Below are positions 1 through 64,000 of a DNA stretch of 64,000 nucleotides, piece after piece. Source of the DNA: Flammeovirgaceae bacterium (GTDB lineage: Bacteria; Bacteroidota; Bacteroidia; Cytophagales; Cyclobacteriaceae). Made by a program: the position numbers and the translations under genes. The notes under the pieces are model-generated. The model ran no database searches. It saw only the letters and a program-made list of their open reading frames with translations, and was not told the DNA's origin. Location: the NCBI GenBank assembly GCA_021298355.1, contig JAJTEH010000002.1, forward strand, positions 62,001 to 126,000, in the 5' to 3' direction. Numbering within the stretch: position 1 is the first letter of the stretch; every line of letters starts with the position of its first letter.

Positions 1-719
1 ACACCATCGAAAAGTTTGAGTTATCTGCAGTAGATAAAATCGTAAGTATATTTTTAAATCCTTTTATCAGTGGTATTTTAATTCTAATCATCATTGCTGG
101 TATTTATTTTGAAATGCAAGCACCCGGTATTGGTTTTCCTTTATTAGCTGCCGGTATTGCGTTGGTTTTATACTTAGTTCCATACTACTTAAATGGACTG
201 GCAGAAAATTGGGAGATCATTACGCTTTTTATCGGCTTCGCCTTAATTGCTGTCGAGATATTTGTATTACCCGGTTTTGGTATCGCAGGAATAGCCGGTA
301 TAGTATTAACGGTTGGCTCCTTAATTCTAATTATGGTAAACAACGATGCATTTGATTTTGAATTTGTAGCATCAGAAAGTTTGATTTATGCAGCCGCAGC
401 TGCCTTTGCAGGTTTGTTTGGTGGTATTGTTTTGTTATTTGTGGGAGGTGGAAAGTTGATGCAATCAAAACGTTTTCAAGCCATTGCTTTAACCGAAACC
501 ATGGACAAAGAGAAAGGATTTGTAGGTACTTTTTTTACTGATAAAATGACGGGGAAACAAGGAAAAGCAATAACCGTGTTGCGTCCATCAGGTAAAATAG
601 AAATTGATGGAAAAGTGTATGATGCCTATTCGCGTGGGGAGTATATAGAAAAAGATACTGAGATTGAAGTAATTGGTGAAGACACAACTTCGTTACAAGT
701 AAAGCAGCGCACAGCATGA
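1..719 (+). CDS. NfeD-family membrane protein, C-terminal part (5' end outside window)
   Basis: The reading frame is open from base 3 and has no start in the window, so this is the C-terminal 238 residues of a longer gene. An internal ATG at 114 is not the true start because hydrophobic NfeD-like sequence continues upstream of it. Four to five membrane segments are visible (ILILIIIAGIYF, then GIGFPLLAAGIALVLYLV, ITLFIGFALIAVEIFVL and LIYAAAAAFAGLFGGIVLLF), followed by a roughly 65-residue soluble domain that fits the OB-fold of NfeD (GKQGKAITVLRPSGKIEIDG). In the long NfeD1b class a ClpP-like serine protease precedes this part; that portion would lie to the left and cannot be seen. NfeD proteins usually work with stomatin/SPFH proteins in membrane quality control. 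The stop overlaps the kdsB start (ATGA), so the two genes are probably co-transcribed. Confidence 0.85.
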   Translation, partial: TIEKFELSAVDKIVSIFLNPFISGILILIIIAGIYFEMQAPGIGFPLLAAGIALVLYLVPYYLNGLAENWEIITLFIGFALIAVEIFVLPGFGIAGIAGIVLTVGSLILIMVNNDAFDFEFVASESLIYAAAAAFAGLFGGIVLLFVGGGKLMQSKRFQAIALTETMDKEKGFVGTFFTDKMTGKQGKAITVLRPSGKIEIDGKVYDAYSRGEYIEKDTEIEVIGEDTTSLQVKQRTA

Positions 720-1462
720 ATCAGAAAATTCTAGGCGTTATTCCTGCACGTTACGCTTCCACACGATTTCCGGGTAAACCATTGATTAAGCTGGGAAATA
801 AAACCATGATTCAACGGGTGTACGAACAAGCATCAAAATGCAAAGCATTACAACGAGTAGTTGTAGCTACAGACAATGAAGAAATTTATCAACACGTTGT
901 ATCATTTGGAGGTGTAGCCATTAAAACCAAAGAAGAACACCCAAGTGGAACAGACAGATGTTTCGAAGCTTTTGAAAAATTGCAAGAGCCTTTTGATTAT
1001 GTAATAAACGTGCAAGGTGATGAACCTTTTATCCAACCTGAGCAAATAGATTTGTTAGTTAATTTATGCGATGGTAAAACACATATAGCAACGTTGGTAA
1101 AACAAATTAAGGATACAGAAACTGTTTTTAACCCGAATGTAGTTAAAGCTGTTATCAATAAACAACATAAAGCCTTGTATTTTAGCAGAAGTGCCATCCC
1201 TTTTCAACGTGGCGTGGAGGTAAATGAGTGGATTAATAAAGGTGTATTTTACAAACACATTGGCATGTATGCGTATAAAAGTGATGTATTGAAGCAAATA
1301 ACAATTTTACCAGTAAGTGATGTAGAAAAAGCCGAATCCTTAGAACAATTGCGATGGTTAGATAATGGTTTCGAGATAAAAGCAGCAATAACTCAATTAG
1401 AAACTATTGGTATAGATGTACCCGAGGATATAGAAAAAGTAAAGTCATTGATAAACGATTAA
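716..1462 (+). CDS. kdsB: 3-deoxy-manno-octulosonate cytidylyltransferase (CMP-Kdo synthetase)
   Basis: KdsB activates Kdo with CTP to CMP-Kdo for lipid A/LPS inner-core synthesis in the cytoplasm. The 248-residue protein has the normal family length. It shows the nucleotide-binding N-terminus VIPARYASTRFPGKPL, then VVVATDN, the HPSGTDRC loop, the metal-binding VINVQGDEPFI and YFSRSAIPF. The start is fixed by the 4-nt ATGA overlap with the upstream NfeD-like gene. Its TAA stop shares the TTAA at 1459-1462 with the stop of the convergent gene on the other strand. The gene indicates an LPS-bearing outer membrane. Confidence 0.96.
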   Translation: MNQKILGVIPARYASTRFPGKPLIKLGNKTMIQRVYEQASKCKALQRVVVATDNEEIYQHVVSFGGVAIKTKEEHPSGTDRCFEAFEKLQEPFDYVINVQGDEPFIQPEQIDLLVNLCDGKTHIATLVKQIKDTETVFNPNVVKAVINKQHKALYFSRSAIPFQRGVEVNEWINKGVFYKHIGMYAYKSDVLKQITILPVSDVEKAESLEQLRWLDNGFEIKAAITQLETIGIDVPEDIEKVKSLIND

Positions 1463-1902
1463 TCAGTCTGGTTCATTTTTAAAAAATCAATTACTTCTTG
1501 TCGAACATCGCGTAGTTGAGGGCCATCATCTTTTGCAGTAGCTATAGATTTAAACAAATCATTTACAACATTTTCTTTGAATCCTAACATACGGGCATAC
1601 TCAGAGGCTACCTCTAGCTCTACGTCTTCTACAACTTTATCTAAATAAATCATATACACTAAATGATAGATAGATTCAAGCTTTTGCACTCGGTCTTCCG
1701 GTTGCTGAAATCGCAATTGATCGAAGTCGAGATGGATATTTTTTAAATCGGCCGGAGTTAAATCCAATTGAAACCCCCATTTAAGCAGGCAACGTATAAA
1801 TTCTCCTTTCACGTTTTCTTTATCCATAAACAAAGAAATAACATTAAGATAGCTTCGTTTAATGGCCTTTAGTTGTTCTGGCGTTACTTGGGCTTTCAGC
1901 AT
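1459..1902 (-). CDS. small helical protein, possibly TerB-like
   Basis: This encodes 147 residues, predicted all-helical, with no signal peptide or membrane segment. The second half (MIYLDKVVEDVELEVASEYA, then ARMLGFKENVVNDLF) has the spacing of acidic and hydrophobic residues seen in TerB-like domains, which are linked to metal or envelope stress sensing. The similarity is suggestive only, and no catalytic residues are evident. It is transcribed toward kdsB and away from the DnaJ gene region. A conserved hypothetical protein is the safe call; the TerB assignment is an inference. Confidence 0.7.
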   Translation of the reverse strand: MLKAQVTPEQLKAIKRSYLNVISLFMDKENVKGEFIRCLLKWGFQLDLTPADLKNIHLDFDQLRFQQPEDRVQKLESIYHLVYMIYLDKVVEDVELEVASEYARMLGFKENVVNDLFKSIATAKDDGPQLRDVRQEVIDFLKMNQTD

Positions 1903-2012
1903 AAACTAAATAGATATGGCTTGTGTTAATATCGTTAAAAAAAATGATAATGAAGAAAACAATTTTTGCGTTAGGTAAATAGCAAGCCGGTGTATGTACA
2001 GGAATAATTCAT

Positions 2013-3215
2013 TTAAGGGCATGTAACTTTTGCCAGATTTAGTGCTTCGGTTAGCCCAAGTTGAGATGCCTGCGATAAATCTGCACACATTTTATTTTTA
2101 TTGCCTGTTTTTTGCAAAGCTTTAGCACGCCAAAAATATCCGTTTGCATTATTGGGTCTTAAGTAAATAGCCCAATTTCCATCTGTTTCAGCTTCTGTGT
2201 AGTTTTTTAACTCCAGATTTACTTGTAATCGCCTTAAAAAAATGTGATAGTATATTTCCGAAACATCTTGAGGGTTAGCTACAATTTCGAATGCTTCGCC
2301 ATAGGCCAGCGTCATGTTTCTTTTAAAGTACTTTTTACCAAGTGTTAGGTATTTTTCTGCTTCTTCAAAATTTAAAAGTTTATCTTGATAAACAGTGGCT
2401 ATTGCACAGAGGATCGAAACGTTTTCGGGATGTTGTTTATGGAGTTGCAGGTAAGAATCTAACGCTGTACTATACTCTCCGAGGGCATATTTACATTCGG
2501 CCATGCGTAAAAGCGTAGTATGATGCACGGGTTCTTGAAATTCGTGTAGCAACGTGTAATGATGATCGGCTAATGCAAATTTACCACTATCGAAAAAGTT
2601 TTCTGCTTTGGTTTGTAATGTAAACAGTAAGGTATCTTCTGCAAAGCTAAAGATGTACTCTAATGGTTGTTCTTTTTGTAGGATTCGTATTTGTGTTATT
2701 GCTTCTTTTACATTACCCTTGTTAAACAATTCGTGTACATGATGTAATGCTTTTACATTCGCCAGGTATTTTTTTTCTTGTTGGTTGTTATGAACGTATT
2801 TGATAATATGAATGATGCCAAAACAAATTCCTGCAATTACTAAAAAAGTGGCAATAGCCAATCCTTGAATTTTAAAATAACGTTTATCGAATTGATAGGA
2901 AGTTTGCTGCTGACTTTGTCGCCATTGTTGATATTGTTTGTGATGATATTCTCGCCAGTATGCACGTTTATCGTGTGCACTGCTATGGTTGATGGTAGTA
3001 TCTAAACCATGGTAGCGTAAATCGTATTGTTGTTTTTTGATGGGATCCGATAAAACCTGATAAGCCTCGTTAATTACTTTAAACAATTCTTCGGCTTGCG
3101 GATTATTCGGGTTTCTATCCGGATGATAGAGCATAGCTAATTTTTTGTACGCGCTTCGGATAGCGGTACTGCTAGCATCCGGCTTCAAGCCCATGATTTG
3201 GTAATAGTCTACCAT
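2013..3215 (-). CDS. membrane-anchored DnaJ-domain protein with TPR repeats
   Basis: A 400-residue protein. Residues 1-67 form a J domain with the HPD motif at 31-33 (LYHPDRNPNN), which stimulates Hsp70 ATPase. A single transmembrane helix lies at about 117-137 (LAIATFLVIAGICFGIIHII). The remainder is TPR-like helical repeats (ADHHYTLLHEF, LRMAECKYALGEYSTALDSY, then FEEAEKYLTLGKKYFKRN and NGYFWRAKALQKTGNKNKMC). There is no glycine-rich or zinc-finger region, so it is not canonical DnaJ. Likely role: recruiting DnaK to membrane clients or partners bound by the TPR part. The C-terminal TPR domain would be on the far side of the membrane from the J domain if the topology is simple, which is unusual for Hsp70 co-chaperones. 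Confidence 0.88.
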   Translation of the reverse strand: MVDYYQIMGLKPDASSTAIRSAYKKLAMLYHPDRNPNNPQAEELFKVINEAYQVLSDPIKKQQYDLRYHGLDTTINHSSAHDKRAYWREYHHKQYQQWRQSQQQTSYQFDKRYFKIQGLAIATFLVIAGICFGIIHIIKYVHNNQQEKKYLANVKALHHVHELFNKGNVKEAITQIRILQKEQPLEYIFSFAEDTLLFTLQTKAENFFDSGKFALADHHYTLLHEFQEPVHHTTLLRMAECKYALGEYSTALDSYLQLHKQHPENVSILCAIATVYQDKLLNFEEAEKYLTLGKKYFKRNMTLAYGEAFEIVANPQDVSEIYYHIFLRRLQVNLELKNYTEAETDGNWAIYLRPNNANGYFWRAKALQKTGNKNKMCADLSQASQLGLTEALNLAKVTCP

Positions 3216-3271
3216 TGAAGTTACTAACGTAAAAGCAGCTATTAATTGTTTATAGGCAGATTAGGTAACAA

Positions 3272-3297
3272 TAAAAAACCCTCCGAAGAGGGCTTTT
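3272..3297 (-). terminator. rho-independent terminator after gap
   Basis: Read on the minus strand, GCCCTC-TTCG-GAGGGT is followed by a run of T. The stem carries a UUCG tetraloop and sits 5 bases after the gap stop codon. The A-rich left arm also allows weak function in the other direction. Confidence 0.88.
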
Positions 3298-3301
3298 CAT
3301 T

Positions 3302-4324
<1,023 letters not shown>

Positions 4325-4337
4325 TCAAAAAGCAGAT

Positions 4338-4345
4338 CAAAATTA
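4338..4345 (-). promoter_or_regulatory. possible Bacteroidota -7 box of gap
   Basis: On the minus strand TAATTTTG fits the TAnnTTTG consensus, 35 bases before the gap ATG. A -33 element is only weakly matched (a TTGA about 19 bases upstream), so this is a candidate only. Confidence 0.35.
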
Positions 4346-4395
4346 GCCGTTCAACCTTTAAAATCAACATAAATACAAAATATTTGACCTGATAT

Positions 4396-4427
4396 TTTGC
4401 ATAATTATACCGAACGGTATATTTTTG
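4396..4427 (+). promoter_or_regulatory. Bacteroidota promoter with embedded TetR-type operator
   Basis: A TTTG at 4396-4399 and TATTTTTG at 4420-4427 match the -33 TTTG / -7 TAnnTTTG consensus with a 20-base spacer. The spacer contains a perfect 7+2+7 palindrome at 4406-4421 (TATACCG-AA-CGGTATA), a common operator form for TetR/AcrR regulators. The tetR ATG starts 8 bases after the -7 box, so the transcript would have almost no 5' leader. Binding here would block RNA polymerase and autoregulate tetR-fabF. Confidence 0.75.
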
Positions 4428-4434
4428 CACTCGA

Positions 4435-5028
4435 ATGAAAAAGGCAGAACGCACTCGACAATCCATTATTGAGAAAACGGCAGTTTTGTTCAATACAAAA
4501 GGATTTGAAGGAACGACATTGCAAGATTTAACGGCCTGCACAGGCTTAACTAAAGGTGCGCTTTACGGCAATTTTAAAGACAAAGAAGAAATAGCCACCG
4601 AAGCCTTTCGATACGCTGTACTAAAAAGCCGACAAGCTTTGCGCGATGAAATGGACAAACACACAAGTATCAAGAAAAAAGTTTTTGCCTTTCTGGATTT
4701 TTATGCTCGGTTTGTTTTTGCATCGCCAATAGCTGGTGGTTGTCCTATTTTAAACGCAGCAATAGAAGTAGATGATTACCGCACGCACATGCGCAAAGCA
4801 GTAGCCAAAGAAGCAAGTGAGATTTTGCAAAGTTTAACGAATCTTTTAGAAGAAGGTGTAGCAGTTGGTGAGTTTAAAAAAGATTTAAAATGCAAAGAGA
4901 TAGCAACCATTTTGTTTTGCAACATAGAAGGTGCTTTGATGATGGCTCGCTTGGAGCGATCGGATGAAGCGATGAAATTTGTTGTACAACATGGTAAAAA
5001 TATTATTAATCAATACACACATAAATAA
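4435..5028 (+). CDS. TetR/AcrR-family transcriptional regulator
   Basis: A 197-residue regulator. The N-terminal helix-turn-helix spans about residues 5-50 (RQSIIEKTAVLFNTKGFEG, then LQDLTACTGLTKGALYGNF), followed by a helical ligand-binding domain (the FYARF / GGCPILNAAIE region is of the AcrR/YcdC C-terminal type). It is followed after 15 bases by fabF and preceded by a TetR-like operator overlapping its own promoter, so it probably represses itself and fabF. The ligand is unknown; coupling to fabF suggests a fatty-acyl or lipid signal, which is inference. Confidence 0.93.
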   Translation: MKKAERTRQSIIEKTAVLFNTKGFEGTTLQDLTACTGLTKGALYGNFKDKEEIATEAFRYAVLKSRQALRDEMDKHTSIKKKVFAFLDFYARFVFASPIAGGCPILNAAIEVDDYRTHMRKAVAKEASEILQSLTNLLEEGVAVGEFKKDLKCKEIATILFCNIEGALMMARLERSDEAMKFVVQHGKNIINQYTHK

Positions 5029-5043
5029 TCTACGGACTACACC

Positions 5044-6291
5044 ATGAAGCAGGAAAGAAGAGTTGTTGTAACAGGTTTAGGTGCCATTACACCTTTAGGA
5101 AATAATGTTCATGAGTTTTGGAATCAATTAATAGCAGGGAAAAGTGGCGCAGGGTTGATTACTAAATTCAATACAGAAAAATTTAAAACAAAATTTGCCT
5201 GCGAAATAAAAGGCTTTGATCCCCTTCAACACTTCGAAAGAAATGAAGTAAAAAAGTTAGATCCCTTTGCGCAGTATGCGTTGGTTACGGCTAAAGAAGC
5301 CATTGAAGATGCACACTTAATGCAAAGCAATCCGGATGTAACGAAAGTTGGCGTAATCTGGGGATCGGGCAACGGAGGTTTTCAAACTTTTCAGCAAGAA
5401 ATCATGGAGTTTGCTAAAGGTGATGGAACGCCACGTATCAATCCATTTTTCATTCCTAAAGTAATTGTAGATATCGCATCGGGTTGGATCAGCATGAAGT
5501 ATGGCTTTATGGGACCTAACTTTACAACTGTTTCGGCTTGTGCCACATCCACCTCTGCTATTATTGAAGCCATGAATTACATTAAATGGGGAAAAGCAGA
5601 TGTGATGATAACAGGAGGTTCGGAAGCTGCAATTAACGAAGCAGGTATAGGAGGATTTAGTGCGATGAAAGCACTCTCTACCAGAAACGATGATCCACTA
5701 ACAGCTTCACGTCCGTTTGATGTTTCTCGAGATGGTTTTGTGATGGGCGAAGGTGGCGCTGCATTGGTTTTGGAATCTTATGAGCATGCAGCGAAACGTG
5801 GCGCAAAAATTTATGCTGAAGTGGCCGGTGGAGGTATGTCGGCCGATGCCTATCATTTAACGGCTACCCATCCAGAAGGAAAAGGTGCACAACTCGGTAT
5901 GAAATGGGCCATGGAAGAAGCAGGAATAAAACCTGAAGACGTGGATTACCTAAACCCACACGCTACCTCTACACCGGTTGGTGATGAAAGCGAGATGAAA
6001 GCCGTTTATGCTTTGTTTGGCGCAAACGCAAAAGTAAAAATCAGTGCAACAAAATCTGCAATTGGTCATTTACTTGGTGGAGCCGGAGCCATCGAAGCGT
6101 TGATCTGCATCAAAGCAATTGAAACAGGAATTATTCCACCAACAATTAATACTCAAAATTTAGATCCGGCTTTGCCACAAGGGTTAAACATTATTTTGAA
6201 TGATGCGGTACGCCAACCTGTAAACATTGCTATGAGCAATACTTTTGGTTTTGGTGGGCACAATGCCACAGCAGTTTTCAGAAAGGTTTAA
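5044..6291 (+). CDS. fabF: beta-ketoacyl-ACP synthase II
   Basis: FabF condenses acyl-ACP with malonyl-ACP in fatty-acid elongation. The 415 residues show the thiolase-fold catalytic triad: Cys166 in VSACATSTS, His306 in NPHATSTPVGD and His342 in SAIGHLLGGAGA. Length and the NTFGFGGHNA ending are canonical. It lies 15 bases after the TetR gene and likely shares its promoter at 4396-4427. This copy is not beside acpP or other fab genes, so it may be an accessory, regulated FabF rather than the housekeeping one. Confidence 0.96.
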   Translation: MKQERRVVVTGLGAITPLGNNVHEFWNQLIAGKSGAGLITKFNTEKFKTKFACEIKGFDPLQHFERNEVKKLDPFAQYALVTAKEAIEDAHLMQSNPDVTKVGVIWGSGNGGFQTFQQEIMEFAKGDGTPRINPFFIPKVIVDIASGWISMKYGFMGPNFTTVSACATSTSAIIEAMNYIKWGKADVMITGGSEAAINEAGIGGFSAMKALSTRNDDPLTASRPFDVSRDGFVMGEGGAALVLESYEHAAKRGAKIYAEVAGGGMSADAYHLTATHPEGKGAQLGMKWAMEEAGIKPEDVDYLNPHATSTPVGDESEMKAVYALFGANAKVKISATKSAIGHLLGGAGAIEALICIKAIETGIIPPTINTQNLDPALPQGLNIILNDAVRQPVNIAMSNTFGFGGHNATAVFRKV

Positions 6292-6348
6292 CACTTTGTT
6301 AACATTTAATTTGTGTTTGGCTACGTTACTTGCTAAAAAATTATTTGT

Positions 6349-6948
6349 ATGAAGAAAATAGTAATTGTTTCGTTGGTAGTGGTTGCCCTTGCGGGTACCT
6401 GGTTATTGTATAATCATTTCAGAGTGGTTGAGCCACCCATTAATAAAGAACAAAGCGATGTAGCGTGGAGCGGCAAAAGTGTGTCGGGTGGACATTATGG
6501 AAAAGTAGGCATTAAAGACGCAAAAATATTTTTTCAGGGAGGCAAACTAACGGGCGGCTATGTAACGATGGATATGCAAAACATTACCGTAGAGGATATT
6601 ACCGATCCACAAGGTAAAATTGATTTTATCGGACATATTGCTAATGAAGATTTCTTTGAAGTAAATCTTTATCCGGAAGCCAAATTTATTATTACTGATG
6701 TTAAACCCGATAAAGAAAACGAGTTTTTGGTAACTGGAGATTTAACAATCAAAAACATAACCCAACCAACAACAGTAACTGTAAAAATTTCAGAAAGAAA
6801 TCAGCAACAATTTGCAGAAGCTACACTCAATATAGATAGAACGTTATTTGGTGTAGAATACGGTGTGAAAGGTAAAAAAGGTTCGGATAAAGATTGGTTT
6901 ATTTACAATGATTTTACCATCAAAGTAAATTTGAAAATAGAGCAATAA
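6349..6948 (+). CDS. YceI-family periplasmic lipid-binding protein
   Basis: A 199-residue protein with an N-terminal signal or anchor (residues 1-25, KKIVIVSLVVVALAGTWLLY) and a YceI lipocalin-like beta-barrel. Typical motifs are SDVAWSGKSV, GGYVTMDMQNI, HIANEDFFEVNLYPEAKF and VTGDLTIKNITQPTTV. YceI barrels bind long isoprenoid or fatty-acid-type lipids in the periplasm. It starts 57 bases after fabF with no obvious terminator between, so it might be part of the same transcript, or have its own promoter in the AT-rich gap. Confidence 0.92.
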   Translation: MKKIVIVSLVVVALAGTWLLYNHFRVVEPPINKEQSDVAWSGKSVSGGHYGKVGIKDAKIFFQGGKLTGGYVTMDMQNITVEDITDPQGKIDFIGHIANEDFFEVNLYPEAKFIITDVKPDKENEFLVTGDLTIKNITQPTTVTVKISERNQQQFAEATLNIDRTLFGVEYGVKGKKGSDKDWFIYNDFTIKVNLKIEQ

Positions 6949-6955
6949 ATATAAG

Positions 6956-8299
6956 TTAAAACCGAAGTGTAAACGTGGTTTGCACTTCGGGTTCTGATAC
7001 AACCGTTAGCGAACCTCCGTGCAATTGCATAATTTGTCGGGATAAACTTAAACCAATTCCGGAGCCCGTTCTTTTTGTTGTGTAGAATGGAACAAAGATG
7101 TTTTCAATTGCTTCTTTAATTATACCCGGACCGTTATCTGTTATTTCAATTTTTACCGCGTTATCCTGGTAATGTGCCAATACATTTAATTTCGGTTGTT
7201 TAGTTTCTTGCAAGGCTTCTTTTGCATTTTTTAATAAGTTAATTAAAACCTGTTCAATCATTTCTTCATCTACCTGAATGGTTAAATAATCAGATGAGCA
7301 AGCATAAGAAAATTCAATCGAAGTTCTTTTCAATTCTTCCTTCATTAAATTCGAAACTTTTTCAATCAGATTTTTCAGGTTAACTGTTGTAATTGTAGGT
7401 TTTGGTAAAGAAGTGTATTCGCGGTACGCATCAATAAATTTTATTAAGCCTTTACTTCTGTTTTCGATTGTGCTTAAACCTTCTTTTAAATCGCTTGTTG
7501 TTTCATCATTTAAAACATAGTTTTCGTTTTCTTTTTTTAAATCATGTTCTAATATTTCGCGAAGGGTAGAGGTTAACGAAGAAATGGGCGTAATCGAATT
7601 CATGATTTCATGGCGTAACACTCGTGTTAGGTTTTGCCAGGCTTCGGCTTCTTGTTTTTGTAACTCTCCTTGTATGTTTTGCATCGTTAATAGCTTTATA
7701 TCTACTCCACGTATGCGCAGATGGGTACATTGTACAGAAAGTTGAATATCATTATTGGCTTTGTACAATTCTCCTTTTCCTGATTCTGTAATCTGTATAG
7801 TTTCGTATAGCCGGGGGTTAATCGTTTTAAGTTCTTCAATATTTTTTATCGTATTGGTTCCTAAGTATTTTTTAGCCAGGTTATTGATCAATTGAATTTT
7901 ACCATCGCTATCGAAGGATAAAATACCAGTTCGCACTTGTTGTACAACCGTATCTAAATATTGCCAGCTTTCTTCTTTTTCAGATCGTGCCTTTCTAAAG
8001 GCTTCCATTACATCGTTAATCGATTCATTTAAATCTTTAAAACTCTTGCCTAATTTATGATCGGCAGCAAAGCCCGAAACAAAATCAGAATATTTAATCG
8101 ACTCTAGAAATCGTGTAAGCTTGCGGTTAGTTTGGCTCACAAATCGAATCATTTCTGCTAATTGAGCCACTACCACCAAACACAGCAATATCGAAGCGAA
8201 AATCATGTTCGGTTGGGTGAACATGTACATCACCACAATCAAAGTTGCGCCAATCAATAAAGTGCGTAAAACTACCCGCGAAGAAAAGTCTCTTAACAT
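6956..8299 (-). CDS. NtrY-like sensor histidine kinase
   Basis: A 447-residue kinase. Two adjacent N-terminal membrane helices (about residues 10-50) leave almost no periplasmic loop, so sensing is probably within the membrane or cytoplasm. A HAMP/PAS-like region follows (VRTGILSFDSDGKIQLIN). HisKA has the phospho-acceptor His230 in LRHEIMNSITPISS. The ATPase domain has N-box NLLKNAKEAL, G1 DNGPGI and G2 GSGIGLSLS. It is encoded 8 bases after the NtrC-like regulator and is presumably its cognate kinase. The pair is divergent from the export genes at 9970-19517 and probably controls them. Confidence 0.93.
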   Translation of the reverse strand: MLRDFSSRVVLRTLLIGATLIVVMYMFTQPNMIFASILLCLVVVAQLAEMIRFVSQTNRKLTRFLESIKYSDFVSGFAADHKLGKSFKDLNESINDVMEAFRKARSEKEESWQYLDTVVQQVRTGILSFDSDGKIQLINNLAKKYLGTNTIKNIEELKTINPRLYETIQITESGKGELYKANNDIQLSVQCTHLRIRGVDIKLLTMQNIQGELQKQEAEAWQNLTRVLRHEIMNSITPISSLTSTLREILEHDLKKENENYVLNDETTSDLKEGLSTIENRSKGLIKFIDAYREYTSLPKPTITTVNLKNLIEKVSNLMKEELKRTSIEFSYACSSDYLTIQVDEEMIEQVLINLLKNAKEALQETKQPKLNVLAHYQDNAVKIEITDNGPGIIKEAIENIFVPFYTTKRTGSGIGLSLSRQIMQLHGGSLTVVSEPEVQTTFTLRF

Positions 8300-8307
8300 G
8301 TTTACCG

Positions 8308-9690
8308 TTATAATCCGTGTTTTTCCAATCTGCGATAAAGCGAAGATCGGGTTAATCCTAATTCGTTTGCTGCTTGCGTAATGTTTCCATTGTATTTCTT
8401 TAATACTTTTCTAATCAATAATTTTTCTACTTCATCTAGGTTAAATTGATCTAAACTTAATTGTCCTTCTTCTTTAGTGGGGCTTGCATTAAAGTTAAAA
8501 TCTTCTGGTTGTAATACGGTGCTATTGCTTAAAATAACAGCACGTTCTATGGCATGTTGCAATTCTCTTATGTTGCCGGGCCATGTGTGTTTGTGCATGC
8601 GTGTTATGGCTGCATCGCTTATTTTACTAACAGATTTTTGGTATTTCTCTGCGTATTGTTTCAGGAAGAAGTTTGCCAGAATTGGAATGTCTTCAAATCT
8701 TTCGCGTAAGGAGGGTAATTGTATTTCTATTGTGTTGATGCGGTACAACAAATCCTGTCTGAATCTGTTTTCTTTTACCATTTCGTACAAGGGCATGTTG
8801 GTAGCACAGATCAACCGTAAATCGATGTTGATATCTTTGTTAGAACCTACTCTGCTTACTCGTTTATTTTGAATGGCAGTTAACAACTTTGCCTGCAAGG
8901 GCATAGATAAATTCCCTATTTCATCTAAGAATAACGTACCACCATTGGCTAGTTCGAAACGTCCGGCCCGGTCTTCTTTGGCATCGGTAAACGAACCTTT
9001 TTTATGCCCGAATAATTCGCTTTCGAATAACGTTTCAGTTATAGAACCTAAATCTACATTCACAAAATTTTGTTGACTCCGAATAGAATTTTTATGAATA
9101 GCACGAGCAATTAATTCTTTCCCGGTTCCGTTTTCTCCTAATATTAAAACATTAGCATCGGTTTTAGCTACGCGATCGATGGTTTGAAATATCTTTTGCA
9201 TCAAGGCACTCTGCCCAATTATTTCCGCATACTTCTGATTGATTTCTTTATTAATCTCCTGATTTTTTACTTTTAGCGTTTGCACTTCATCTTTTGTTTC
9301 GCGCAGTTTCATGGCAGCGTAAAGTGTAGCCAATAGCTTTTCATTTTCCCAGGGCTTTAATACAAAATCAGTTGCACCGGCCTTAATGGCTTTCACAGCC
9401 ATTTGCACATCGCCATAAGCGGTTATTAATACTACAACAGCAGAAGGATCGAGTTGTAAAATTTTTTCTAGCCAAAAATATCCTTCATGCCCGCTAACAA
9501 CATCTTTCGTAAAATTCATATCTAACAAAATCACATCATAATCTTCGTGACTCATCAGACCAGGAATGGCTTCCGGATTTTTCTCTATGTCTACTTGCGC
9601 AAAATGTCTTTTCAAAAACATTTTAGCTGCTTTCAATAAGTCTTCGTTATCATCTACAATCAGAATTTTGCCATGCTTTGCATCTGCCAT
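8308..9690 (-). CDS. NtrC-family sigma-54-dependent response regulator
   Basis: I chose the ATG at 9690 (MADAKHGKILIVDDNED) over an in-frame upstream codon at 9726, because the receiver domain begins right after it; the protein is then 460 residues. Domains in order: receiver (phospho-Asp in VILLDMNF, Lys in VLKPWE), AAA+ ATPase with Walker A GENGTGKEL and Walker B GGTLFLDEIGNL, and a Fis-type helix-turn-helix at the C-terminus (NITQAANELGLTRSSLYRRL). The sigma-54 contact loop reads GSFTDA instead of GAFTGA but keeps the Phe-Thr pair. Palindromes at 9802-9835 and a sigma-54-like promoter at 9889-9903 just upstream of the divergent hlyD gene are the likely targets. Confidence 0.93.
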   Translation of the reverse strand: MADAKHGKILIVDDNEDLLKAAKMFLKRHFAQVDIEKNPEAIPGLMSHEDYDVILLDMNFTKDVVSGHEGYFWLEKILQLDPSAVVVLITAYGDVQMAVKAIKAGATDFVLKPWENEKLLATLYAAMKLRETKDEVQTLKVKNQEINKEINQKYAEIIGQSALMQKIFQTIDRVAKTDANVLILGENGTGKELIARAIHKNSIRSQQNFVNVDLGSITETLFESELFGHKKGSFTDAKEDRAGRFELANGGTLFLDEIGNLSMPLQAKLLTAIQNKRVSRVGSNKDINIDLRLICATNMPLYEMVKENRFRQDLLYRINTIEIQLPSLRERFEDIPILANFFLKQYAEKYQKSVSKISDAAITRMHKHTWPGNIRELQHAIERAVILSNSTVLQPEDFNFNASPTKEEGQLSLDQFNLDEVEKLLIRKVLKKYNGNITQAANELGLTRSSLYRRLEKHGL

Positions 9691-9801
9691 GTTATTTCCG
9701 TTTTTTCTTGAATACCTTGTGCGCAAAGGCTATACCGAAACAATAAAAGTTGAAATGTAAGCAATCAACGCATATTTGGCCTTACTTATTCTCATTTTTT
9801 T

Positions 9802-9835
9802 GTTCGCAATCGGACAGCTACGTTCAGTACTGAAC
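9802..9835. promoter_or_regulatory. paired palindromic activator sites (GTTCA-N4-TGAAC)
   Basis: A perfect palindrome GTTCAGTACTGAAC lies at 9822-9835. A degenerate copy, GTTCG-CAAT-CGGAC, lies at 9802-9815; the two centres are exactly 20 bases apart, about two helical turns. The same GTTCA-N4-TGAAC appears at 12048-12061. Placement between the NtrC-like regulator and hlyD suggests upstream activator sites for that regulator. Confidence 0.65.
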
Positions 9836-9888
9836 TTCAAATGTCTACCCTAAACATCGATTTTAAGCTAAAAATAAAGATTATGCCT

Positions 9889-9903
9889 TGGCACATTTCT
9901 TGG
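9889..9903 (+). promoter_or_regulatory. sigma-54-like promoter of hlyD operon
   Basis: TGGCAC-ATTTC-TTGG matches the -24/-12 consensus TGGCAC-N5-TTGC with one change in the -12 element. It lies 66 bases before the hlyD ATG and about 54 bases after the palindrome at 9822-9835, a normal layout for an NtrC-type activated promoter. Confidence 0.6.
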
Positions 9904-9969
9904 CTAGAGGCAATAAGAATCTAAACGAAGAATTTTCTGCGATTTAGGTTTTACCACTAACTCAGTACA

Positions 9970-11217
9970 ATGGACAAACAGATTAAAAAGAAGAACTGGA
10001 CTTTTAAAAAAATAGCCACCTATGGAGGCGGTGTATTACTGGTTACACTCGTTATCTATCAATTAGGTTTTGGAGATAGAAGATCGAAGTTGAAAATTGA
10101 TAAAGAAAAAATTACGATCTCTACTGTTAGTCGTGGTGTATTTCAGGAATTTATTCCGAACACTGGCACTGTTGAGCCGAGCAGAACAGTTTACTTAGAT
10201 GCCATTGAAGGCGGTAATATTAAAAGAATGGTTGCAGAAAGCGGAGCTATGTTAAAGAAAGGCGATGTTATAATGGAACTAACCAATCTGAATCGCGAGT
10301 TGAGTGTGTTGCAACAAGAAGCACAGCTAAACGAGAGTATAAACCGTACACGAGATACTCGTTTGGGAATTACCCGAAATGATTTGGAACAAAGACAAAC
10401 CTTAGCTTTAATTGATAACCAACTCGCTATTTTAGAACCACAATACAAAAGACAAAAACAGTTGTTCGAAAAAAAGCTAATCAGCAAACAAGATTTCGAG
10501 AGAACAGAAGCCGATTACAAATACAATTTGGAAAGACGCAAAATAACGTATGAGGTATATAAAAATGATTCGATAGATAGAATTCGGCAGCTGCGCGAAA
10601 TAAGTGTAGCAGAAAAACGCATGAGCTTAAACTTAGAAGGAGTAGGAAAAATTTTAGATAATTTGGTGATACGCGCTCCCATTGATGGACAACTATCAAG
10701 ACCACAACTTGAAGTAGGACAAGCCATTAACACCGGGCAGCGACTTGGCCAAATTGATATCGTTGGTTCATACAAAGTAAGAGTTCCTATAGATGAATTG
10801 TATTTGCCTAGAATTACACAAGGCTTACACGCCACCACCAATTTTAATAATAAAGATTACGAATTAGAAATCACCTACATTTATCCTACAATTTCAGGAG
10901 GAAGATTTGAGGTTGATATGAAATTTGTTGGTGAAACACCCTCAGGTATACGAAGAGGACAATCACTTCGATTAAGAATAGAATTGGGTTTATCATCTGA
11001 AGAACTGTTGCTACCTGTAGGTGGTTTTTATAAAGATACTGGCGGAAACTGGGTATATGTATTAGAAGAAGATGGCAAAGCTGTAAAACGAAACATTAGG
11101 TTAGGCCGTAAAAACACAGAACATTTCGAAGTATTAGAAGGATTAAAACCAGGAGACAGAGTAATTACATCCTCATACGAAAATTTTGGCGACAACGAAG
11201 TATTAGTTCTAAATTAG
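9970..11217 (+). CDS. HlyD/MacA-like periplasmic adaptor protein
   Basis: A 415-residue membrane-fusion protein: an N-terminal inner-membrane anchor (about residues 15-33), a split biotinyl-lipoyl-like domain (TGTVEPSRTVYLDAIEGGNI and VIRAPIDGQLSR), a long alpha-helical hairpin between them (roughly residues 110-215, with a QLFEKKLISKQDFERTEADY turn) and a C-terminal membrane-proximal domain (EVLEGLKPGDRVITS). It should link the ATPase/permease complex encoded downstream to an outer-membrane channel, which is not encoded here. It is the first gene behind the sigma-54-like promoter. Confidence 0.93.
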   Translation: MDKQIKKKNWTFKKIATYGGGVLLVTLVIYQLGFGDRRSKLKIDKEKITISTVSRGVFQEFIPNTGTVEPSRTVYLDAIEGGNIKRMVAESGAMLKKGDVIMELTNLNRELSVLQQEAQLNESINRTRDTRLGITRNDLEQRQTLALIDNQLAILEPQYKRQKQLFEKKLISKQDFERTEADYKYNLERRKITYEVYKNDSIDRIRQLREISVAEKRMSLNLEGVGKILDNLVIRAPIDGQLSRPQLEVGQAINTGQRLGQIDIVGSYKVRVPIDELYLPRITQGLHATTNFNNKDYELEITYIYPTISGGRFEVDMKFVGETPSGIRRGQSLRLRIELGLSSEELLLPVGGFYKDTGGNWVYVLEEDGKAVKRNIRLGRKNTEHFEVLEGLKPGDRVITSSYENFGDNEVLVLN

Positions 11218-11276
11218 TAACCCAAACATTTAAATTAACGTCTTAAACATATTTCAAACACGAAACACAACAAACC

Positions 11277-11966
11277 ATGATAAAATTAAAGAACCTTGAA
11301 AAAGTTTACCAAACTGAAGAAGTAGAAACAACAGCGCTAAACAACATCAACATCGAAATTAAAGATGGCGAGTTTGTAGCCATTATGGGGCCATCGGGTT
11401 GTGGTAAATCTACCTTGTTAAATATTTTGGGATTACTGGATAATCCTTCAGGAGGAGAATATCATTTTGGCGAACACGAAGTAGCCAAATATTCTGAACG
11501 CCAACGTGCACAATTACGAAAAGGATCAATTGGCTTTGTATTTCAAAGCTTTAATTTGATTGATGAGTTAACCGTATTTGAAAATGTTGAACTTCCATTA
11601 TTGTATATGAAAGTTCCTGCAGACGAAAGAAAAAGAAGAGTAGAAGAAGTATTGGAACGCATGAACATCATGCACAGAAGAAATCACTTCCCGCAACAGC
11701 TATCGGGTGGGCAGCAGCAACGTGTGGCTATATCAAGAGCGATTGTTGCCAAACCAAAAGTAATATTAGCCGATGAACCAACCGGTAATCTTGATTCTAC
11801 CAATGGCGAAGAAGTAATGAAATTACTTTCTCAGTTAAACGAAGAAGGTACAACCATCATCATGGTAACGCACTCACCCTACGATGCTAACTACGCACAC
11901 AGAATCATTAATTTATTCGATGGTAAGGTGATTACAGAAAATGTAAAAGAGCAATTTCATATTTAA
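11277..11966 (+). CDS. ABC transporter ATPase, MacB/LolD type
   Basis: A 229-residue stand-alone ATPase. Walker A is GPSGCGKST, the Q-loop is in FVFQSFNLIDELTVFENV, the signature is LSGGQQQRVAISRA, Walker B is VILADEPTGNLDS and the switch His is in MVTHSPYDANYA. The LDELT-type Q-loop region and length place it with MacB/LolD/FtsE ATPases that power FtsX-fold permeases by mechanotransmission. It lies 59 bases after the adaptor gene and is followed by a terminator, so transcription may drop before the permeases. Confidence 0.95.
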   Translation: MIKLKNLEKVYQTEEVETTALNNINIEIKDGEFVAIMGPSGCGKSTLLNILGLLDNPSGGEYHFGEHEVAKYSERQRAQLRKGSIGFVFQSFNLIDELTVFENVELPLLYMKVPADERKRRVEEVLERMNIMHRRNHFPQQLSGGQQQRVAISRAIVAKPKVILADEPTGNLDSTNGEEVMKLLSQLNEEGTTIIMVTHSPYDANYAHRIINLFDGKVITENVKEQFHI

Positions 11967-11983
11967 CAGTTTAGTTTACAGGT

Positions 11984-12016
11984 AAAAAAAAGGAAGGCGA
12001 AAGCCTTCTTTTTTTT
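11984..12016 (+). terminator. rho-independent terminator after ATPase gene
   Basis: The stem GAAGGC-GAAA-GCCTTC is followed by a run of nine or more T and preceded by a run of A. The stable GNRA-type loop and U-tract suggest real termination 20-40 bases after the ATPase stop. Confidence 0.88.
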
Positions 12017-12047
12017 GTTCACTTTTATGGATTGCTTAAATTTTTTT

Positions 12048-12061
12048 GTTCAATTCTGAAC
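12048..12061. promoter_or_regulatory. palindromic site matching the hlyD upstream site
   Basis: GTTCAATTCTGAAC has the same half-sites and N4 spacing as 9822-9835, and is extended by one more pair on each side to TTGTTCA/TGAACAA. It lies between the terminator at 11984-12016 and the first permease gene. A TGGCAT-AAAAA-TAGT at 12114-12128 is a poor sigma-54-like match downstream, so the matching promoter is less certain here than at hlyD. Confidence 0.55.
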
Positions 12062-12189
12062 AATCTTTTTTTCTTACCTACTGAATAAACTTAAATAACC
12101 TATTTTTTAACAATGGCATAAAAATAGTGTGAACGATGCAACCTAAGTTTAAAAGTTGAGTCTTAAGTATATAATAAATCAAACCTCTC

Positions 12190-14571
12190 ATGATTAAAAA
12201 CTACTTGCTGATTACGTTACGCCATTTGGCGAAAAACAAAATCTTCATCACCATCAACGTTTTAGGTTTGGCCATATCTATTGCTTGTTGCGTTGTGGCC
12301 TATTTTAACTACGATTTTAATGCAGCATTTGATAGTCATCATAAAAATGCTAACACTATCTATCGTGTAAATTCAATAAGAGAATTTCAAAACAACCAAA
12401 CAAAGTTTGGCTTTACACCGGTTGGTTTAGGAAATGTAGTTAGGCAAAATGTTGCTGATGTAGATGCAGTGGTGAGGTACAATCCATCGTGGGTTACAAA
12501 CTTACGAAAGGGGGATGATGTTTTTTTTGCAAGTCTTGTATTCGTAGATACTCCTTACTTCGATTTGTTTTCTTATGAATTTTTATATGGTAATGGAGAA
12601 CTAAAAGATAAAAAGCAAATTTTTATAAGCGATGAATTAGCGAAAAAATTATTTGATACAGAAGAGGCGCTGGGCAAAACAGTAACTCAACAATTAGATA
12701 GTGGAAAGGTAAAAGAGTATTTTGTAAGCGGTGTATTTAAAAAGCAACCTTCTAACTCTAGTTTTTCTCATGATGCCATAGCACATACCGATAACTTTTT
12801 CGAGTTGAATAAGGAAATAGACGAAAACAGTTGGCGCTTCAGAAGTACTCTTTTTGTGCAAGTTAAAAACCCGCAGCGCATTCCGGAAATAGAAAAGCAA
12901 CTGCTTGCCTATACAGAAAACAACAACAAAATAAGAGAAGACTTCATCATCAAAAAATTTGAACTCGAAATTTTCGAGGGTATGGCCACACGAGATTCGT
13001 ACAATGAAGTAAACGGAACGTGGACGCGCTCGGCCTCTCCGTTAGCAGCTGTAGTGGGCATTGCAGTAATGGCCATTCTAGTGTTGTTGATTGCTTGTTT
13101 TAACTTAACAAATACATCCATTGCTATCTCCAGCAGAAGATTAAAAGAAATAGGAGTAAGGAAAGTGATGGGTAGTACGCGCACGCATCTTATCTTTCAA
13201 TTTATTGGAGAAACGATGTTAATTTGTTTGCTCGCTTTAGTAGTGGGAGTATTGTTAGGTGAATTTGTTTTGATCCCTGCCTTTAATGCGTTGTGGCCGG
13301 ATTTAAAAATTGTTACAGATTATTTCGGTAGGCCAAACTTTTTATACTTCATGGTTGGCACATTGTTGTTTACCGGATTATTAGCCGGAAGTTACCCGGC
13401 ATTCTACATTAGTAAATTTCAACCAACAAGTATTTTAAAAGGAAAATTAAAATTTGGTGGCACCAATGGTTTTACCAGGGTTTTATTAACCCTTCAATTT
13501 GCTATTTCTCTGATAGGTATTGTATGCAGTTTGGCTTTTTACGACAACGCCAACTATCAAAAAAGTATCGACATAGGTATGGATCAAAAAGGTGTAGCCT
13601 TCACTTATGTAAACAACCGATCTGAATACGAAACTTTTAAAAATGAATTAGCCCAAAATCCGGATGTTCTTTCCATTTGTGGTTCACCCAATCATTTTTA
13701 CTCAAGTTCTTTTAACGATCCTATAATAGCAGATGAAAAGGAAATTGAAGTTGATATACTCGACATTGGCGATGATTACATTAAAACTGTAGGGTTAAAA
13801 ATTTTACAAGGAAGAGATTTTGTAAACGATTCTGAAACAGATAGAAAAGAGAGTGTAATCATCACCGAAAATCTGGCCGAGAAATTTGGTTGGGATAAAC
13901 CATTAGGAAAAGAAATTATTTGGGCAGATACCAATAAGTATTATGTAATAGGTGTAGTTAAAAACATATACAACAATGGTTTGTGGGATGAGATGGATCC
14001 CGTTATGTTGCGGTATGCAAAGAAAGATCAGGTTTCACACATATTGGCCAGCACAACACCTGATAAAGCTTTAGATCTTAAGAAAGAGATGGAAAATATT
14101 TACAAAAAATTATTTCCTGATCGTGTTGCCAATGTTAGATTCAATGACGAAAACATGATTGAAGCAAACACTGTAAATAACAACATTGTAAAAATGTTTA
14201 TATTTCTTGGTTTAGTTGCTTTAATCTTATCTACTACCGGATTATTTACCTTAGTTTCTTTAAATATAATTAAGAAGATGAAAGAAATCGGAGTAAGAAA
14301 AGTGTTGGGTGCATCATCGGCTAACATCACAAAAGTAATTAACAAAGAGTTTGTTATTATCTTAAGCATTGCCTCATTATTAGGATGTTTACTAGGAAGC
14401 TACATGGCCGAAATGCTGATGCAAAGCATTTGGGATTATTATCTGAAAGCTACGGTTTATACATTAGTCATAGCTGTAGTTGTTATGCTGTTGGCATCTG
14501 TTATTTCAATTGCTTATAAAATTTTGAAAACAACAAGACTTAATCCAGCACATGTACTACGGGATGAGTGA
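12190..14571 (+). CDS. FtsX/MacB-like ABC transporter permease 1
   Basis: A 793-residue permease with the MacB-PCD/FtsX repeat layout typical of Bacteroidota. An N-terminal membrane helix (FITINVLGLAISIACCVVAY) is followed by a periplasmic MacB core, three helices around residues 285-410 (with SSRRLKEIGVRKVMGST), a second helix and periplasmic domain, and a second FtsX domain at the C-terminus (KKMKEIGVRKVLGASSANI). It likely pairs with the ATPase at 11277 and the HlyD adaptor. It has its own upstream palindrome at 12048-12061. Confidence 0.93.
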   Translation: MIKNYLLITLRHLAKNKIFITINVLGLAISIACCVVAYFNYDFNAAFDSHHKNANTIYRVNSIREFQNNQTKFGFTPVGLGNVVRQNVADVDAVVRYNPSWVTNLRKGDDVFFASLVFVDTPYFDLFSYEFLYGNGELKDKKQIFISDELAKKLFDTEEALGKTVTQQLDSGKVKEYFVSGVFKKQPSNSSFSHDAIAHTDNFFELNKEIDENSWRFRSTLFVQVKNPQRIPEIEKQLLAYTENNNKIREDFIIKKFELEIFEGMATRDSYNEVNGTWTRSASPLAAVVGIAVMAILVLLIACFNLTNTSIAISSRRLKEIGVRKVMGSTRTHLIFQFIGETMLICLLALVVGVLLGEFVLIPAFNALWPDLKIVTDYFGRPNFLYFMVGTLLFTGLLAGSYPAFYISKFQPTSILKGKLKFGGTNGFTRVLLTLQFAISLIGIVCSLAFYDNANYQKSIDIGMDQKGVAFTYVNNRSEYETFKNELAQNPDVLSICGSPNHFYSSSFNDPIIADEKEIEVDILDIGDDYIKTVGLKILQGRDFVNDSETDRKESVIITENLAEKFGWDKPLGKEIIWADTNKYYVIGVVKNIYNNGLWDEMDPVMLRYAKKDQVSHILASTTPDKALDLKKEMENIYKKLFPDRVANVRFNDENMIEANTVNNNIVKMFIFLGLVALILSTTGLFTLVSLNIIKKMKEIGVRKVLGASSANITKVINKEFVIILSIASLLGCLLGSYMAEMLMQSIWDYYLKATVYTLVIAVVVMLLASVISIAYKILKTTRLNPAHVLRDE

Positions 14572-14664
14572 TAAGAACTAGTTCATCTCGTATGATTTTG
14601 CTTAATCGTATATCAGGTACTGTAACTTACATAGCACCAACAGCGTCTAAAAAACTAAAACGGT

Positions 14665-17085
14665 ATGCTGTATAATTATGTAAAGATTGCCATTCGTACT
14701 ATTAGTAAGCACAGAGTGTTTTCGTTCATCAACATTGTTGGTCTGTCGATGGCTATGTCGGCTTGTATGGCTATCATTATGCTTGTGGCCGATCAGATGG
14801 AGTTAGATAGATTCAATACTCAAGCCGCATCTATTTTTAGAGTTAACACATCACCTGTTTTTTACGAAAATGGCCATGCATACCCCGGTAGCGAAGTAGC
14901 AACTACTACCTTGCCTTTACGCGATGAACTTGTTGATCATTACACAGGTGTTGAACAGGCAGTGCGTTTTGTACGAGGTTTCGGAAATTTCTGGTTGCAA
15001 ATAGAACCGAATTACGATGTAAACATTCCTGTTAGTGGCTTATTTGCCGACCCTGAAGTATTTCAGGTATTTCAGTATGAATTAGAATATGGAGATTCCA
15101 AAACAGCTTTGATAGATCCTTATTCTGTTGTTGTTACCAAGGCTACTGCACGTAAACTTTTTAAACAGGATAATCCGATTGGTGAAACAATTAAAGTAGG
15201 TAAACTCGGAAACTATACAGTTACCGGTGTTTTAAAAGACAACGGAAACAGATCGCACATTGTTGCCGATGCCTTTGCCAGCATTGCTACCATTGAGAGT
15301 TTAGCCAAACAAGGCGTACTTGGAAACGATCTTTCTAATTGGCAAAATTTTACGGCAGGTTGGGTATATGTAAAACTAAAAGAGGGCTTTACTGAAATAG
15401 ATTTAACTAATCAGTTAAAACAAATAGAAAGTAAACATCCGAATACCAATAAAGAAAATGGCTCCGATGTACATTACTTTACACAAGGTTTGTTGGATAT
15501 TGTACCCGGCCATGTAAACAACAACGCTATTGGTCCTTTTATGCCATGGACAATCATTTACTTCTTAAGCGCAGTTGCAGGTATAATTTTAGTTACATCT
15601 TGCTTTAACTTCACCAATTTATCCATTGCACGCGCACTTACCCGAGCAAAAGAGATTGGTGTTCGTAAAACTACCGGTGCATTACGTTGGCAGTTATTTA
15701 CTCAATTTATAATGGAATCTGTATTGGTTGCATTTTTTGCATTGGCTTTAGCTATTTTGATTTTATATGCTTTGAAACCGTTAATAGAAGATTTGGCCTT
15801 TGCACGTTTTTTCCATTGGAATTTAACAGCCAACGTTTATGTATATGTAGCATTTTTTTTATTTGCATTAGGTACAGGTATACTGGCCGGTTTTTTTCCG
15901 GCAATGGTGTTGTCGGGGCTTAAGCCAATTGCCGTACTTAAAAATTTGCAAAACACAAGTTTAATGTCGCGCGTGGGGTTAAGAAAGAGCTTGTTGGTAG
16001 CACAGTTCGCGTTATCTACCATCTTTATTCTAACAGTTTTGGTTTTATATAATCAATTAAATCTCTTGTTGCACAACGACAACGGATTTTCAGTTGAAAA
16101 CAAAATTGTGATTCAAAAAGGAAATGCAAATCTTATAATACTTAAGAATGAGCTAAGCAAGCAAGCAGGCTTTACTGATATAACCCTTACTTCGCACATT
16201 CCATTAACAGGAGTTAATTATGGCGAGAACTATAGAATAAGCGATTCGCAAAACGATTGGAAATTTTTAGCAACATATTCTGCAGATGAAAACTATCAGC
16301 AAAATATGAATTTAGAACTAGTGGCAGGTCGTTTCTTTACTACAGACGAAGTAAACAAATCCATATTGGTAAATGAGGAAGCAGTAAAAGCATTTCAATT
16401 GGGTAATCCGGCAGAGGCATTAGGAAAAGTTATAAAAAGACAACACGATTCAACTGAATTTGTTGTCATCGGTGTGTTAAAAAACTACCATCACGAAATG
16501 CTAAGTCAGAAACTTCAGCCAATGGGTTTGCTCTTCGATACCACTCGCTTTAATATTTTACAGGCACGATACACAGGAAACTTTACACAAGCTAAACAAC
16601 AAGCAGCAGCAATCTGGACAAATTTATTTCCAGGTACAGTTGTAGAGGTAAAATCATTTCAGGAAGAATTAGGTATCGTTCACGAAATTATCTTCGGAAC
16701 CATATTTAAAGTGTTAGGTGCCTTAACTTTTTTTGCAGTTTTAATTTCTTGTTTAGGTTTGTTGGGTATGGCAACCTACACAGTGGAAACAAAGCGAAAA
16801 GAAATAGCCATTAGAAAAGTTTTAGGAAGTTCTTTGTTTTCTCTTCTTGTAACCTTATCTAAGGGATATGTGATACTAGTTTTGTTGGCGGTAGTCATTT
16901 CTGTACCGGCCGCTTATTTCATCAACACACTTTGGCTAGAGCAATTAACAGTACATGTTACAGTAGATAGTTATACAATTCTAACCGGTGTATTGCTTTT
17001 ACTTGCTTTGGCTTTGCTTACCATTGGTTCACAAACCTGGCAAGCAACCAGACTTAACCCTGTTGATAACTTAAAATCCGAATAG
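14665..17085 (+). CDS. FtsX/MacB-like ABC transporter permease 2
   Basis: An 806-residue paralogue of the preceding gene with the same architecture: an N-terminal helix (FSFINIVGLSMAMSACMAII), a first FtsX block (RALTRAKEIGVRKTTGALRW) and a second one near the end (VETKRKEIAIRKVLGSSLF, then LVTLSKGYVILVLLAVVI). Such permeases often act as heterodimers. It ends 8 bases before the third permease and is probably translated from the same message. The conserved Lys in LSKGYV is the residue replaced by a stop codon in permease 3. Confidence 0.93.
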   Translation: MLYNYVKIAIRTISKHRVFSFINIVGLSMAMSACMAIIMLVADQMELDRFNTQAASIFRVNTSPVFYENGHAYPGSEVATTTLPLRDELVDHYTGVEQAVRFVRGFGNFWLQIEPNYDVNIPVSGLFADPEVFQVFQYELEYGDSKTALIDPYSVVVTKATARKLFKQDNPIGETIKVGKLGNYTVTGVLKDNGNRSHIVADAFASIATIESLAKQGVLGNDLSNWQNFTAGWVYVKLKEGFTEIDLTNQLKQIESKHPNTNKENGSDVHYFTQGLLDIVPGHVNNNAIGPFMPWTIIYFLSAVAGIILVTSCFNFTNLSIARALTRAKEIGVRKTTGALRWQLFTQFIMESVLVAFFALALAILILYALKPLIEDLAFARFFHWNLTANVYVYVAFFLFALGTGILAGFFPAMVLSGLKPIAVLKNLQNTSLMSRVGLRKSLLVAQFALSTIFILTVLVLYNQLNLLLHNDNGFSVENKIVIQKGNANLIILKNELSKQAGFTDITLTSHIPLTGVNYGENYRISDSQNDWKFLATYSADENYQQNMNLELVAGRFFTTDEVNKSILVNEEAVKAFQLGNPAEALGKVIKRQHDSTEFVVIGVLKNYHHEMLSQKLQPMGLLFDTTRFNILQARYTGNFTQAKQQAAAIWTNLFPGTVVEVKSFQEELGIVHEIIFGTIFKVLGALTFFAVLISCLGLLGMATYTVETKRKEIAIRKVLGSSLFSLLVTLSKGYVILVLLAVVISVPAAYFINTLWLEQLTVHVTVDSYTILTGVLLLLALALLTIGSQTWQATRLNPVDNLKSE

Positions 17086-17093
17086 TAAGTAGT

Positions 17094-19517
17094 ATGTTTA
17101 GAAACTTCATCACTGTAGCAGTAAGAAATATGCTGAAGCATCGCTTCTTTTCTGCCATCAATTTATCTGGTTTAGTAATCGGTGTTACCTGTTGTTTATT
17201 GGTTTTCATCTATATAAAAGATGAATTATTGTACGATAGATTTCACAAAGATGCAAACCTGATTTATCGAATTGGTTTACATGGCAAAATAGCCGGACAA
17301 GAAATTTACACAAGTAACTCGAGCGCCCCGGTAGGAGAGGCCATGCAAAACGAAATACCCGGAATTTCCTCGACCGTTCGAGTATTTCCGATAATACGAG
17401 GTGTTCGGGATGGTATTGCTTTTAGGTATGAAGAAAAGATTTTTACAGAAAGTTTAGTGCATTATGCCGACTCTAATTTTTTTCAGTTTTTTAGTTTTGA
17501 ATTACTAGAAGGAGATGCCAAAACAGCTTTAAACGAGCCTTCATCTGTTGTGATAACAAAAGCATTAGCTGATAAGTATTTTAATGGCGATGCGTTAGGT
17601 AAAACATTAGTTATAGGAAGCGATCAGAATTCGTTTAAAGTAACCGGTGTAGTAAAAGAAGCTCCACAGCAATCGCATTTAAAATTTAATGCTCTACTAT
17701 CCTTCACAACCCTTACACGAAATCCTGATCAATTTTATAACGGGTGGACGGGCAATTCCATGTATACCTACGTTAAAAAAGATGAAAAAACATCTGTAGA
17801 ATCTGTTAATACAAAACTTGAAGATTTAGTAGCCAAATACGTTGGCGCAGAATTAGAACAAGGTTTGGGCGTTACGTTCGATGAGTTTAGAAAGCAAGGT
17901 GGTATTTATGCCTACTATATATATCCGATTACAGATTCCCATTTAAAAAGTGATTTTACAGATGATATAGAACCCGGTAGTGATATACGCTATGTTTATA
18001 TTTTTGCCGGAGTAGGTATTTTTATCTTGATTTTAGCGTGTATCAATTTCATGAATCTTTCTACCGCCCAATCGGCCGGAAGAGCAAAAGAAGTGGGCTT
18101 ACGAAAAACACTAGGTTCACAAAGAAACCAAATGATTGGTCAGTTTTTAGCAGAATCGTTAGTGTATGGTTTATTAGCAATTCTTGTTTCTATTCTGGTA
18201 TGTTATGCAGTATTGCCTTTCTTTAATGAATTAGCCGGAAAAAATTTACAATTCTCTTCTTTATTCGATCCTTACTTTTTTGCAGCTGCAATTGGTTTGT
18301 GGTTGTTAATTGGTTTGTTTGCCGGAAGTTACCCCGCATTCTATTTAACTTCTTTCGAAGTTGTAGAAGTACTAAAAGGAAAAGTAAGGAGCGGTATGAA
18401 GACAAAAGGTATTCGTTCTTCCTTAGTTGTATTTCAATTTGCGATATCTGTTTTTTTAATGTTGGCAACGATGGTTGTTTTTCAACAACTACAATACATG
18501 CAAAACAAAAATTTAGGCTTAGATAAAAATAATGTATTGATTATTCGGAATACGCAAGCGTTAAATGATAATCGTTTATCTTTTAAAAATGATGTAAACG
18601 GATTAGCAGGTGTTAAAGCCTCAACCTACACTAACAATACTTTTCCGGGTGTAAACAATACAACGGTATTCAGAGAAGTGGGCAACGATAAAGATTATTT
18701 ATCTAGCACGTATCGGGCTGATTACGATCATCTTCAGGTATTAAAAATGAATTTGCTAGCAGGAAGATTTTTCTCAGAAGATTTTCCGGTTGATACCGCA
18801 TCGTGTATCATGAATGAAGCAGCCGTAAAAGAATTTGGCTGGCAAGATGCAATAGGGAAACAAATACTTGATTTCAATGGCCCTTCTCCAAAAACATTAA
18901 CAGTGGTGGGTGTAGTGCAAGATTTCAACTTTGAATCGCTAAAAGCTAAGGTAAGACCAATGGTTATTCAACTTACTAAACAATCATCTAATTTAATGAT
19001 CAGGTATGAAGGCAACCCGAACGATATGGTTAAAACATTAGAAGATAAGTGGAAGAAATTAGCGCCAACTTCACCGTTTGAGTATTCTTTTTTAGATCAA
19101 AATTTTGATACATTATTCAGAGCTGAAGTAAAACTGAGATCTTTATTCGCAGTGTTTTCAGGGTTAGCCATAGCCATAGCGTGTTTAGGTTTGTTTGCAC
19201 TTGCCGCATTTACTACGGAACAACGCACAAAAGAAATTGGCATCAGAAAAGCACTGGGGGCTTCGGTTTCAAACTTATCCATGTTGTTATCTTAGGAGTT
19301 TGTTGTGTTAGTAGTAATTGCCATTGTGCCGGCTTGTATAGCAGGTTATTTTGTAGCCAATTGGTGGTTAGCAGATTTTCCGTATAGAATAGAGATAAGC
19401 CCGCTAATGTTTGTGTGGGTTTCGGTAACAGCTATAGCAATAGCTTGGATCACAGTTAGTTATCAGGCAATAAAGGCAGCAATTACCAAACCGGTGCAAT
19501 CGCTTAGGCACGAGTAA
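17094..19517 (+). pseudogene. FtsX/MacB-like permease 3, interrupted by an in-frame TAG
   Basis: The frame from 17094 runs to a TAG at 19293-19295 (733 residues), then continues open in the same frame to a TAA at 19515-19517. Read through, the product would be 807 residues, the same length as its neighbours (793 and 806). The break falls at LSMLLS-stop-EFVVLVVIAIV; permease 1 has KVINKEFVIIL and permease 2 has TLSKGYVILVL there, so a Lys codon (AAG) appears to have become TAG. The lost part is the last two membrane helices of the second FtsX domain, without which folding is unlikely. It may be a recent inactivating mutation, a sequencing error, or amber readthrough; a TTG or GTG restart at 19305 would make only a fragment. 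Confidence 0.85.
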
Positions 19518-19597
19518 CTCCAATGTTAAGTTTTTTACAGCACTAGGTTTTTTCGAAATTACCTTTCTATCTTGGCAACCCAAACAGGAATTTAACT

Positions 19598-19879
19598 ATG
19601 AAAAAATTGAGTGTCCATAAAAAAGAGATAAGCGCCAATTTGGCGAAAGCGGTAGAGCAGGCTATTCAGGCTATCGATAATGTTAAGCAAGGCAAGAAGT
19701 TAAAAAAACTTGTACAGCGAAGCTCAAAGAAAATTGCTGAAAAAATTGCCGAACAATTAAAGAAAGAGCAAAAGAAACAAAAGCAAACAGAGAAGTCGCT
19801 TGCTAAAATGGAAAAAGCCTTAGGTGGTGAAGCAGGAAAAAAGAAGAAAGCAAAAACAGAAAAAAAGAAAGACGCCTAG
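19598..19879 (+). CDS. small lysine-rich coiled-coil protein, unknown
   Basis: A 93-residue protein, about one third lysine, with an amphipathic helical body (ISANLAKAVEQAIQAIDNV, KKIAEKIAEQLKKEQKKQ) and a KKKKAKTEKKKDA tail. There is no signal peptide. The composition suggests binding to nucleic acid or another acidic partner, but no family is recognised. The stop codon lies in the loop of the terminator at 19868-19892, tail to tail with the lycopene cyclase gene. Confidence 0.75.
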   Translation: MKKLSVHKKEISANLAKAVEQAIQAIDNVKQGKKLKKLVQRSSKKIAEKIAEQLKKEQKKQKQTEKSLAKMEKALGGEAGKKKKAKTEKKKDA

Positions 19880-19892
19880 TGCGTCTTTTTTG
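19868..19892. terminator. bidirectional terminator shared by convergent genes
   Basis: GACGC-CTAGT-GCGTC is flanked by A-rich sequence on the left and a T-run on the right, so it can terminate on either strand. The loop's CTAG holds both stop codons: TAG at 19877-19879 for the lysine-rich protein and TAG (minus) at 19876-19878 for the lycopene cyclase. Confidence 0.8.
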
Positions 19893-20574
19893 TTTTAAAG
19901 AACTCGTACAAACTAACGCTCATCAAAAGCATGGCCATGTTGTAAAACAAATCATCGGCCGGTACGGTGCCCAACCTAATGCTCATGTTTTCGGCATTGT
20001 TATACCAAACAACAGGCTCATCTATCCACGATCCTGTTAAAATGCCATTTACTAAAAAGAAAGGGATCAGCACAAATAAGTAAGACAGATAAAACGTATG
20101 CAGGTGTTTAGGTTTCCACCACAAATGAAAAACCAGCAAAGCCAGTAACACTAACGCTGTAATAAAAGTATACCACCTGTCGTAATACGCAATGGCTAGA
20201 AATAAAAGTATAACGATGAGTGCATACGTAATTTTGCTTTCAACTTTTGCCAGCACAGGTTTTGTTATCAAATTTTTTACTGCGAAGTACGAAAACACAC
20301 AGGCATAGGGTATGCAGAAGAAAAACAACACTTCTTCTAAAGGCAAACTTCCGAGATAAATTCCTGTTAAGTACCGCGGATTAAAACCCCAAACACCCAA
20401 TTGGGTAAATACTTCATCCCAAATAATAAAAACGATACCCGTTAAGATAATAGCAGGCAAAGCATATTTCCACTCCTTATAAAACTTAGCGAAAGTGAGA
20501 AACGAAAAGATAAATGGAAATATAAACGACCCGAAATTAACGGTGAGATACAGGTATTGGTCTTCCCACTGCAT
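19876..20574 (-). CDS. lycopene cyclase domain protein (CrtYcd-like)
   Basis: A 232-residue integral membrane protein with about six to seven helices, resembling the fused CrtYc-CrtYd type lycopene beta-cyclase that turns lycopene into beta-carotene. The first repeat carries the characteristic PLEE motif (LPLEEVLFFFCIPYACVF). The second repeat has a matching but altered VPADDLFYNMAMLL. The family length is about 230. It is the last gene of a run with the carotene hydroxylase and the SRPBCC protein. Phytoene synthase and desaturase are not in the window. Confidence 0.88.
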   Translation of the reverse strand: MQWEDQYLYLTVNFGSFIFPFIFSFLTFAKFYKEWKYALPAIILTGIVFIIWDEVFTQLGVWGFNPRYLTGIYLGSLPLEEVLFFFCIPYACVFSYFAVKNLITKPVLAKVESKITYALIVILLFLAIAYYDRWYTFITALVLLALLVFHLWWKPKHLHTFYLSYLFVLIPFFLVNGILTGSWIDEPVVWYNNAENMSIRLGTVPADDLFYNMAMLLMSVSLYEFFKTKKTH

Positions 20575-20576
20575 GG

Positions 20577-21083
20577 TTATTGGGTTGCCTGTCGGTTCGT
20601 TTTTAACTTTAAATTTTGCGCATCGTATTTTTTAGGTGCGATTAAAAAACCGAAAGCCTCGCAACCGTCTTTGGTATGTTTGCTGTGGTGAATGTAATGT
20701 GCGTGAATCATTCTATTTAAGTATGCACTTCTTTTCAAGGGTCTCCATTTGATGCGCTGATGTACAATTACATCATGGAAAACAATATAAAACAAACCGT
20801 AACACGCAATACCAACGGCTACAGCAAATAAGTACGGACTTTTATATACGCTTGTTGAAACAACAAACAAAATGATAGAAGGAATACTAAACACAACAGC
20901 AAACCAATCATTTTTCTCTAGTGCATGATCATGCACAGTATGATGCGACTTATGCCAGATCCACAAGAAACCATGCATTACGTATTTGTGTGTAAACCAG
21001 GCTACAAACTCCCAAAACAAAAAAGTACCAATAGCAAGTAACGAACACAGCACCCAAACTTTCCAATCCATATTATGCAGCAA
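20577..21083 (-). CDS. crtZ: beta-carotene hydroxylase
   Basis: A 168-residue membrane di-iron hydroxylase that adds the 3-hydroxyl groups to beta-carotene to give zeaxanthin. The histidine clusters of the fatty-acid hydroxylase superfamily are present: HKYVMHG, HKSHHTVHDHA, HDVIVHQR and HAHYIHHSKHTKDG, with the CrtZ-type ending EAFGFLIAPKKY. It is two bases upstream of the lycopene cyclase gene, so the two steps are co-expressed. Confidence 0.93.
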   Translation of the reverse strand: MLHNMDWKVWVLCSLLAIGTFLFWEFVAWFTHKYVMHGFLWIWHKSHHTVHDHALEKNDWFAVVFSIPSIILFVVSTSVYKSPYLFAVAVGIACYGLFYIVFHDVIVHQRIKWRPLKRSAYLNRMIHAHYIHHSKHTKDGCEAFGFLIAPKKYDAQNLKLKTNRQATQ

Positions 21084-21558
21084 TTTCTGTTGTTTTATTT
21101 TGTTTGAAATATTGGTCTAATACTTCGTAACGATGTTTAAAAATACGGTTAACTTCTCTACCCACAAAAAGCCAATTGGCAATTCTGCCTAAGAAACCAA
21201 GCGGAATGGCATAATTAACTTCATCAATCATTTCTACGCCACCTTCTACTTCTCTGAATCTGTGTTGATGATGCCACAACGCATACGGACCAAAACGTTG
21301 TTCGTCAACAAAATAGTTAGGCTCTTGCACATGTGTTATTTCGGTTACCCAATGCATAGGAATGCCCGGTAAAACGTGCACGATGTAACGAATGATTTGT
21401 CCGGGATACATTTTATGCCCACCCGATTTATACAATATGTTAAAACCCATGTGCTTGGGCGTAATTTTCTCGAGGTTATCGGGTGTTGAAAAGAAATCCC
21501 ACGCTTCGGTTAAAGAAATGGGTAGAATTTGAACAGTTTTCAGGTGATAAATTTTCAT
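21073..21558 (-). CDS. SRPBCC-fold protein in the carotenoid cluster
   Basis: I take the ATG at 21558 (MKIYHLKTVQ); an in-frame codon at 21582 would add eight unlikely residues. The 161-residue product has the START/SRPBCC pattern: an N-terminal strand, TEAWDFFSTPDNLEKITP, MHWVTEITH and a C-terminal helix (GREVNRIFKHRYEVLDQYF). It binds a hydrophobic ligand by fold analogy. It overlaps crtZ by 11 bases, which argues for a role tied to carotenoid synthesis, perhaps substrate handling; that is inference. Confidence 0.85.
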   Translation of the reverse strand: MKIYHLKTVQILPISLTEAWDFFSTPDNLEKITPKHMGFNILYKSGGHKMYPGQIIRYIVHVLPGIPMHWVTEITHVQEPNYFVDEQRFGPYALWHHQHRFREVEGGVEMIDEVNYAIPLGFLGRIANWLFVGREVNRIFKHRYEVLDQYFKQNKTTEIAA

Positions 21559-21588
21559 GCTTTGATAACACGAAAAAGGCAAAAAGGT

Positions 21589-22296
21589 TTAGCGTCTTCG
21601 CTTAGGTTTATTGCCGCCTCCGCCATTGGAAAAGATAAGACCAATGGAGAATTCCATTCCTGTAAAATCCATTTTAGCTTCTGAAAAATTGAAATTCTCT
21701 GTAGTAACATTTCCATTGTTGCTGCCAGTATAACTTCCTTCAATAGGAAACTTTGCAGTAGAAGCGAGGTAGTTGGCTTCTATAGAAATACCAAATTGTT
21801 GGGTGAGATAAATGGTTAACTCTGCGCCACTCATCCAACCGAAACCCGGTGAACTTGAAAATTTGGCGCTGCTGTTTAAACTTTGCCATTGTGTAAACTC
21901 AAGTAAGGCGCGATCAAAATGGCCGTAGTTTAATCGGTTATCGAACGTAACAAAACCAAATCCTCCTCCTTTAACATCAAATTGCAGTCGGTTGCCTTTT
22001 AATGTAAAAACCAATTCAACCGGAACCATCAAATTAAAATTCGGGCCAACAATGGCGCGGTCAGTTTCAAAAGGTAAATCCACAACACCTAATCCGGCCA
22101 TTCGATATAAAGAAACTCCTGTTTCAATCGATACATAATTGTTAAGAGAAACACCAACACCGCGAAGCGAAAACGGACTAACCGGTGTGGAGAATTCTCC
22201 ATTGCGCGGAATGAAATAAGAAAAAGATAAACCAAAATCTTGCGCGTATGTCTGTAAACTGAAACTGAGTAAAATAAGGATGAAGATTTTTTTCAT
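21589..22296 (-). CDS. exported outer-membrane-like protein, unknown
   Basis: The start at 22296 gives a clean signal peptide (MKKIFILILLSFSLQTYA, then QDFG); the longer in-frame version lacks one. The mature part (about 217 residues) is rich in alternating beta strands and ends in a glycine/arginine-rich GGGGNKPKRRR tail rather than the terminal aromatic residue common in barrels. It is probably an outer-membrane beta-barrel of the type annotated as hypothetical in Bacteroidota. It starts 10 bases after the stop of the sulfatase gene, so it is likely in the same operon. Confidence 0.8.
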   Translation of the reverse strand: MKKIFILILLSFSLQTYAQDFGLSFSYFIPRNGEFSTPVSPFSLRGVGVSLNNYVSIETGVSLYRMAGLGVVDLPFETDRAIVGPNFNLMVPVELVFTLKGNRLQFDVKGGGFGFVTFDNRLNYGHFDRALLEFTQWQSLNSSAKFSSSPGFGWMSGAELTIYLTQQFGISIEANYLASTAKFPIEGSYTGSNNGNVTTENFNFSEAKMDFTGMEFSIGLIFSNGGGGNKPKRRR

Positions 22297-22306
22297 ATAC
22301 ACGTTT

Positions 22307-24121
22307 TTATCTTTTGTTGTAATCAGAATATAACTTTTGTTGATGTGCCAAGGCTGCTTCAATTTGTTTTTGATTGCCCCTTACTTCAATGAACTTGCGA
22401 ATAACGTTATCGTATACGGCAAATTGTGTATCGCTTACCCATAAAAAACCATCGTTAAAGTAAGAAGCTGAGAAACTAGTAACAGAGTCTGCCAGTAAAT
22501 TTTTGCTGAAGATAAAGTCTTTGCTTCCGGCTTGTAATTGCGTGAGTAACGTATTGGCAATGTCTGTTTGATTACCAATATTTTTTTTCGAGATGGCACC
22601 TCCTGTTATTAAAAAAGGAATTCTAAATCTTTCTAGGTGTTGCAAAGGTAAATTTCCTGGTAACCGATGTCCATGATCGGCAGTTAACAACACAACCGTG
22701 TTCTCCCATTGCTTGCTGCTTTTAAGTTTATCCAGAAATGCACCTAAACAACTATCGGTATAATGACAAGAATTTAGAAAGAGATTTTTTTCATCCGTGG
22801 GCGGAAGAAAAGGTTTAGCCGGTACATCAAAGGGTTCGTGGCTGCTTTGTGTAAGAATAACTTTAAAGAAGGGCGATTGACTGGCTTCAACTTCTTGCCA
22901 AGCTTTGTCTAACATAAAACCATCGTGCACACCCCATTTGCTGGCGTCTAGCGAATCAGGAAAATCATCTACATCGGTAATCGCATCAAAACCGGAAGCA
23001 GTAAGGTACGATCTGAAGTTCGCAAAGTCTGCATCGCCACCATAGGTAAACGAAGTGTGATAGCCTAACTTCTGCATGTGTCGGTTAAGGAAAGGAAGAT
23101 GTTGTGTTTTCTGCGGATACTTAATAATAGACGATTGTGGTTGAGCCGGATAGGCAGAAAGAATAGCAACTAAACCTTTATCCGTTCTATCGCCACTCGC
23201 ATAGAAATTAGAAAACGAAATGCCTTCCTTCATCCATTCATTTAGCCGAGGGGTAATACCCTGTTCTCCGCCTAATGCTTCAATTACTTGCGCAGTATAA
23301 CTTTCTACTATGATTAAGATGATGTTGGGTTTCTCTTTAGTAAAAATTTGGTGTGAAGCAGCGGAGTAGCGATACAAGCTATCAAACAAACGATTGGTTT
23401 TTTCTTTAGCGTAAAAATTTTCGGGGTATTCGATGTGCGAAGTTCTGCTCAGGCTTTTAAAGAAATTCCATACAACATTAATAGCAGCATGGTTAGCATA
23501 CATTTTTGTTTTATGAAAGTAAACAAAACCCGTGTTCATTGGGGCAACAGAAAAACTACCTCTTATCAGCAAAAAATTAGAAGCAAACAACAACAACCAG
23601 ATGATCAGAAATTTTTTAGGTGCAACTTTTAAATCATCAACGTGTTGATGTATCCATCTGTGATACCAAAAAGCAGTTGCAACAAAAAGTAAAATCAAAA
23701 TCAATAAAAGAAATAAGGTTAGCCCAATGCTGATGTTACCCGTAGCAGCAGAACCCATGTAAAACAAAGGCGTGGTATTCATGCGAAAGCCCCAATGCCG
23801 GTAAAGTTCTGCATCAATAGTTACTAGTGTTACCGTTACAAACAGAAAAACAAAAGTGCCGTATCGAAATAGTTTGCTGATAAAAATATGTTGTGTAAAA
23901 AAAGAAATAAGAATCAGCAAACCATTAAACGTTAACCAATAGCCCGCCATGCTTAAATCCATACGCATACCGTAAAGCATGGCTAACAACATTTCCGAAA
24001 AATCTAGTTGAGCAGTTAAAGTAAAATTATAGATTAAAAAAACCAGACGTGCCAGTTGCATCACGCCCACCCAAAAGATGAAAAGTTTAAGAACAGCAAC
24101 TAATCTTTCGCGCATAAACAC
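22307..24121 (-). CDS. LTA-synthase-like membrane sulfatase/phosphoglycerol transferase
   Basis: A 604-residue protein. About five N-terminal membrane helices (residues 1-190) precede an extracytoplasmic alkaline-phosphatase-fold domain. Catalytic features: metal site PNIILIIVESY, nucleophile Thr in SGDRTDKGLV, a substrate-site His in LTQSSHEPFD and the metal-binding TADHGHRLPG. Members transfer phosphoglycerol or phosphoethanolamine to lipids or glycans. In Gram-negative Bacteroidota the natural product is not well defined; modification of an envelope glycan or lipid is the likely job. Confidence 0.9.
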   Translation of the reverse strand: MFMRERLVAVLKLFIFWVGVMQLARLVFLIYNFTLTAQLDFSEMLLAMLYGMRMDLSMAGYWLTFNGLLILISFFTQHIFISKLFRYGTFVFLFVTVTLVTIDAELYRHWGFRMNTTPLFYMGSAATGNISIGLTLFLLLILILLFVATAFWYHRWIHQHVDDLKVAPKKFLIIWLLLFASNFLLIRGSFSVAPMNTGFVYFHKTKMYANHAAINVVWNFFKSLSRTSHIEYPENFYAKEKTNRLFDSLYRYSAASHQIFTKEKPNIILIIVESYTAQVIEALGGEQGITPRLNEWMKEGISFSNFYASGDRTDKGLVAILSAYPAQPQSSIIKYPQKTQHLPFLNRHMQKLGYHTSFTYGGDADFANFRSYLTASGFDAITDVDDFPDSLDASKWGVHDGFMLDKAWQEVEASQSPFFKVILTQSSHEPFDVPAKPFLPPTDEKNLFLNSCHYTDSCLGAFLDKLKSSKQWENTVVLLTADHGHRLPGNLPLQHLERFRIPFLITGGAISKKNIGNQTDIANTLLTQLQAGSKDFIFSKNLLADSVTSFSASYFNDGFLWVSDTQFAVYDNVIRKFIEVRGNQKQIEAALAHQQKLYSDYNKR

Positions 24122-24197
24122 ATTTTAATCCGTAAAGATAATAATACAAGTCATGCCTGTTAATTATTCTTTATATTCACATTCCAAACCTAACAAC

Positions 24198-25901
24198 ATG
24201 AGAATTACAATCCTTCTTTCACTTCTACTATTTTGTTTCGCGTGCAGCCCCGATAAAAAGGCTGAACGCGTATTTAAAAACGGAAACATATACACAGCAG
24301 AAGATAAACAAGCCTTGGTAGAAGCCGTGGCTGTTACTAGTGATAAAATTGTAGCACTCGGCAGCAACGCAGAAATAGAAAAATGGATTGGCGATGATAC
24401 CGAAGTAATCGATTTACAAGGGCAAACCATGACGCCCGGTTTCATTGAAGGCCATGCACACATTATGGGTGTGGGGTATAACGAACTTAACCTCGATTTA
24501 ATACAAGTAAAAAGTTATGAAGAACTAGTAGAGAAAGTAAAAGAAGCTGTTGCCAAAGCACAACCCGGCCAATGGATTGTTGGTCGCGGTTGGCATCAAG
24601 ATAAATGGACAACCAAACCTGCGAAGATGGTGAAGGGATTTCAAACCCATCATTTATTAAGCGAAGCTTCACCAAACAATCCGGTGTTTTTGCGCCATGC
24701 TTCCGGCCACGCTGCATTGGCCAATGCAAAAGCCATGGAAATAGCGAGTCTTAATCAATTAGCCAAAGAAGCCCTGAAACAAAACTCTGAAGAAGGCGGA
24801 GAAATTATTCGCGATGAGTTAGGCAATCCTACGGGCATTCTCAATGAACGCGCAATGATGTTGGTAGCTACAAAAATTCCGGAGAATACAGCCGAAACCG
24901 AAGAGCAAGCGCTTGAGCTAGCTATACAAGCCTGCTGGAGAAATGGCATCACCAGTTTTCACGATGCTGGAGCAAGCAGAGAAAATATCGCTTTGTTTAA
25001 AAAGTTTTTAGCAGAGAAAAAATTAGGAGTAAGGTTATATCCGATGCTTACCGGTTGGGACTTAGGCCAGGTGTATGAATATTTCAGCGCTGGTCCCTAT
25101 ATCGACTCTACGCACTTCTTAACTATTCGCTCAGTAAAATTAAATTGTGATGGCGCCTTAGGTTCTCGAGGTGCATGGTTATTAGAACCCTATACCGACA
25201 GACCCGATTTCTCAGGCATGGCCACTTATTCTATGGATACTGTTTTAAAAGTTTCGCGCGATGCGTTAAACGCAGGCTTCCAGGTTTGTTCGCACGCCAT
25301 TGGCGATCGCGCCAACAAAGAAATTTTAGATCGATACGAAATCGCTTTCAAAGAAAATCCTGCCAAAGCAAAAGAACATCGTTTTAGAATCGAACACGCA
25401 CAACACCTTCATCCCAATGACATTCAGCGCTTCGCACAAATGGGCGTTATTCCGGCTATGCAAGCCATTCACATGAGCAGCGACAGACCCTGGGCCATCG
25501 AGCGCTTAGGTGAAAAAAGAATTAAAGAAGGTGCCTACATGTGGCAATCCTTATTGAAATCAGGAGCTGTTATTGTAAACGGAACAGATGCACCTGTTGA
25601 ACCCTTAAATCCTATACCATCTTTCTATGCATCTGTTTCAAGAAAAACATTAGCCGGCACACCAGAGAATGGCTACGAACCCGAAGAAAAAATGACACGC
25701 GAACAAGCCTTAAAATCGTACACGCTTTTTGCAGCCTTTGGCGAGTTTGCCGAAAACATAAAAGGCTCTATTGCTGTGGGTAAACTGGCCGACTTCACCG
25801 TATTCAGTAAAAACATTATGGAAGTTCCCGAGCAAGAAATACTCGAAGCACAAGTAACCATGACAGTCGTTGGCGGAAAAATAGTGTACAAAAGAAACTA
25901 A
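24198..25901 (+). CDS. lipoprotein amidohydrolase (YtcJ/AepA-like)
   Basis: The ATG at 24198 gives a lipoprotein signal with lipobox-like LLFCFAC; an in-frame start at 24153 would place 15 hydrophilic residues before it. The 567-residue product is a composite amidohydrolase: the N-terminal beta-sandwich (FKNGNIYTAEDKQALVEAV), the metal motif GFIEGHAHIMG, GRGWHQDKW, the later metal His residues in SHAIGDRANKE and EHAQHLHPNDI, and Asp in NGTDAPVEP. Members hydrolyse amides or similar bonds, often of unknown natural substrate. It sits on the outer face of a membrane. Confidence 0.92.
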   Translation: MRITILLSLLLFCFACSPDKKAERVFKNGNIYTAEDKQALVEAVAVTSDKIVALGSNAEIEKWIGDDTEVIDLQGQTMTPGFIEGHAHIMGVGYNELNLDLIQVKSYEELVEKVKEAVAKAQPGQWIVGRGWHQDKWTTKPAKMVKGFQTHHLLSEASPNNPVFLRHASGHAALANAKAMEIASLNQLAKEALKQNSEEGGEIIRDELGNPTGILNERAMMLVATKIPENTAETEEQALELAIQACWRNGITSFHDAGASRENIALFKKFLAEKKLGVRLYPMLTGWDLGQVYEYFSAGPYIDSTHFLTIRSVKLNCDGALGSRGAWLLEPYTDRPDFSGMATYSMDTVLKVSRDALNAGFQVCSHAIGDRANKEILDRYEIAFKENPAKAKEHRFRIEHAQHLHPNDIQRFAQMGVIPAMQAIHMSSDRPWAIERLGEKRIKEGAYMWQSLLKSGAVIVNGTDAPVEPLNPIPSFYASVSRKTLAGTPENGYEPEEKMTREQALKSYTLFAAFGEFAENIKGSIAVGKLADFTVFSKNIMEVPEQEILEAQVTMTVVGGKIVYKRN

Positions 25902-26341
25902 ACACCAATACAAGAGATAAGCTGCCGGCCATAGCCTTAATCATAAAAAAAGGTTATCAAAACTTGGCAAAGAAGTACCTATAATCAAGTCAAAGTAAAT
26001 GAACACGTGAAGAATAAAGGTTTATATCAGCACAGTGCTTTTAAGCCTTATGCAACCTTTGGGCTCGCAGGGAATGTGCGGGTTGCATACAGCGAAAAAA
26101 GCACTGTGCGAGGCCCAGCGGCCTGAGCGTAAATCACATGGAATAGTAAAACAACTTAATGGTTCAAGTATAATCCATCCCTTAATGAAATCAGTTTCTG
26201 CAAGGTGTTTTCAACAGACATAAGCTACCTAATACAGACCTTCCGGATTTTTGATTCAATCTCAATCAGAAAACATCAACCCTTCATAAACCCTAGAGAA
26301 TCTTACAGCATAATCCCGTATCTTCGCTTTTTTAACAGCGA
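25902..26341. other. intergenic region with a multi-hairpin element
   Basis: This 440-base gap contains no convincing gene. Its middle holds the structured element at 26030-26124 (listed separately). The last 100 bases are AT-rich and could hold the promoter of the following gene; no clear TAnnTTTG match was found. Confidence 0.6.
26030..26124. repeat. nested palindromic element (three hairpins)
   Basis: An outer 13-base stem pairs GCACAGTGCTTTT (26030-26042) with AAAAGCACTGTGC (26097-26109). Nested inside, TATGCAACC (26049-26057) pairs with GGTTGCATA (26081-26089). A third small hairpin, AGGCC-CAGC-GGCCT (26111-26124), follows directly. It could be a REP/MITE-like repeat, an IS end, or a structured RNA. 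It is more GC-rich than its surroundings. Confidence 0.7.
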
Positions 26342-28987
26342 GTGAAGAAACGAGCCATCATCCTTACAAGCATCATTCTGGCATTAGTAGCCGGTGCTTA
26401 TTTCATAACAGAATATATAAAAAATGCCGGAGCCAAAACCTTTGCGCAGTGGGTGCCCACCCAAGCAGCCATTGTGTTTAAGCCCGGTACTTGCGAAAAT
26501 TGTTTAAAAGAATTCACAGAAAGCAACTGGTTGCAACTGGCAACCCAAGCCACCCGAATAGCTATAAATGAAAACATACAACAAGAGTTCAACACACTGT
26601 TCACCCGGGCAGAATTGGTTTCGGTTCACTTAAAAGATCAATCCGGCTTCGATGCCATCGCTTACTTACCAGCCGAAGCCTTACAAAGTTTTACAACCCA
26701 ATTGGTAAAAACGGCAAAAGCCAAAAGCATTAAAGTAAGGCAACAAAATCGGTTGCTAAGCGGCTTAACCATCCAGGAAATCGTACTCGATAAAATAACC
26801 TTCAGCTATATCATTCAAAACAATTTGGCAGCAGCCAGCACCAGTGCGCTGTTAATTGAAGATGTAGTACGACAACTAAACGAAAAAGAAAAAAGCATTT
26901 TACAACGAAACACCAACCTTAGCGCCATCCCCACCATTAAAAACGATATGGGCGATGTATGGATCGATCAAGCAAAAGTAATGCAGATACTACACGTATT
27001 AATCGAGAAAGATAACACCACACCACTCATAACCGGTTCTATTTCACAACTCGATGTAAAGCAAGAACAAGATGCCCTCGTAGCCAGTGGCTTTACCCTT
27101 GCCGATACCACCAACAAAACAGATTGGTTAAACTATTTTCAAAGCCAGAACCCCGTTTCTTTTTCGGCAAAAGCCTACATCAGCAATAGAAGCTTAGCCG
27201 TGTGGCACATAGGCATAACCAACCCTGAGGTATATGGCAAACACGTTTGGAGCGCCCTACCCAAAGCAAGCAAAGATTCTATTCAACACTTGTTTAAATG
27301 GAACGAAGCCGAGATTGCATCACTCTATGCCACAACCGACAAAGAGTGGACAAGAATGAAACTAGAAACCAGCTCAGGCAATTACCAGGATATCTTTTTA
27401 ATAGCTATGGGCAAAGAAGATGCCCTCTATCCCGCTTTGTTAAAAATTGCCAACAACCCCGCAGCCGATTCCGTTTACTTCGAAACCTATGCCGATGTAA
27501 ACATCCACCAAATAGATAATGGATATTTGCCATCCTTATTTTTTCCGGTACAAAAAGAAATCAACCAAACCTACTTTACACGCTTAGGCAACGTAGTGGC
27601 ATTTTCTTCGAACAACCAAGCGTTAAAAATTTGGATAGACGATTTCAACGAAGAAAACACCTGGGGCAAAACAGTAGAAATAAACAATTACCTCGAAAGC
27701 GTTTTGCTCGAAAGCAACCTCAGCTTTTTTGTAGATGGCCCACGCGCAGTACAATACCTTAAAAGAAAATTAAAACCCAGTTGGAAACAATTTGTCGACA
27801 AACGAAAAACCGTTAACCAAATAGGCATGTTAGCCTTTCAATACAGCAACTTAAACAACCAGTTTTATACCAACTACCGCTTGCAGTGGGGCAACACCAA
27901 AAAAGTAGCAGCAGTTAAAAACGATGTAAGCATTACGCTGCCAGCCGGCATAGCACACGTATGTCTGCCCGTTAAAAATCATACCGATAAATCCATAGAA
28001 ATTTTACTACAAGATTCAACCAAAACACTGCGCTTACTCAACCTGCAAGGCAAAGAACTATGGAACGTTCCGCTCAACAACATCCTCTTGCCCGATGCCT
28101 ACCAGGTCGATTACCTCAGCAACGGTAAGCTACAATATTTGCTGCACGATGGCACACAGCTCTATGTAATCGACCGACTAGGAAATGCCGTTACCGGATT
28201 TCCCAAAACCTTGCCTGCCAAAACAGATGGGCTACAAGTAATTGACTACGACAAAAGCAGAAAATACCGTTGGCTTACGCAAGCGCAAAACGGTACCGTG
28301 TACATGCTATCAAAAGAAGGAGAACCCCTCGAAGGGTGGAACCCTAAAAAATTAACAGCACCCGCCATGCCTATGCCTGAGCACGTACGCTTAGCTGGAA
28401 AAGATTATGTAGTGGCTCTGCAAAAAAATCAACAACTAGTTTTATTCACTAGGAGAGGAGAAGCAGTAAAAGGATTTCCCTTCGATTTAAAAGGCCGTGT
28501 AAGCGGGCAGTGGTTTGCTAAAAATGCCAACCAGCAAGAGCCCGCCCATTTCGTAATTGTGCTCTTAGATGGCTACAAAGTAAAAGTAGATGCAAACGGA
28601 AAAGAGCTCATGCGCGAAACCTTAGTCAAAGAAGAATCCAACTCTATGTTCGCCTTAGTAAAATCCGAGCAGCAAAGCGATTATGTAGTAGTGCGCCAAG
28701 ACAACCGAAAAACCGTACTCCTCAACCAAGAAGGAAAAACCTTAGTAACCAACGAATTCATTGGCCTCAATAACGTTGAAGTAAAGTATTACGACTTCGG
28801 CAACAACAAATTGTATTTTACCATACACGATAAAACCCAACAACTCGCCTACGTGTACAACGCCAACGGTGAGATGTTGCACCAGCAACCCTACGATGCC
28901 ACCCAACTCAAACTATTCCAAGATGGAAAAGAAGTTAAGTTGCTAGTAGCAGCAAGCAATTACATGCAGGTAATCAAATTGAATTAA
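26342..28987 (+). CDS. large membrane-anchored protein with C-terminal propeller-like repeats
   Basis: An 881-residue protein starting at GTG, directly before a typical anchor (KKRAIILTSIILALVAGAYF). Residues about 30-520 resemble the DUF3352-type periplasmic region; residues about 530-881 contain repeated strand patterns such as LRLLNLQGKELWNVPL, LYVIDRLGNAVTGFPK, VYMLSKEGEPLEGW and VLFTRRGEAVKGFPFDL, which look like blades of a PQQ/WD-type propeller. Codon use is richer in C-ending codons than neighbouring genes. The function is unknown; exposure outside the cytoplasm is inferred. Confidence 0.85.
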   Translation: MKKRAIILTSIILALVAGAYFITEYIKNAGAKTFAQWVPTQAAIVFKPGTCENCLKEFTESNWLQLATQATRIAINENIQQEFNTLFTRAELVSVHLKDQSGFDAIAYLPAEALQSFTTQLVKTAKAKSIKVRQQNRLLSGLTIQEIVLDKITFSYIIQNNLAAASTSALLIEDVVRQLNEKEKSILQRNTNLSAIPTIKNDMGDVWIDQAKVMQILHVLIEKDNTTPLITGSISQLDVKQEQDALVASGFTLADTTNKTDWLNYFQSQNPVSFSAKAYISNRSLAVWHIGITNPEVYGKHVWSALPKASKDSIQHLFKWNEAEIASLYATTDKEWTRMKLETSSGNYQDIFLIAMGKEDALYPALLKIANNPAADSVYFETYADVNIHQIDNGYLPSLFFPVQKEINQTYFTRLGNVVAFSSNNQALKIWIDDFNEENTWGKTVEINNYLESVLLESNLSFFVDGPRAVQYLKRKLKPSWKQFVDKRKTVNQIGMLAFQYSNLNNQFYTNYRLQWGNTKKVAAVKNDVSITLPAGIAHVCLPVKNHTDKSIEILLQDSTKTLRLLNLQGKELWNVPLNNILLPDAYQVDYLSNGKLQYLLHDGTQLYVIDRLGNAVTGFPKTLPAKTDGLQVIDYDKSRKYRWLTQAQNGTVYMLSKEGEPLEGWNPKKLTAPAMPMPEHVRLAGKDYVVALQKNQQLVLFTRRGEAVKGFPFDLKGRVSGQWFAKNANQQEPAHFVIVLLDGYKVKVDANGKELMRETLVKEESNSMFALVKSEQQSDYVVVRQDNRKTVLLNQEGKTLVTNEFIGLNNVEVKYYDFGNNKLYFTIHDKTQQLAYVYNANGEMLHQQPYDATQLKLFQDGKEVKLLVAASNYMQVIKLN

Positions 28988-29085
28988 GAAAATCTTTTCC
29001 CTTTTCCTACAATCGGTGTTGTTTCCTTGCATTTTCAGCATACCTTCTATTGTCACACAAACATCTTACGAACTACTCACTACTT

Positions 29086-29113
29086 ACTACTTACGTCTCT
29101 TTCGAACAACCAA
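29086..29113. repeat. dispersed TTACTACTTACGTCT repeat, single copy
   Basis: CTTACTACTTACGTCTCTTT is almost identical to the last unit of the tandem array near 32430 (CTTACTACTTACGTCTCTTA), and both are followed by CGAAC. It lies about 100 bases after the stop of the 881-residue protein gene. Confidence 0.6.
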
Positions 29114-29127
29114 CAACTAAATGAAAT

Positions 29128-29208
29128 GGGCGGCAGCCGGGCTGTGCGGGGCTCTCTAGCCGTACGGCTAGACTCCGGTGCTCCACTTCGTTACACACCA
29201 AGCCCCTA
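29128..29208. repeat. GC-rich palindromic element
   Basis: It contains a perfect 18-base palindrome, TCTAGCCGTACGGCTAGA, at 29155-29172, bracketed by GGGGCT (29148-29153) and AGCCCC (29201-29206), and preceded by a GC-rich CGGCAGCCGGGCTGTG. It abuts the 134-base repeat at 29209. It is probably part of the same mobile or repeat unit. Confidence 0.6.
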
Positions 29209-29342
29209 CCCCAACTGGCGCGGATGTTGTGTGTTGGGATGTGGGCAGTTCATCCGTGCCAATAAACGAATGCGTTTGTATGGTAAAATGAAATATCTAT
29301 TTCAACATTCGTGGCACGGAAGTAACTTCCGCGCCAGATATG
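29209..29342 (+). repeat. 134-bp REP/BIME-like repeat, copy 1
   Basis: Identical to 29625-29758 except for one base. It consists of two hairpins: TGGCGCGGATG (29216-29226) with CATCCGTGCCA (29251-29261), and TGGCACGGAAGT (29312-29323) with ACTTCCGCGCCA (29325-29336). A CGAATG/CATTCG pair lies between them. The ends CTGGCGCGGA and TCCGCGCCAG are inverted repeats, so the whole unit can also fold end to end. Confidence 0.85.
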
Positions 29343-29624
29343 ATTTGGATTTGTATACCATGAACATCAATGGAACCAACGTGAAGCAAATAACCAACAC
29401 ATTAGGTTATGATGGCGGAGCATTCTTCTCACCGGATGGAAAGAAAATTGTGTTTCGCGCTTCGCGTTTTAAAACTGAAGAAGAAAAAGAAGAGTATAAA
29501 ACCTTACTAAAACAAGGATTGGTTGCGCCAACCAACATGGAAATTTTTGTTTGCAATGTAGATGGAAGTGGATTAAAGCAAATTACCAATTTAGGCAAAG
29601 CCAACTGGGCGCCTTTTTATCATC
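29343..29624 (+). pseudogene. TolB/PD40-type propeller gene fragment
   Basis: The frame encodes about 93 residues of a TolB-like beta-propeller: LDLYTMNINGTNVKQITN, FFSPDGKKIVFRASR and FVCNVDGSGLKQITNLGKA, each a PD40-style blade. There is no start, signal peptide or remaining blades. The flanks are the two copies of the 134-base repeat, so an open frame from 29027 to 29707 is a chimera of repeat sequence and this fragment, not a real gene. Confidence 0.8.
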
Positions 29625-29758
29625 CCCCAACTGGCGCGGATGTTGTGTGTTGGGATGTGGGCAGTTCATCCGTGCCAATTAACGAATGCGTTTGTATGGT
29701 AAAATGAAATATCTATTTCAACATTCGTGGCACGGAAGTAACTTCCGCGCCAGATATG
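29625..29758 (+). repeat. 134-bp REP/BIME-like repeat, copy 2
   Basis: A direct repeat of 29209-29342 with a single A/T difference; hairpins at 29632-29677 and 29728-29752. Together with copy 1 it brackets the TolB-like fragment. Confidence 0.85.
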
Positions 29759-30112
29759 GATTTAGTTATTTAAAATCTATAAAGTAGAATCGATTCTCAG
29801 CCAAAATTAAATTCTTAACATAAGTTAACCAGATTAAACCTCATAAAGCTTTTAATTTGTTATATATCTTTAAGAAGTTTTGAATTGGACTTGTAAAAGA
29901 TTGACCTTTTAAAATTGGGTATAACTGTTAGTGAGACTTTTGAAATAGGTGTTTTGGGAATAAGACTTTCTTCCTGAATTTTTACCTTATTATAATGCTA
30001 AGCTTCACCTTCTGTTAATTTTATGTTAACTCCATGTTATTAACGTATTAATTTGCCCTTAAAATATAAAAACTATATATAATATAGACTATTTCAGTGA
30101 TTTAATTGTTAA
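29759..30112. other. AT-rich intergenic region
   Basis: About 350 bases, strongly AT-rich, without a credible gene or clear hairpin. It probably holds the promoter for the kinase/glycosyltransferase pair downstream; no firm TAnnTTTG box could be chosen. Confidence 0.5.
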
Positions 30113-30979
30113 ATGACTATAACGCAGAAAAGAATGGGCTTGAAATTAAGCATAGCAGATAAAAATCAATTTTCAGAAAATACGTTAAACAGGCTTATCC
30201 AGCTATTCGAAACTAGTGGAGAGGTAATAAAAGATAATAGAAACGTTATTAAAAAGTTAGACTTTGAAGGGGCAAACTTGGTAGTAAAATCCTTCGCTGG
30301 TATGTACTTTTTTAACCGGTTGGCGTACTCCACTATTCGAAAATCCAAAGCGCAACGTTCATTTGAATTTGCAATAAAACTTAAGAGTCTTTCTATTCAT
30401 ACACCAGAACCTGTTGGATATTTTGATGTCTATAAGTTGGGTTTATTAACTAAGAGTTATTACATCAGTCATTACGATCCGGTGAATAATCTGTATGAGA
30501 TTTTAAATCAAGAATCAGGTCATACTACAATTAACAGACAACAACTTATAAACGACTTTGCTGTTTTTATATACCAATTGCATAGCAAAGGAATTTTTCA
30601 TGATGATCTTTCTATATCAAATGTCTTGGTATATTTTAATCAGGATGTTATAAATTTTTCGCTCGTTGATTTAAATCGAATCAAATTCACAAAGATTACC
30701 TATAACGAAAGAATTAAGAATCTTTCTAGGTTATCATTTAAGTATGAAGAGGATTTAGAAAATTTTTTACAAATGTATGCTTCACTCAACCATTACAAAA
30801 AAGAAAATCTGATTAGAGAATTGCAGGCATATAGTGCTAGAGTGAGTTACCTAAGAAATCTTAGAAAGAAAATTAAATACTATACACTTACAAAAGTAAA
30901 GAATTTATTTAATAAGTTAGTAATTCAAAAAATACAGAATCTAAAAGATGCAAGAAAACTATGTAAATCAAGATTTTGA
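30113..30979 (+). CDS. lipopolysaccharide kinase-like protein (Kdo/WaaP family)
   Basis: A 288-residue protein with a small kinase fold: the Lys strand LVVKSFAG, the catalytic loop HDDLSISNVLV and the metal-binding LVDLNRIKF in place of DFG. These match the Kdo/WaaP (LPS core heptose or Kdo kinase) family. The basic C-terminal helix (YLRNLRKKIKYYTLTKVKNL) could contact the membrane. It overlaps the downstream glycosyltransferase gene by 32 bases in another frame. The gene is AT-rich compared with its surroundings. Confidence 0.87.
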   Translation: MTITQKRMGLKLSIADKNQFSENTLNRLIQLFETSGEVIKDNRNVIKKLDFEGANLVVKSFAGMYFFNRLAYSTIRKSKAQRSFEFAIKLKSLSIHTPEPVGYFDVYKLGLLTKSYYISHYDPVNNLYEILNQESGHTTINRQQLINDFAVFIYQLHSKGIFHDDLSISNVLVYFNQDVINFSLVDLNRIKFTKITYNERIKNLSRLSFKYEEDLENFLQMYASLNHYKKENLIRELQAYSARVSYLRNLRKKIKYYTLTKVKNLFNKLVIQKIQNLKDARKLCKSRF

Positions 30980-31952
30980 TGCTCTACAAAGAAAAATCAA
31001 AACAATTCTGGTTATAAGGCCTAACCACCGGGTTGGCAACTTATTATTAGTAACGCCTTTACTTCAAGAAATAGAATTTCAATTTCCACATGCCAAAATA
31101 GATTTATTTGCCAAAGGTAATATCGCAAAGATATTATTTAAACAATATGGCAGTTTAGATGAAATCATTCAACTACCTCGAAAACCGTTTAAAGATTTTT
31201 GGAATTATCTGAAAGGTTGGTTTAAAATTTTAACAAAGAAATACGATTTAGTTATTAATGTAAATGAAAGTTCTAAGTCTGGTTCGATTGCAGCCAAGCT
31301 TGCAAGAGGAACTATGAAACTTTCTTGTCGAACGGATACAAAATTACAATTAGATGGGTATAAACATATGGGGAAATATCCTGTCTATTCATTGCGATTT
31401 TTTATTAAGAGCAATGTGCATGATAGAGATGTTCCTTATTTGAATCTTAAGTTAAGTGAAGGCGAAATAGAAAGAGGAAAGGTTTTATTAGATAAAATAT
31501 TACCAAGGAAAGAAAAGATAATTTGTCTTTACACTTTTGCAACAGCAAAAAAAATGCATAGCAAAGAATGGTGGAAAAGATTTTTCGATGAATTAGAAAA
31601 GTTATTTCCTGATCATACTTTTTTCGAGTTGCTTCCTAAAGAGAATGTTTCTCAGCTTGATTTTAAACTTCCAACAATTTATAGTGAAGATTTACGAGAA
31701 ATGGGAGGTATTCTAGCAAATTGTAAATGTTTTATTGGAGCTGATAGTGGTATTATGCATTTAGCTAGCGCATCGAATACACCAACTTTTGGATTTTTTA
31801 ATGTTACTGATGTAGAGATTTATCGTCCGTACAATAGAGGAAGTTTAGCGATAGACACTACTCAATATGAAGTATCCGACATAGCTAAATTAATTCAGCA
31901 ACAATTAAAACTGATTGAGAATAAAGATGATGTTATCATCAGTCAAGCTTAA
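30948..31952 (+). CDS. family 9 glycosyltransferase (heptosyltransferase-like)
   Basis: A 334-residue GT-B enzyme of the ADP-heptose:LPS heptosyltransferase family. The N-terminal domain starts VIRPNHRVGNLLLVTPL; the C-terminal nucleotide-sugar domain has the ICLYTFATAKKMHSKEWW segment and FIGADSGIMHLASASNTP, the family's signature GADSG...HLA. It overlaps the LPS-kinase-like gene, and the two probably extend and phosphorylate the LPS core. Confidence 0.93.
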   Translation: MQENYVNQDFDALQRKIKTILVIRPNHRVGNLLLVTPLLQEIEFQFPHAKIDLFAKGNIAKILFKQYGSLDEIIQLPRKPFKDFWNYLKGWFKILTKKYDLVINVNESSKSGSIAAKLARGTMKLSCRTDTKLQLDGYKHMGKYPVYSLRFFIKSNVHDRDVPYLNLKLSEGEIERGKVLLDKILPRKEKIICLYTFATAKKMHSKEWWKRFFDELEKLFPDHTFFELLPKENVSQLDFKLPTIYSEDLREMGGILANCKCFIGADSGIMHLASASNTPTFGFFNVTDVEIYRPYNRGSLAIDTTQYEVSDIAKLIQQQLKLIENKDDVIISQA

Positions 31953-32308
31953 ACAATTTCTTTAATGCCTGGTGTAACTTTAATCTGTAAAAAATGTTAT
32001 TCGATGATTGATTGTTAAATCTTTTAACTTGTTTGTGGTTAATAAATATCTCAACAGGCTTAATGTTGAAAACTGTTAATTTGATAAAATATGTTTGTTT
32101 AGAAATAAATCTTTTTAAAGCTTAATTCTTTTTTCGACAGTTTTTTTATTTATCTAAAAGGATTTGTAAAGTAAGATTTTGATTTTAGTTCATCATTGAC
32201 TACCTAAGTTGGATGGATTCTTAGTCGGCTACAAACATGCCAGTATTACCAACTTGGCTGAAATCTTGAATTTAAAACCCCCTACGGGAGACTCTGAGTA
32301 GGAAAGAT
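31953..32308. other. AT-rich intergenic region, no gene seen
   Basis: About 355 bases between the glycosyltransferase gene and the tandem array. It is mostly AT-rich. The last 30 bases contain a short CCTAC/GTAGG inverted pair (32281-32302). No ORF, tRNA or strong terminator was found. Confidence 0.5.
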
Positions 32309-32450
32309 CTTACTACTTACTACTTGCTACTTACGTCTAAAAACATCTTACATCTTACTACTTGCTACTTACGTCTAAAAACATCTTACGTCTTACTACT
32401 TGCTACTTACGTCTAAAAACATGTTACGTCTTACTACTTACGTCTCTTAC
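32309..32450. repeat. 38-bp tandem repeat array
   Basis: Three full units begin at 32309, 32347 and 32385, and a partial fourth at 32423. Each contains TACTTGCTACTTACGTCTAA followed by AAACAT. Units 2 and 3 differ at one position. The fourth unit runs into bioA and encodes its last residues and stop codon. Related single or paired copies occur at 29086 and 50211. Confidence 0.9.
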
Positions 32451-33728
32451 GAACAGCTGATTAAGAAAATTTTCTATCTCAGCATAGATATAATCCAGCT
32501 CCTCGTTGGTAATGCAATAGGGGGGCACCAAATAAAAGATATTACCGAGCGGCCTCAGTAAAATGTTTTTGCTTAAGAAGTAGTGCAAGATTTTATCGCG
32601 CAGGGTGTTGGTGTAGCCGCTTTCGCTTTGTGTTTTAATTTCGAACGCGCAGATAGTACCTAAGGCACGGCAATCGCTTAAAGCAGCATGGTTCTTTATT
32701 TTTTCGATGAACTGTTGATGACGCTGCGCAATACGTTGGATGCGTTGTTGGCAATCAGCTTGCAAGAGTAACTGAAAGCTTGCATTAGCAGCCGCGCAAG
32801 CAAGTGGATTGGCCGTGTAGGAATGCCCGTGCAAAAAAGCTTTAGAAAAATCGGCCGACACAAAGGCCTGGTAAATATCTTGGCTAACTAACGTTGCACC
32901 TAGTGGCAGTGCACCACCTGTAATCCCTTTAGATAAAGCAATGATATCGGGTTGCTGAGTGATGTGATGCGTAGCTAAAAACTTTCCGGTTCGGTAAAAG
33001 CCTGTGAATACTTCATCGGCAATGGTAATGATGCTGTGTTGTTTAGCAATTTCGAGCAAGGCTTGCAGCGTTTCGGGTTTGTACATGCGCATACCCGATG
33101 CACCTTGTATCAAAGGCTCGAAGATAAACGCACCCACAGTTTGCTGCGCAGCTAATTGTTTAAACTGTTGGACAACGGCAGCATCGTTGTGCCCAGTAGG
33201 AAAATCTAAAAACTTAACTTCGAATAAGTAGGGCGTAAAAGGATGCGTGAAAATACTTCGCTCGCCCACAGCCATCGCACCGAAAGTATCGCCATGGTAA
33301 GCACCATCGAGGGCTACAATAATGGGTTTGCTTATGCCTTGGTTGTACCAAAATTGCATGGCAAGTTTTAGCGCTACTTCGTTGGCCGTGCTGCCATTGT
33401 CGGAATAAAAAACTTTTGTAAAGCTCGCATCTACTTGACTGAGTAAGTTTTGTGCAAGCGTTACAGCAGGCTCATGCGTGAAGCCAGCGAACATAACATG
33501 CTCTAACTTTTTAGCTTGTGCCGCAATGGCATCTACAATAACAGGATGCGCATGCCCATGTAAGTTTACCCACCACGAAGCAATGGCATCGATAATTTTT
33601 CTGCCATCGGGTGTGATGAAGCACGTGCCTTCGCCACGTTCGGCTATAATATTATCGGGTAACTCGCCTTCTTGTGGCGTAAAGGGATGCCACACAATGG
33701 CTTTATCTATTTGTTGTAAGTCAGTCAT
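32424..33728 (-). CDS. bioA: adenosylmethionine-8-amino-7-oxononanoate aminotransferase
   Basis: BioA transfers an amino group from SAM to KAPA to give DAPA in biotin synthesis. The 434 residues show WHPFTPQ near the N-terminus, ASWWVNLHGHAHP, YSDNGSTANEVALKLA, IIADEVFTGFYRTG and the PLP-lysine region ALSKGITGGALPLGATL. It overlaps bioD by 8 bases. The last residues (VRDVSSKT) are encoded by the 38-bp tandem repeat, so the natural C-terminus was probably replaced or extended slightly. Confidence 0.96.
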   Translation of the reverse strand: MTDLQQIDKAIVWHPFTPQEGELPDNIIAERGEGTCFITPDGRKIIDAIASWWVNLHGHAHPVIVDAIAAQAKKLEHVMFAGFTHEPAVTLAQNLLSQVDASFTKVFYSDNGSTANEVALKLAMQFWYNQGISKPIIVALDGAYHGDTFGAMAVGERSIFTHPFTPYLFEVKFLDFPTGHNDAAVVQQFKQLAAQQTVGAFIFEPLIQGASGMRMYKPETLQALLEIAKQHSIITIADEVFTGFYRTGKFLATHHITQQPDIIALSKGITGGALPLGATLVSQDIYQAFVSADFSKAFLHGHSYTANPLACAAANASFQLLLQADCQQRIQRIAQRHQQFIEKIKNHAALSDCRALGTICAFEIKTQSESGYTNTLRDKILHYFLSKNILLRPLGNIFYLVPPYCITNEELDYIYAEIENFLNQLFVRDVSSKT

Positions 33729-34335
33729 GTAACGTTGCTTTTACCATCGCAGCATATTTAAGCACAATGCTTTTATCGATTGTTTTTTCTTTTACAATGT
33801 GTAACAATTTTTTATACCCGGTGTGATGTAAGATAATGGATTCGCTATCGGGGTTGGGTTCGCCATTAAAGATGATGCCTTTTACATGAATGTTTTTTTG
33901 TTTGAGCAGATTGGCCGTAAGCAAAGTGTGGTTAATGCTGCCTAAGTATAAATCGGCCACCAGCACAACAGGCAAAGTAAACTGCACGGCTATATCGATA
34001 ACAAACTCGTGTTGGTTAACAGGCACTAAACAACCACCAGCGCCTTCTACGATTAAATGATTTTGGGTTGCAGGAAGTTGGATGTCGCTGAGGTGCAAGG
34101 TTCTGTTTTCTAACCGTGCAGCCATGTGAGGCGAGGCAGGTGTTTGAAGCAAATAATGCTCGGGATGAAAAACACTTTTGGTATTCGATACCAATGCCTT
34201 TACAGTATCCGTATCTCTCGGAGTTCCACTTTGTATGGGTTTCCAATAATCGGCATGCAAGGCTTCGCATACAATAGCAGCTGCCAAGGTTTTACCTGAG
34301 TCGGTATCAATGCCGGTGATGAATATTTTTTGCAT
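33721..34335 (-). CDS. bioD: dethiobiotin synthetase
   Basis: BioD closes the ureido ring of DAPA using ATP and CO2. The 204-residue protein has the P-loop GIDTDSGKTLAA, the substrate Lys in YWKPIQSG and VEGAGGCLVP. It lies 36 bases after bioF and overlaps bioA, giving the order bioF-bioD-bioA. Confidence 0.95.
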   Translation of the reverse strand: MQKIFITGIDTDSGKTLAAAIVCEALHADYWKPIQSGTPRDTDTVKALVSNTKSVFHPEHYLLQTPASPHMAARLENRTLHLSDIQLPATQNHLIVEGAGGCLVPVNQHEFVIDIAVQFTLPVVLVADLYLGSINHTLLTANLLKQKNIHVKGIIFNGEPNPDSESIILHHTGYKKLLHIVKEKTIDKSIVLKYAAMVKATLHD

Positions 34336-34371
34336 AGTGGGAAAGCTATTGTTGAAAAGTGTTAGTTTGTC

Positions 34372-35502
34372 TTATGCTGTACTTTTTAAACGTAATACTA
34401 GTTCAGTCAACGCATTTATTTCTTGCGTGGTGTTGTAACGGTGCAGTATAATGCGTAAACGTTCTGTACCTTCTTTAACGGTAGGTGCTAAAATGGGGCG
34501 TACATCAAAGCCTGCTTCTACTAAAGTTTGAGCAGCTTGTCGTGCTTGTGCGTTGCCGGGTATTAAAAAAGATTGGATAGCGCTGTAGGCAGCTGATGCA
34601 TCGTTTATTTGTAACTTCTCTCTATACTGTTGAATGTTGTGCTTAAGTGTTTCTTCCCACTGCGGATTTTCCACAATAAGTTTTACTGACTCCGTCATGC
34701 CGATGGGTGTATGGGCATCGGGTGCAGTGGTGTAAATAAAGGGGCGAGAGAAATTAATGAGGTAATTTTTTACAAGTTGATTACAAGCAACAAAAGCACC
34801 ATGCACACCCATAGCTTTACCGAAGGTATAGATGCGCACTGCAATTTTATCGTGTAAGGTTAAGCGATTCACTAATCCTCTGCCGCCATTACCAAACAAT
34901 CCGGTGCTGTGGGCTTCGTCTACAATAACAGTTGCATCGTATGGTTCACACAAACTTACTAACTCCGCAAGCGGACAAACATCTCCGTCCATCGAGTAAA
35001 CCGATTCTACCACAACAAAGATGTTTCCTTTTGCTTTGCTAAGTTTTTTTTCGAGGTCGTGTAAATCATTATGCAAGAATGGAAACCGCGAGGCAGCACT
35101 AAGTCTTATGCCATCTTTCATGCAAGCGTGGGCTTGTTCATCGTACAACACGGTATCGCCTCTGCCGGGCAACGTACTTAACACAGCCACGTTGGCCATA
35201 TAACCCGATTGAAAAATTAATCCACTTTCGCTATTAAAGTGTTGAGCCAAGAACTGTTCGCTTTCTTCGAGTAGGGGATAATTACCCGTTAACAAACGCG
35301 AACCACCGGCACCGTTTATGTTACCGGTTTGTAGTTGTTGTACTTGCGCTTCTATTCTTTTTTTTAGTTCGGTGCTTTTGCTCAAGCCCAGGTAATCGTT
35401 GCTGGCGAAATCTATTAACTGCGGATTGAAATTTCCTAGCGTGCGATAAGATTGGTTGGCTTTTCTCTTCGATAATTCATCTTGCCAGCGCTTACCTGCC
35501 AT
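34372..35502 (-). CDS. bioF: 8-amino-7-oxononanoate synthase
   Basis: BioF condenses pimeloyl thioester with alanine. I chose the ATG at 35502 (MAGKRWQDEL) because the in-frame codon further upstream is TTG and lies within a promoter-like -7 box. The 376-residue protein carries GAGGSRLLTGNYPLL, VDEAHSTGLFG and the PLP-lysine motif TFGKAMGVHGAF. It is first in the bio operon; bioB and the pimeloyl genes are not in the window. Confidence 0.93.
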   Translation of the reverse strand: MAGKRWQDELSKRKANQSYRTLGNFNPQLIDFASNDYLGLSKSTELKKRIEAQVQQLQTGNINGAGGSRLLTGNYPLLEESEQFLAQHFNSESGLIFQSGYMANVAVLSTLPGRGDTVLYDEQAHACMKDGIRLSAASRFPFLHNDLHDLEKKLSKAKGNIFVVVESVYSMDGDVCPLAELVSLCEPYDATVIVDEAHSTGLFGNGGRGLVNRLTLHDKIAVRIYTFGKAMGVHGAFVACNQLVKNYLINFSRPFIYTTAPDAHTPIGMTESVKLIVENPQWEETLKHNIQQYREKLQINDASAAYSAIQSFLIPGNAQARQAAQTLVEAGFDVRPILAPTVKEGTERLRIILHRYNTTQEINALTELVLRLKSTA

Positions 35503-35520
35503 ACTGTTATGGGTTTGTGG

Positions 35521-35528
35521 CAAATATA
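35521..35528 (-). promoter_or_regulatory. candidate -7 box of the bio operon
   Basis: TATATTTG on the minus strand matches TAnnTTTG, 18 bases before the chosen bioF ATG and just after the stop of the upstream response regulator. No good -33 TTTG is seen, so the call is moderate. Confidence 0.5.
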
Positions 35529-35535
35529 AGCAGCG

Positions 35536-36234
35536 TTACCCTGAAATGGTAAAATTGTATCCTATTCCTTTAATGGTGATGATTTGTATGCGATCATCTT
35601 CTTTCAGGTATTCTCTTAGCTTGGTAATGTACACATCTAAGTTGCGCGAGTTAAAAAAGGAATCGTCTCCCCAGAGTTTCAGTAAGATATCTTTTCTGTT
35701 GGTTATCGCATTTTTATTAGCAGCCAACAGTTGCAAGAGTGCAGCTTCTTTGTGCGATAGTTTTTTTAGTTGATCATCAATACTCAACTCATAGCGTTGG
35801 GTATGAAAAGTATATTTTCCTAAAGATAGAATAGGGTTGAGGGTTACATCGTTTTGTGTTTTGGTTAAAGCCAACAAGTTATCGATACGAATGATGAGTT
35901 CTTCCATGCTAAAAGGCTTGCGGATATAATCGTTGCCACCGCTTTCGAAACCTTTGATAACATCTTGTGTTTGATTTTTAGCTGTAACAAAAATGATGGG
36001 TATGGTAGGATGTACAGCGCGTATCTCTTTGCCTATTTGAAAGCCATCTTTTTTAGGAAGCATCACATCTAAAATGCAAATATCCGGTTGTGTTGAAGTA
36101 AAGAGCGATAAGGCATCTGCTCCGGTGTCGGTCATCGAAACTAAAAAGTTTCTGCTCTCTAAACTTTCCTTCACGATTTTACCTAGAAAGGGCTCGTCTT
36201 CTACATACAATATTTTAATGTGCTTGTTTTCCAT
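35536..36234 (-). CDS. OmpR-family response regulator
   Basis: A 232-residue regulator: a receiver domain with acidic residues in LYVEDEPFLG, phospho-Asp in CILDVMLPKKDG and Lys in FVTAKNQ, followed by a winged-helix DNA-binding domain (LSHKEAALLQLLAANKNAI, then NVYITKLREYL-like DVYITKLREYLKED). Its start overlaps the last base of the adjacent histidine kinase gene, so they form one two-component operon. Confidence 0.95.
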   Translation of the reverse strand: MENKHIKILYVEDEPFLGKIVKESLESRNFLVSMTDTGADALSLFTSTQPDICILDVMLPKKDGFQIGKEIRAVHPTIPIIFVTAKNQTQDVIKGFESGGNDYIRKPFSMEELIIRIDNLLALTKTQNDVTLNPILSLGKYTFHTQRYELSIDDQLKKLSHKEAALLQLLAANKNAITNRKDILLKLWGDDSFFNSRNLDVYITKLREYLKEDDRIQIITIKGIGYNFTISG

Positions 36235-37703
36235 TATACAATTGCCGGAATGGTGATGGTAAATTCACTTCCTTCGTGCCGATTACTTTTAGCTTCTATT
36301 TTTCCTTTATGCTTTTCGATTACATTTTTCACAAAGCTCAATCCTAATCCGTAGCCTTTGTGGTTGTGTACATCGCCAGAAGGTACACGAAAGAATTTAT
36401 CGAAAATTTTGTTGAGGTATTCTGGCGGTATGCCTATGCCTTTATCTTGAATAGAGATAACAGCCATTTTATTTTCTACGCGTAAGGTTAAACGGATGTT
36501 GGTCTTATCTTTTTTATACTTCAGTGCATTGTCTATTAAATTGGATAAAGCCTGCGATAGAAATTCCTGATTACCTAAAACGTAAACTGGTATTTCTGGT
36601 AAATGGATACTAACCTCGGCTTGTTCTTTGGCAAACAACAAAGTGTAGTTACGCCAACACGTTTGTATAACTTCTTGCAGATGCAGAGGTTTTTTGATGA
36701 AGGTTTGATTTTCGTTTTCCGAAAAACTGGCCAGCAGAATTTTTTCTGTAAGCGAAGTTAAGCGGTTTAGCTCTGCTCTGGCCATGGTTAAGTACTCGGT
36801 TTGTTTTTCTGTATTATGCTTATCAAAATTTTGAATGGCTTCCAGCGCAACGCTTACAGTTGCAATGGGTGTTTTTAACTCGTGGGTAATGTTGCTGATG
36901 AGATCATCTTTTTGCTCGACCAAACGTTGTTGGGCAACCAGGTTTTTATATAAGATAATTAAAACAAAAGCGATTAGAATGGTTAAGGTTACAGACAGAA
37001 ATATTTGCGCAGCAATTTGTTTGAATAAGATATTTCCGATTTCGGGTAAAGTTGCCTTGTACGTGCGAAACGGATTTAATCGAACAAATTCTGTTTCTAT
37101 ACTTTGCGGAAACCAAACATCATTTTCTTTCAAGGGATTTAGCATTTCCGGAAAAGTTGGGACGCCAAACCTAAAGGATTCGAATTCCGGAGTTTTAGAA
37201 GTTATTTCAATTTGTGTTACCAAACCCAATTTCATCATAGATTTAGTAAAGTAATGTTTGATGCTATCGGCCGGTAAAGAGTCGGGCGTAATTTTTATAA
37301 CAAAGTTGTCTGCGCTGTTGAACTTACTGCGTATATTTTTCGAAAGTGGTTTAAAGGCTTTGTAGATGGAATCTTTATTCTTGTTATCTGATGAAATGAG
37401 TATTTGTACTTTAGATTTTTTAGTGTTTACGTTAACGCTATCTATCTGTGCAGATTGAAAAGTTATACCGCTTATATCTGCGGGTTGAGATCGCTGAAAC
37501 GATGAATCGGAATAACCAGTAAATGTGTGTACTAAAATACTATCGCGTAATTGAAAGATTACGTTTCTGAATTCAATATTGGATATGCGTTTTAAATCGC
37601 TATATGCTTTTTCGTAGGCCTTCTCTAACCAATAGCCTTGAAGACCTAGTAACAGAACAAGGCTAACAGCAATTAATACAATTAACTTTCTTTTCTTATT
37701 CAT
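36234..37703 (-). CDS. sensor histidine kinase with large periplasmic domain
   Basis: A 489-residue kinase. Membrane helix 1 is at about residues 8-26 and helix 2 at about 228-250 (FLSVTLTILIAFVLIILYKN), enclosing a periplasmic domain of about 200 residues with no recognised fold. HisKA has ISNITHELKTPIATVSVALE; the ATPase domain has NLIDNALKYKKD, DKGIGIPPEYL and GYGLGLSFVKNVIEKH. It is encoded upstream of and overlapping the OmpR regulator. It is divergent from the GLPGLI/outer-membrane pair, which is a plausible target. Confidence 0.93.
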   Translation of the reverse strand: MNKKRKLIVLIAVSLVLLLGLQGYWLEKAYEKAYSDLKRISNIEFRNVIFQLRDSILVHTFTGYSDSSFQRSQPADISGITFQSAQIDSVNVNTKKSKVQILISSDNKNKDSIYKAFKPLSKNIRSKFNSADNFVIKITPDSLPADSIKHYFTKSMMKLGLVTQIEITSKTPEFESFRFGVPTFPEMLNPLKENDVWFPQSIETEFVRLNPFRTYKATLPEIGNILFKQIAAQIFLSVTLTILIAFVLIILYKNLVAQQRLVEQKDDLISNITHELKTPIATVSVALEAIQNFDKHNTEKQTEYLTMARAELNRLTSLTEKILLASFSENENQTFIKKPLHLQEVIQTCWRNYTLLFAKEQAEVSIHLPEIPVYVLGNQEFLSQALSNLIDNALKYKKDKTNIRLTLRVENKMAVISIQDKGIGIPPEYLNKIFDKFFRVPSGDVHNHKGYGLGLSFVKNVIEKHKGKIEAKSNRHEGSEFTITIPAIV

Positions 37704-37847
37704 AATTCGCTAAGCAAATAAACGCAGTTCTACTCAAATATAGTTTTGTTTTAACCTTAATTAACCTAGGTTTTAGAACTTTTAACCTACTCGCCAGCAT
37801 CAGTAAGCGTTATTTGTACCATTCAATCCATGAAAAAAAATACTACT

Positions 37848-38585
37848 ATGAAAAAATTAATACTCTTAGCCGGCCTGTTGGTTGGTTTACTTGCTTTGCA
37901 AACTGTTTTTGCACAAAGTGGTGTGATTACGTATGAATCGAAGTTGAATCTTCATAGAAGAATACCGGCAGATCGGCAGGAAATGAAGGCCATGATTCCG
38001 GAGTATCGAACAACAAAATTTACGTTAACATTTAATCAGGACGAATCGCTGTATAAAAGCGTCCCCGAAGAAGAAGAAGAACCCTTTGGCAACGGGCAAG
38101 GTGTGCAGATGAGATTTAATATGCCCAAGTCTGAAACGTACACGAGAACATCGGACATGAAGTTTTTACAGAAGCAAGACTTTATGGGTAAAGAATATTT
38201 AATTGTTGATTCAGTAAAAACTTCGCCCTGGAAATTTGGCACCGAAACTAAAATAATACATGGCTACGAATGTAAGCAAGCCTATTATATAGCCGAACCC
38301 CGGCCCAACGTAAAAGAAGAAATTACGGCATGGTACACAGAAAAGATTCGCCCGTTTTTAGGCCCTGAACAATTTAACACCTTACCCGGTGCTGTATTAG
38401 CGGTTGATGTAAACAACGGAGAACGTGTATACGTAGCACAAAAAATAGAATTACGCGAATTGAAGAAAAACGAAATGAAAGTACCCGAGGGTGGACAAAA
38501 AGTAACCAGAAAAGAATACCGTGATATTATAGACGAGCAAATGAGAAAGATGAATGCGAATGGTGGTATGATCATAAGAAATTAA
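37848..38585 (+). CDS. GLPGLI-family exported protein
   Basis: A start at 37848 (MKKLILLAGLLVGLLALQTV) gives a standard signal peptide ending FAQ; a start at 37830 would add MKKNTT. Including the signal the protein has 245 residues. The family's GLPGLI motif is altered to TLPGAVLAV after the typical AWYTEKIRPFLGP. Genes of this family normally stand beside a TonB-type outer-membrane barrel, as here with a 1-base gap. The exact function is unknown. Confidence 0.85.
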   Translation: MKKLILLAGLLVGLLALQTVFAQSGVITYESKLNLHRRIPADRQEMKAMIPEYRTTKFTLTFNQDESLYKSVPEEEEEPFGNGQGVQMRFNMPKSETYTRTSDMKFLQKQDFMGKEYLIVDSVKTSPWKFGTETKIIHGYECKQAYYIAEPRPNVKEEITAWYTEKIRPFLGPEQFNTLPGAVLAVDVNNGERVYVAQKIELRELKKNEMKVPEGGQKVTRKEYRDIIDEQMRKMNANGGMIIRN

Positions 38586-38586
38586 G

Positions 38587-41382
38587 ATGAAAGCATTATT
38601 TCTATTTATCTTTTTGTTGCCTCTTACTTTGCTGGCGCAGAAAATAAACATCAGTGGAAAGTTGTTAGACGAGAATAAAGCTGGTTTGCCTTCGGCTACT
38701 GTTATGTTGCTGCAACCTTCCGACTCTTCTTTGCTAGCCTTTACAACAACCGATACAGAAGGAAAATTTGAGTTTAAAAATCAGCCAAATAAAAATTACC
38801 TTTTTCGTGTTACGTATGTGGGCTATCAAACTTTATACAAAGCAATTGGTCCTTCAGATGGCAGCGCATCTATTGCGTTAGGAGATCTTGCGTTACAAGT
38901 TAAATCTACACAACTCAACGAAGTAGTAGTAAAAGCAGAACGTGCACCTGTAATTATTAAAAAGGATACTATTGAATTTGATGCGCCATCGTTTAAAACA
39001 CAAGAGAATGCCAACGTAGAAGACTTACTAAAAAAATTACCCGGTGTAGAAGTAGATAGCGATGGCGACATACGTGCGCAAGGCGAGAATGTGCAACGTG
39101 TAATGGTAGACGGAAAAGAATTTTTTGGGAGAGATCCGAAATTAGCTACTAAAAATTTACCTGCAAAAGCCATCGATAAAGTTCAGATTTTCGATAAGCA
39201 ATCAGATCAGGCCACCTTTACAGGAATAGATGACGGGCAACGCGAGAAAACCATCAACTTAAAATTAAAAGAAGAATTTAAGAATGGAATTTTTGGAAGT
39301 GCAAACGCAGGCTATGGAACGGATGAGCGGTATGTGGGTAAGCTGAGTTTGTTTCGCTTTAAGAAAACAGAACAACTCTCTGTTTTAGGTATGTCGAACA
39401 ACACCAACGAACAAGGCTTTGGTATAGATGATTACTTAAATTTTAGTGGGCAATCCGGCCAATTGCTTGGTGGAGGCGGAGGCGGATTGCGTCTTGCCTT
39501 TAATGCAGGAGGAAGTCAGGGTGGACCATCGCTCAATTTTGGTGGAAGACAAAACGGTATTATACAATCGTTAGGTACAGGAGTAAATTTTAATAAAGAT
39601 TTTTCTCCTAAGAGTAAGTTAAGTTCTAATTACTTTTTTAATTGGATCAACCACAGAACAGACCAAACATTAAATCGAGATAACTTCTTTAGTTCGGGTT
39701 TGCCATCTAATACCTTTAATCAGAATGCATTTACAGATAACAGCAATTATAACCATCGTATCGAAGCCAATCTTGATCAGCAAATAGATTCTGTAAATTC
39801 GGTAAAGTGGAGCAATTCGCTTACCAGAAACGAAACAGAATCTTTGGCAAAATCTGTAAGTGATACAAAAAATGCTGAAGGAGTTATAGTAAACGAGGGC
39901 ACAACCCAAACTAAAGCAAGTCAAGTATCAGATTCGTATACTACAAGTGCATTATTGCGGCATAAGTTTAAGAAAAAAGGAAGGAGCATTTCTTCTAACG
40001 TTAGTTTTGGTTTTTCTAAAACGGAATACGATGGCAGGTTAGAAGCAACCAACACATTTTATCTTCCGCAAAACAATGTGATCAATACAAATCAACGTTC
40101 GGAACAGGAAACAGAAACCATGAATTATGGTGTAACGCTTAGCTATACAGAACCACTCGGAAACAGAAAATACCTGGAAGCCGGATATGTGTATACCCGC
40201 AACCAAAGCGATGTTAACCGGGAAGTATACGACCTTGTAAACGAAGGCGAAAACTTTAATGATGCTTTAAGCACAACGTTTGAAAGCGATTATCAGGTTA
40301 ACAGACCATTGATGAACGTAAAAATAAACCGCGATAAGTATTCGTTAACAATGGGTACAGGATATCAGTTTACACAGCTTAAAGGAAATTTTATTTCTGA
40401 AGGAGGGAAGCTAAACCGCACATTCCAGAACTGGGTACCCTCCGTTCGTTTCAATTATAAATTTACAAATACAAAAAATATTAATATTGATTACGATGCA
40501 CAAGTACAAGAACCAAACATTTCGCAATTACAACCGGTTGTAGACAACTCTGATCCGCTTAATATTTCAGAGGGTAATCCTAATTTGATACCCGCAGTTG
40601 CGCATACTTTGCGGGCTAACTTCATCACGTTTAGTCCTGTTTCATTTGTTAATTTCTTTTTGCTTGGTTCTGCTATATATACCGAGAACGCCATTACAAC
40701 TGCACAAACTTTTAGCGAAGGAGGAATAAGAACAACCCGGCCAATAAACGTAAGAGGGAATACAGTAATTAACGCTAATTTTTCTGTAGGATTCCCTGTT
40801 AAAAAGTTATTGAGCAGGTTTAACATTTCGGCAAATGTACTTGAGCAATTTGGTTTAAACGTTATCAACAACGAAGAAACAGATATTCGCACACATGCTA
40901 TTGGTGGAAGCGTACGGTATAATTTCAGTTATAAAGAATTTATCAATGTAGATTTATCGGCAACAACATCGCGCAATCAATCTGAATATGAGTTTAATGA
41001 ACAAGCCAATCAATTATTTTTTAACAACAACTACGAAGCGCGCGCAACGTTTAATTTCGCCAAGCTTTACATGTTTAGCGCTAATTACGAGTTGTTAGAT
41101 TACCGTGCCAGTGGAAATGATTTTACACAACAAGTAAATTTGTTAAACTTTGCCTTCTCACGTTTTATATTAAAAAACAAAGCAGGAGAAATTAAAATAG
41201 GTGTAAACAACGTTCTCAATAATAATTTTGGAGCTTCGCAAAATGCATCATTTAACTTTGTAGAACGTACCACCTATAATAATTTAGGCAGATATTGGAT
41301 GGTGTCGTTTACCTACAATTTAAATAAACAGTTAAACCCAATGGGGCAACGCGGTGGTATGCGCATGATGTTCAGACAATAG
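38587..41382 (+). CDS. TonB-dependent-receptor-like outer-membrane barrel protein
   Basis: A 931-residue protein: a signal peptide (LFIFLLPLTLLAQ), a carboxypeptidase-regulatory-like beta-sandwich (KINISGKLLDENKAGLPSAT, about residues 20-100), a plug-like domain (ANVEDLLKKLPGVEVDSDG, VMVDGKEFFGRDPKLATKN) and a C-terminal barrel of repeated amphipathic strands with many Asn and aromatic residues. It resembles the outer-membrane beta-barrel family that accompanies GLPGLI proteins. No TonB box was identified with confidence. A terminator hairpin follows at 41400-41440. Confidence 0.9.
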   Translation: MKALFLFIFLLPLTLLAQKINISGKLLDENKAGLPSATVMLLQPSDSSLLAFTTTDTEGKFEFKNQPNKNYLFRVTYVGYQTLYKAIGPSDGSASIALGDLALQVKSTQLNEVVVKAERAPVIIKKDTIEFDAPSFKTQENANVEDLLKKLPGVEVDSDGDIRAQGENVQRVMVDGKEFFGRDPKLATKNLPAKAIDKVQIFDKQSDQATFTGIDDGQREKTINLKLKEEFKNGIFGSANAGYGTDERYVGKLSLFRFKKTEQLSVLGMSNNTNEQGFGIDDYLNFSGQSGQLLGGGGGGLRLAFNAGGSQGGPSLNFGGRQNGIIQSLGTGVNFNKDFSPKSKLSSNYFFNWINHRTDQTLNRDNFFSSGLPSNTFNQNAFTDNSNYNHRIEANLDQQIDSVNSVKWSNSLTRNETESLAKSVSDTKNAEGVIVNEGTTQTKASQVSDSYTTSALLRHKFKKKGRSISSNVSFGFSKTEYDGRLEATNTFYLPQNNVINTNQRSEQETETMNYGVTLSYTEPLGNRKYLEAGYVYTRNQSDVNREVYDLVNEGENFNDALSTTFESDYQVNRPLMNVKINRDKYSLTMGTGYQFTQLKGNFISEGGKLNRTFQNWVPSVRFNYKFTNTKNINIDYDAQVQEPNISQLQPVVDNSDPLNISEGNPNLIPAVAHTLRANFITFSPVSFVNFFLLGSAIYTENAITTAQTFSEGGIRTTRPINVRGNTVINANFSVGFPVKKLLSRFNISANVLEQFGLNVINNEETDIRTHAIGGSVRYNFSYKEFINVDLSATTSRNQSEYEFNEQANQLFFNNNYEARATFNFAKLYMFSANYELLDYRASGNDFTQQVNLLNFAFSRFILKNKAGEIKIGVNNVLNNNFGASQNASFNFVERTTYNNLGRYWMVSFTYNLNKQLNPMGQRGGMRMMFRQ

Positions 41383-41399
41383 AGTTTTTCATTCCCGAT

Positions 41400-41440
41400 A
41401 AAAAAGCTAGTTTTGATACATGATCAGAACTGGCTTTTTT
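41400..41440 (+). terminator. terminator hairpin whose loop holds the GDPD start codon
   Basis: An 18-base stem joins AAAAAAGCTAGTTTTGAT (41400-41417) and ATCAGAACTGGCTTTTTT (41423-41440) with two G-U pairs, and the 5-base loop is ACATG. The 3' arm ends in a T-run. The ATG in the loop (41420-41422) is the start of the next gene. Confidence 0.85.
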
Positions 41441-42328
41441 TATCTGCTGATTTTCTCTTCTTGTTTTACTATGGCACAACCCCAAAAGAAACTCTATTAT
41501 CCTTCCTTCGATTTACAAGGACACCGCGGGGCAAGAGGTATGTTTCCTGAAAATACCTTACCTGCTTTTATGGCAGCTTTGCAGCAAGGAGTAACTACAA
41601 TTGAATTAGATGTTGTTATCACGGCCGATAAACAAGTGTTGGTTTCGCACGAACCTTATCTTTCACCAGAAATATGTTTGGGTTTAGAAGGAGAAGAGAT
41701 TAAAAATGAGAAGCAATACAATCTATATAAAATGATGTATGTTGATGTTGCAGCATGTGATTGTGGTTCTAAAATGCACGAGCGATTTCCCGAACAAGTT
41801 AAAGTTAAAATCAATAAACCATTATTGCGAGATGTAATTGTTCAGGTAGAAGATTTTATCAAGAACAAAACAAAATATGAAGTTGACTATAACATTGAAA
41901 TTAAAAGTGTAAAAGGTGAAGAAGGCATTTCGCAGCCCGATGTAAATGTATTTTCTGATTTAGTCATTCAATTGATTGATGAATATCTTCCACTAGATAG
42001 AGTGGTAATTCAATCTTTTGATTTCAGAGTTTTGCAATACATCAAAAAGAAGTATCCTCAGGTAAGGTTAGCGTTGTTAATTGAAAATAAATTATCGTGG
42101 GAAGAAAATATAAAGCAGCTAGGTTTTACTCCGGAGATTTATAGTCCGTATTATCAATTGTTAACTGAAGAAAGAATTAAAGCCATCAAGCAAACAAGAA
42201 TGCGAGTAATCCCCTGGACAGTTAATGATGCAAGCGAAATGTTGAAACTTAAAACTTGGGGTGTTGATGGATTAATAACCGACTATCCCAACCGTGCAAA
42301 GGAACTTGGTTTGGGGTGGATGAAGTGA
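41420..42328 (+). CDS. exported glycerophosphodiester phosphodiesterase
   Basis: A 302-residue enzyme that hydrolyses glycerophosphodiesters to glycerol-3-phosphate and an alcohol. Catalytic and metal residues are in LQGHRGARGMFPENTLPAF, TIELDVVITAD and VSHEPYLS; the ending WTVNDASEMLKLKTWGVDG is typical. The N-terminal MIRTGFFYLLIFSSCFTMA is a signal peptide, which supports the start codon in the terminator loop at 41420. The 3' half of that hairpin encodes RTGFF of the signal peptide, so the secretion signal and the terminator share sequence. Confidence 0.93.
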   Translation: MIRTGFFYLLIFSSCFTMAQPQKKLYYPSFDLQGHRGARGMFPENTLPAFMAALQQGVTTIELDVVITADKQVLVSHEPYLSPEICLGLEGEEIKNEKQYNLYKMMYVDVAACDCGSKMHERFPEQVKVKINKPLLRDVIVQVEDFIKNKTKYEVDYNIEIKSVKGEEGISQPDVNVFSDLVIQLIDEYLPLDRVVIQSFDFRVLQYIKKKYPQVRLALLIENKLSWEENIKQLGFTPEIYSPYYQLLTEERIKAIKQTRMRVIPWTVNDASEMLKLKTWGVDGLITDYPNRAKELGLGWMK

Positions 42329-42408
42329 TGATTTGATTTGTTAATATATCGCAACAAGCATACCCAAATAAGTGTAGGGTAATTGATATATTTTTTGATT
42401 AGATACTA

Positions 42409-42421
42409 CATACTTAGTATG
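42409..42421. promoter_or_regulatory. small palindrome upstream of the M50-like gene
   Basis: CATACTTAGTATG is a near-perfect palindrome about 64 bases before the M50-like start, flanked by CTA(CA) and (TG)TAG. It may be an operator; no regulator is known. Confidence 0.3.
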
Positions 42422-42484
42422 AGTGTAGATAGTTCAAATTAATTATACATGTAATTTTTATCACACCTGTGTTACTTATCGGGT

Positions 42485-43609
42485 ATGACAAAAAACACTA
42501 AGAAAATCATCATCAGTATACTTTTATCTCTACTGGGTGGTGTGTTCGGATTTTTAATTGCCTATTTAGGTTTTAAGTCGGCCAATCAATATCCGGGAGA
42601 AATTACGTTGGCTTTGTTCGTAGCCATTATACCGCTTTATTTTATCGTTATTGCCTTACACGAAGCCGGACACGCCATTGCTGGAGTTTGGGTAGGCTTC
42701 GATTTTAAGTTTTATGTGGTAGGCCCTTTTATGTGGGAGAAAGAGGATGTGAAATGGAAGTTTAGCTGGAATAAAAATGTAAATACTGCCGGTGGTTTGG
42801 TTTTGTGTTTGCCTACAAACGATCATAATTTACGCAAGCGATTTGCCTGGTTTGCAGCTGGTGGTCCGCTTGCATCTTTAGCTACCGGCTTGCTTTTTTT
42901 TGTGCTATACATGCTATGTAAAAATTACGCATTTGTTGGTTCGCTTTGGTTGTTTGTGCAAGGTGTGCTGGGTTTGGCTTGTCTTTTATCGTTGTTTATA
43001 TTTTTTGTTACAGCATTGCCGTTTCATGCCGGTGGATTTTCTTCTGATGGTGCTCGATGTTTGCGTTTGTTGAGTGGCGGAAGGAAAGCTGATTTTGAAG
43101 TGTTGTTGTTAAAGATAATAACCAGTTCATCCAGCGGTACAATGCCTAATGCATTATCAGAAAGAGAATTGCAAAACGCTTTGGCCTTGGGCACAGAGGT
43201 TGGGTCGCCAACAGCGTTTTATCTAAATCTATATCTCTATTATCACTACTGGAGTGTTAATAAACTGGAGGAAGCAGAAATTTATTTGCAGAAGTATATT
43301 TCTTGTGCCGATGAAGTTCCGGAAGGAATTCGTAATGGCGTGTGGTTAGAAGGAGTTATATTTTATGGATTGGTAAAACCTGATTATGAAAAGGCAATTG
43401 GTTATTGGAGTAAATACAAACCCGCAGCATTAATTGCAAAAGTTTTAGCCTTAGGAGCGGAGGTAACGGTATTGAAATTGCAAAATAAAAGCGAAGCGTC
43501 TGAACAAAAATTTAAAGAAGCAATAGCAAGCCAATATCAGGCAATAGATAAAGGAATTGGTTTTTATTTAGCTTCTGTTTTCTCTGATGTAAGTAAGAAT
43601 AAAGAATAA
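42485..43609 (+). CDS. M50-like membrane metalloprotease-related protein
   Basis: A 374-residue protein with about six membrane helices in the first 200 residues. The zinc motif HEAGHA is in IALHEAGHAIAGVWVGF, and a second-ligand-like SSDGARCLRLL follows the later helices, matching the site-2 protease (M50) pattern. The C-terminal 170 residues are soluble and helical, TPR-like (LEEAEIYLQKYISCADEVPE). No signature for regulated sigma-factor cleavage is visible nearby. It could be a protease or a related non-processing protein. Confidence 0.8.
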   Translation: MTKNTKKIIISILLSLLGGVFGFLIAYLGFKSANQYPGEITLALFVAIIPLYFIVIALHEAGHAIAGVWVGFDFKFYVVGPFMWEKEDVKWKFSWNKNVNTAGGLVLCLPTNDHNLRKRFAWFAAGGPLASLATGLLFFVLYMLCKNYAFVGSLWLFVQGVLGLACLLSLFIFFVTALPFHAGGFSSDGARCLRLLSGGRKADFEVLLLKIITSSSSGTMPNALSERELQNALALGTEVGSPTAFYLNLYLYYHYWSVNKLEEAEIYLQKYISCADEVPEGIRNGVWLEGVIFYGLVKPDYEKAIGYWSKYKPAALIAKVLALGAEVTVLKLQNKSEASEQKFKEAIASQYQAIDKGIGFYLASVFSDVSKNKE

Positions 43610-43616
43610 GAGGCAA

Positions 43617-44123
43617 TTAATAGTATGAGATTTTAGCTCTGGTTTTAAAATGAGCATCTTGAATTCTTATAATAGAATCGCAAGTGGCTGAGTGAACTAC
43701 AATTTCGAAACTACCCTGTACAGAACCGCTTTCCTTATCAAATTTATGAATAAGTAACGTACCGGTATAATATTCGTCTGTGGTAGCATAGCATAAATTA
43801 TCTACATTAACAGTAGCTAGCCTTTTGCCCGGATTATCCAAAACATAATTGGTGTTTTGTTTTAATGGTTCGTTTACCTGAAAACGAATGGAGAAATTTT
43901 CTGCAAGCAGTTCAAGTATATTTTCTTTTTCACTAATGTAAATCAAAGAATACCGAATGGAGTCTGTTTGTGTAGAATCGTTAAGAGTATACACTGTTTT
44001 GTTTTCGCCAGGCAATTCGGCTAATGGTTGATTGTTAGCGGGGAATTTTGCGGTAGTAGGTAAAATAAGAATGGCCGCAACAGTTACTGAAAGAATAATG
44101 GGTTGTATAATCCTGAAAATCAT
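43617..44123 (-). CDS. exported small protein, unknown
   Basis: A 168-residue protein with an N-terminal hydrophobic helix (IIQPIILSVTVAAILILP) acting as signal or anchor, and a beta-rich remainder containing two cysteines (DNLCYATTDEYYTGTLLI and HSATCDSIIRI) that could form a disulphide. No family is recognised. It is convergent with the M50-like gene, 7 bases away, with no obvious terminator between. Confidence 0.72.
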   Translation of the reverse strand: MIFRIIQPIILSVTVAAILILPTTAKFPANNQPLAELPGENKTVYTLNDSTQTDSIRYSLIYISEKENILELLAENFSIRFQVNEPLKQNTNYVLDNPGKRLATVNVDNLCYATTDEYYTGTLLIHKFDKESGSVQGSFEIVVHSATCDSIIRIQDAHFKTRAKISYY

Positions 44124-44223
44124 ACGCTTTGGTCTTTACTTCAAAAGTAGTAACCAAATATCAGCCAAATGGTTTGTGCGTATTACTTTACTATAATGCT
44201 TTAAATTAAGATTTAATACAATC

Positions 44224-44574
44224 TTAATCTTGCTCGGGCAGATAAAGGGATTTCTTGATTACGGCATTGATTTCGTTGTAGAACAACTCTTCATTTTGCT
44301 CTGCTAAACGGGCAGAATTTTCTTTTTCAATATCTTCTATAATGGGTTGATACAATGAAAGATTTACCGGACTAATTAACAATTCCTTTAAATCTTTTTT
44401 AATGAAAGCTAATTTAACAGCAGACAGTTGGTGAACATTAAATCTTTGTTGCACATAAACCTGTAGGTTGCGTTCGTCTAAAAAATCTTTGATCAAACTG
44501 TTACGCAAGTTGCGCACATGATCTATAGCGTGGAATGAACTGTTTTTTATTGTAAGATCGCTTTTTGCCGACAT
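44224..44574 (-). CDS. small cytoplasmic protein, unknown
   Basis: A 116-residue protein, mixed helical, with no signal or membrane segment (NLRNSLIKDFLDERNLQVYV, LAFIKKDLKELLISPVNLSL). Nothing is recognised beyond this. It is the first gene downstream of the aconitase terminator on the same strand and probably has its own promoter in 44575-44680. Confidence 0.65.
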   Translation of the reverse strand: MSAKSDLTIKNSSFHAIDHVRNLRNSLIKDFLDERNLQVYVQQRFNVHQLSAVKLAFIKKDLKELLISPVNLSLYQPIIEDIEKENSARLAEQNEELFYNEINAVIKKSLYLPEQD

Positions 44575-44675
44575 GATATAATCAATTTACACAAATTTAG
44601 CGGAAGGGCAAGACAAGATGTGACGCATTAAAAAGTATTTACCGGCTACATTACTAAAATGATTAGAATGCAAAT

Positions 44676-44707
44676 AAAAAAGCCCCATTTCGGGGCTTTC
44701 TTTTTTT
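44676..44707. terminator. terminator after aconitase gene
   Basis: AAAGCCCC-ATTTC-GGGGCTTT with A-rich and T-rich flanks, usable on either strand. It lies about 16-45 bases beyond the aconitase stop on the minus strand. Confidence 0.88.
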
Positions 44708-44722
44708 GTAAAATAAGTAATT

Positions 44723-47257
44723 CTACTTTTTCTTTTTTGCAGTTTTCTTCGCAGCTTTTTTAGCTACTTTCTTGGCTACTTTCTTAATTACTTTTTTAGT
44801 AGATTTTTTTGCCGAAGGTTTAGCCTTTGTTTTTTTAGTTACGGGCTTTGCCTTTGCTTTTTTAGCAACTTTCTTAGCTACCTTTTTAGCTGCTGGTTTT
44901 GCCTTCGCCTTACCTGCTTTTGCTTTTCCAGACTTTGCTACTTTCTTAGCTGCTGGCTTTGCTTTTGCAACTTTCTTGGCAGGCTTCTTCTCACCAGAAA
45001 ATTTCTTCGCCATTAGGTTAAGGGCCGATCCTGCTTTGAACCATTCTATCTGATTGGCATTGTACGTATGGTTAGCCAAAATCGTGTCTTTGCTGCCATC
45101 GCTGTGGTGCAATACAATTTCTAATGGTTTTTCAGGAGCAAACTTGGTTAAACCAACAATGTCGATTACATCATCTTCTTTAATCTTATCGTAATCTGCT
45201 TTGTTAGCGAAAGTTAATGCCAACATGCCTTGCTTCTTCAGGTTGGTTTCGTGTATGCGCGCAAATGATTTCACCAAAATAGCACGTACACCTAAATGGC
45301 GAGGTTCCATGGCAGCGTGTTCGCGGCTTGAGCCTTCTCCATAATTTTCATCTCCTACTACTATTGAACCTATACCTTGTGCTTTGTACGCACGTTGTAC
45401 TTTCGGTACTTCATCGTAGTTGTTGGTCAGTGTATTTTTTACACTATTAATTTTTTCATTAAAGAAGTTAGTAGCGCCAATTAACAAGTTGTTGGAAATG
45501 TTATCTAAATGGCCGCGGTATTTTAACCATTTACCAGCCATTGATATATGGTCGGTTGTACATTTTCCTTTTGCTTTGATGAGCAAACGCAAATCGGTTA
45601 AGTCAGTGCCTTCCCACGCTTTAAAGGGTTCTAATAATTGTAAACGATCGGAAGATGGACTTACAGATACTTTTATTTTGCTGCCATCTTTCGCAGGAGA
45701 TTGATAGCCCGGATCTTTTACATCGAATCCTTTTTTCGGTAACTCATCTCCGGTAGGTGGGTCTAACTTTACTTTTTCTCCTTTTTCGTTGGTTAAATAA
45801 TCTGTAATCGGGTTAAACGATAAATCTCCGGCAATTGCTAAAGCTGTAACCAATTCAGGCGAACCTACAAAAGCGTATGTGTTAGGATTTCCATCGTTAC
45901 GCGATTGGAAATTTCTATTGAAAGAATGAACGATGGTGTTTTTCTCTTTTTTCTCTGCGCCCATTCTATTCCACATACCAATACAAGGTCCGCAAGCATT
46001 AGCAAATACTTTCGCACCTATTTTATCGAAAGTTGCAATGAAGCCATCGCGCTCGATGGTGTAGCGAACCTGCTCAGAACCAGGTGTGATGGTAAATTCT
46101 GCTTTCGTCTTTAATCCTTTGTCTGCTACTTGTTTGGCTAAGCTGGCAGCGCGCGAAATATCTTCGTAAGAAGAGTTGGTACAAGAACCAATCAAACCTA
46201 CTTCAACTTTTGTGGGCCAACCATTTTTAGCTGCTTCTTCTTTTAGTTTAGAAAGTGGTGTTGCTAAATCCGGAGTGAAGGGTCCGTTTAAGTGTGGTTC
46301 TAAGGTTGATAAATTTATTTCGATAACCTGATCAAAGTATTTTTCAGGGCTAGCATATACTTCCGGATCGGCCGTTAAATGTTGTTTGATTTTGTTGGCC
46401 AACTTAGCCACTTCTGCGCGGCCGGTTGCAATCAAATATCTTTCCATCGATGCATCATAACCAAAAGTAGAAGTAGTTGCACCTATCTCTGCACCCATGT
46501 TACAGATGGTTCCTTTTCCTGTAGCACTCATAGAAGTAGCCCCTTCGCCAAAATATTCTACAATAGCGCCTGTTCCTCCTTTTACCGTAAGGATACCTGC
46601 AACCTTAAGGATAACGTCTTTAGCGGAAGTCCAACCGTTCAGTTTACCGGTAAGTTTTACGCCAATCAGTTTAGGGAATTTTAATTCCCACGCCATACCC
46701 GACATCACATCAACAGCATCAGCACCGCCAACACCAATGGCAATCATACCTAAACCACCGGCATTTACAGTGTGAGAATCTGTACCAATCATCATACCGC
46801 CCGGGAAAGCGTAGTTTTCTAACACTACCTGGTGAATGATACCGGCACCGGGCTTCCAGAAACCTATACCGTACTTATTGGATACGGAAGAAAGGAAGTC
46901 GAATACTTCTTTGCTTTCGTTATTGGCAATGGTTAAATCTTCTTTCGCTCCTGTTTTAGCCACGATCAGGTGGTCGCAATGTACGGTTGAAGGTACGGCT
47001 ACTTTTGGCCTGCCTGCCGACATAAATTGAAGCAAGGCCATCTGTGCAGTTGCATCTTGCATGGCTACGCGGTCGGGTGCAAAATCAACATAAGATTTAC
47101 CTCTGCCGAAGTTTTCTAGTTTTTGATCTCCGTGCAAGTGTGCGTATAATATTTTTTCCGATAGGGTAAGCGGTTTGCCTACTACTTTGCGTGCTTTAGC
47201 AATGCGGCCAGGCATGGCTGAATACAACGCTTTAATCATGTCTAAATCGAAAATCAT
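44723..47257 (-). CDS. aconitate hydratase with a histone-H1-like C-terminal tail
   Basis: An 844-residue protein. Residues 1 to about 750 form a complete aconitase of the mitochondrial-like class: [20 protein letters not shown], the iron-sulfur cysteines in [11 protein letters not shown] and [12 protein letters not shown], and GRGSSREH-like [17 protein letters not shown]. The enzyme isomerises citrate to isocitrate in the TCA cycle. After the normal end ([17 protein letters not shown]) come about 94 further residues of Lys/Ala/Pro repeats ([47 protein letters not shown]), encoded by 44726-45007. This tail resembles bacterial histone-H1-like or AlgP tails and is not part of the known aconitase fold. 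The frame is continuous. Confidence 0.95.
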
Positions 47258-47343
47258 GTTTTTTCAGTTTAATTGTCTAAGCTAGTGAAAAATGTTTAGT
47301 CTAAGCTGCCGAAAGTTAATATGCTTTGTGTGTTTACAAAAAT

Positions 47344-47370
47344 AAAAAGCCCCTTTCGGGGCTTACTTTT
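47344..47370 (-). terminator. terminator after folE
   Basis: On the minus strand AAGCCCC-GAAA-GGGGCTT is followed by TTTATT. It begins a few bases after the folE stop codon and carries a stable GAAA loop. Confidence 0.85.
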
Positions 47371-47373
47371 GGC

Positions 47374-48063
47374 TTATTTAGAATTGATGTAGTTGAGAAA
47401 TTCTCTTTTCACATTTATATCGTCTTTAAACTTACCCGAAAAATAGGCGGTTCCGGTTTTGCTGTTGGTATCGCTTACACCGCGCGATGCTACGCACATG
47501 TGGTTCGCATCCATCACCACAGCAACTGATTTGGTGTTGAGTATTTTTTCTAATTCCTGACCGATTTGCACTGTTAATCTTTCTTGCACTTGCGGGCGTT
47601 TCGAAAAATATTGAACGATGCGATTAATTTTAGAAAGACCAATTACTTTACCGCTGCTGAAATACGCAACATGTGCTTTGCCGTAAATAGGCACAAAGTG
47701 GTGCTCGCAATGCGAATAGAAAGTGATGTCTTTCTCCACCAACATTTGGTCGTAATTGTATTTGTTATCGAATAAACGCGCAATGGGTTTGTTCGCAGGG
47801 TTCAGTCCGCTGAAAGCTTCTTTCACAAACATTTTGGCTACGCGTCTGGGGGTTCCGGCAAGCGAATCATCATTCAGATCTAAACCAAGGGTTATCATGA
47901 TTTCTCTGAAATGATTTTCAATTTTATTGATTTTATCTTCGTCATTCATGTCGAATGCATCAGGTCGCATGGGCGTTTCTGCTGATGATGCAGCGTGATC
48001 GAAGTCATCATCATCGGCAGGCTTAAGCGGCCGGATATTCAACGAAATTTCTTTCTGTCTCAT
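47374..48063 (-). CDS. folE: GTP cyclohydrolase I
   Basis: FolE converts GTP to 7,8-dihydroneopterin triphosphate, the entry to folate and other pterins. The 229 residues include the zinc ligands in YSHCEHHFVPIYGKAHVAYF and VVMDANHMCVASRGV, and GLSKINRIVQYFSKRPQVQE. The first 35 residues are an acidic, poorly conserved extension that overlaps the upstream gene by 41 bases; starts at Met32 or Met39 (47949) are possible. The gene follows the PTPS homologue and is probably co-transcribed with it. Confidence 0.93.
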   Translation of the reverse strand: MRQKEISLNIRPLKPADDDDFDHAASSAETPMRPDAFDMNDEDKINKIENHFREIMITLGLDLNDDSLAGTPRRVAKMFVKEAFSGLNPANKPIARLFDNKYNYDQMLVEKDITFYSHCEHHFVPIYGKAHVAYFSSGKVIGLSKINRIVQYFSKRPQVQERLTVQIGQELEKILNTKSVAVVMDANHMCVASRGVSDTNSKTGTAYFSGKFKDDINVKREFLNYINSK

Positions 48064-48433
48064 AAAGTGTAATTTTCAATTCGTAACGGCTATCTATGTG
48101 TTGCCTCAAAATTCTCCAGATAACAACAGCAATGTTCTCGGCTGTAGGGTTGAGACTTTTAAAATGTTCTGTATCTAAATTTAAGTTTTTATGATCAAAT
48201 TTATTGAGAATATGTTCTTTAATTAAATCGCTCAGGATTTTCATATCGAAAACGTAACCTGTTGCAGGGTCGGTTTCTCCAATAACACTAACAATCATTT
48301 CGTAATTATGACCGTGATAGTTGGGGTTGTTACATTTACCGAAAACTTTTTCATTTTCCTCAGCCGACCACGCTGGGTTAAATAAGCGATGAGCTGCATT
48401 AAAATGTTCTTTCCGCGATACTTTAATCTTCAT
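48023..48433 (-). CDS. 6-pyruvoyl-tetrahydropterin synthase homologue (CX5HGH type)
   Basis: The ATG at 48433 (MKIKVSRKEHFNAAHRLF) is preferred over an in-frame TTG at 48457, giving 136 residues. Zinc ligands are His in FNAAHRLF and YHGHNYEM; the catalytic Cys is in GKCNNPNYHGH. The Cys-X5-HGH spacing matches eukaryotic PTPS (tetrahydrobiopterin type) rather than the Cys-X3-HGH of QueD. The substrate is the product of the neighbouring folE. Its 3' end overlaps folE. Confidence 0.9.
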   Translation of the reverse strand: MKIKVSRKEHFNAAHRLFNPAWSAEENEKVFGKCNNPNYHGHNYEMIVSVIGETDPATGYVFDMKILSDLIKEHILNKFDHKNLNLDTEHFKSLNPTAENIAVVIWRILRQHIDSRYELKITLYETERNFVEYPAA

Positions 48434-48587
48434 GTTGTTTTTAATAACAGTAATCAATCAGAATGGTTCAGGTTACGTGTAGAAAAAGTTACAGCAATTT
48501 AGGCTAAACTTAATTTGTGTTTTCCTTGTATTTTAACAAGCCAAGTATTTTATCATCTTTGACGCAAATTAATTGAATGTAAACCGG

Positions 48588-50171
48588 ATGAGTAATTTTA
48601 GTATTATCATCATTTTATTAACGCTGGTGGCTATTCTGGCACAGTTTACCGACCGCATTAAAATACCTTATCCTATATTGTTAGTATTGGTAGGCATGAT
48701 GTTAGGTATGTTACCAGGCTTGCCAGTAATACCTCTGGCACCAGAAGTTGTCTTTCTTATTTTTCTTCCGCCTATTTTATATGCTGCCGCATGGACAACC
48801 TCGTGGGCCGATTTTAAAGCGGCAAAAAGGCCTATTACATTATTGGCTATAGGGTGTGTGATTTTTACAACGTGTGCTGTGGCGGTTGTAGCCAAATATT
48901 TTATTCCTGGATTTTCCTGGGCAGAAGCATTTTTGTTAGGCGCTATTATCTCTCCACCCGATGCAGTGGCTGCTACTTCTGCTACAAAAGGATTGGGAGT
49001 ACCCAAAAGAATCATTACCATTTTAGAAGGAGAGAGTTTAGTAAACGATGCTACAGGATTGATTGCTTATAAATATGCCGTTGCAGCCGTTGTAACCGGC
49101 ATGTTTAGCTTAGGCGATGCAAGTGTTAACTTTTTTGTTGTTGCCGCCTTTGGTATACTTGTAGGGTTAGTAATCGGTTTTATTTTTAAATGGATACATC
49201 AGATAACACCAGATAATTCAACTACCGATACTGCGCTTACTTTTCTGGTGCCATACATTGCTTATCTCGTGGCAGAATCCTTCCATGTGTCGGGTGTGTT
49301 AGCAGTAGTTACAGCTGGTTTGTATCTGAGTTGGCATTCATCAGAGATTTTTAGCAACCGAACCAGGTTGCAAGCAAACGGAACGTGGGATACAGTTATA
49401 TTCTTTTTAAATGGTATCGTATTTATATTAATTGGTTTGCAATTACATTGGGTATTGAGAGAAATTCAAAATTTCTCATTCACAGAATTGTTGTGGTACG
49501 GAACCATTGTGAGTTTAGCCGTAATTGTTGGTAGAATTATTTGGGTTTTTCCGGGGGCGTATGTACCGCGTTGGCTATCGCGGGGTATCAGAGAGCGGGA
49601 ACCCGATACAAACATAAGATTGGTAACGCTTGTTTCGTGGTCGGGTATGCGGGGTGTGGTTTCTTTGGCTGCGGCTATGGCGTTACCACTAACGCTTGCT
49701 AACGGTGAGCTATTTGCTAACCGAAACTTAATTATCTTTTTAACATTCTGTGTAATTTTTTCTACCCTAGTTATACAAGGTTTGAGTTTACGACCTTTAA
49801 TAAGATTGTTAAAAGTAAAAAGCGACAACCGCGAACACGAACAAGAACAAGCAACACGTGTGCAAATAGCTGCTAAAATAATTGAGAAGATAGAAGAGGA
49901 TTATTCTTTACGCTTAACCGATGAGGTATTGAATCAGGTTAAAACAAAATACGAAATACGTATACACCGCTTACGTAACGACCAGGCAGAAGGCAAATTA
50001 AAGGATGAACAAATTGCAGAGTTTCATGCGGTGCAACAAGAGTTGTTAACAACAGAAAGAAACTTTCTTATTCAGTTAAGAAAGCAAGGCAAAATAAGCG
50101 ATGAAGTTTTACGGAAAATAGAATACGAATTAGATTTAGAAGAAGTGAGGTTGGTGTTGGAGAAGGAATGA
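48588..50171 (+). CDS. CPA1-family Na+(K+)/H+ antiporter
   Basis: Start at ATG 48588 (MSNFSIIIILL); an in-frame TTG lies 15 bases upstream. The 527-residue protein has about twelve membrane helices (residues 1-410) with the ion-site motifs IISPPDAVAATS and GESLVNDATGLIAYKYA, and an arginine-rich late-helix region (SWSGMRGVVSLAAAMALPL). A charged cytoplasmic tail of about 115 residues (IIEKIEEDYSLRLTDEVL...) follows. It exchanges protons for monovalent cations across the inner membrane. Confidence 0.93.
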   Translation: MSNFSIIIILLTLVAILAQFTDRIKIPYPILLVLVGMMLGMLPGLPVIPLAPEVVFLIFLPPILYAAAWTTSWADFKAAKRPITLLAIGCVIFTTCAVAVVAKYFIPGFSWAEAFLLGAIISPPDAVAATSATKGLGVPKRIITILEGESLVNDATGLIAYKYAVAAVVTGMFSLGDASVNFFVVAAFGILVGLVIGFIFKWIHQITPDNSTTDTALTFLVPYIAYLVAESFHVSGVLAVVTAGLYLSWHSSEIFSNRTRLQANGTWDTVIFFLNGIVFILIGLQLHWVLREIQNFSFTELLWYGTIVSLAVIVGRIIWVFPGAYVPRWLSRGIREREPDTNIRLVTLVSWSGMRGVVSLAAAMALPLTLANGELFANRNLIIFLTFCVIFSTLVIQGLSLRPLIRLLKVKSDNREHEQEQATRVQIAAKIIEKIEEDYSLRLTDEVLNQVKTKYEIRIHRLRNDQAEGKLKDEQIAEFHAVQQELLTTERNFLIQLRKQGKISDEVLRKIEYELDLEEVRLVLEKE

Positions 50172-50210
50172 TAGTGTTGTTTGTTATTCATTGATCGTTA
50201 TTTGTAACGG

Positions 50211-50299
50211 ACATAAGACGTTAGTAGTAAGACATAAGATGTGAAATTTCTGTATGTCATTGTTGGTCTTACGTCTAAAATCGTATGTCTTACATCTAA
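50211..50299. repeat. inverted copies of the ACTTACGTCT repeat family
   Basis: Two arms, in opposite orientation, resemble the 38-bp array at 32309: left AGACGTTAGTAGTAAGACAT, right GTCTTACGTCTAAAA and TGTCTTACATCTAA. AAGACATAAGAT (50229-50240) pairs with ATCGTATGTCTT (50280-50291), so a long hairpin can form between two convergent genes and could serve as their terminator. Confidence 0.7.
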
Positions 50300-50300
50300 A

Positions 50301-51134
50301 TCAAAAAGCTTTAAAATCTACGCGTCTGTTTTTTTGTCGGCCTTCGTCTGTTTTATCTGCGTGGTCGGTAACTTCTTCTCCGTATCCTACTACCGAAATT
50401 CTATCATCAGGCACGCCCATTTCTTGCATGAGTTGTCTTATTTTTTCTACACGTTTAATCGATAGTTTAACGTTGTAGTCGTCCTTGCCTTCGTGGTCGG
50501 TGTGGCCTTCAATAAGGATATGTTTGCCCTGTAAGGCAAACTCAACTGCAATTAAAAAGGGATCCATATCTACAACAGAAAACTCGTCCTGATCGAAAGT
50601 AAAAAACAAAGGTTCGAGTTCGATTGGCTCATTGTCTTTTTTATTAGCCAGTGTGTTAGCCACAAGCCTCCTTATTTCTTCATGCTTTTCGGATGAAGGA
50701 GTAGGAAGATTATTCAGTTTTAAAACCTGATCTTCCTTCTTGTGTAATTCATCTAATGTTTTTTTAGAAACAATAGGTGAGGGTGTAAAAGTTGGTTTAT
50801 TAGGAGTAGTAGCAGGTTTTGTTTTTAACGGTGGAGGTTTTACGGAGGCTACAACGGGTTCTCGTTCGGCCAGCGAGGGGATGCTACTTTTAGGAGAACG
50901 CCCAGCGAGCTTAGGTACTTTTTTATTCTTTGTTCTTTTTTTCTTTTTCTCGAGCAAATCGCACGCCCGCTTGTAGGTGGGGCTCGTTTTTTTGTATTGA
51001 TTTTTATAATAGCGGGCTCTGTCTTTATGGTAGTTTTGCGCCATACCGGCTTTGGCTATTAATAGAAAAATCAATACCCAAATAGAAACGAGGATTCTTC
51101 TATAATTAATAATATAGGCCAAAATGGTATTCAT
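50301..51134 (-). CDS. OmpA-family peptidoglycan-associated protein
   Basis: A 277-residue protein. The N-terminal signal is about residues 12-33 (ILVSIWVLIFLLIAKAGMAQ). A Lys/Pro-rich linker (KKKKRTKNKKVPKLAG, PPPLKTKPATTPNKP) leads to a C-terminal OmpA domain (about residues 165-277) with ILIEGHTDHEGKDDYN, LSIKRVEKIRQLMQEMG, ISVVGYGE and the ending GRQKNRRVDF. It is predicted to bind peptidoglycan in the periplasm. It lacks an N-terminal barrel. Confidence 0.92.
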   Translation of the reverse strand: MNTILAYIINYRRILVSIWVLIFLLIAKAGMAQNYHKDRARYYKNQYKKTSPTYKRACDLLEKKKKRTKNKKVPKLAGRSPKSSIPSLAEREPVVASVKPPPLKTKPATTPNKPTFTPSPIVSKKTLDELHKKEDQVLKLNNLPTPSSEKHEEIRRLVANTLANKKDNEPIELEPLFFTFDQDEFSVVDMDPFLIAVEFALQGKHILIEGHTDHEGKDDYNVKLSIKRVEKIRQLMQEMGVPDDRISVVGYGEEVTDHADKTDEGRQKNRRVDFKAF

Positions 51135-51194
51135 TTAACCTTAAAGTTGGACTTTTAATTATACAAATTCAAGTAGCGGAGGTAAAAAACGAGT

Positions 51195-53048
51195 TTAAAT
51201 GCTTGCTTTTACTTTAAAAAGGGGGAGGAGGGCCTCCGATTCCGGCAAGTGATTAACGTTTATATGCAACAGGGATGGAAAGTGCAAAATAAAAGTGGTG
51301 CCCTCGCCAATTGTAGAGTGCACATCTATATGGCCGCGAATCATTTTAACAGATTCTTTTACTAAAAATAAACCTATGCCAGAACCTTTGGCATTTTCCA
51401 CAGCGCGATAAAACATATCGAAAATTTTAGGCAGATGTTCTGCTGCTATGCCAATACCATTATCGCGAATGGTTAAGGTAACTTCGTGGTTTTCTTGTTT
51501 AACGTGGATGTATACTAGCGGGTGTTCCTTTTGCGGATCGTAGTATTTGATGGCATTCGAAATGATATTTTTCAGAATAATTTCTAAACGGGTTTTATCG
51601 GTTGTTACCAGGTTATGAGTTTCATCAATATCAATTTCGATACTGATGTTTTTCATTTCAGGCAGAAATTGTAAAGCATCGGTTATTTCTTTGATCTGAT
51701 AAGTAAGGTTAATTATTTCGGGTTGAATGTGTTGACGTTTGTTTTTAGCGTAATCGGTTATGTCTTTAATAAAACCATTCATTCGCTCGATACTCTTTTT
51801 CATTTTATCGAAGTAATGGTGCAGACTTTCATCTTTATTATCCAGTTTAAACAAATAAAGTAAACCCTCGAGAGAGGCTAAAGGAGATTTTAAATCGTGT
51901 GCCGAACTGTAGATGAACCGATCCAGTTCTTCGTTGAGTTGTTGTAATTCTTTATTTCGTTTTTCAATAAGTTGAGATTTCTTTTCGGCATCAGCAAATT
52001 GTGCTTTTAGTTTTTTAGTGAGTAGTAAAAATGATTCTGATAAATTTTGAATTTCTGAAATATGGTAGTGATCAGGTAAATCTTTTTCGCGGATGGATTG
52101 CCGGATAAAATATTTACTCATTAAAAAACTTAATTTTTTAATGGGTAAGGTTAAACTGGATGCAGTGAAAAACGTAAGTGTACCGGCAATAAGGAAAAGA
52201 CAAATGCCTATAAGAATGCTTGAATATAAAGATTGACGGATTACTTCTTCTGCTTTGGCATTGGCTATTGCAACTGTGTTTTCGATAGTAGCAGAAAACA
52301 ATTGAGCTTGCTGATTTAGTTTTCCGGTTAAGCCTTGATCGGCACCTTGCCCAAGCTGAATATCGATTGTGGCTAACTCATTAAAATATTGTTTGTAAGA
52401 AGTAAGCAGGTAAATCGTGTAAGGATTATACTTTTTTTCAGCCTTAAGGTTACTAAGAATGGAGTTGATCAGTTGATTAAATTTATTTTGGTAGATGGCT
52501 TCTTTTCTTAGAAAAAAATCTTTTTCATGCCTGCGTAATGTTAAAACATCTACCATAGTTATATCTTCCGAATGGTTTTCCAGTTCATGTGCATACTTGC
52601 GCATTTTACCTTCTAGCCCAAAGTCTTTAAATCCTCGTTTAATTTGTAAACTTTTGAAAGTTTTGAAAAGGGTATCGTATTGCAGCAATTGAATTTCTGC
52701 GGTTTCCATTCCTTCCGAAAGATCTTCGCTAAGAACACGCAGTTTGCTTTTAAGCAGTTGATGTTGCGTTAACACTTGTTGCAAAAGTGTATCGTGGCGG
52801 AGCGTAAGAAAGGTTTGTTTGTGTTGATAAAATGCAGCATTGATTGTTTCGAAACGAAGAAAGTCTAAATCGTTTTTAACTAACTCCAGCACATTAACAC
52901 GCTGACTTTCTAATTGGTTAACCAGCGCAAAGAGTTTTTTATTTTTTAAGTTAAACTGATACGATAAAATAGAAATACCGATAACCGTAATGAACACTAT
53001 GCTTAACGCTAGAAATAAACGCTTGCTGATGGAGTTAAAAAAACGCAT
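51195..53048 (-). CDS. membrane sensor histidine kinase
   Basis: ATG at 53048 (MRFFNSISKRLF) is chosen over a GTG at 53060; the product is 617 residues. Two membrane helices (about residues 10-30 and 275-300) flank a long, mostly helical periplasmic domain of about 245 residues. After a HAMP-like linker and coiled coil (QFADAEKKSQLIEKRNKELQ) come HisKA (YSSAHDLKSPLASLEGLLYL), the N-box NIISNAIKYYDP, DNGIGIAAEHL and GSGIGLFLVKESVKMIRG. No response regulator is adjacent, so this is an orphan kinase. Confidence 0.92.
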   Translation of the reverse strand: MRFFNSISKRLFLALSIVFITVIGISILSYQFNLKNKKLFALVNQLESQRVNVLELVKNDLDFLRFETINAAFYQHKQTFLTLRHDTLLQQVLTQHQLLKSKLRVLSEDLSEGMETAEIQLLQYDTLFKTFKSLQIKRGFKDFGLEGKMRKYAHELENHSEDITMVDVLTLRRHEKDFFLRKEAIYQNKFNQLINSILSNLKAEKKYNPYTIYLLTSYKQYFNELATIDIQLGQGADQGLTGKLNQQAQLFSATIENTVAIANAKAEEVIRQSLYSSILIGICLFLIAGTLTFFTASSLTLPIKKLSFLMSKYFIRQSIREKDLPDHYHISEIQNLSESFLLLTKKLKAQFADAEKKSQLIEKRNKELQQLNEELDRFIYSSAHDLKSPLASLEGLLYLFKLDNKDESLHHYFDKMKKSIERMNGFIKDITDYAKNKRQHIQPEIINLTYQIKEITDALQFLPEMKNISIEIDIDETHNLVTTDKTRLEIILKNIISNAIKYYDPQKEHPLVYIHVKQENHEVTLTIRDNGIGIAAEHLPKIFDMFYRAVENAKGSGIGLFLVKESVKMIRGHIDVHSTIGEGTTFILHFPSLLHINVNHLPESEALLPLFKVKASI

Positions 53049-53143
53049 GAAGATAGCCACGCGTAAAGGTATTGGCTAAACGATATTTTATCTTTTAGCT
53101 AGTGTTAAGTTACTATGAAGTTTTTGATACAGTGCGCGATGTA

Positions 53144-53758
53144 TTATTCGGATGATTTTTTGCGAAATCTTTTCTCCAAAACTTCTTCCACATCACTTAG
53201 TTTATAATTTTTAGTAGCCAACAACACTAAGAAATGATACAGCAAGTCTGCGGCTTCGCCTAAAAACAAATCTTTGTTATTGTCTTTGCTTTCAATTACT
53301 AATTCTACGGCTTCTTCGCCTACTTTTTGTGCAACTTTATTAAGAGGGCCTGCCAATAACGTATTGGTATACGATTTTTCTACAGGATGTACCTTTCTAT
53401 CCTGAATTAAAGCATCTAAGCTGGCTAATGAAAATTTATCCGGGCTAGTATTACCAAAACAAGTTGTAGTTCCGGTATGGCAAACAACACCGTTGGGTTT
53501 GGCCTTTATTAAAATTGTATCCTGATCACAATCAGCGCTCATCGTTATTACTTCTAAAAAATTACCGGAAGTTTCTCCTTTCGTCCATAATCTGTTTTTA
53601 GACCGGGAGAAGAAAGTAACTCTTTTTTCTGCGAGCGTTTTTTGGAGTGCTTCTTGATTCATGAAGCCTAGCATCAGCACAGCTTTTGTTTCGCTATCTT
53701 GAACAATGCAAGGAATAAGACCTTGTAATTTATCAAATCGTAATGTTTCAATATTCAT
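53144..53758 (-). CDS. hisIE: phosphoribosyl-AMP cyclohydrolase / phosphoribosyl-ATP pyrophosphatase
   Basis: A bifunctional 204-residue enzyme for the second and third steps of histidine synthesis. HisI (residues 1 to about 105) has LMLGFMNQEALQKTL, FFSRSKNRLWTKGETS, SADCDQDTILI and GVVCHTGTTTCFG. HisE (about 110-204) has KKVGEEAVELVIESKDNN-like KVGEEAVELVIESKDNN and EAADLLYHFLVLLATKN. It is the last gene of the his operon, one base overlapping hisF. Confidence 0.95.
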   Translation of the reverse strand: MNIETLRFDKLQGLIPCIVQDSETKAVLMLGFMNQEALQKTLAEKRVTFFSRSKNRLWTKGETSGNFLEVITMSADCDQDTILIKAKPNGVVCHTGTTTCFGNTSPDKFSLASLDALIQDRKVHPVEKSYTNTLLAGPLNKVAQKVGEEAVELVIESKDNNKDLFLGEAADLLYHFLVLLATKNYKLSDVEEVLEKRFRKKSSE

Positions 53759-54510
53759 TATCGTACCGATATAAGTTTGGAGCGTAAGTAAGTTTTAAGT
53801 TCAGGCACACTGATTTCGCCAAAGTGAAAAACACTGGCTGCCAAGGCAGCATCAGCTTTTCCTAAAGTAAAAACATCCATAAAATGACCGTAATCTCCTG
53901 CGCCACCGCTGGCAATTACGGGTATTTGTAAAGCATGGTGTAGTTTTTCTAAAGCATCGTTAGCGAAACCTTGTTTGGCGCCATCGTGGTTCATGCTGGT
54001 AAACAAAATTTCTCCTGCACCACGTTCTTGTGCTTCTAATGCCCATGAGAATAATCGTTTGTCTGTTGCTTTTTTACCACCGTGTGTGTGTACTACCCAA
54101 TTGTTAACTTCTTTTTTGGCATCGATGGCAACCACAACAAATTGAGAACCGAAAGCTTTTGCCATTTCGTTAATCAAATCCGGATTGTACACTGCCGAAG
54201 AATTGATGCTTACTTTATCTGCACCTGCTTCCAATAATTTTTCTGCATCGGCAATGGAACTGATGCCACCACCCACTGTAAATGGAATATTGAGATGGTG
54301 TGCGATTTCGTTTACAAGCGAAGCAAACGTTTTGCGTTGCTCTTGTGTGGCCGAAATATCAAGAAACACCAATTCATCAGCGCCTTCTTTGGCGTACTTT
54401 TCTCCCAGCGCAACCGGATCTCCGGCATCGCGCATGTTTTCGAAGTTGATGCCTTTTACGGTGCGACCGTCTTTAATATCCAAGCAAGGAATAATGCGTT
54501 TAGCCAGCAT
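53758..54510 (-). CDS. hisF: imidazole glycerol phosphate synthase, cyclase subunit
   Basis: A 250-residue (beta/alpha)8 barrel. It starts [19 protein letters not shown], with catalytic Asp11 in CLDIKDG and Asp130 region in [11 protein letters not shown]; the phosphate loops are FTVGGGISS and [12 protein letters not shown]. It uses ammonia from HisH to make IGP and AICAR. It overlaps hisA by 11 bases. Confidence 0.97.
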
Positions 54511-55216
54511 AGCTTTGTAATTCTTTTAAACTGATTTTGTTTTCGTATATGGCCTTGCCTACTATAACACCAAATACTCCTACTTCTTTTAAAGTTCTGA
54601 TGTGTTCTATATTTCCAACACCACCGCTAGCTATGATATTCGCGTGCGGAAATTGTTGTATTAATTTAGCATATAAACTAACGTTAGGTCCGCTAAGCAT
54701 ACCATCTGTTTGAATATCGGTGCAGGTTATAGTGGCTTTTTCCCATGTATTATTTTTAATAAAATCGAATACATTGGAAGTAGATTGATTTTGCCAACCG
54801 TGCACGGCTATTTTTTCATCTCGAACATCAGCACTGATGATGATGGTATTGTTTCCAAATTGTTCCATCCATTCTTGCACCAATTCAGGTGCTTTGTGGG
54901 CGATGCTTCCTAAGTTAACTTGTTTTACACCTAATTCTAATAATGATTCAATTGTTGATGCTGTTTTAATGCCACCACCAACATCAACTTTTAGGTTGGT
55001 TGATTTTGTAATCTCTTCTATTGAACGCCAATTTCTAATAGCGCCAGCTTGCGCACCATCCAAATCTACAACGTGTAAGTGCGTGAATCCTTCATCTTCA
55101 ACCATTTTTGCCATGTCGGCAGGTTTATCGTGGTAGATGGTTTTGGCTTTGTAATCGCCTTGGGTTAAGCGTACGCATTTACCTTCTATAATATCGATAG
55201 CAGGAAAAACAATCAT
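54500..55216 (-). CDS. hisA: phosphoribosylformimino-AICAR-P isomerase
   Basis: A 238-residue barrel enzyme for the fourth step of histidine synthesis. Catalytic Asp8 is in [14 protein letters not shown], the second acid is in [15 protein letters not shown], and phosphate loops are VDVGGGIKT and IIASGGVGN. It overlaps hisH (ATGA, 4 bases) and hisF. Confidence 0.97.
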
Positions 55217-55803
55217 GAGGTTAGGTTTAAAAAACTTTCTAAAATTTTCTGTCCGGTTTCTGCTGATTTCTCAGGATGAAATTGTACGGCATAAAAATTA
55301 TCTTTCTTTAACGCTGCGCTAAAGGGTTGTATATACTGTGTGATAGCAGCCGTGTTTTCATTAACCGGTACGTAAAAACCATGTACAAAATATACATATT
55401 GATTGTTTACACGTTCGCCCAGCCAACTATCGGTTGTAGTGATGGTGTTCCAACCCATGTGCGGAACTTTTTCTTTTTGTTGCGGAATAAATTTTTTTAC
55501 CTCTTCATCAAATATACCCAGGCATTTGGTATTATTTTCTTCTGAATAGGTACACATTAATTGCATGCCTAAGCAAACACCCAATACGGGTTGTTGTAAT
55601 GCCTTAATTAATTCATCTAACTTATGGTCTCTTAAATAGCGCATTGTTGAACTTGCCTCGCCAACTCCGGGAAAAATTACTTTATCAGCTTTTAGAATTT
55701 CTTCGTGCCGATCTGTAATGGAGAAATCTACCTGTAAGCGCTCCAGTGCATACGCCACCGAGCGTATATTACCAGCGTTATATTTGATAACAGCTACTTT
55801 CAT
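55213..55803 (-). CDS. hisH: imidazole glycerol phosphate synthase, glutaminase subunit
   Basis: A 196-residue class-I glutamine amidotransferase that supplies ammonia to HisF. The oxyanion strand region is [13 protein letters not shown], the nucleophile Cys is in [14 protein letters not shown], and the His-Glu pair is in [13 protein letters not shown]. Overlaps hisB and hisA by four bases each. Confidence 0.97.
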
Positions 55804-56921
55804 AAAACACCTTTGGTTGATGGAAGTTGATTGCCCTCTCTTTTGATGGCCATTTTAATCGCTTTCGCGAAGGCTTTAAAGATGGCTTCTATTTTATGGT
55901 GTTCGTTGCCACCTTCAGCCTTAATATTGAGGTTGCATTTTGCTGCATCAGAAAATGATTTAAAGAAATGCATAAACATTTCGGTAGGCATCTCTCCAAT
56001 TTTTTCTCTGGTGAAGATAGCATCCCATACCAGCCATGGTCTTCCGCCAAAATCAATAGCTACTTGTGCCAGGCAGTCATCCATAGGCAAACAGAAACCA
56101 TAACGTTCTAAGCCTCGCTTATCAGTCAAAGCCAAGGCAAATGCTTCGCCCAATGCAAGTGCAGTGTCTTCTATGGTATGGTGTTCATCAATATGCAAAT
56201 CTCCTTTACACGAAATGGCTAAATCAAGGTTGCCATGCTTGGCTAATTGATCGAGCATATGATCGAAGAAACCAAGTCCGGTTTCATTTTTCGCTATGCC
56301 TGTTCCATCTAAGTTTAAGGCGATGGAGATGTTGGTTTCTTTGGTTTTTCTTATGTGTGAAATTTTTCTTTCTGGTTTCACTAAAAAGTTGGCAATATCT
56401 TTCCATGAGGTGGTTGTTAACGCAACAAAATCAGTTAAACCTTGCGTGAGAATCTCATTCGCCTTGCTACCATCGTTGATAAAAATAGCTTTACATCCTA
56501 AGTTTTTGGCCAGTACAACATCAGTAACCCGATCGCCAAGTACAAAAGAGTTAGCCATATCATACTGTCCGTTTAAGTAAGCAGTTAACATGCCTGTACC
56601 CGGTTTGCGCGTAGGTAAGTTTTCGTGTGGAAATGATTTATCAATGTGAACAGCAGAAAAAGTAATGCCTTCGTTTTCGAAAGCTTGCATCATTTTTTGG
56701 TGTGCCGGCCAAAACGTATTTTCAGGAAATCTTTCTGTGCCCAAACCATCCTGATTGGTAACCATAACCAATTCATATAGGTTAGCGTTAGCTACCTGAC
56801 TTAAACCTTGAAAAACGTGAGGCAAATATTCTAGTTTTTCCAGACTATCAATTTGTTCATCGGGTGGTTCTTTAATAAGGGTTCCATCTCTGTCGATGAA
56901 AAGAATTTTTTTCATATTCAT
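55800..56921 (-). CDS. hisB: bifunctional histidinol-phosphatase / IGP dehydratase
   Basis: A 373-residue fusion as in enterobacteria. Residues 1 to about 165 are a HAD phosphatase ([44 protein letters not shown]). Residues about 180-373 are IGP dehydratase with the manganese-binding histidines in [30 protein letters not shown] and [18 protein letters not shown]. It lies 3 bases after hisC. Confidence 0.96.
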
Positions 56922-56924
56922 ATT

Positions 56925-57965
56925 TTATAATGAGAAATCCTTAATGGCTTCAATCAATTTTTTGTTTTCATCTACTGTGCCGATAGTAATTCGTAAACAA
57001 TCATCGCATAATAATACGTTCGATCTGTCGCGTACAACAATGCCTTGCTGTTGCAAGCGAAGATACATCTTTCTTGCTTCCTTTACTTTTACTAAAAGAA
57101 AGTTGGCATCCGAAGGATAAATATTTAGTACGGATGAAAGTTTAGCTAACGCTAATGTTAGTTTTTCGCGTTCTGTTAAAATTTCGTTCACTTGCTTGCG
57201 AATGTTTTCGTACCGATTAAGTTGTTGCAAAGCGAAAGATTGTGTAAACGCGTTGATGTTGTACGGATATTTTATCTTATTTAAGATAGTAATCAACTCA
57301 GTTGAGGCATAACCAATCCCTAAGCGCAAGCCGGCCATTCCCCAAGCTTTAGAAAAAGTTTGCATCACCACAAGATTAGGAAATTGATTGAGCATGGGAA
57401 GAAAACCTTCATCGTTGGCAAAATCTATGTAGGCTTCATCAACTACTACAATTCCTGGGCTTTGTTTAATCCATGAAACGATATCTTCTTTATTTAATAA
57501 GTTTCCACTCGGATTATTTGGTGAACAAATGAATGTGATTTTTACGTTTGATAAATCAACTTCGTGGAGAGCATTCCAATCGAGTTGGAATTCTTTAGTA
57601 AGGGATATTTTTTTTACAGTAACATTATTTACCTGAGCGCAAACATTATACATGCCATACGTTGGTTCTGCTAAAAGAATGGCATCTTTGCCGGGTTCAC
57701 AACAGGCACGAATAAGTAAATCGATAATCTCATCGCTACCATTTCCAAGAATAATATTTTCAACCTTAGTATTTTTTATTGCAGCTAGCCGTTCCTTAAC
57801 TTTGATTTGCAAAGGATCAGGATAACGATTGTAACCATTCTCAAATGGGTTTTCGTTCGCATCTAAATAAACATCTGCTTCTCCCTTAAATTCATCGCGT
57901 GCAGAGGAGTAAGGTTTCATCTGTTTGATGTTTGTGCGAATGATATTGTCTAGCGAAAAACTCAT
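56925..57965 (-). CDS. hisC: histidinol-phosphate aminotransferase
   Basis: A 346-residue fold-type-I PLP enzyme. Motifs: LDANENPFENGYNRYPDP, ILGNGSDEIIDLL, ICSPNNPSGN, VVDEAYIDF and the PLP-lysine region FSKAWGMAGLRLGIGYAS. It overlaps hisD by 4 bases. Confidence 0.96.
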   Translation of the reverse strand: MSFSLDNIIRTNIKQMKPYSSARDEFKGEADVYLDANENPFENGYNRYPDPLQIKVKERLAAIKNTKVENIILGNGSDEIIDLLIRACCEPGKDAILLAEPTYGMYNVCAQVNNVTVKKISLTKEFQLDWNALHEVDLSNVKITFICSPNNPSGNLLNKEDIVSWIKQSPGIVVVDEAYIDFANDEGFLPMLNQFPNLVVMQTFSKAWGMAGLRLGIGYASTELITILNKIKYPYNINAFTQSFALQQLNRYENIRKQVNEILTEREKLTLALAKLSSVLNIYPSDANFLLVKVKEARKMYLRLQQQGIVVRDRSNVLLCDDCLRITIGTVDENKKLIEAIKDFSL

Positions 57966-59251
57966 TTTGATTTCAATTTTTGTAAACGAATAGTAATAGC
58001 TTCGGCATGTGCTTTTAGTAATTCTGCTTCTGCCATGGTTGTTACAATCGGTCCTATATGCTTAATACCTTCTTCACTGATTTGCTGATACGTAATGTTT
58101 TTTATAAAACTATCTAATGATACTCCTGCATATGCTTTTGCATAGCCATTGGTAGGCAAAGTATGGTTCGTTCCGGAAGCATAATCGCCTGCTGATTCGG
58201 GAGTAAAAGCGCCAATGAAAACAGATCCTGCATCTGTAATTTTTTCTACTACTTCGTTTTCATTTTTTGTATTGATGATTAAATGTTCCGGTGCATAGAA
58301 GTTAACAAAGTCTAACGCAGTTTCTTGTGCTGCGAAATACAACACTCTGCTATTCTGCAAAGCTTGCTGAGCTACCTCTTTTCTGGGTAAGGCTTTTAAT
58401 TGGTTATCAATTTCTTTTTCTACCTGATTAATAATTTCTCGTGAGGTTGTTACTAACATTACCTGACTATCCACACCATGTTCTGCTTGTGCAAGTAAGT
58501 CGGCTGCAACAAAAGATGGGTCGGCACTTTCATCTACTAATACTAAAACTTCTGATGGTCCTGCGGGCATATCGATGGCTGTTCCTTCTTGATTAACCAA
58601 TTGTTTGGCTTTGGTTACATATTGATTTCCCGGTCCGAAAATTTTGTACACTTTAGGAACAGATTCAGTACCATAGGCTAAGGCAGCTATCGCTTGTGCA
58701 CCTCCTGCTTTTATAATTTTCGTAACTCCTGTAACGGATGCAGCGAATAAGATGGCATCATGAATTTGTCCGCTGCTATCAGGGGGTGAGCATAAAACTA
58801 TTTCTTTGCAACCAGCTAATGAGGCAGGCACGGCTAACATTAACACAGTAGAAAATAATGGAGCGGTTCCACCCGGAATATAAATACCAACTTTAGAAAT
58901 AGGAACAGCTTTTCGCCAACACTTTACACCGGGCATGGTTTCAATTACATGTTCGTTACGCGATTGTGCTGCATGAAATTTCTCGATGTTGGCTTTGGCT
59001 TGCAAAATGGCCAACTTTAGTTCCGCACTTAGTCTGTTGTTGGCTGTTTGTATTTCTTCTTCGCTAACAAGTAAAGATGTTAGTTTGGCTTTGTCGTATT
59101 GTTCGGTTAATGCAAACAACGCTGCATCACCAGATTGTTGCACACGCGCTAAAATGTTGCGCGTGGCACTTTCTAAAAATTCAAGCGATAATTGTGGACG
59201 TGTTGCGAGCTTACTCCACTGGTGTTGATCCGGATTGATAAATATCTGCAT
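57962..59251 (-). CDS. hisD: histidinol dehydrogenase
   Basis: A 429-residue zinc enzyme for the last two oxidations to histidine. It contains GIYIPGGTAPLFSTVLMLAV, KIFGPGNQYVTKAKQLV, AGPSEVLVLVDESADP, LLAQAEHGVDSQ, APEHLIINTKN and TNHTLPTNGYAKAYAGVSLD. It begins 11 bases after hisG. Confidence 0.97.
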   Translation of the reverse strand: MQIFINPDQHQWSKLATRPQLSLEFLESATRNILARVQQSGDAALFALTEQYDKAKLTSLLVSEEEIQTANNRLSAELKLAILQAKANIEKFHAAQSRNEHVIETMPGVKCWRKAVPISKVGIYIPGGTAPLFSTVLMLAVPASLAGCKEIVLCSPPDSSGQIHDAILFAASVTGVTKIIKAGGAQAIAALAYGTESVPKVYKIFGPGNQYVTKAKQLVNQEGTAIDMPAGPSEVLVLVDESADPSFVAADLLAQAEHGVDSQVMLVTTSREIINQVEKEIDNQLKALPRKEVAQQALQNSRVLYFAAQETALDFVNFYAPEHLIINTKNENEVVEKITDAGSVFIGAFTPESAGDYASGTNHTLPTNGYAKAYAGVSLDSFIKNITYQQISEEGIKHIGPIVTTMAEAELLKAHAEAITIRLQKLKSK

Positions 59252-59262
59252 ATACTTTAGCG

Positions 59263-60123
59263 TTATTCAATCATTTTTTCAATAGGTATAACCAAGATGC
59301 CTTGTGCACCAAAACTTTTTAACTGATCTATTTTTTGCCAGAAATCATTTTCGTCTACCACAGAGTGTAAAGACGACCAACCTTCTTTTTTGAGTGGTAA
59401 AATAGTAGGGCTATTCATGCCCGGAATAACGGTTGTAATTTTTTCGATGGCATCGTTCGGGCAATTCAATAATATGTATTTGTTGTTCTTTGCTTTTTGT
59501 ACGGCTTCTATACGAAACAACAATTTGTTGAGTAAGTTCTGTTTTTCTTGTGCTAGTTCAGGTGTAGCAATCATTACCGCTTCAGAATACAAAACGGTTT
59601 CTACTTCTTTTAATCCGTTAGATAAAAGGGTTGAGCCTGTGCTAACGATATCACAAATGCCATCGGCTAAACCTATGCCCGGTGCAATTTCAACCGAACC
59701 GCTTATTTCGTGAATGCCTGCTACAATGTTGTTCTTCTTTAAAAATTGAGAGACAATAGTTGGGTAGGAGGTAGCAATGTTTTTATTCTGAAACCATTGC
59801 AAACCTGTATAGGCTTCGCTTCTTGGAATAGCCAAACATAAACGGCATTTCGCAAAATCCAATCGTTTGATGAGTGTATTCTTCTTTCCTTTTTCGATAA
59901 ATACATTTTCGCCTACAATGCCAACATCAGCTACTTTATCTTCTACATATTGTGGAATATCATCATCGCGCAGAAAAAGAATTTCTACAGGGAAATTTCT
60001 TACGTGTGCCTTCAGTTGGTCCTTTCCATTTGATATGGAAAGCCCGCTTTCTTTTAACAATTGAAGCGATCCTTCTTGTAATCGTCCTGATTTTTGAATC
60101 GCTATTCTTACTACATTTTCCAT
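59263..60123 (-). CDS. hisG: ATP phosphoribosyltransferase
   Basis: First structural gene of the his operon. The real start is the ATG at 60123 (MENVVRIAIQKSGRLQEGS); an in-frame GTG at 60153 lies inside the attenuator terminator and is not credible. The 286-residue long-form enzyme has VGIVGENVFIEKGKK, the PRPP loop GLADGICDIVSTGSTLLSNG and a C-terminal ACT-like regulatory domain (NDAIEKITTVIPGMNSPTI, GAQGILVIPIEKMIE) for histidine feedback. Confidence 0.96.
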   Translation of the reverse strand: MENVVRIAIQKSGRLQEGSLQLLKESGLSISNGKDQLKAHVRNFPVEILFLRDDDIPQYVEDKVADVGIVGENVFIEKGKKNTLIKRLDFAKCRLCLAIPRSEAYTGLQWFQNKNIATSYPTIVSQFLKKNNIVAGIHEISGSVEIAPGIGLADGICDIVSTGSTLLSNGLKEVETVLYSEAVMIATPELAQEKQNLLNKLLFRIEAVQKAKNNKYILLNCPNDAIEKITTVIPGMNSPTILPLKKEGWSSLHSVVDENDFWQKIDQLKSFGAQGILVIPIEKMIE

Positions 60124-60131
60124 AAATTTTA

Positions 60132-60167
60132 TAAAATAAAAAAGGCTTGCCACAACGTGACAAGCCT
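60132..60167 (-). terminator. his operon attenuator terminator
   Basis: On the minus strand AGGCTTG-T-CAC-GTT-GTG-G-CAAGCCT is followed by TTTTTTATTTTAT. It sits between the leader peptide and hisG, with the U-tract ending 9 bases before the hisG ATG. Ribosome stalling on the His codons of the leader should favour an alternative fold and readthrough. Confidence 0.9.
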
Positions 60168-60189
60168 CTTAGTTTCTTTTTGTTATGTA

Positions 60190-60267
60190 TTAACAAAACA
60201 TAGCCGTGCCACGACAATCGTTGCCTGAATGATGGTGGTGACGGTGGATATTTTGTGTGTTTTTCAT
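60190..60267 (-). CDS. hisL: his operon leader peptide
   Basis: A 25-codon ORF (ATG at 60265-60267, TAA at 60190-60192) with five His codons in six positions, reading HRHHHH at residues 8-13, then SGNDCRGTAMFC. It lies 67 bases before hisG and just before the terminator at 60132-60167. This is the layout of a ribosome-mediated transcription attenuator: scarce charged tRNA-His would stall the ribosome at residues 8-13. The GGTGGTGG-like His stretch on the plus strand could pair with downstream sequence in the antiterminator. Confidence 0.9.
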   Translation of the reverse strand: MKNTQNIHRHHHHSGNDCRGTAMFC

Positions 60268-60326
60268 ATTTGTTGGTGCGAATAAAGACAAGAAGTGCGA
60301 ATAAGCCAAATGTTACCGGATAATTT

Positions 60327-61109
60327 TCAGTTAATTTTTATAAAAGGTATACCGGATAAAGCTTGTTGATGCAAATACACGCAAAACACCAGATAAACTA
60401 TGAAAAAGATAAACAACATGCTTTTAGGTTTATCTTTTAAGATAAAGTACTGCGTTAATGGAATAATCTGCAATCCATGTAAGGTAAAGAAATGAGGAAC
60501 ACGAACATCGCCCGCCAATGTATTCCAATTTAAGAAAGGCAACCCTGCGCCACCATCGGCCATGCCTACACTGTGGGCCAATTGCGAACTCATGATGCCA
60601 CCTGAAATACTACCTAAAAAGAAAAGAAATAAACCAAATTGCCAGGCTAAAAGTGTAGGGCCATGAATAGTAGTTTGCCCAGGTAGTAAAAATAAAATTA
60701 AGGTAAACATATTAATGAGCGTGTTGATGCCGATAAAAACACCCATTGTTGAAAATAGAATGGCATTCGGTATACTGGTGATGTTAAAGTGCGAACGTTC
60801 TCCTCTGGCTGCTTGAAAAACAATGATGATGATTTCTACCAACATAGTGATTAGCACCACCCACGAAATTATTTTTTTACTCTTTTCTGATTTCAGATAA
60901 TGCAAACACCAGGCAAACGTGAATAAATAAAGGGCAATGCTTAAAGAAAATTTAATGGGTTTGATCCAGGCATTAATGCCGGAAACGAGGGTATCATCAT
61001 AAAAGAAAAGCAAAAGACAGATGACGAATAAGCCAAAGTGTAATACGCCAAAAGTAAACAACAATGGATTTCGTTTCTGGAGTGAAGTAAAAAAATTAGA
61101 AATTCGCAT
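60327..61109 (-). CDS. multi-pass membrane protein, unknown
   Basis: A 260-residue protein with about seven membrane helices (LLFTFGVLHFGLFVICLLLF, FSLSIALYLFTFAWCLHYLK, WVVLITMLVEIIIIVFQAA and others) and a conserved-looking GGAGLPFLNWNTLAGDVRVPHFFTLHG stretch (split here for length: it spans about residues 185-212), which resembles loops of small haem- or metal-free membrane proteins. No family is recognised. It overlaps the upstream ABA4-like gene by 14 bases. Confidence 0.8.
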   Translation of the reverse strand: MRISNFFTSLQKRNPLLFTFGVLHFGLFVICLLLFFYDDTLVSGINAWIKPIKFSLSIALYLFTFAWCLHYLKSEKSKKIISWVVLITMLVEIIIIVFQAARGERSHFNITSIPNAILFSTMGVFIGINTLINMFTLILFLLPGQTTIHGPTLLAWQFGLFLFFLGSISGGIMSSQLAHSVGMADGGAGLPFLNWNTLAGDVRVPHFFTLHGLQIIPLTQYFILKDKPKSMLFIFFIVYLVFCVYLHQQALSGIPFIKIN

Positions 61110-61530
61110 GTTGCAATTTTTTGGTGTGGAAGTACCTTACGATGTGAAATAAAAGCAAGCCGATTGGTCCCAGCATAAAAGTGAAAAATGTACAAACGAT
61201 TAAATAGAGATGAGGTATTTTAGCTTCTTGGCCTTTCAATAAAATCCACGAACCCACAAACAAATCGAAAGCGAGGTAATGTACCCAACCTGCAACTAAT
61301 AAATAATCGTTGCTGAATAGTTTTTTAATGCCCGCCAACGTTCCGAAGTCGGAGAAAGACAATGAGCCTGCGCTAATAATTAAACCAATGTAAACAATAC
61401 TGAATAACAAGGGAATGATTAAATAACGAACCAGCCATTGTGTACCTCTCCATGTTGGAGCGAACCACATTAACAACCAGCCAAAAGGAGCCAGGCTATT
61501 GCAAATAGAAAATAATTTTTCGGGAGACAT
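61096..61530 (-). CDS. ABA4-like membrane protein (DUF4281)
   Basis: A 144-residue protein with four membrane helices. LVAGWVHYLAFDLFVGSWIL and FTFMLGPIGLLLFHIVRYF match the ABA4-like family, whose plant member is needed for neoxanthin formation. In bacteria the role is unclear. It overlaps the unknown membrane protein gene downstream, and they probably act together. Confidence 0.85.
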   Translation of the reverse strand: MSPEKLFSICNSLAPFGWLLMWFAPTWRGTQWLVRYLIIPLLFSIVYIGLIISAGSLSFSDFGTLAGIKKLFSNDYLLVAGWVHYLAFDLFVGSWILLKGQEAKIPHLYLIVCTFFTFMLGPIGLLLFHIVRYFHTKKLQHANF

Positions 61531-61624
61531 ACAAGTTGGTTTGTTATTAACTTTTCCTATTTATTAAATAATAAATTTAAAATAAATCAGCGTAAATCTA
61601 ATATCGATATCAATATTCGTATCA

Positions 61625-61665
61625 ATTTTAGATTCTTAATTGATTCAGATCAAGAAATCTAAAAT
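61625..61665 (-). terminator. possible terminator hairpin after the repeat-rich gene
   Basis: ATTTTAGATTCTT (61625-61637) can pair with AAGAAATCTAAAAT (61652-61665) with one bulge. It abuts the stop codon at 61665-61667. There is no strong T-run, so termination is uncertain. Confidence 0.4.
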
Positions 61666-62993
61666 TAATGCAACATTAAACCTACTGACATCCCAGGCCA
61701 ATGATGAAAAGAAAGGCTTTCATTTTCAGCAATTGTATTGTTGGTCTTGTATAAGTGTGTGCTCCAATTAACTGCTGCAAAAACATAAACACTGTACAAT
61801 TTTGGATGTAAGCGAGTACCCATTATTATTTCAGGCTTAGTTATCAGGTTGAGCGTTTTAGATAACTTACCACGTTCTGTATTCAAATGTTGCAGTTGCA
61901 ATCCGTAGGCATAAAACCAAAATTCACTTCTGCCCGGAAGTTCTGATCGGTTATAAAAGTATTTACGTAAAGCATAGCCTAATCCCCATGTTGCATTTCT
62001 ATCTACTATGTTATTAGGTTGGCTGGAGTAAATAATAGAATTAAGAACATATTTGTTTTTCATCGATTTTAAAATTCTGCCATTTTTTAATGTACCTGTT
62101 GAAAACTCAACATTCATGGTAAATAATTCGTTGGCGTACAAAGCCAGATGTCCGAACATGCTAATGTTAAGTAGCCCGATAGAAGTTCCGTCTCTCGTTC
62201 CGGTTTCTTTTCCTCTTCTATGAATGTTTAGTAAACCAATCTGCGTGCCTTGCATGCGACCACTTATATTAATTAAGCCTACTTGGTAGCCATTCATGTG
62301 GTCTTTAGCTTGGTTGAATAAACCAATTTGGATGGCCGTAGGATCTTTGTTTTCGTAACCGTTTCTTCCCTCGATAAAACCCGCATGGTTAAACAAGCTC
62401 ATTTGAAAACCATATAATCCACCGTTAGTATAATTGCTGATGAATGCAAGTTGTGCTCCATCCATCGATTCGTAGGATATATTGCTGATACCTGCCAGTT
62501 GAAAACCAAAGGAATATTTTTTAACAAGGTTAGTTAAGCCTGCCAATTGAAAACCGAAAAGCGCATTACCTGTATAGTTAACCCCAACGGAAGACTGCAT
62601 ACCGTACGTATCGGATAATACGTAATTGAATAAACCAGAAAATTGTGCACCACTTAAATTAACTGCAAATCCAGATTTATATTTTGCCTCAATTTCTTTT
62701 TTTGATAATCCTTTATAAGCATTGATGCCGGTTATGTTACTTAAACCGGCAAATTGTAAACCACGCGTGCCATTTTCATTAGCGTTAGAGATCAAGCCGA
62801 ATTCTAAAAATTGTGTGCCACCCGTGTAACCCGATGTAAGATTAAAAGAGAAGACATTTGTTTTATCACTTCCATGTATGCCATTCGTTGAAATACCTGG
62901 CGTAAGGGAAAAGTGAAAAAGTTTCAGGATACTTTTTTGCTGAGCAAAAGAAATATGAAAACTCAACAACACAACGAGCAGTGTTCTTAGCAT
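61665..62993 (-). CDS. exported protein with GxQ-G-xxN repeats
   Basis: The start at 62993 (MLRTLLVVLLSFHISFAQQ) gives a clear signal peptide; the longer frame from 63029 does not. The 442-residue protein has at least ten repeats of a hydrophobic pattern ending in xN, spaced about 20-25 residues: FGFQLAGLTN, FGFQLAGISN, DGAQLAFISN, YGFQMSLFN, TAIQIGLFN, NGYQVGLIN, QGTQIGLLN, GTSIGLLN. This suggests a beta-helix or large barrel at the cell surface. A wider C-terminal region (about 310-442) looks barrel-like. The function is unknown. Confidence 0.85.
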   Translation of the reverse strand: MLRTLLVVLLSFHISFAQQKSILKLFHFSLTPGISTNGIHGSDKTNVFSFNLTSGYTGGTQFLEFGLISNANENGTRGLQFAGLSNITGINAYKGLSKKEIEAKYKSGFAVNLSGAQFSGLFNYVLSDTYGMQSSVGVNYTGNALFGFQLAGLTNLVKKYSFGFQLAGISNISYESMDGAQLAFISNYTNGGLYGFQMSLFNHAGFIEGRNGYENKDPTAIQIGLFNQAKDHMNGYQVGLINISGRMQGTQIGLLNIHRRGKETGTRDGTSIGLLNISMFGHLALYANELFTMNVEFSTGTLKNGRILKSMKNKYVLNSIIYSSQPNNIVDRNATWGLGYALRKYFYNRSELPGRSEFWFYAYGLQLQHLNTERGKLSKTLNLITKPEIIMGTRLHPKLYSVYVFAAVNWSTHLYKTNNTIAENESLSFHHWPGMSVGLMLH

Positions 62994-63089
62994 GGCAAAG
63001 TAGGTTTTCAGCCTAACGCCATCAATCACCCTTTTAGTATATACTCAGGAGAGGTTTACCTTACTTTTCTTAACAAGAAGAAAATGCTT

Positions 63090-64000
63090 TTATTGAGTAG
63101 TCGTAGCTTTTAAATGCCGGGCTACCCATAAGGCAAGAAGGGAAAAGAAAATGGCAATCGCACCCACATAATTATAGTTAACCAATGCTTTGGCTTCTTG
63201 CGAAAAAACGGATGGTTTTTCTGTAATGATTATGCCCGCTACAAATGCAGCTAGGCCAGATGCTAATTGTTGTACCGAAGAGCGAATGCTCATATAACTT
63301 CCTCTAATTTCCGGAGCAATAACAGCTGTTTCCATTGTAGTGCTGGGAACAAATCTTCCATTGGCAAAAACAAAGAAAACAGCAGCAACAACTAAGCATT
63401 GCCAAAGCGGTAAAACCGGTAGATTTGTAATAGCAAAAATCGGTAACATAACTAACGTTCCAAATATAGTAAAGATGGTAAGTCGGCCATATTTATCAGC
63501 CATCTTTCCTACCCAAGGTGAAAAGAACATCGTGCAAGCTCCTCCAACTAAATAGATATACATTAACTCTCCTTCGCTTAAGCCAACATTGCCTACCATA
63601 TAGGGAGATATAAAGGGTACTATGGTAAAATGCCCGAGCATAAGCATGGCAGAAAAGAGTAAGCCGATGCGTGCATTTTTGTTACCAAAAATAGAACTAA
63701 GCACTTGCAAAGGATTTTTTGGTTTTTCGCCTGCTATTAAGTGTTTTCTCATGTTGGGTACGGTGAAAAATGAAGTGAACCAAATCAACACCGAAAAACC
63801 GCCTAACGAAAGAAAAGGCATTTGCCAGTTAAACTTATCTGCTAAAAATAATCCGATGGGAACTCCCGCAACAGAAGCTACAGAAAAAGATGCCATCACC
63901 AGACCTATTGCGCCTGCTCTTCTTTCTAATGGAACGGCATCACTTACCATCGACATCACTAACGCACCCAATACACCACCGAAAGCTCCGGCAAGCGATC
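63090..64000 (-). CDS. MFS transporter, C-terminal part (5' end outside window)
   Basis: The frame stays open to the right edge of the window (codons before 63971 read ...LAGAFGGV and continue), so the start lies outside. The visible 303 residues contain about nine membrane helices, a first part with VLGALVMSMVSDAVPLERRA and the loop GKMADKYGRLTIF, a typical MFS motif A variant. It resembles drug or sugar efflux permeases. It ends near the upstream end of the repeat-rich gene, about 96 bases away. Confidence 0.92.
   Translation of the reverse strand, partial: SLAGAFGGVLGALVMSMVSDAVPLERRAGAIGLVMASFSVASVAGVPIGLFLADKFNWQMPFLSLGGFSVLIWFTSFFTVPNMRKHLIAGEKPKNPLQVLSSIFGNKNARIGLLFSAMLMLGHFTIVPFISPYMVGNVGLSEGELMYIYLVGGACTMFFSPWVGKMADKYGRLTIFTIFGTLVMLPIFAITNLPVLPLWQCLVVAAVFFVFANGRFVPSTTMETAVIAPEIRGSYMSIRSSVQQLASGLAAFVAGIIITEKPSVFSQEAKALVNYNYVGAIAIFFSLLALWVARHLKATTTQ

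Follow-up and report, generated by a model that had tools for sequence, protein, structure and literature searches.

Several aconitases are described as having a second role on nucleic acids. Yeast Aco1 binds and protects mitochondrial DNA, and does so apart from catalysis (PMC7463775, PMC6124551; original work by Chen et al. 2005, 2007). E. coli AcnB (PMC4150767) and the mammalian cytosolic aconitase (PMC7463775) are RNA-binding apo-aconitases. Tails resembling histone H1 are known from other bacterial proteins: AlgP of Pseudomonas aeruginosa, described as binding DNA, ends in an H1-like domain made of KPAA repeats (PMC9239181). Among proteins with a chromatin-type domain, the Waddlia SWIB protein Wcw_0377, recovered by heparin chromatography, gave ChIP peaks genome-wide (PMC6426960). 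It is hard to test whether bacterial TCA enzymes act directly on DNA in the way reported for aconitase of yeast mitochondria. Here we describe an aconitase that carries an H1-like tail. The enzyme and this kind of tail are each known already; what is new is their repeated union, for which we found no report in the open-licence literature.

The window, i.e. the whole 64,000-nucleotide stretch of DNA analysed, holds a complete aconitase that runs in frame into a Lys/Ala-rich tail. The sequence-only reading had proposed exactly this arrangement, which one 844-residue open reading frame confirms, and had placed the tail at 44726-45007, right to one residue. The features are as follows.

44723 to 47257, minus strand: tailed aconitase gene, one open reading frame of 844 amino acids plus stop codon, with an ATG start
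45005 to 47257, minus strand: aconitase core, residues 1-751, assigned by profile match, structure-sequence match and conserved cysteines
44726 to 45004, minus strand: H1-like polycationic tail, residues 752-844, with 43 K, 23 A, 8 V, 5 P and 1 E among its 93 residues
44676 to 44702, minus strand: intrinsic-terminator-like hairpin a short way 3' of the stop codon, by consensus match only

By sequence comparison, the core is a complete mitochondrial-type aconitase. It scores 1153 bits against TIGR01340 (cut-off 825) over profile positions 1-745 of 745, and 1061 bits against pig mitochondrial aconitase 5ACN (754 aa), with query residues 14-750 matching residues 20-749 of the chain. The score for the AcnA family (TIGR01341) is 252 bits, below the cut-off of 945. 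C359, C422 and C425, which we take to be the ligands of the iron-sulfur cluster, are invariant across an alignment of 40 aconitases and align with the 5ACN cysteines; the core is presumably catalytically active. A search of the source genome (97% complete) with the whole protein returned one match at E up to 0.001, which makes this gene its sole aconitase match. Upstream on the same strand, window positions 47374-48457 contain two overlapping ORFs that by eye resemble GTP cyclohydrolase I and a relative of 6-pyruvoyl-tetrahydropterin synthase.

The tail belongs to no recognized domain: its last 99 residues taken alone match no Pfam family at E up to 1, and the whole protein gives two aconitase domains only, with no linker histone H1 or bacterial H1-like Pfam domain. 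It has the Lys/Ala-rich composition of H1-like proteins (43 K and 23 A of 93 residues) and, like them, is predicted to be disordered, with pLDDT values of 25-28 from residue 761 onward in an AlphaFold model. Because this model was built from 40 sequences and has a middling core (mean pLDDT 68), we drew only the disorder of the tail from it. Among 1697 ORFs of at least 80 amino acids in 1.21 Mb of the genome (window included), no end is more basic than the aconitase tail.

The tail is real and is no artefact of assembly or frameshift. The sequence-only reading had named a separate downstream H1-like gene in relatives as the sign of such an error. We looked for one in a set of 135 distinct loci that lack the tail, 0.79 Mb in total, of which 132 extend at least 300 bases and 126 at least 1000 bases downstream, and found none. 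When these loci were scanned for basic stretches of 40 residues, 12 rows resulted, of which a single one looked H1-like by eye. That candidate, a Lys-rich ORF in L228, was rejected because it is the shadow frame of a longer ORF that by eye resembles RNase Y. Complete tails are known from 51 separate records, and the tail is followed by the terminator-like hairpin (the consensus scan found three sites in the region versus 1.1 expected). An assembly or annotation error, or a frameshift that fused a separate H1-like gene to aconitase, thus has a negligible chance of explaining the tail.

Within the genus, the tail was present in each of the five genomes searched and extends 85-100 residues beyond position 751; its kind is kept there while its sequence and length drift, in agreement with the sequence-only reading. 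The family sample comprised 148 genomes, 146 of them with an aconitase match, and 18 of the 146 are tailed as read from the sequence, including one whose tail runs off its contig (G139) and one with a partial core (G047); for family genomes without a sequence read, the tail was judged from the length of the open frame, some frames being fragments. Tailed relatives that bear names (L059-L062) are metagenome genomes labelled Cyclobacteriaceae, Cytophagales or Bacteroidetes bacterium. In the aconitase frames read, extensions past the core were either at most 13 residues or both basic and long; none was long without being basic. At the level of the order, 229 of the 291 genomes sampled match aconitase at E up to 1e-150; among the matches listed (about 150 rows), all six frames above 800 aa outside the family lack a tail (G317, G162, G290, G253, G407 and G397). 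Long open frames in G562, G589, G662, G688 and G639, and in G698, G852, G881 and G920, were considered as tail candidates and discarded, the sequence showing no tail; G698 and G639 have ordinary frames but their matches extended past a stop. The tail had been called unusual, and so it is, although it is wider than one group and recurs in another class of the phylum. There, at least 31 genomes are tailed by sequence among 165 with an aconitase match (245 searched); two of the 31 tails are cut by contig ends, and the remaining rows were mostly judged without reading the sequence.

We compared the 51 complete basic tails retrieved, 22 of the family kind and 29 from the other class, to see what is conserved. 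They are 47-150 residues long, with a K+R content of 31-55% (mean 45%) and a D+E content that averages 1.8% and does not exceed 7.5%. Net charge per residue is 0.43 on average (sd 0.06, range 0.28-0.53) and has no trend with GC3 over the range 0.12-0.84 (rho –0.001). The share of Arg rises with GC3 (rho 0.38, P-value 0.006, nominal since the rows are related). Between the window tail and that of its nearest relative, 40 of 42 K/R residues are kept at a dN of 0.12 and a dS of 1.3, versus 0.007 and 0.53 for the core, so that change is much faster in the tail. Ten tail pairs were tried: dS was saturated in six, and dN/dS was 0.25-0.36 in three besides the window pair, on repeat alignments that are themselves unsure. 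The tail is conserved as charge, not as sequence. Spacing of the lysines differs between groups: the KKxxKK motif occurs 169 times in the 22 family tails versus 65 (sd 8.5) after shuffling, and 84 times in the 29 other-class tails versus 75 (sd 8.5), with no clear excess. Family and other-class tails have charge in common but not pattern.

Faster change than in the core, the presence of 12- and 24-base DNA repeats, and in-frame indels by which close relatives differ in tail length would all fit the view that AAG/GCT-like repeats have expanded, neutrally or selfishly, at the gene's 3' end. However, tails keep their charge whatever the GC content, GC-rich genomes using Arg in place of Lys and acidic residues staying rare, and the same kind of tail is found on different cores. 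Neutral decay would also bring stops soon: with 25% of the window-tail bases redrawn from a base composition that we set, a stop appeared in 94% of simulations and mean net charge was 0.25. We regard such an expansion as a very unlikely account of the tail.

A FastTree phylogeny was built from 177 distinct aconitase cores; 42 of its rows are tailed, and some of these represent one gene retrieved twice. The tree implies a minimum of four tail changes, each of them forced by starred branches. Clade I holds the window type (genera g1, g16, g18, g25 and g74), and clade II comprises g65, g84 and a single genome from g18 (G362). The other class makes up clades III and IV (families f39/f50 and f36); next to clade IV lie two f54 cores that have no tail. 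The family's cores are scattered over the tree, and the window type lies among cores of other Bacteroidota groups; such scatter points to probable repeated gene replacement. Two metagenome genomes labelled Leptospiraceae and Leptospirales (L096, L097) have aconitases within the Bacteroidota part of the tree, a placement due to either transfer or misbinned contigs.

The host phylogeny groups the tailed genomes differently. An rpoB tree was made for 50 genomes (55 chosen; 53 gave rpoB, G047 and G065 being the exceptions; G109 was split, and G033 and G125 were left out). In it, all 19 of 19 tailed family genomes form one clade on a long stem (support 100), and 24 untailed family genomes and seven genomes from other families lie outside. 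The two core types are mixed within this clade: g65 is placed by g1, g84 by g74 and g16, and G362 inside g18. Forcing both tailed core types together cost 140.7 log-likelihood units and was rejected (p-AU 9e–7), in a constraint test on 55 hand-picked rows of the 177 with a group named after the first tree was seen. Since the tail sits on two distant cores within one rpoB clade, it follows, in this sample, the host lineage and not one core. This pattern would imply that one lineage gained the tail twice, or gained it once and passed it from core to core by recombination; in addition, tailed genes would later have been transferred inside the clade.

Other proteins of the same genome carry similar arms. 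With the tail as query, the genome gave one further match, a weak one (E 6.8), to a 122-residue SWIB-domain protein (C37) with the N-terminal arm [14 protein letters not shown]. Our census of basic ends covered 1.21 Mb of 3.62 Mb (the 1697 ORFs, chance ORFs included) and listed 27. Arms that resemble the tail, picked by eye from these 27, are found on the SWIB protein (N-terminal), on a DksA/TraR zinc-finger protein (N-terminal) and, more weakly, on a SET protein (C-terminal end). The 27 also include ribosomal protein L20, an ORF matching Kdo/WaaP kinase, a protein that by eye is a ribosome-rescue factor, and ORFs of no assigned identity. The DksA/TraR-type gene (L318:11677-12450, 257 aa, C4 zinc finger) encodes a Lys/Ala/Pro-rich arm and has near it a second basic-ended ORF without a Pfam match (L318 10526-10951). 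The SET-domain gene (L334:9594-10580), Lys-rich at its C-terminal end, lies just downstream of a gene for an Rrf2-type-like regulator (by eye), on the same strand. Elsewhere in the genome, L337:16150-16608 is an ORF of repeated RWKILAP-like units that may be a non-coding tandem repeat.

SWIB is found in 17 of 146 genomes in the family sample, and 16 of these 17 have a tailed aconitase; G002 has both. The 17th, G065 (52% complete), has no aconitase match, and G097, G047 and G362 are tailed without SWIB. In the order sample, seven of 291 genomes score above the SWIB cut-off; G259 has a SWIB protein with a Lys-rich arm of the same kind and, judged by frame length, no tailed aconitase. Because SWIB and the tail fall on the same stem of the rpoB tree, their association counts as about one event. 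SWIB was also considered as a general cause of the tail, and this is ruled out by the other class, where it was found in none of 16 tailed genomes tested.

The occurrence of a polycationic tail on several distinct aconitases suggests that these enzymes are tethered to a polymer of negative charge, such as DNA or RNA. Our preferred explanation, which we think somewhat probable, is that the tail is a disordered polycationic tether that holds aconitase non-specifically to nucleic acid, most likely the nucleoid and possibly also RNA. A disordered polycation on a folded enzyme would hold that enzyme to a polyanion, the tail acting like the C-terminal domain of histone H1, here on a metabolic enzyme. 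The outcome would be a nucleoid-associated aconitase comparable to yeast Aco1, and it would affect the only aconitase found in the genome. Kept charge, recurrence on different cores, armed companions, the Aco1 precedent, the KKxxKK excess in the family and low tail pLDDT all speak for a tether; the other-class tails without such an excess, and the contrast in dN between tail (0.12) and core (0.007), count against it. We read the target as nucleic acid because of the armed SWIB, DksA/TraR and SET proteins in the genome and the Aco1 precedent, and the company of these proteins is suggestive in that direction. The argument from companions is weakened by its basis, one third of the genome and our own choice from 27 mixed ends, and by the SWIB data, which amount to about one event and include exceptions; a further point against our reading is that polycations bind any polyanion.

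The chief competing target is polyphosphate, or else some other polyanion. The tail may bind polyphosphate, the surface of storage granules or acidic membrane, so that aconitase would sit on a granule or at the cell periphery. AlgP, with its Lys/Pro/Ala-rich H1-like C-terminal domain, is reported on polyphosphate granules, where its C-terminus is needed for spacing (PMC9239181), and PHB granules of Herbaspirillum are reported to have carried an AcnA together with an Hc2-like histone (PMC3783465). The Lys-rich arms on SWIB, DksA/TraR zinc-finger and SET proteins in the genome point to nucleic acid instead, and we consider granule or membrane binding possible but rather improbable.

The tail might also serve the enzyme itself or its partners, by recruiting acidic TCA partners, attracting the tricarboxylate substrate or aiding solubility. 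Its host would suit such a role, being by sequence a complete and presumably active aconitase with the cluster cysteines and the sole match in a 97% complete genome. However, untailed relatives with cores 71-84% identical manage without a tail, and such service has no apparent need of 47-150 residues at about 45% K/R. Moreover, the only other enzyme noted among the 27 ends (1.21 Mb), the Kdo/WaaP-kinase match, is less basic and without Lys/Ala repeats. A service to the enzyme is in our view unlikely.

The nucleic-acid tether can be extended to a wider and doubtful reading, to which we give little credence: the SWIB protein, the SET methyltransferase, the DksA/TraR-type protein and their Lys-rich arms would form a chromatin-like kit, into which aconitase was drafted by the same kind of tail, and modification of tail lysines together with loss of the iron-sulfur cluster would set its amount on the chromosome. 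Nucleoid packaging, and perhaps DNA protection, would then be coupled to TCA, iron and oxidant state. The sequence-only reading had likewise suggested a nucleoid- or RNA-binding role that senses iron or oxidation; its nucleic-acid part coincides with our preferred explanation, whereas we treat the sensing as speculative. For the tether itself, a natural comparison is available in relatives with and without the tail and in distant tailed cores inside one host clade, and removal of a single disordered tail from one enzyme makes a direct test possible.

Yeast Aco1 is the closest analogue: it is likewise a mitochondrial aconitase, with a nucleoid role separable from catalysis, as we propose by analogy for the tailed enzyme. 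The two differ in that binding would come here from a long H1-like addition to the enzyme, the accessible parts of PMC7463775 and PMC6124551 mentioning none for yeast, and in that DNA binding is reported for the yeast protein and would be expected for ours. E. coli AcnB and the mammalian cytosolic aconitase share a second nucleic-acid role on aconitase, putative in our case, but they belong to other aconitase families, and they bind as apo forms or on losing the cluster, not through an added tail. Within the genome, the SWIB protein bears an arm of the [10 protein letters not shown] type that is very like the tail; however, this arm lies at the N-terminus and is joined to a chromatin-type domain instead of an enzyme, and for its Waddlia counterpart Wcw_0377 no arm is mentioned in the accessible part of PMC6426960. 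AlgP has in common with the aconitase tail a Lys/Ala/Pro-rich, predicted disordered, H1-like C-terminal domain. There, the domain consists of KPAA repeats and is tied to polyphosphate granule spacing, whereas here it is borne by aconitase, and KKxxKK spacing prevails in the family tails.
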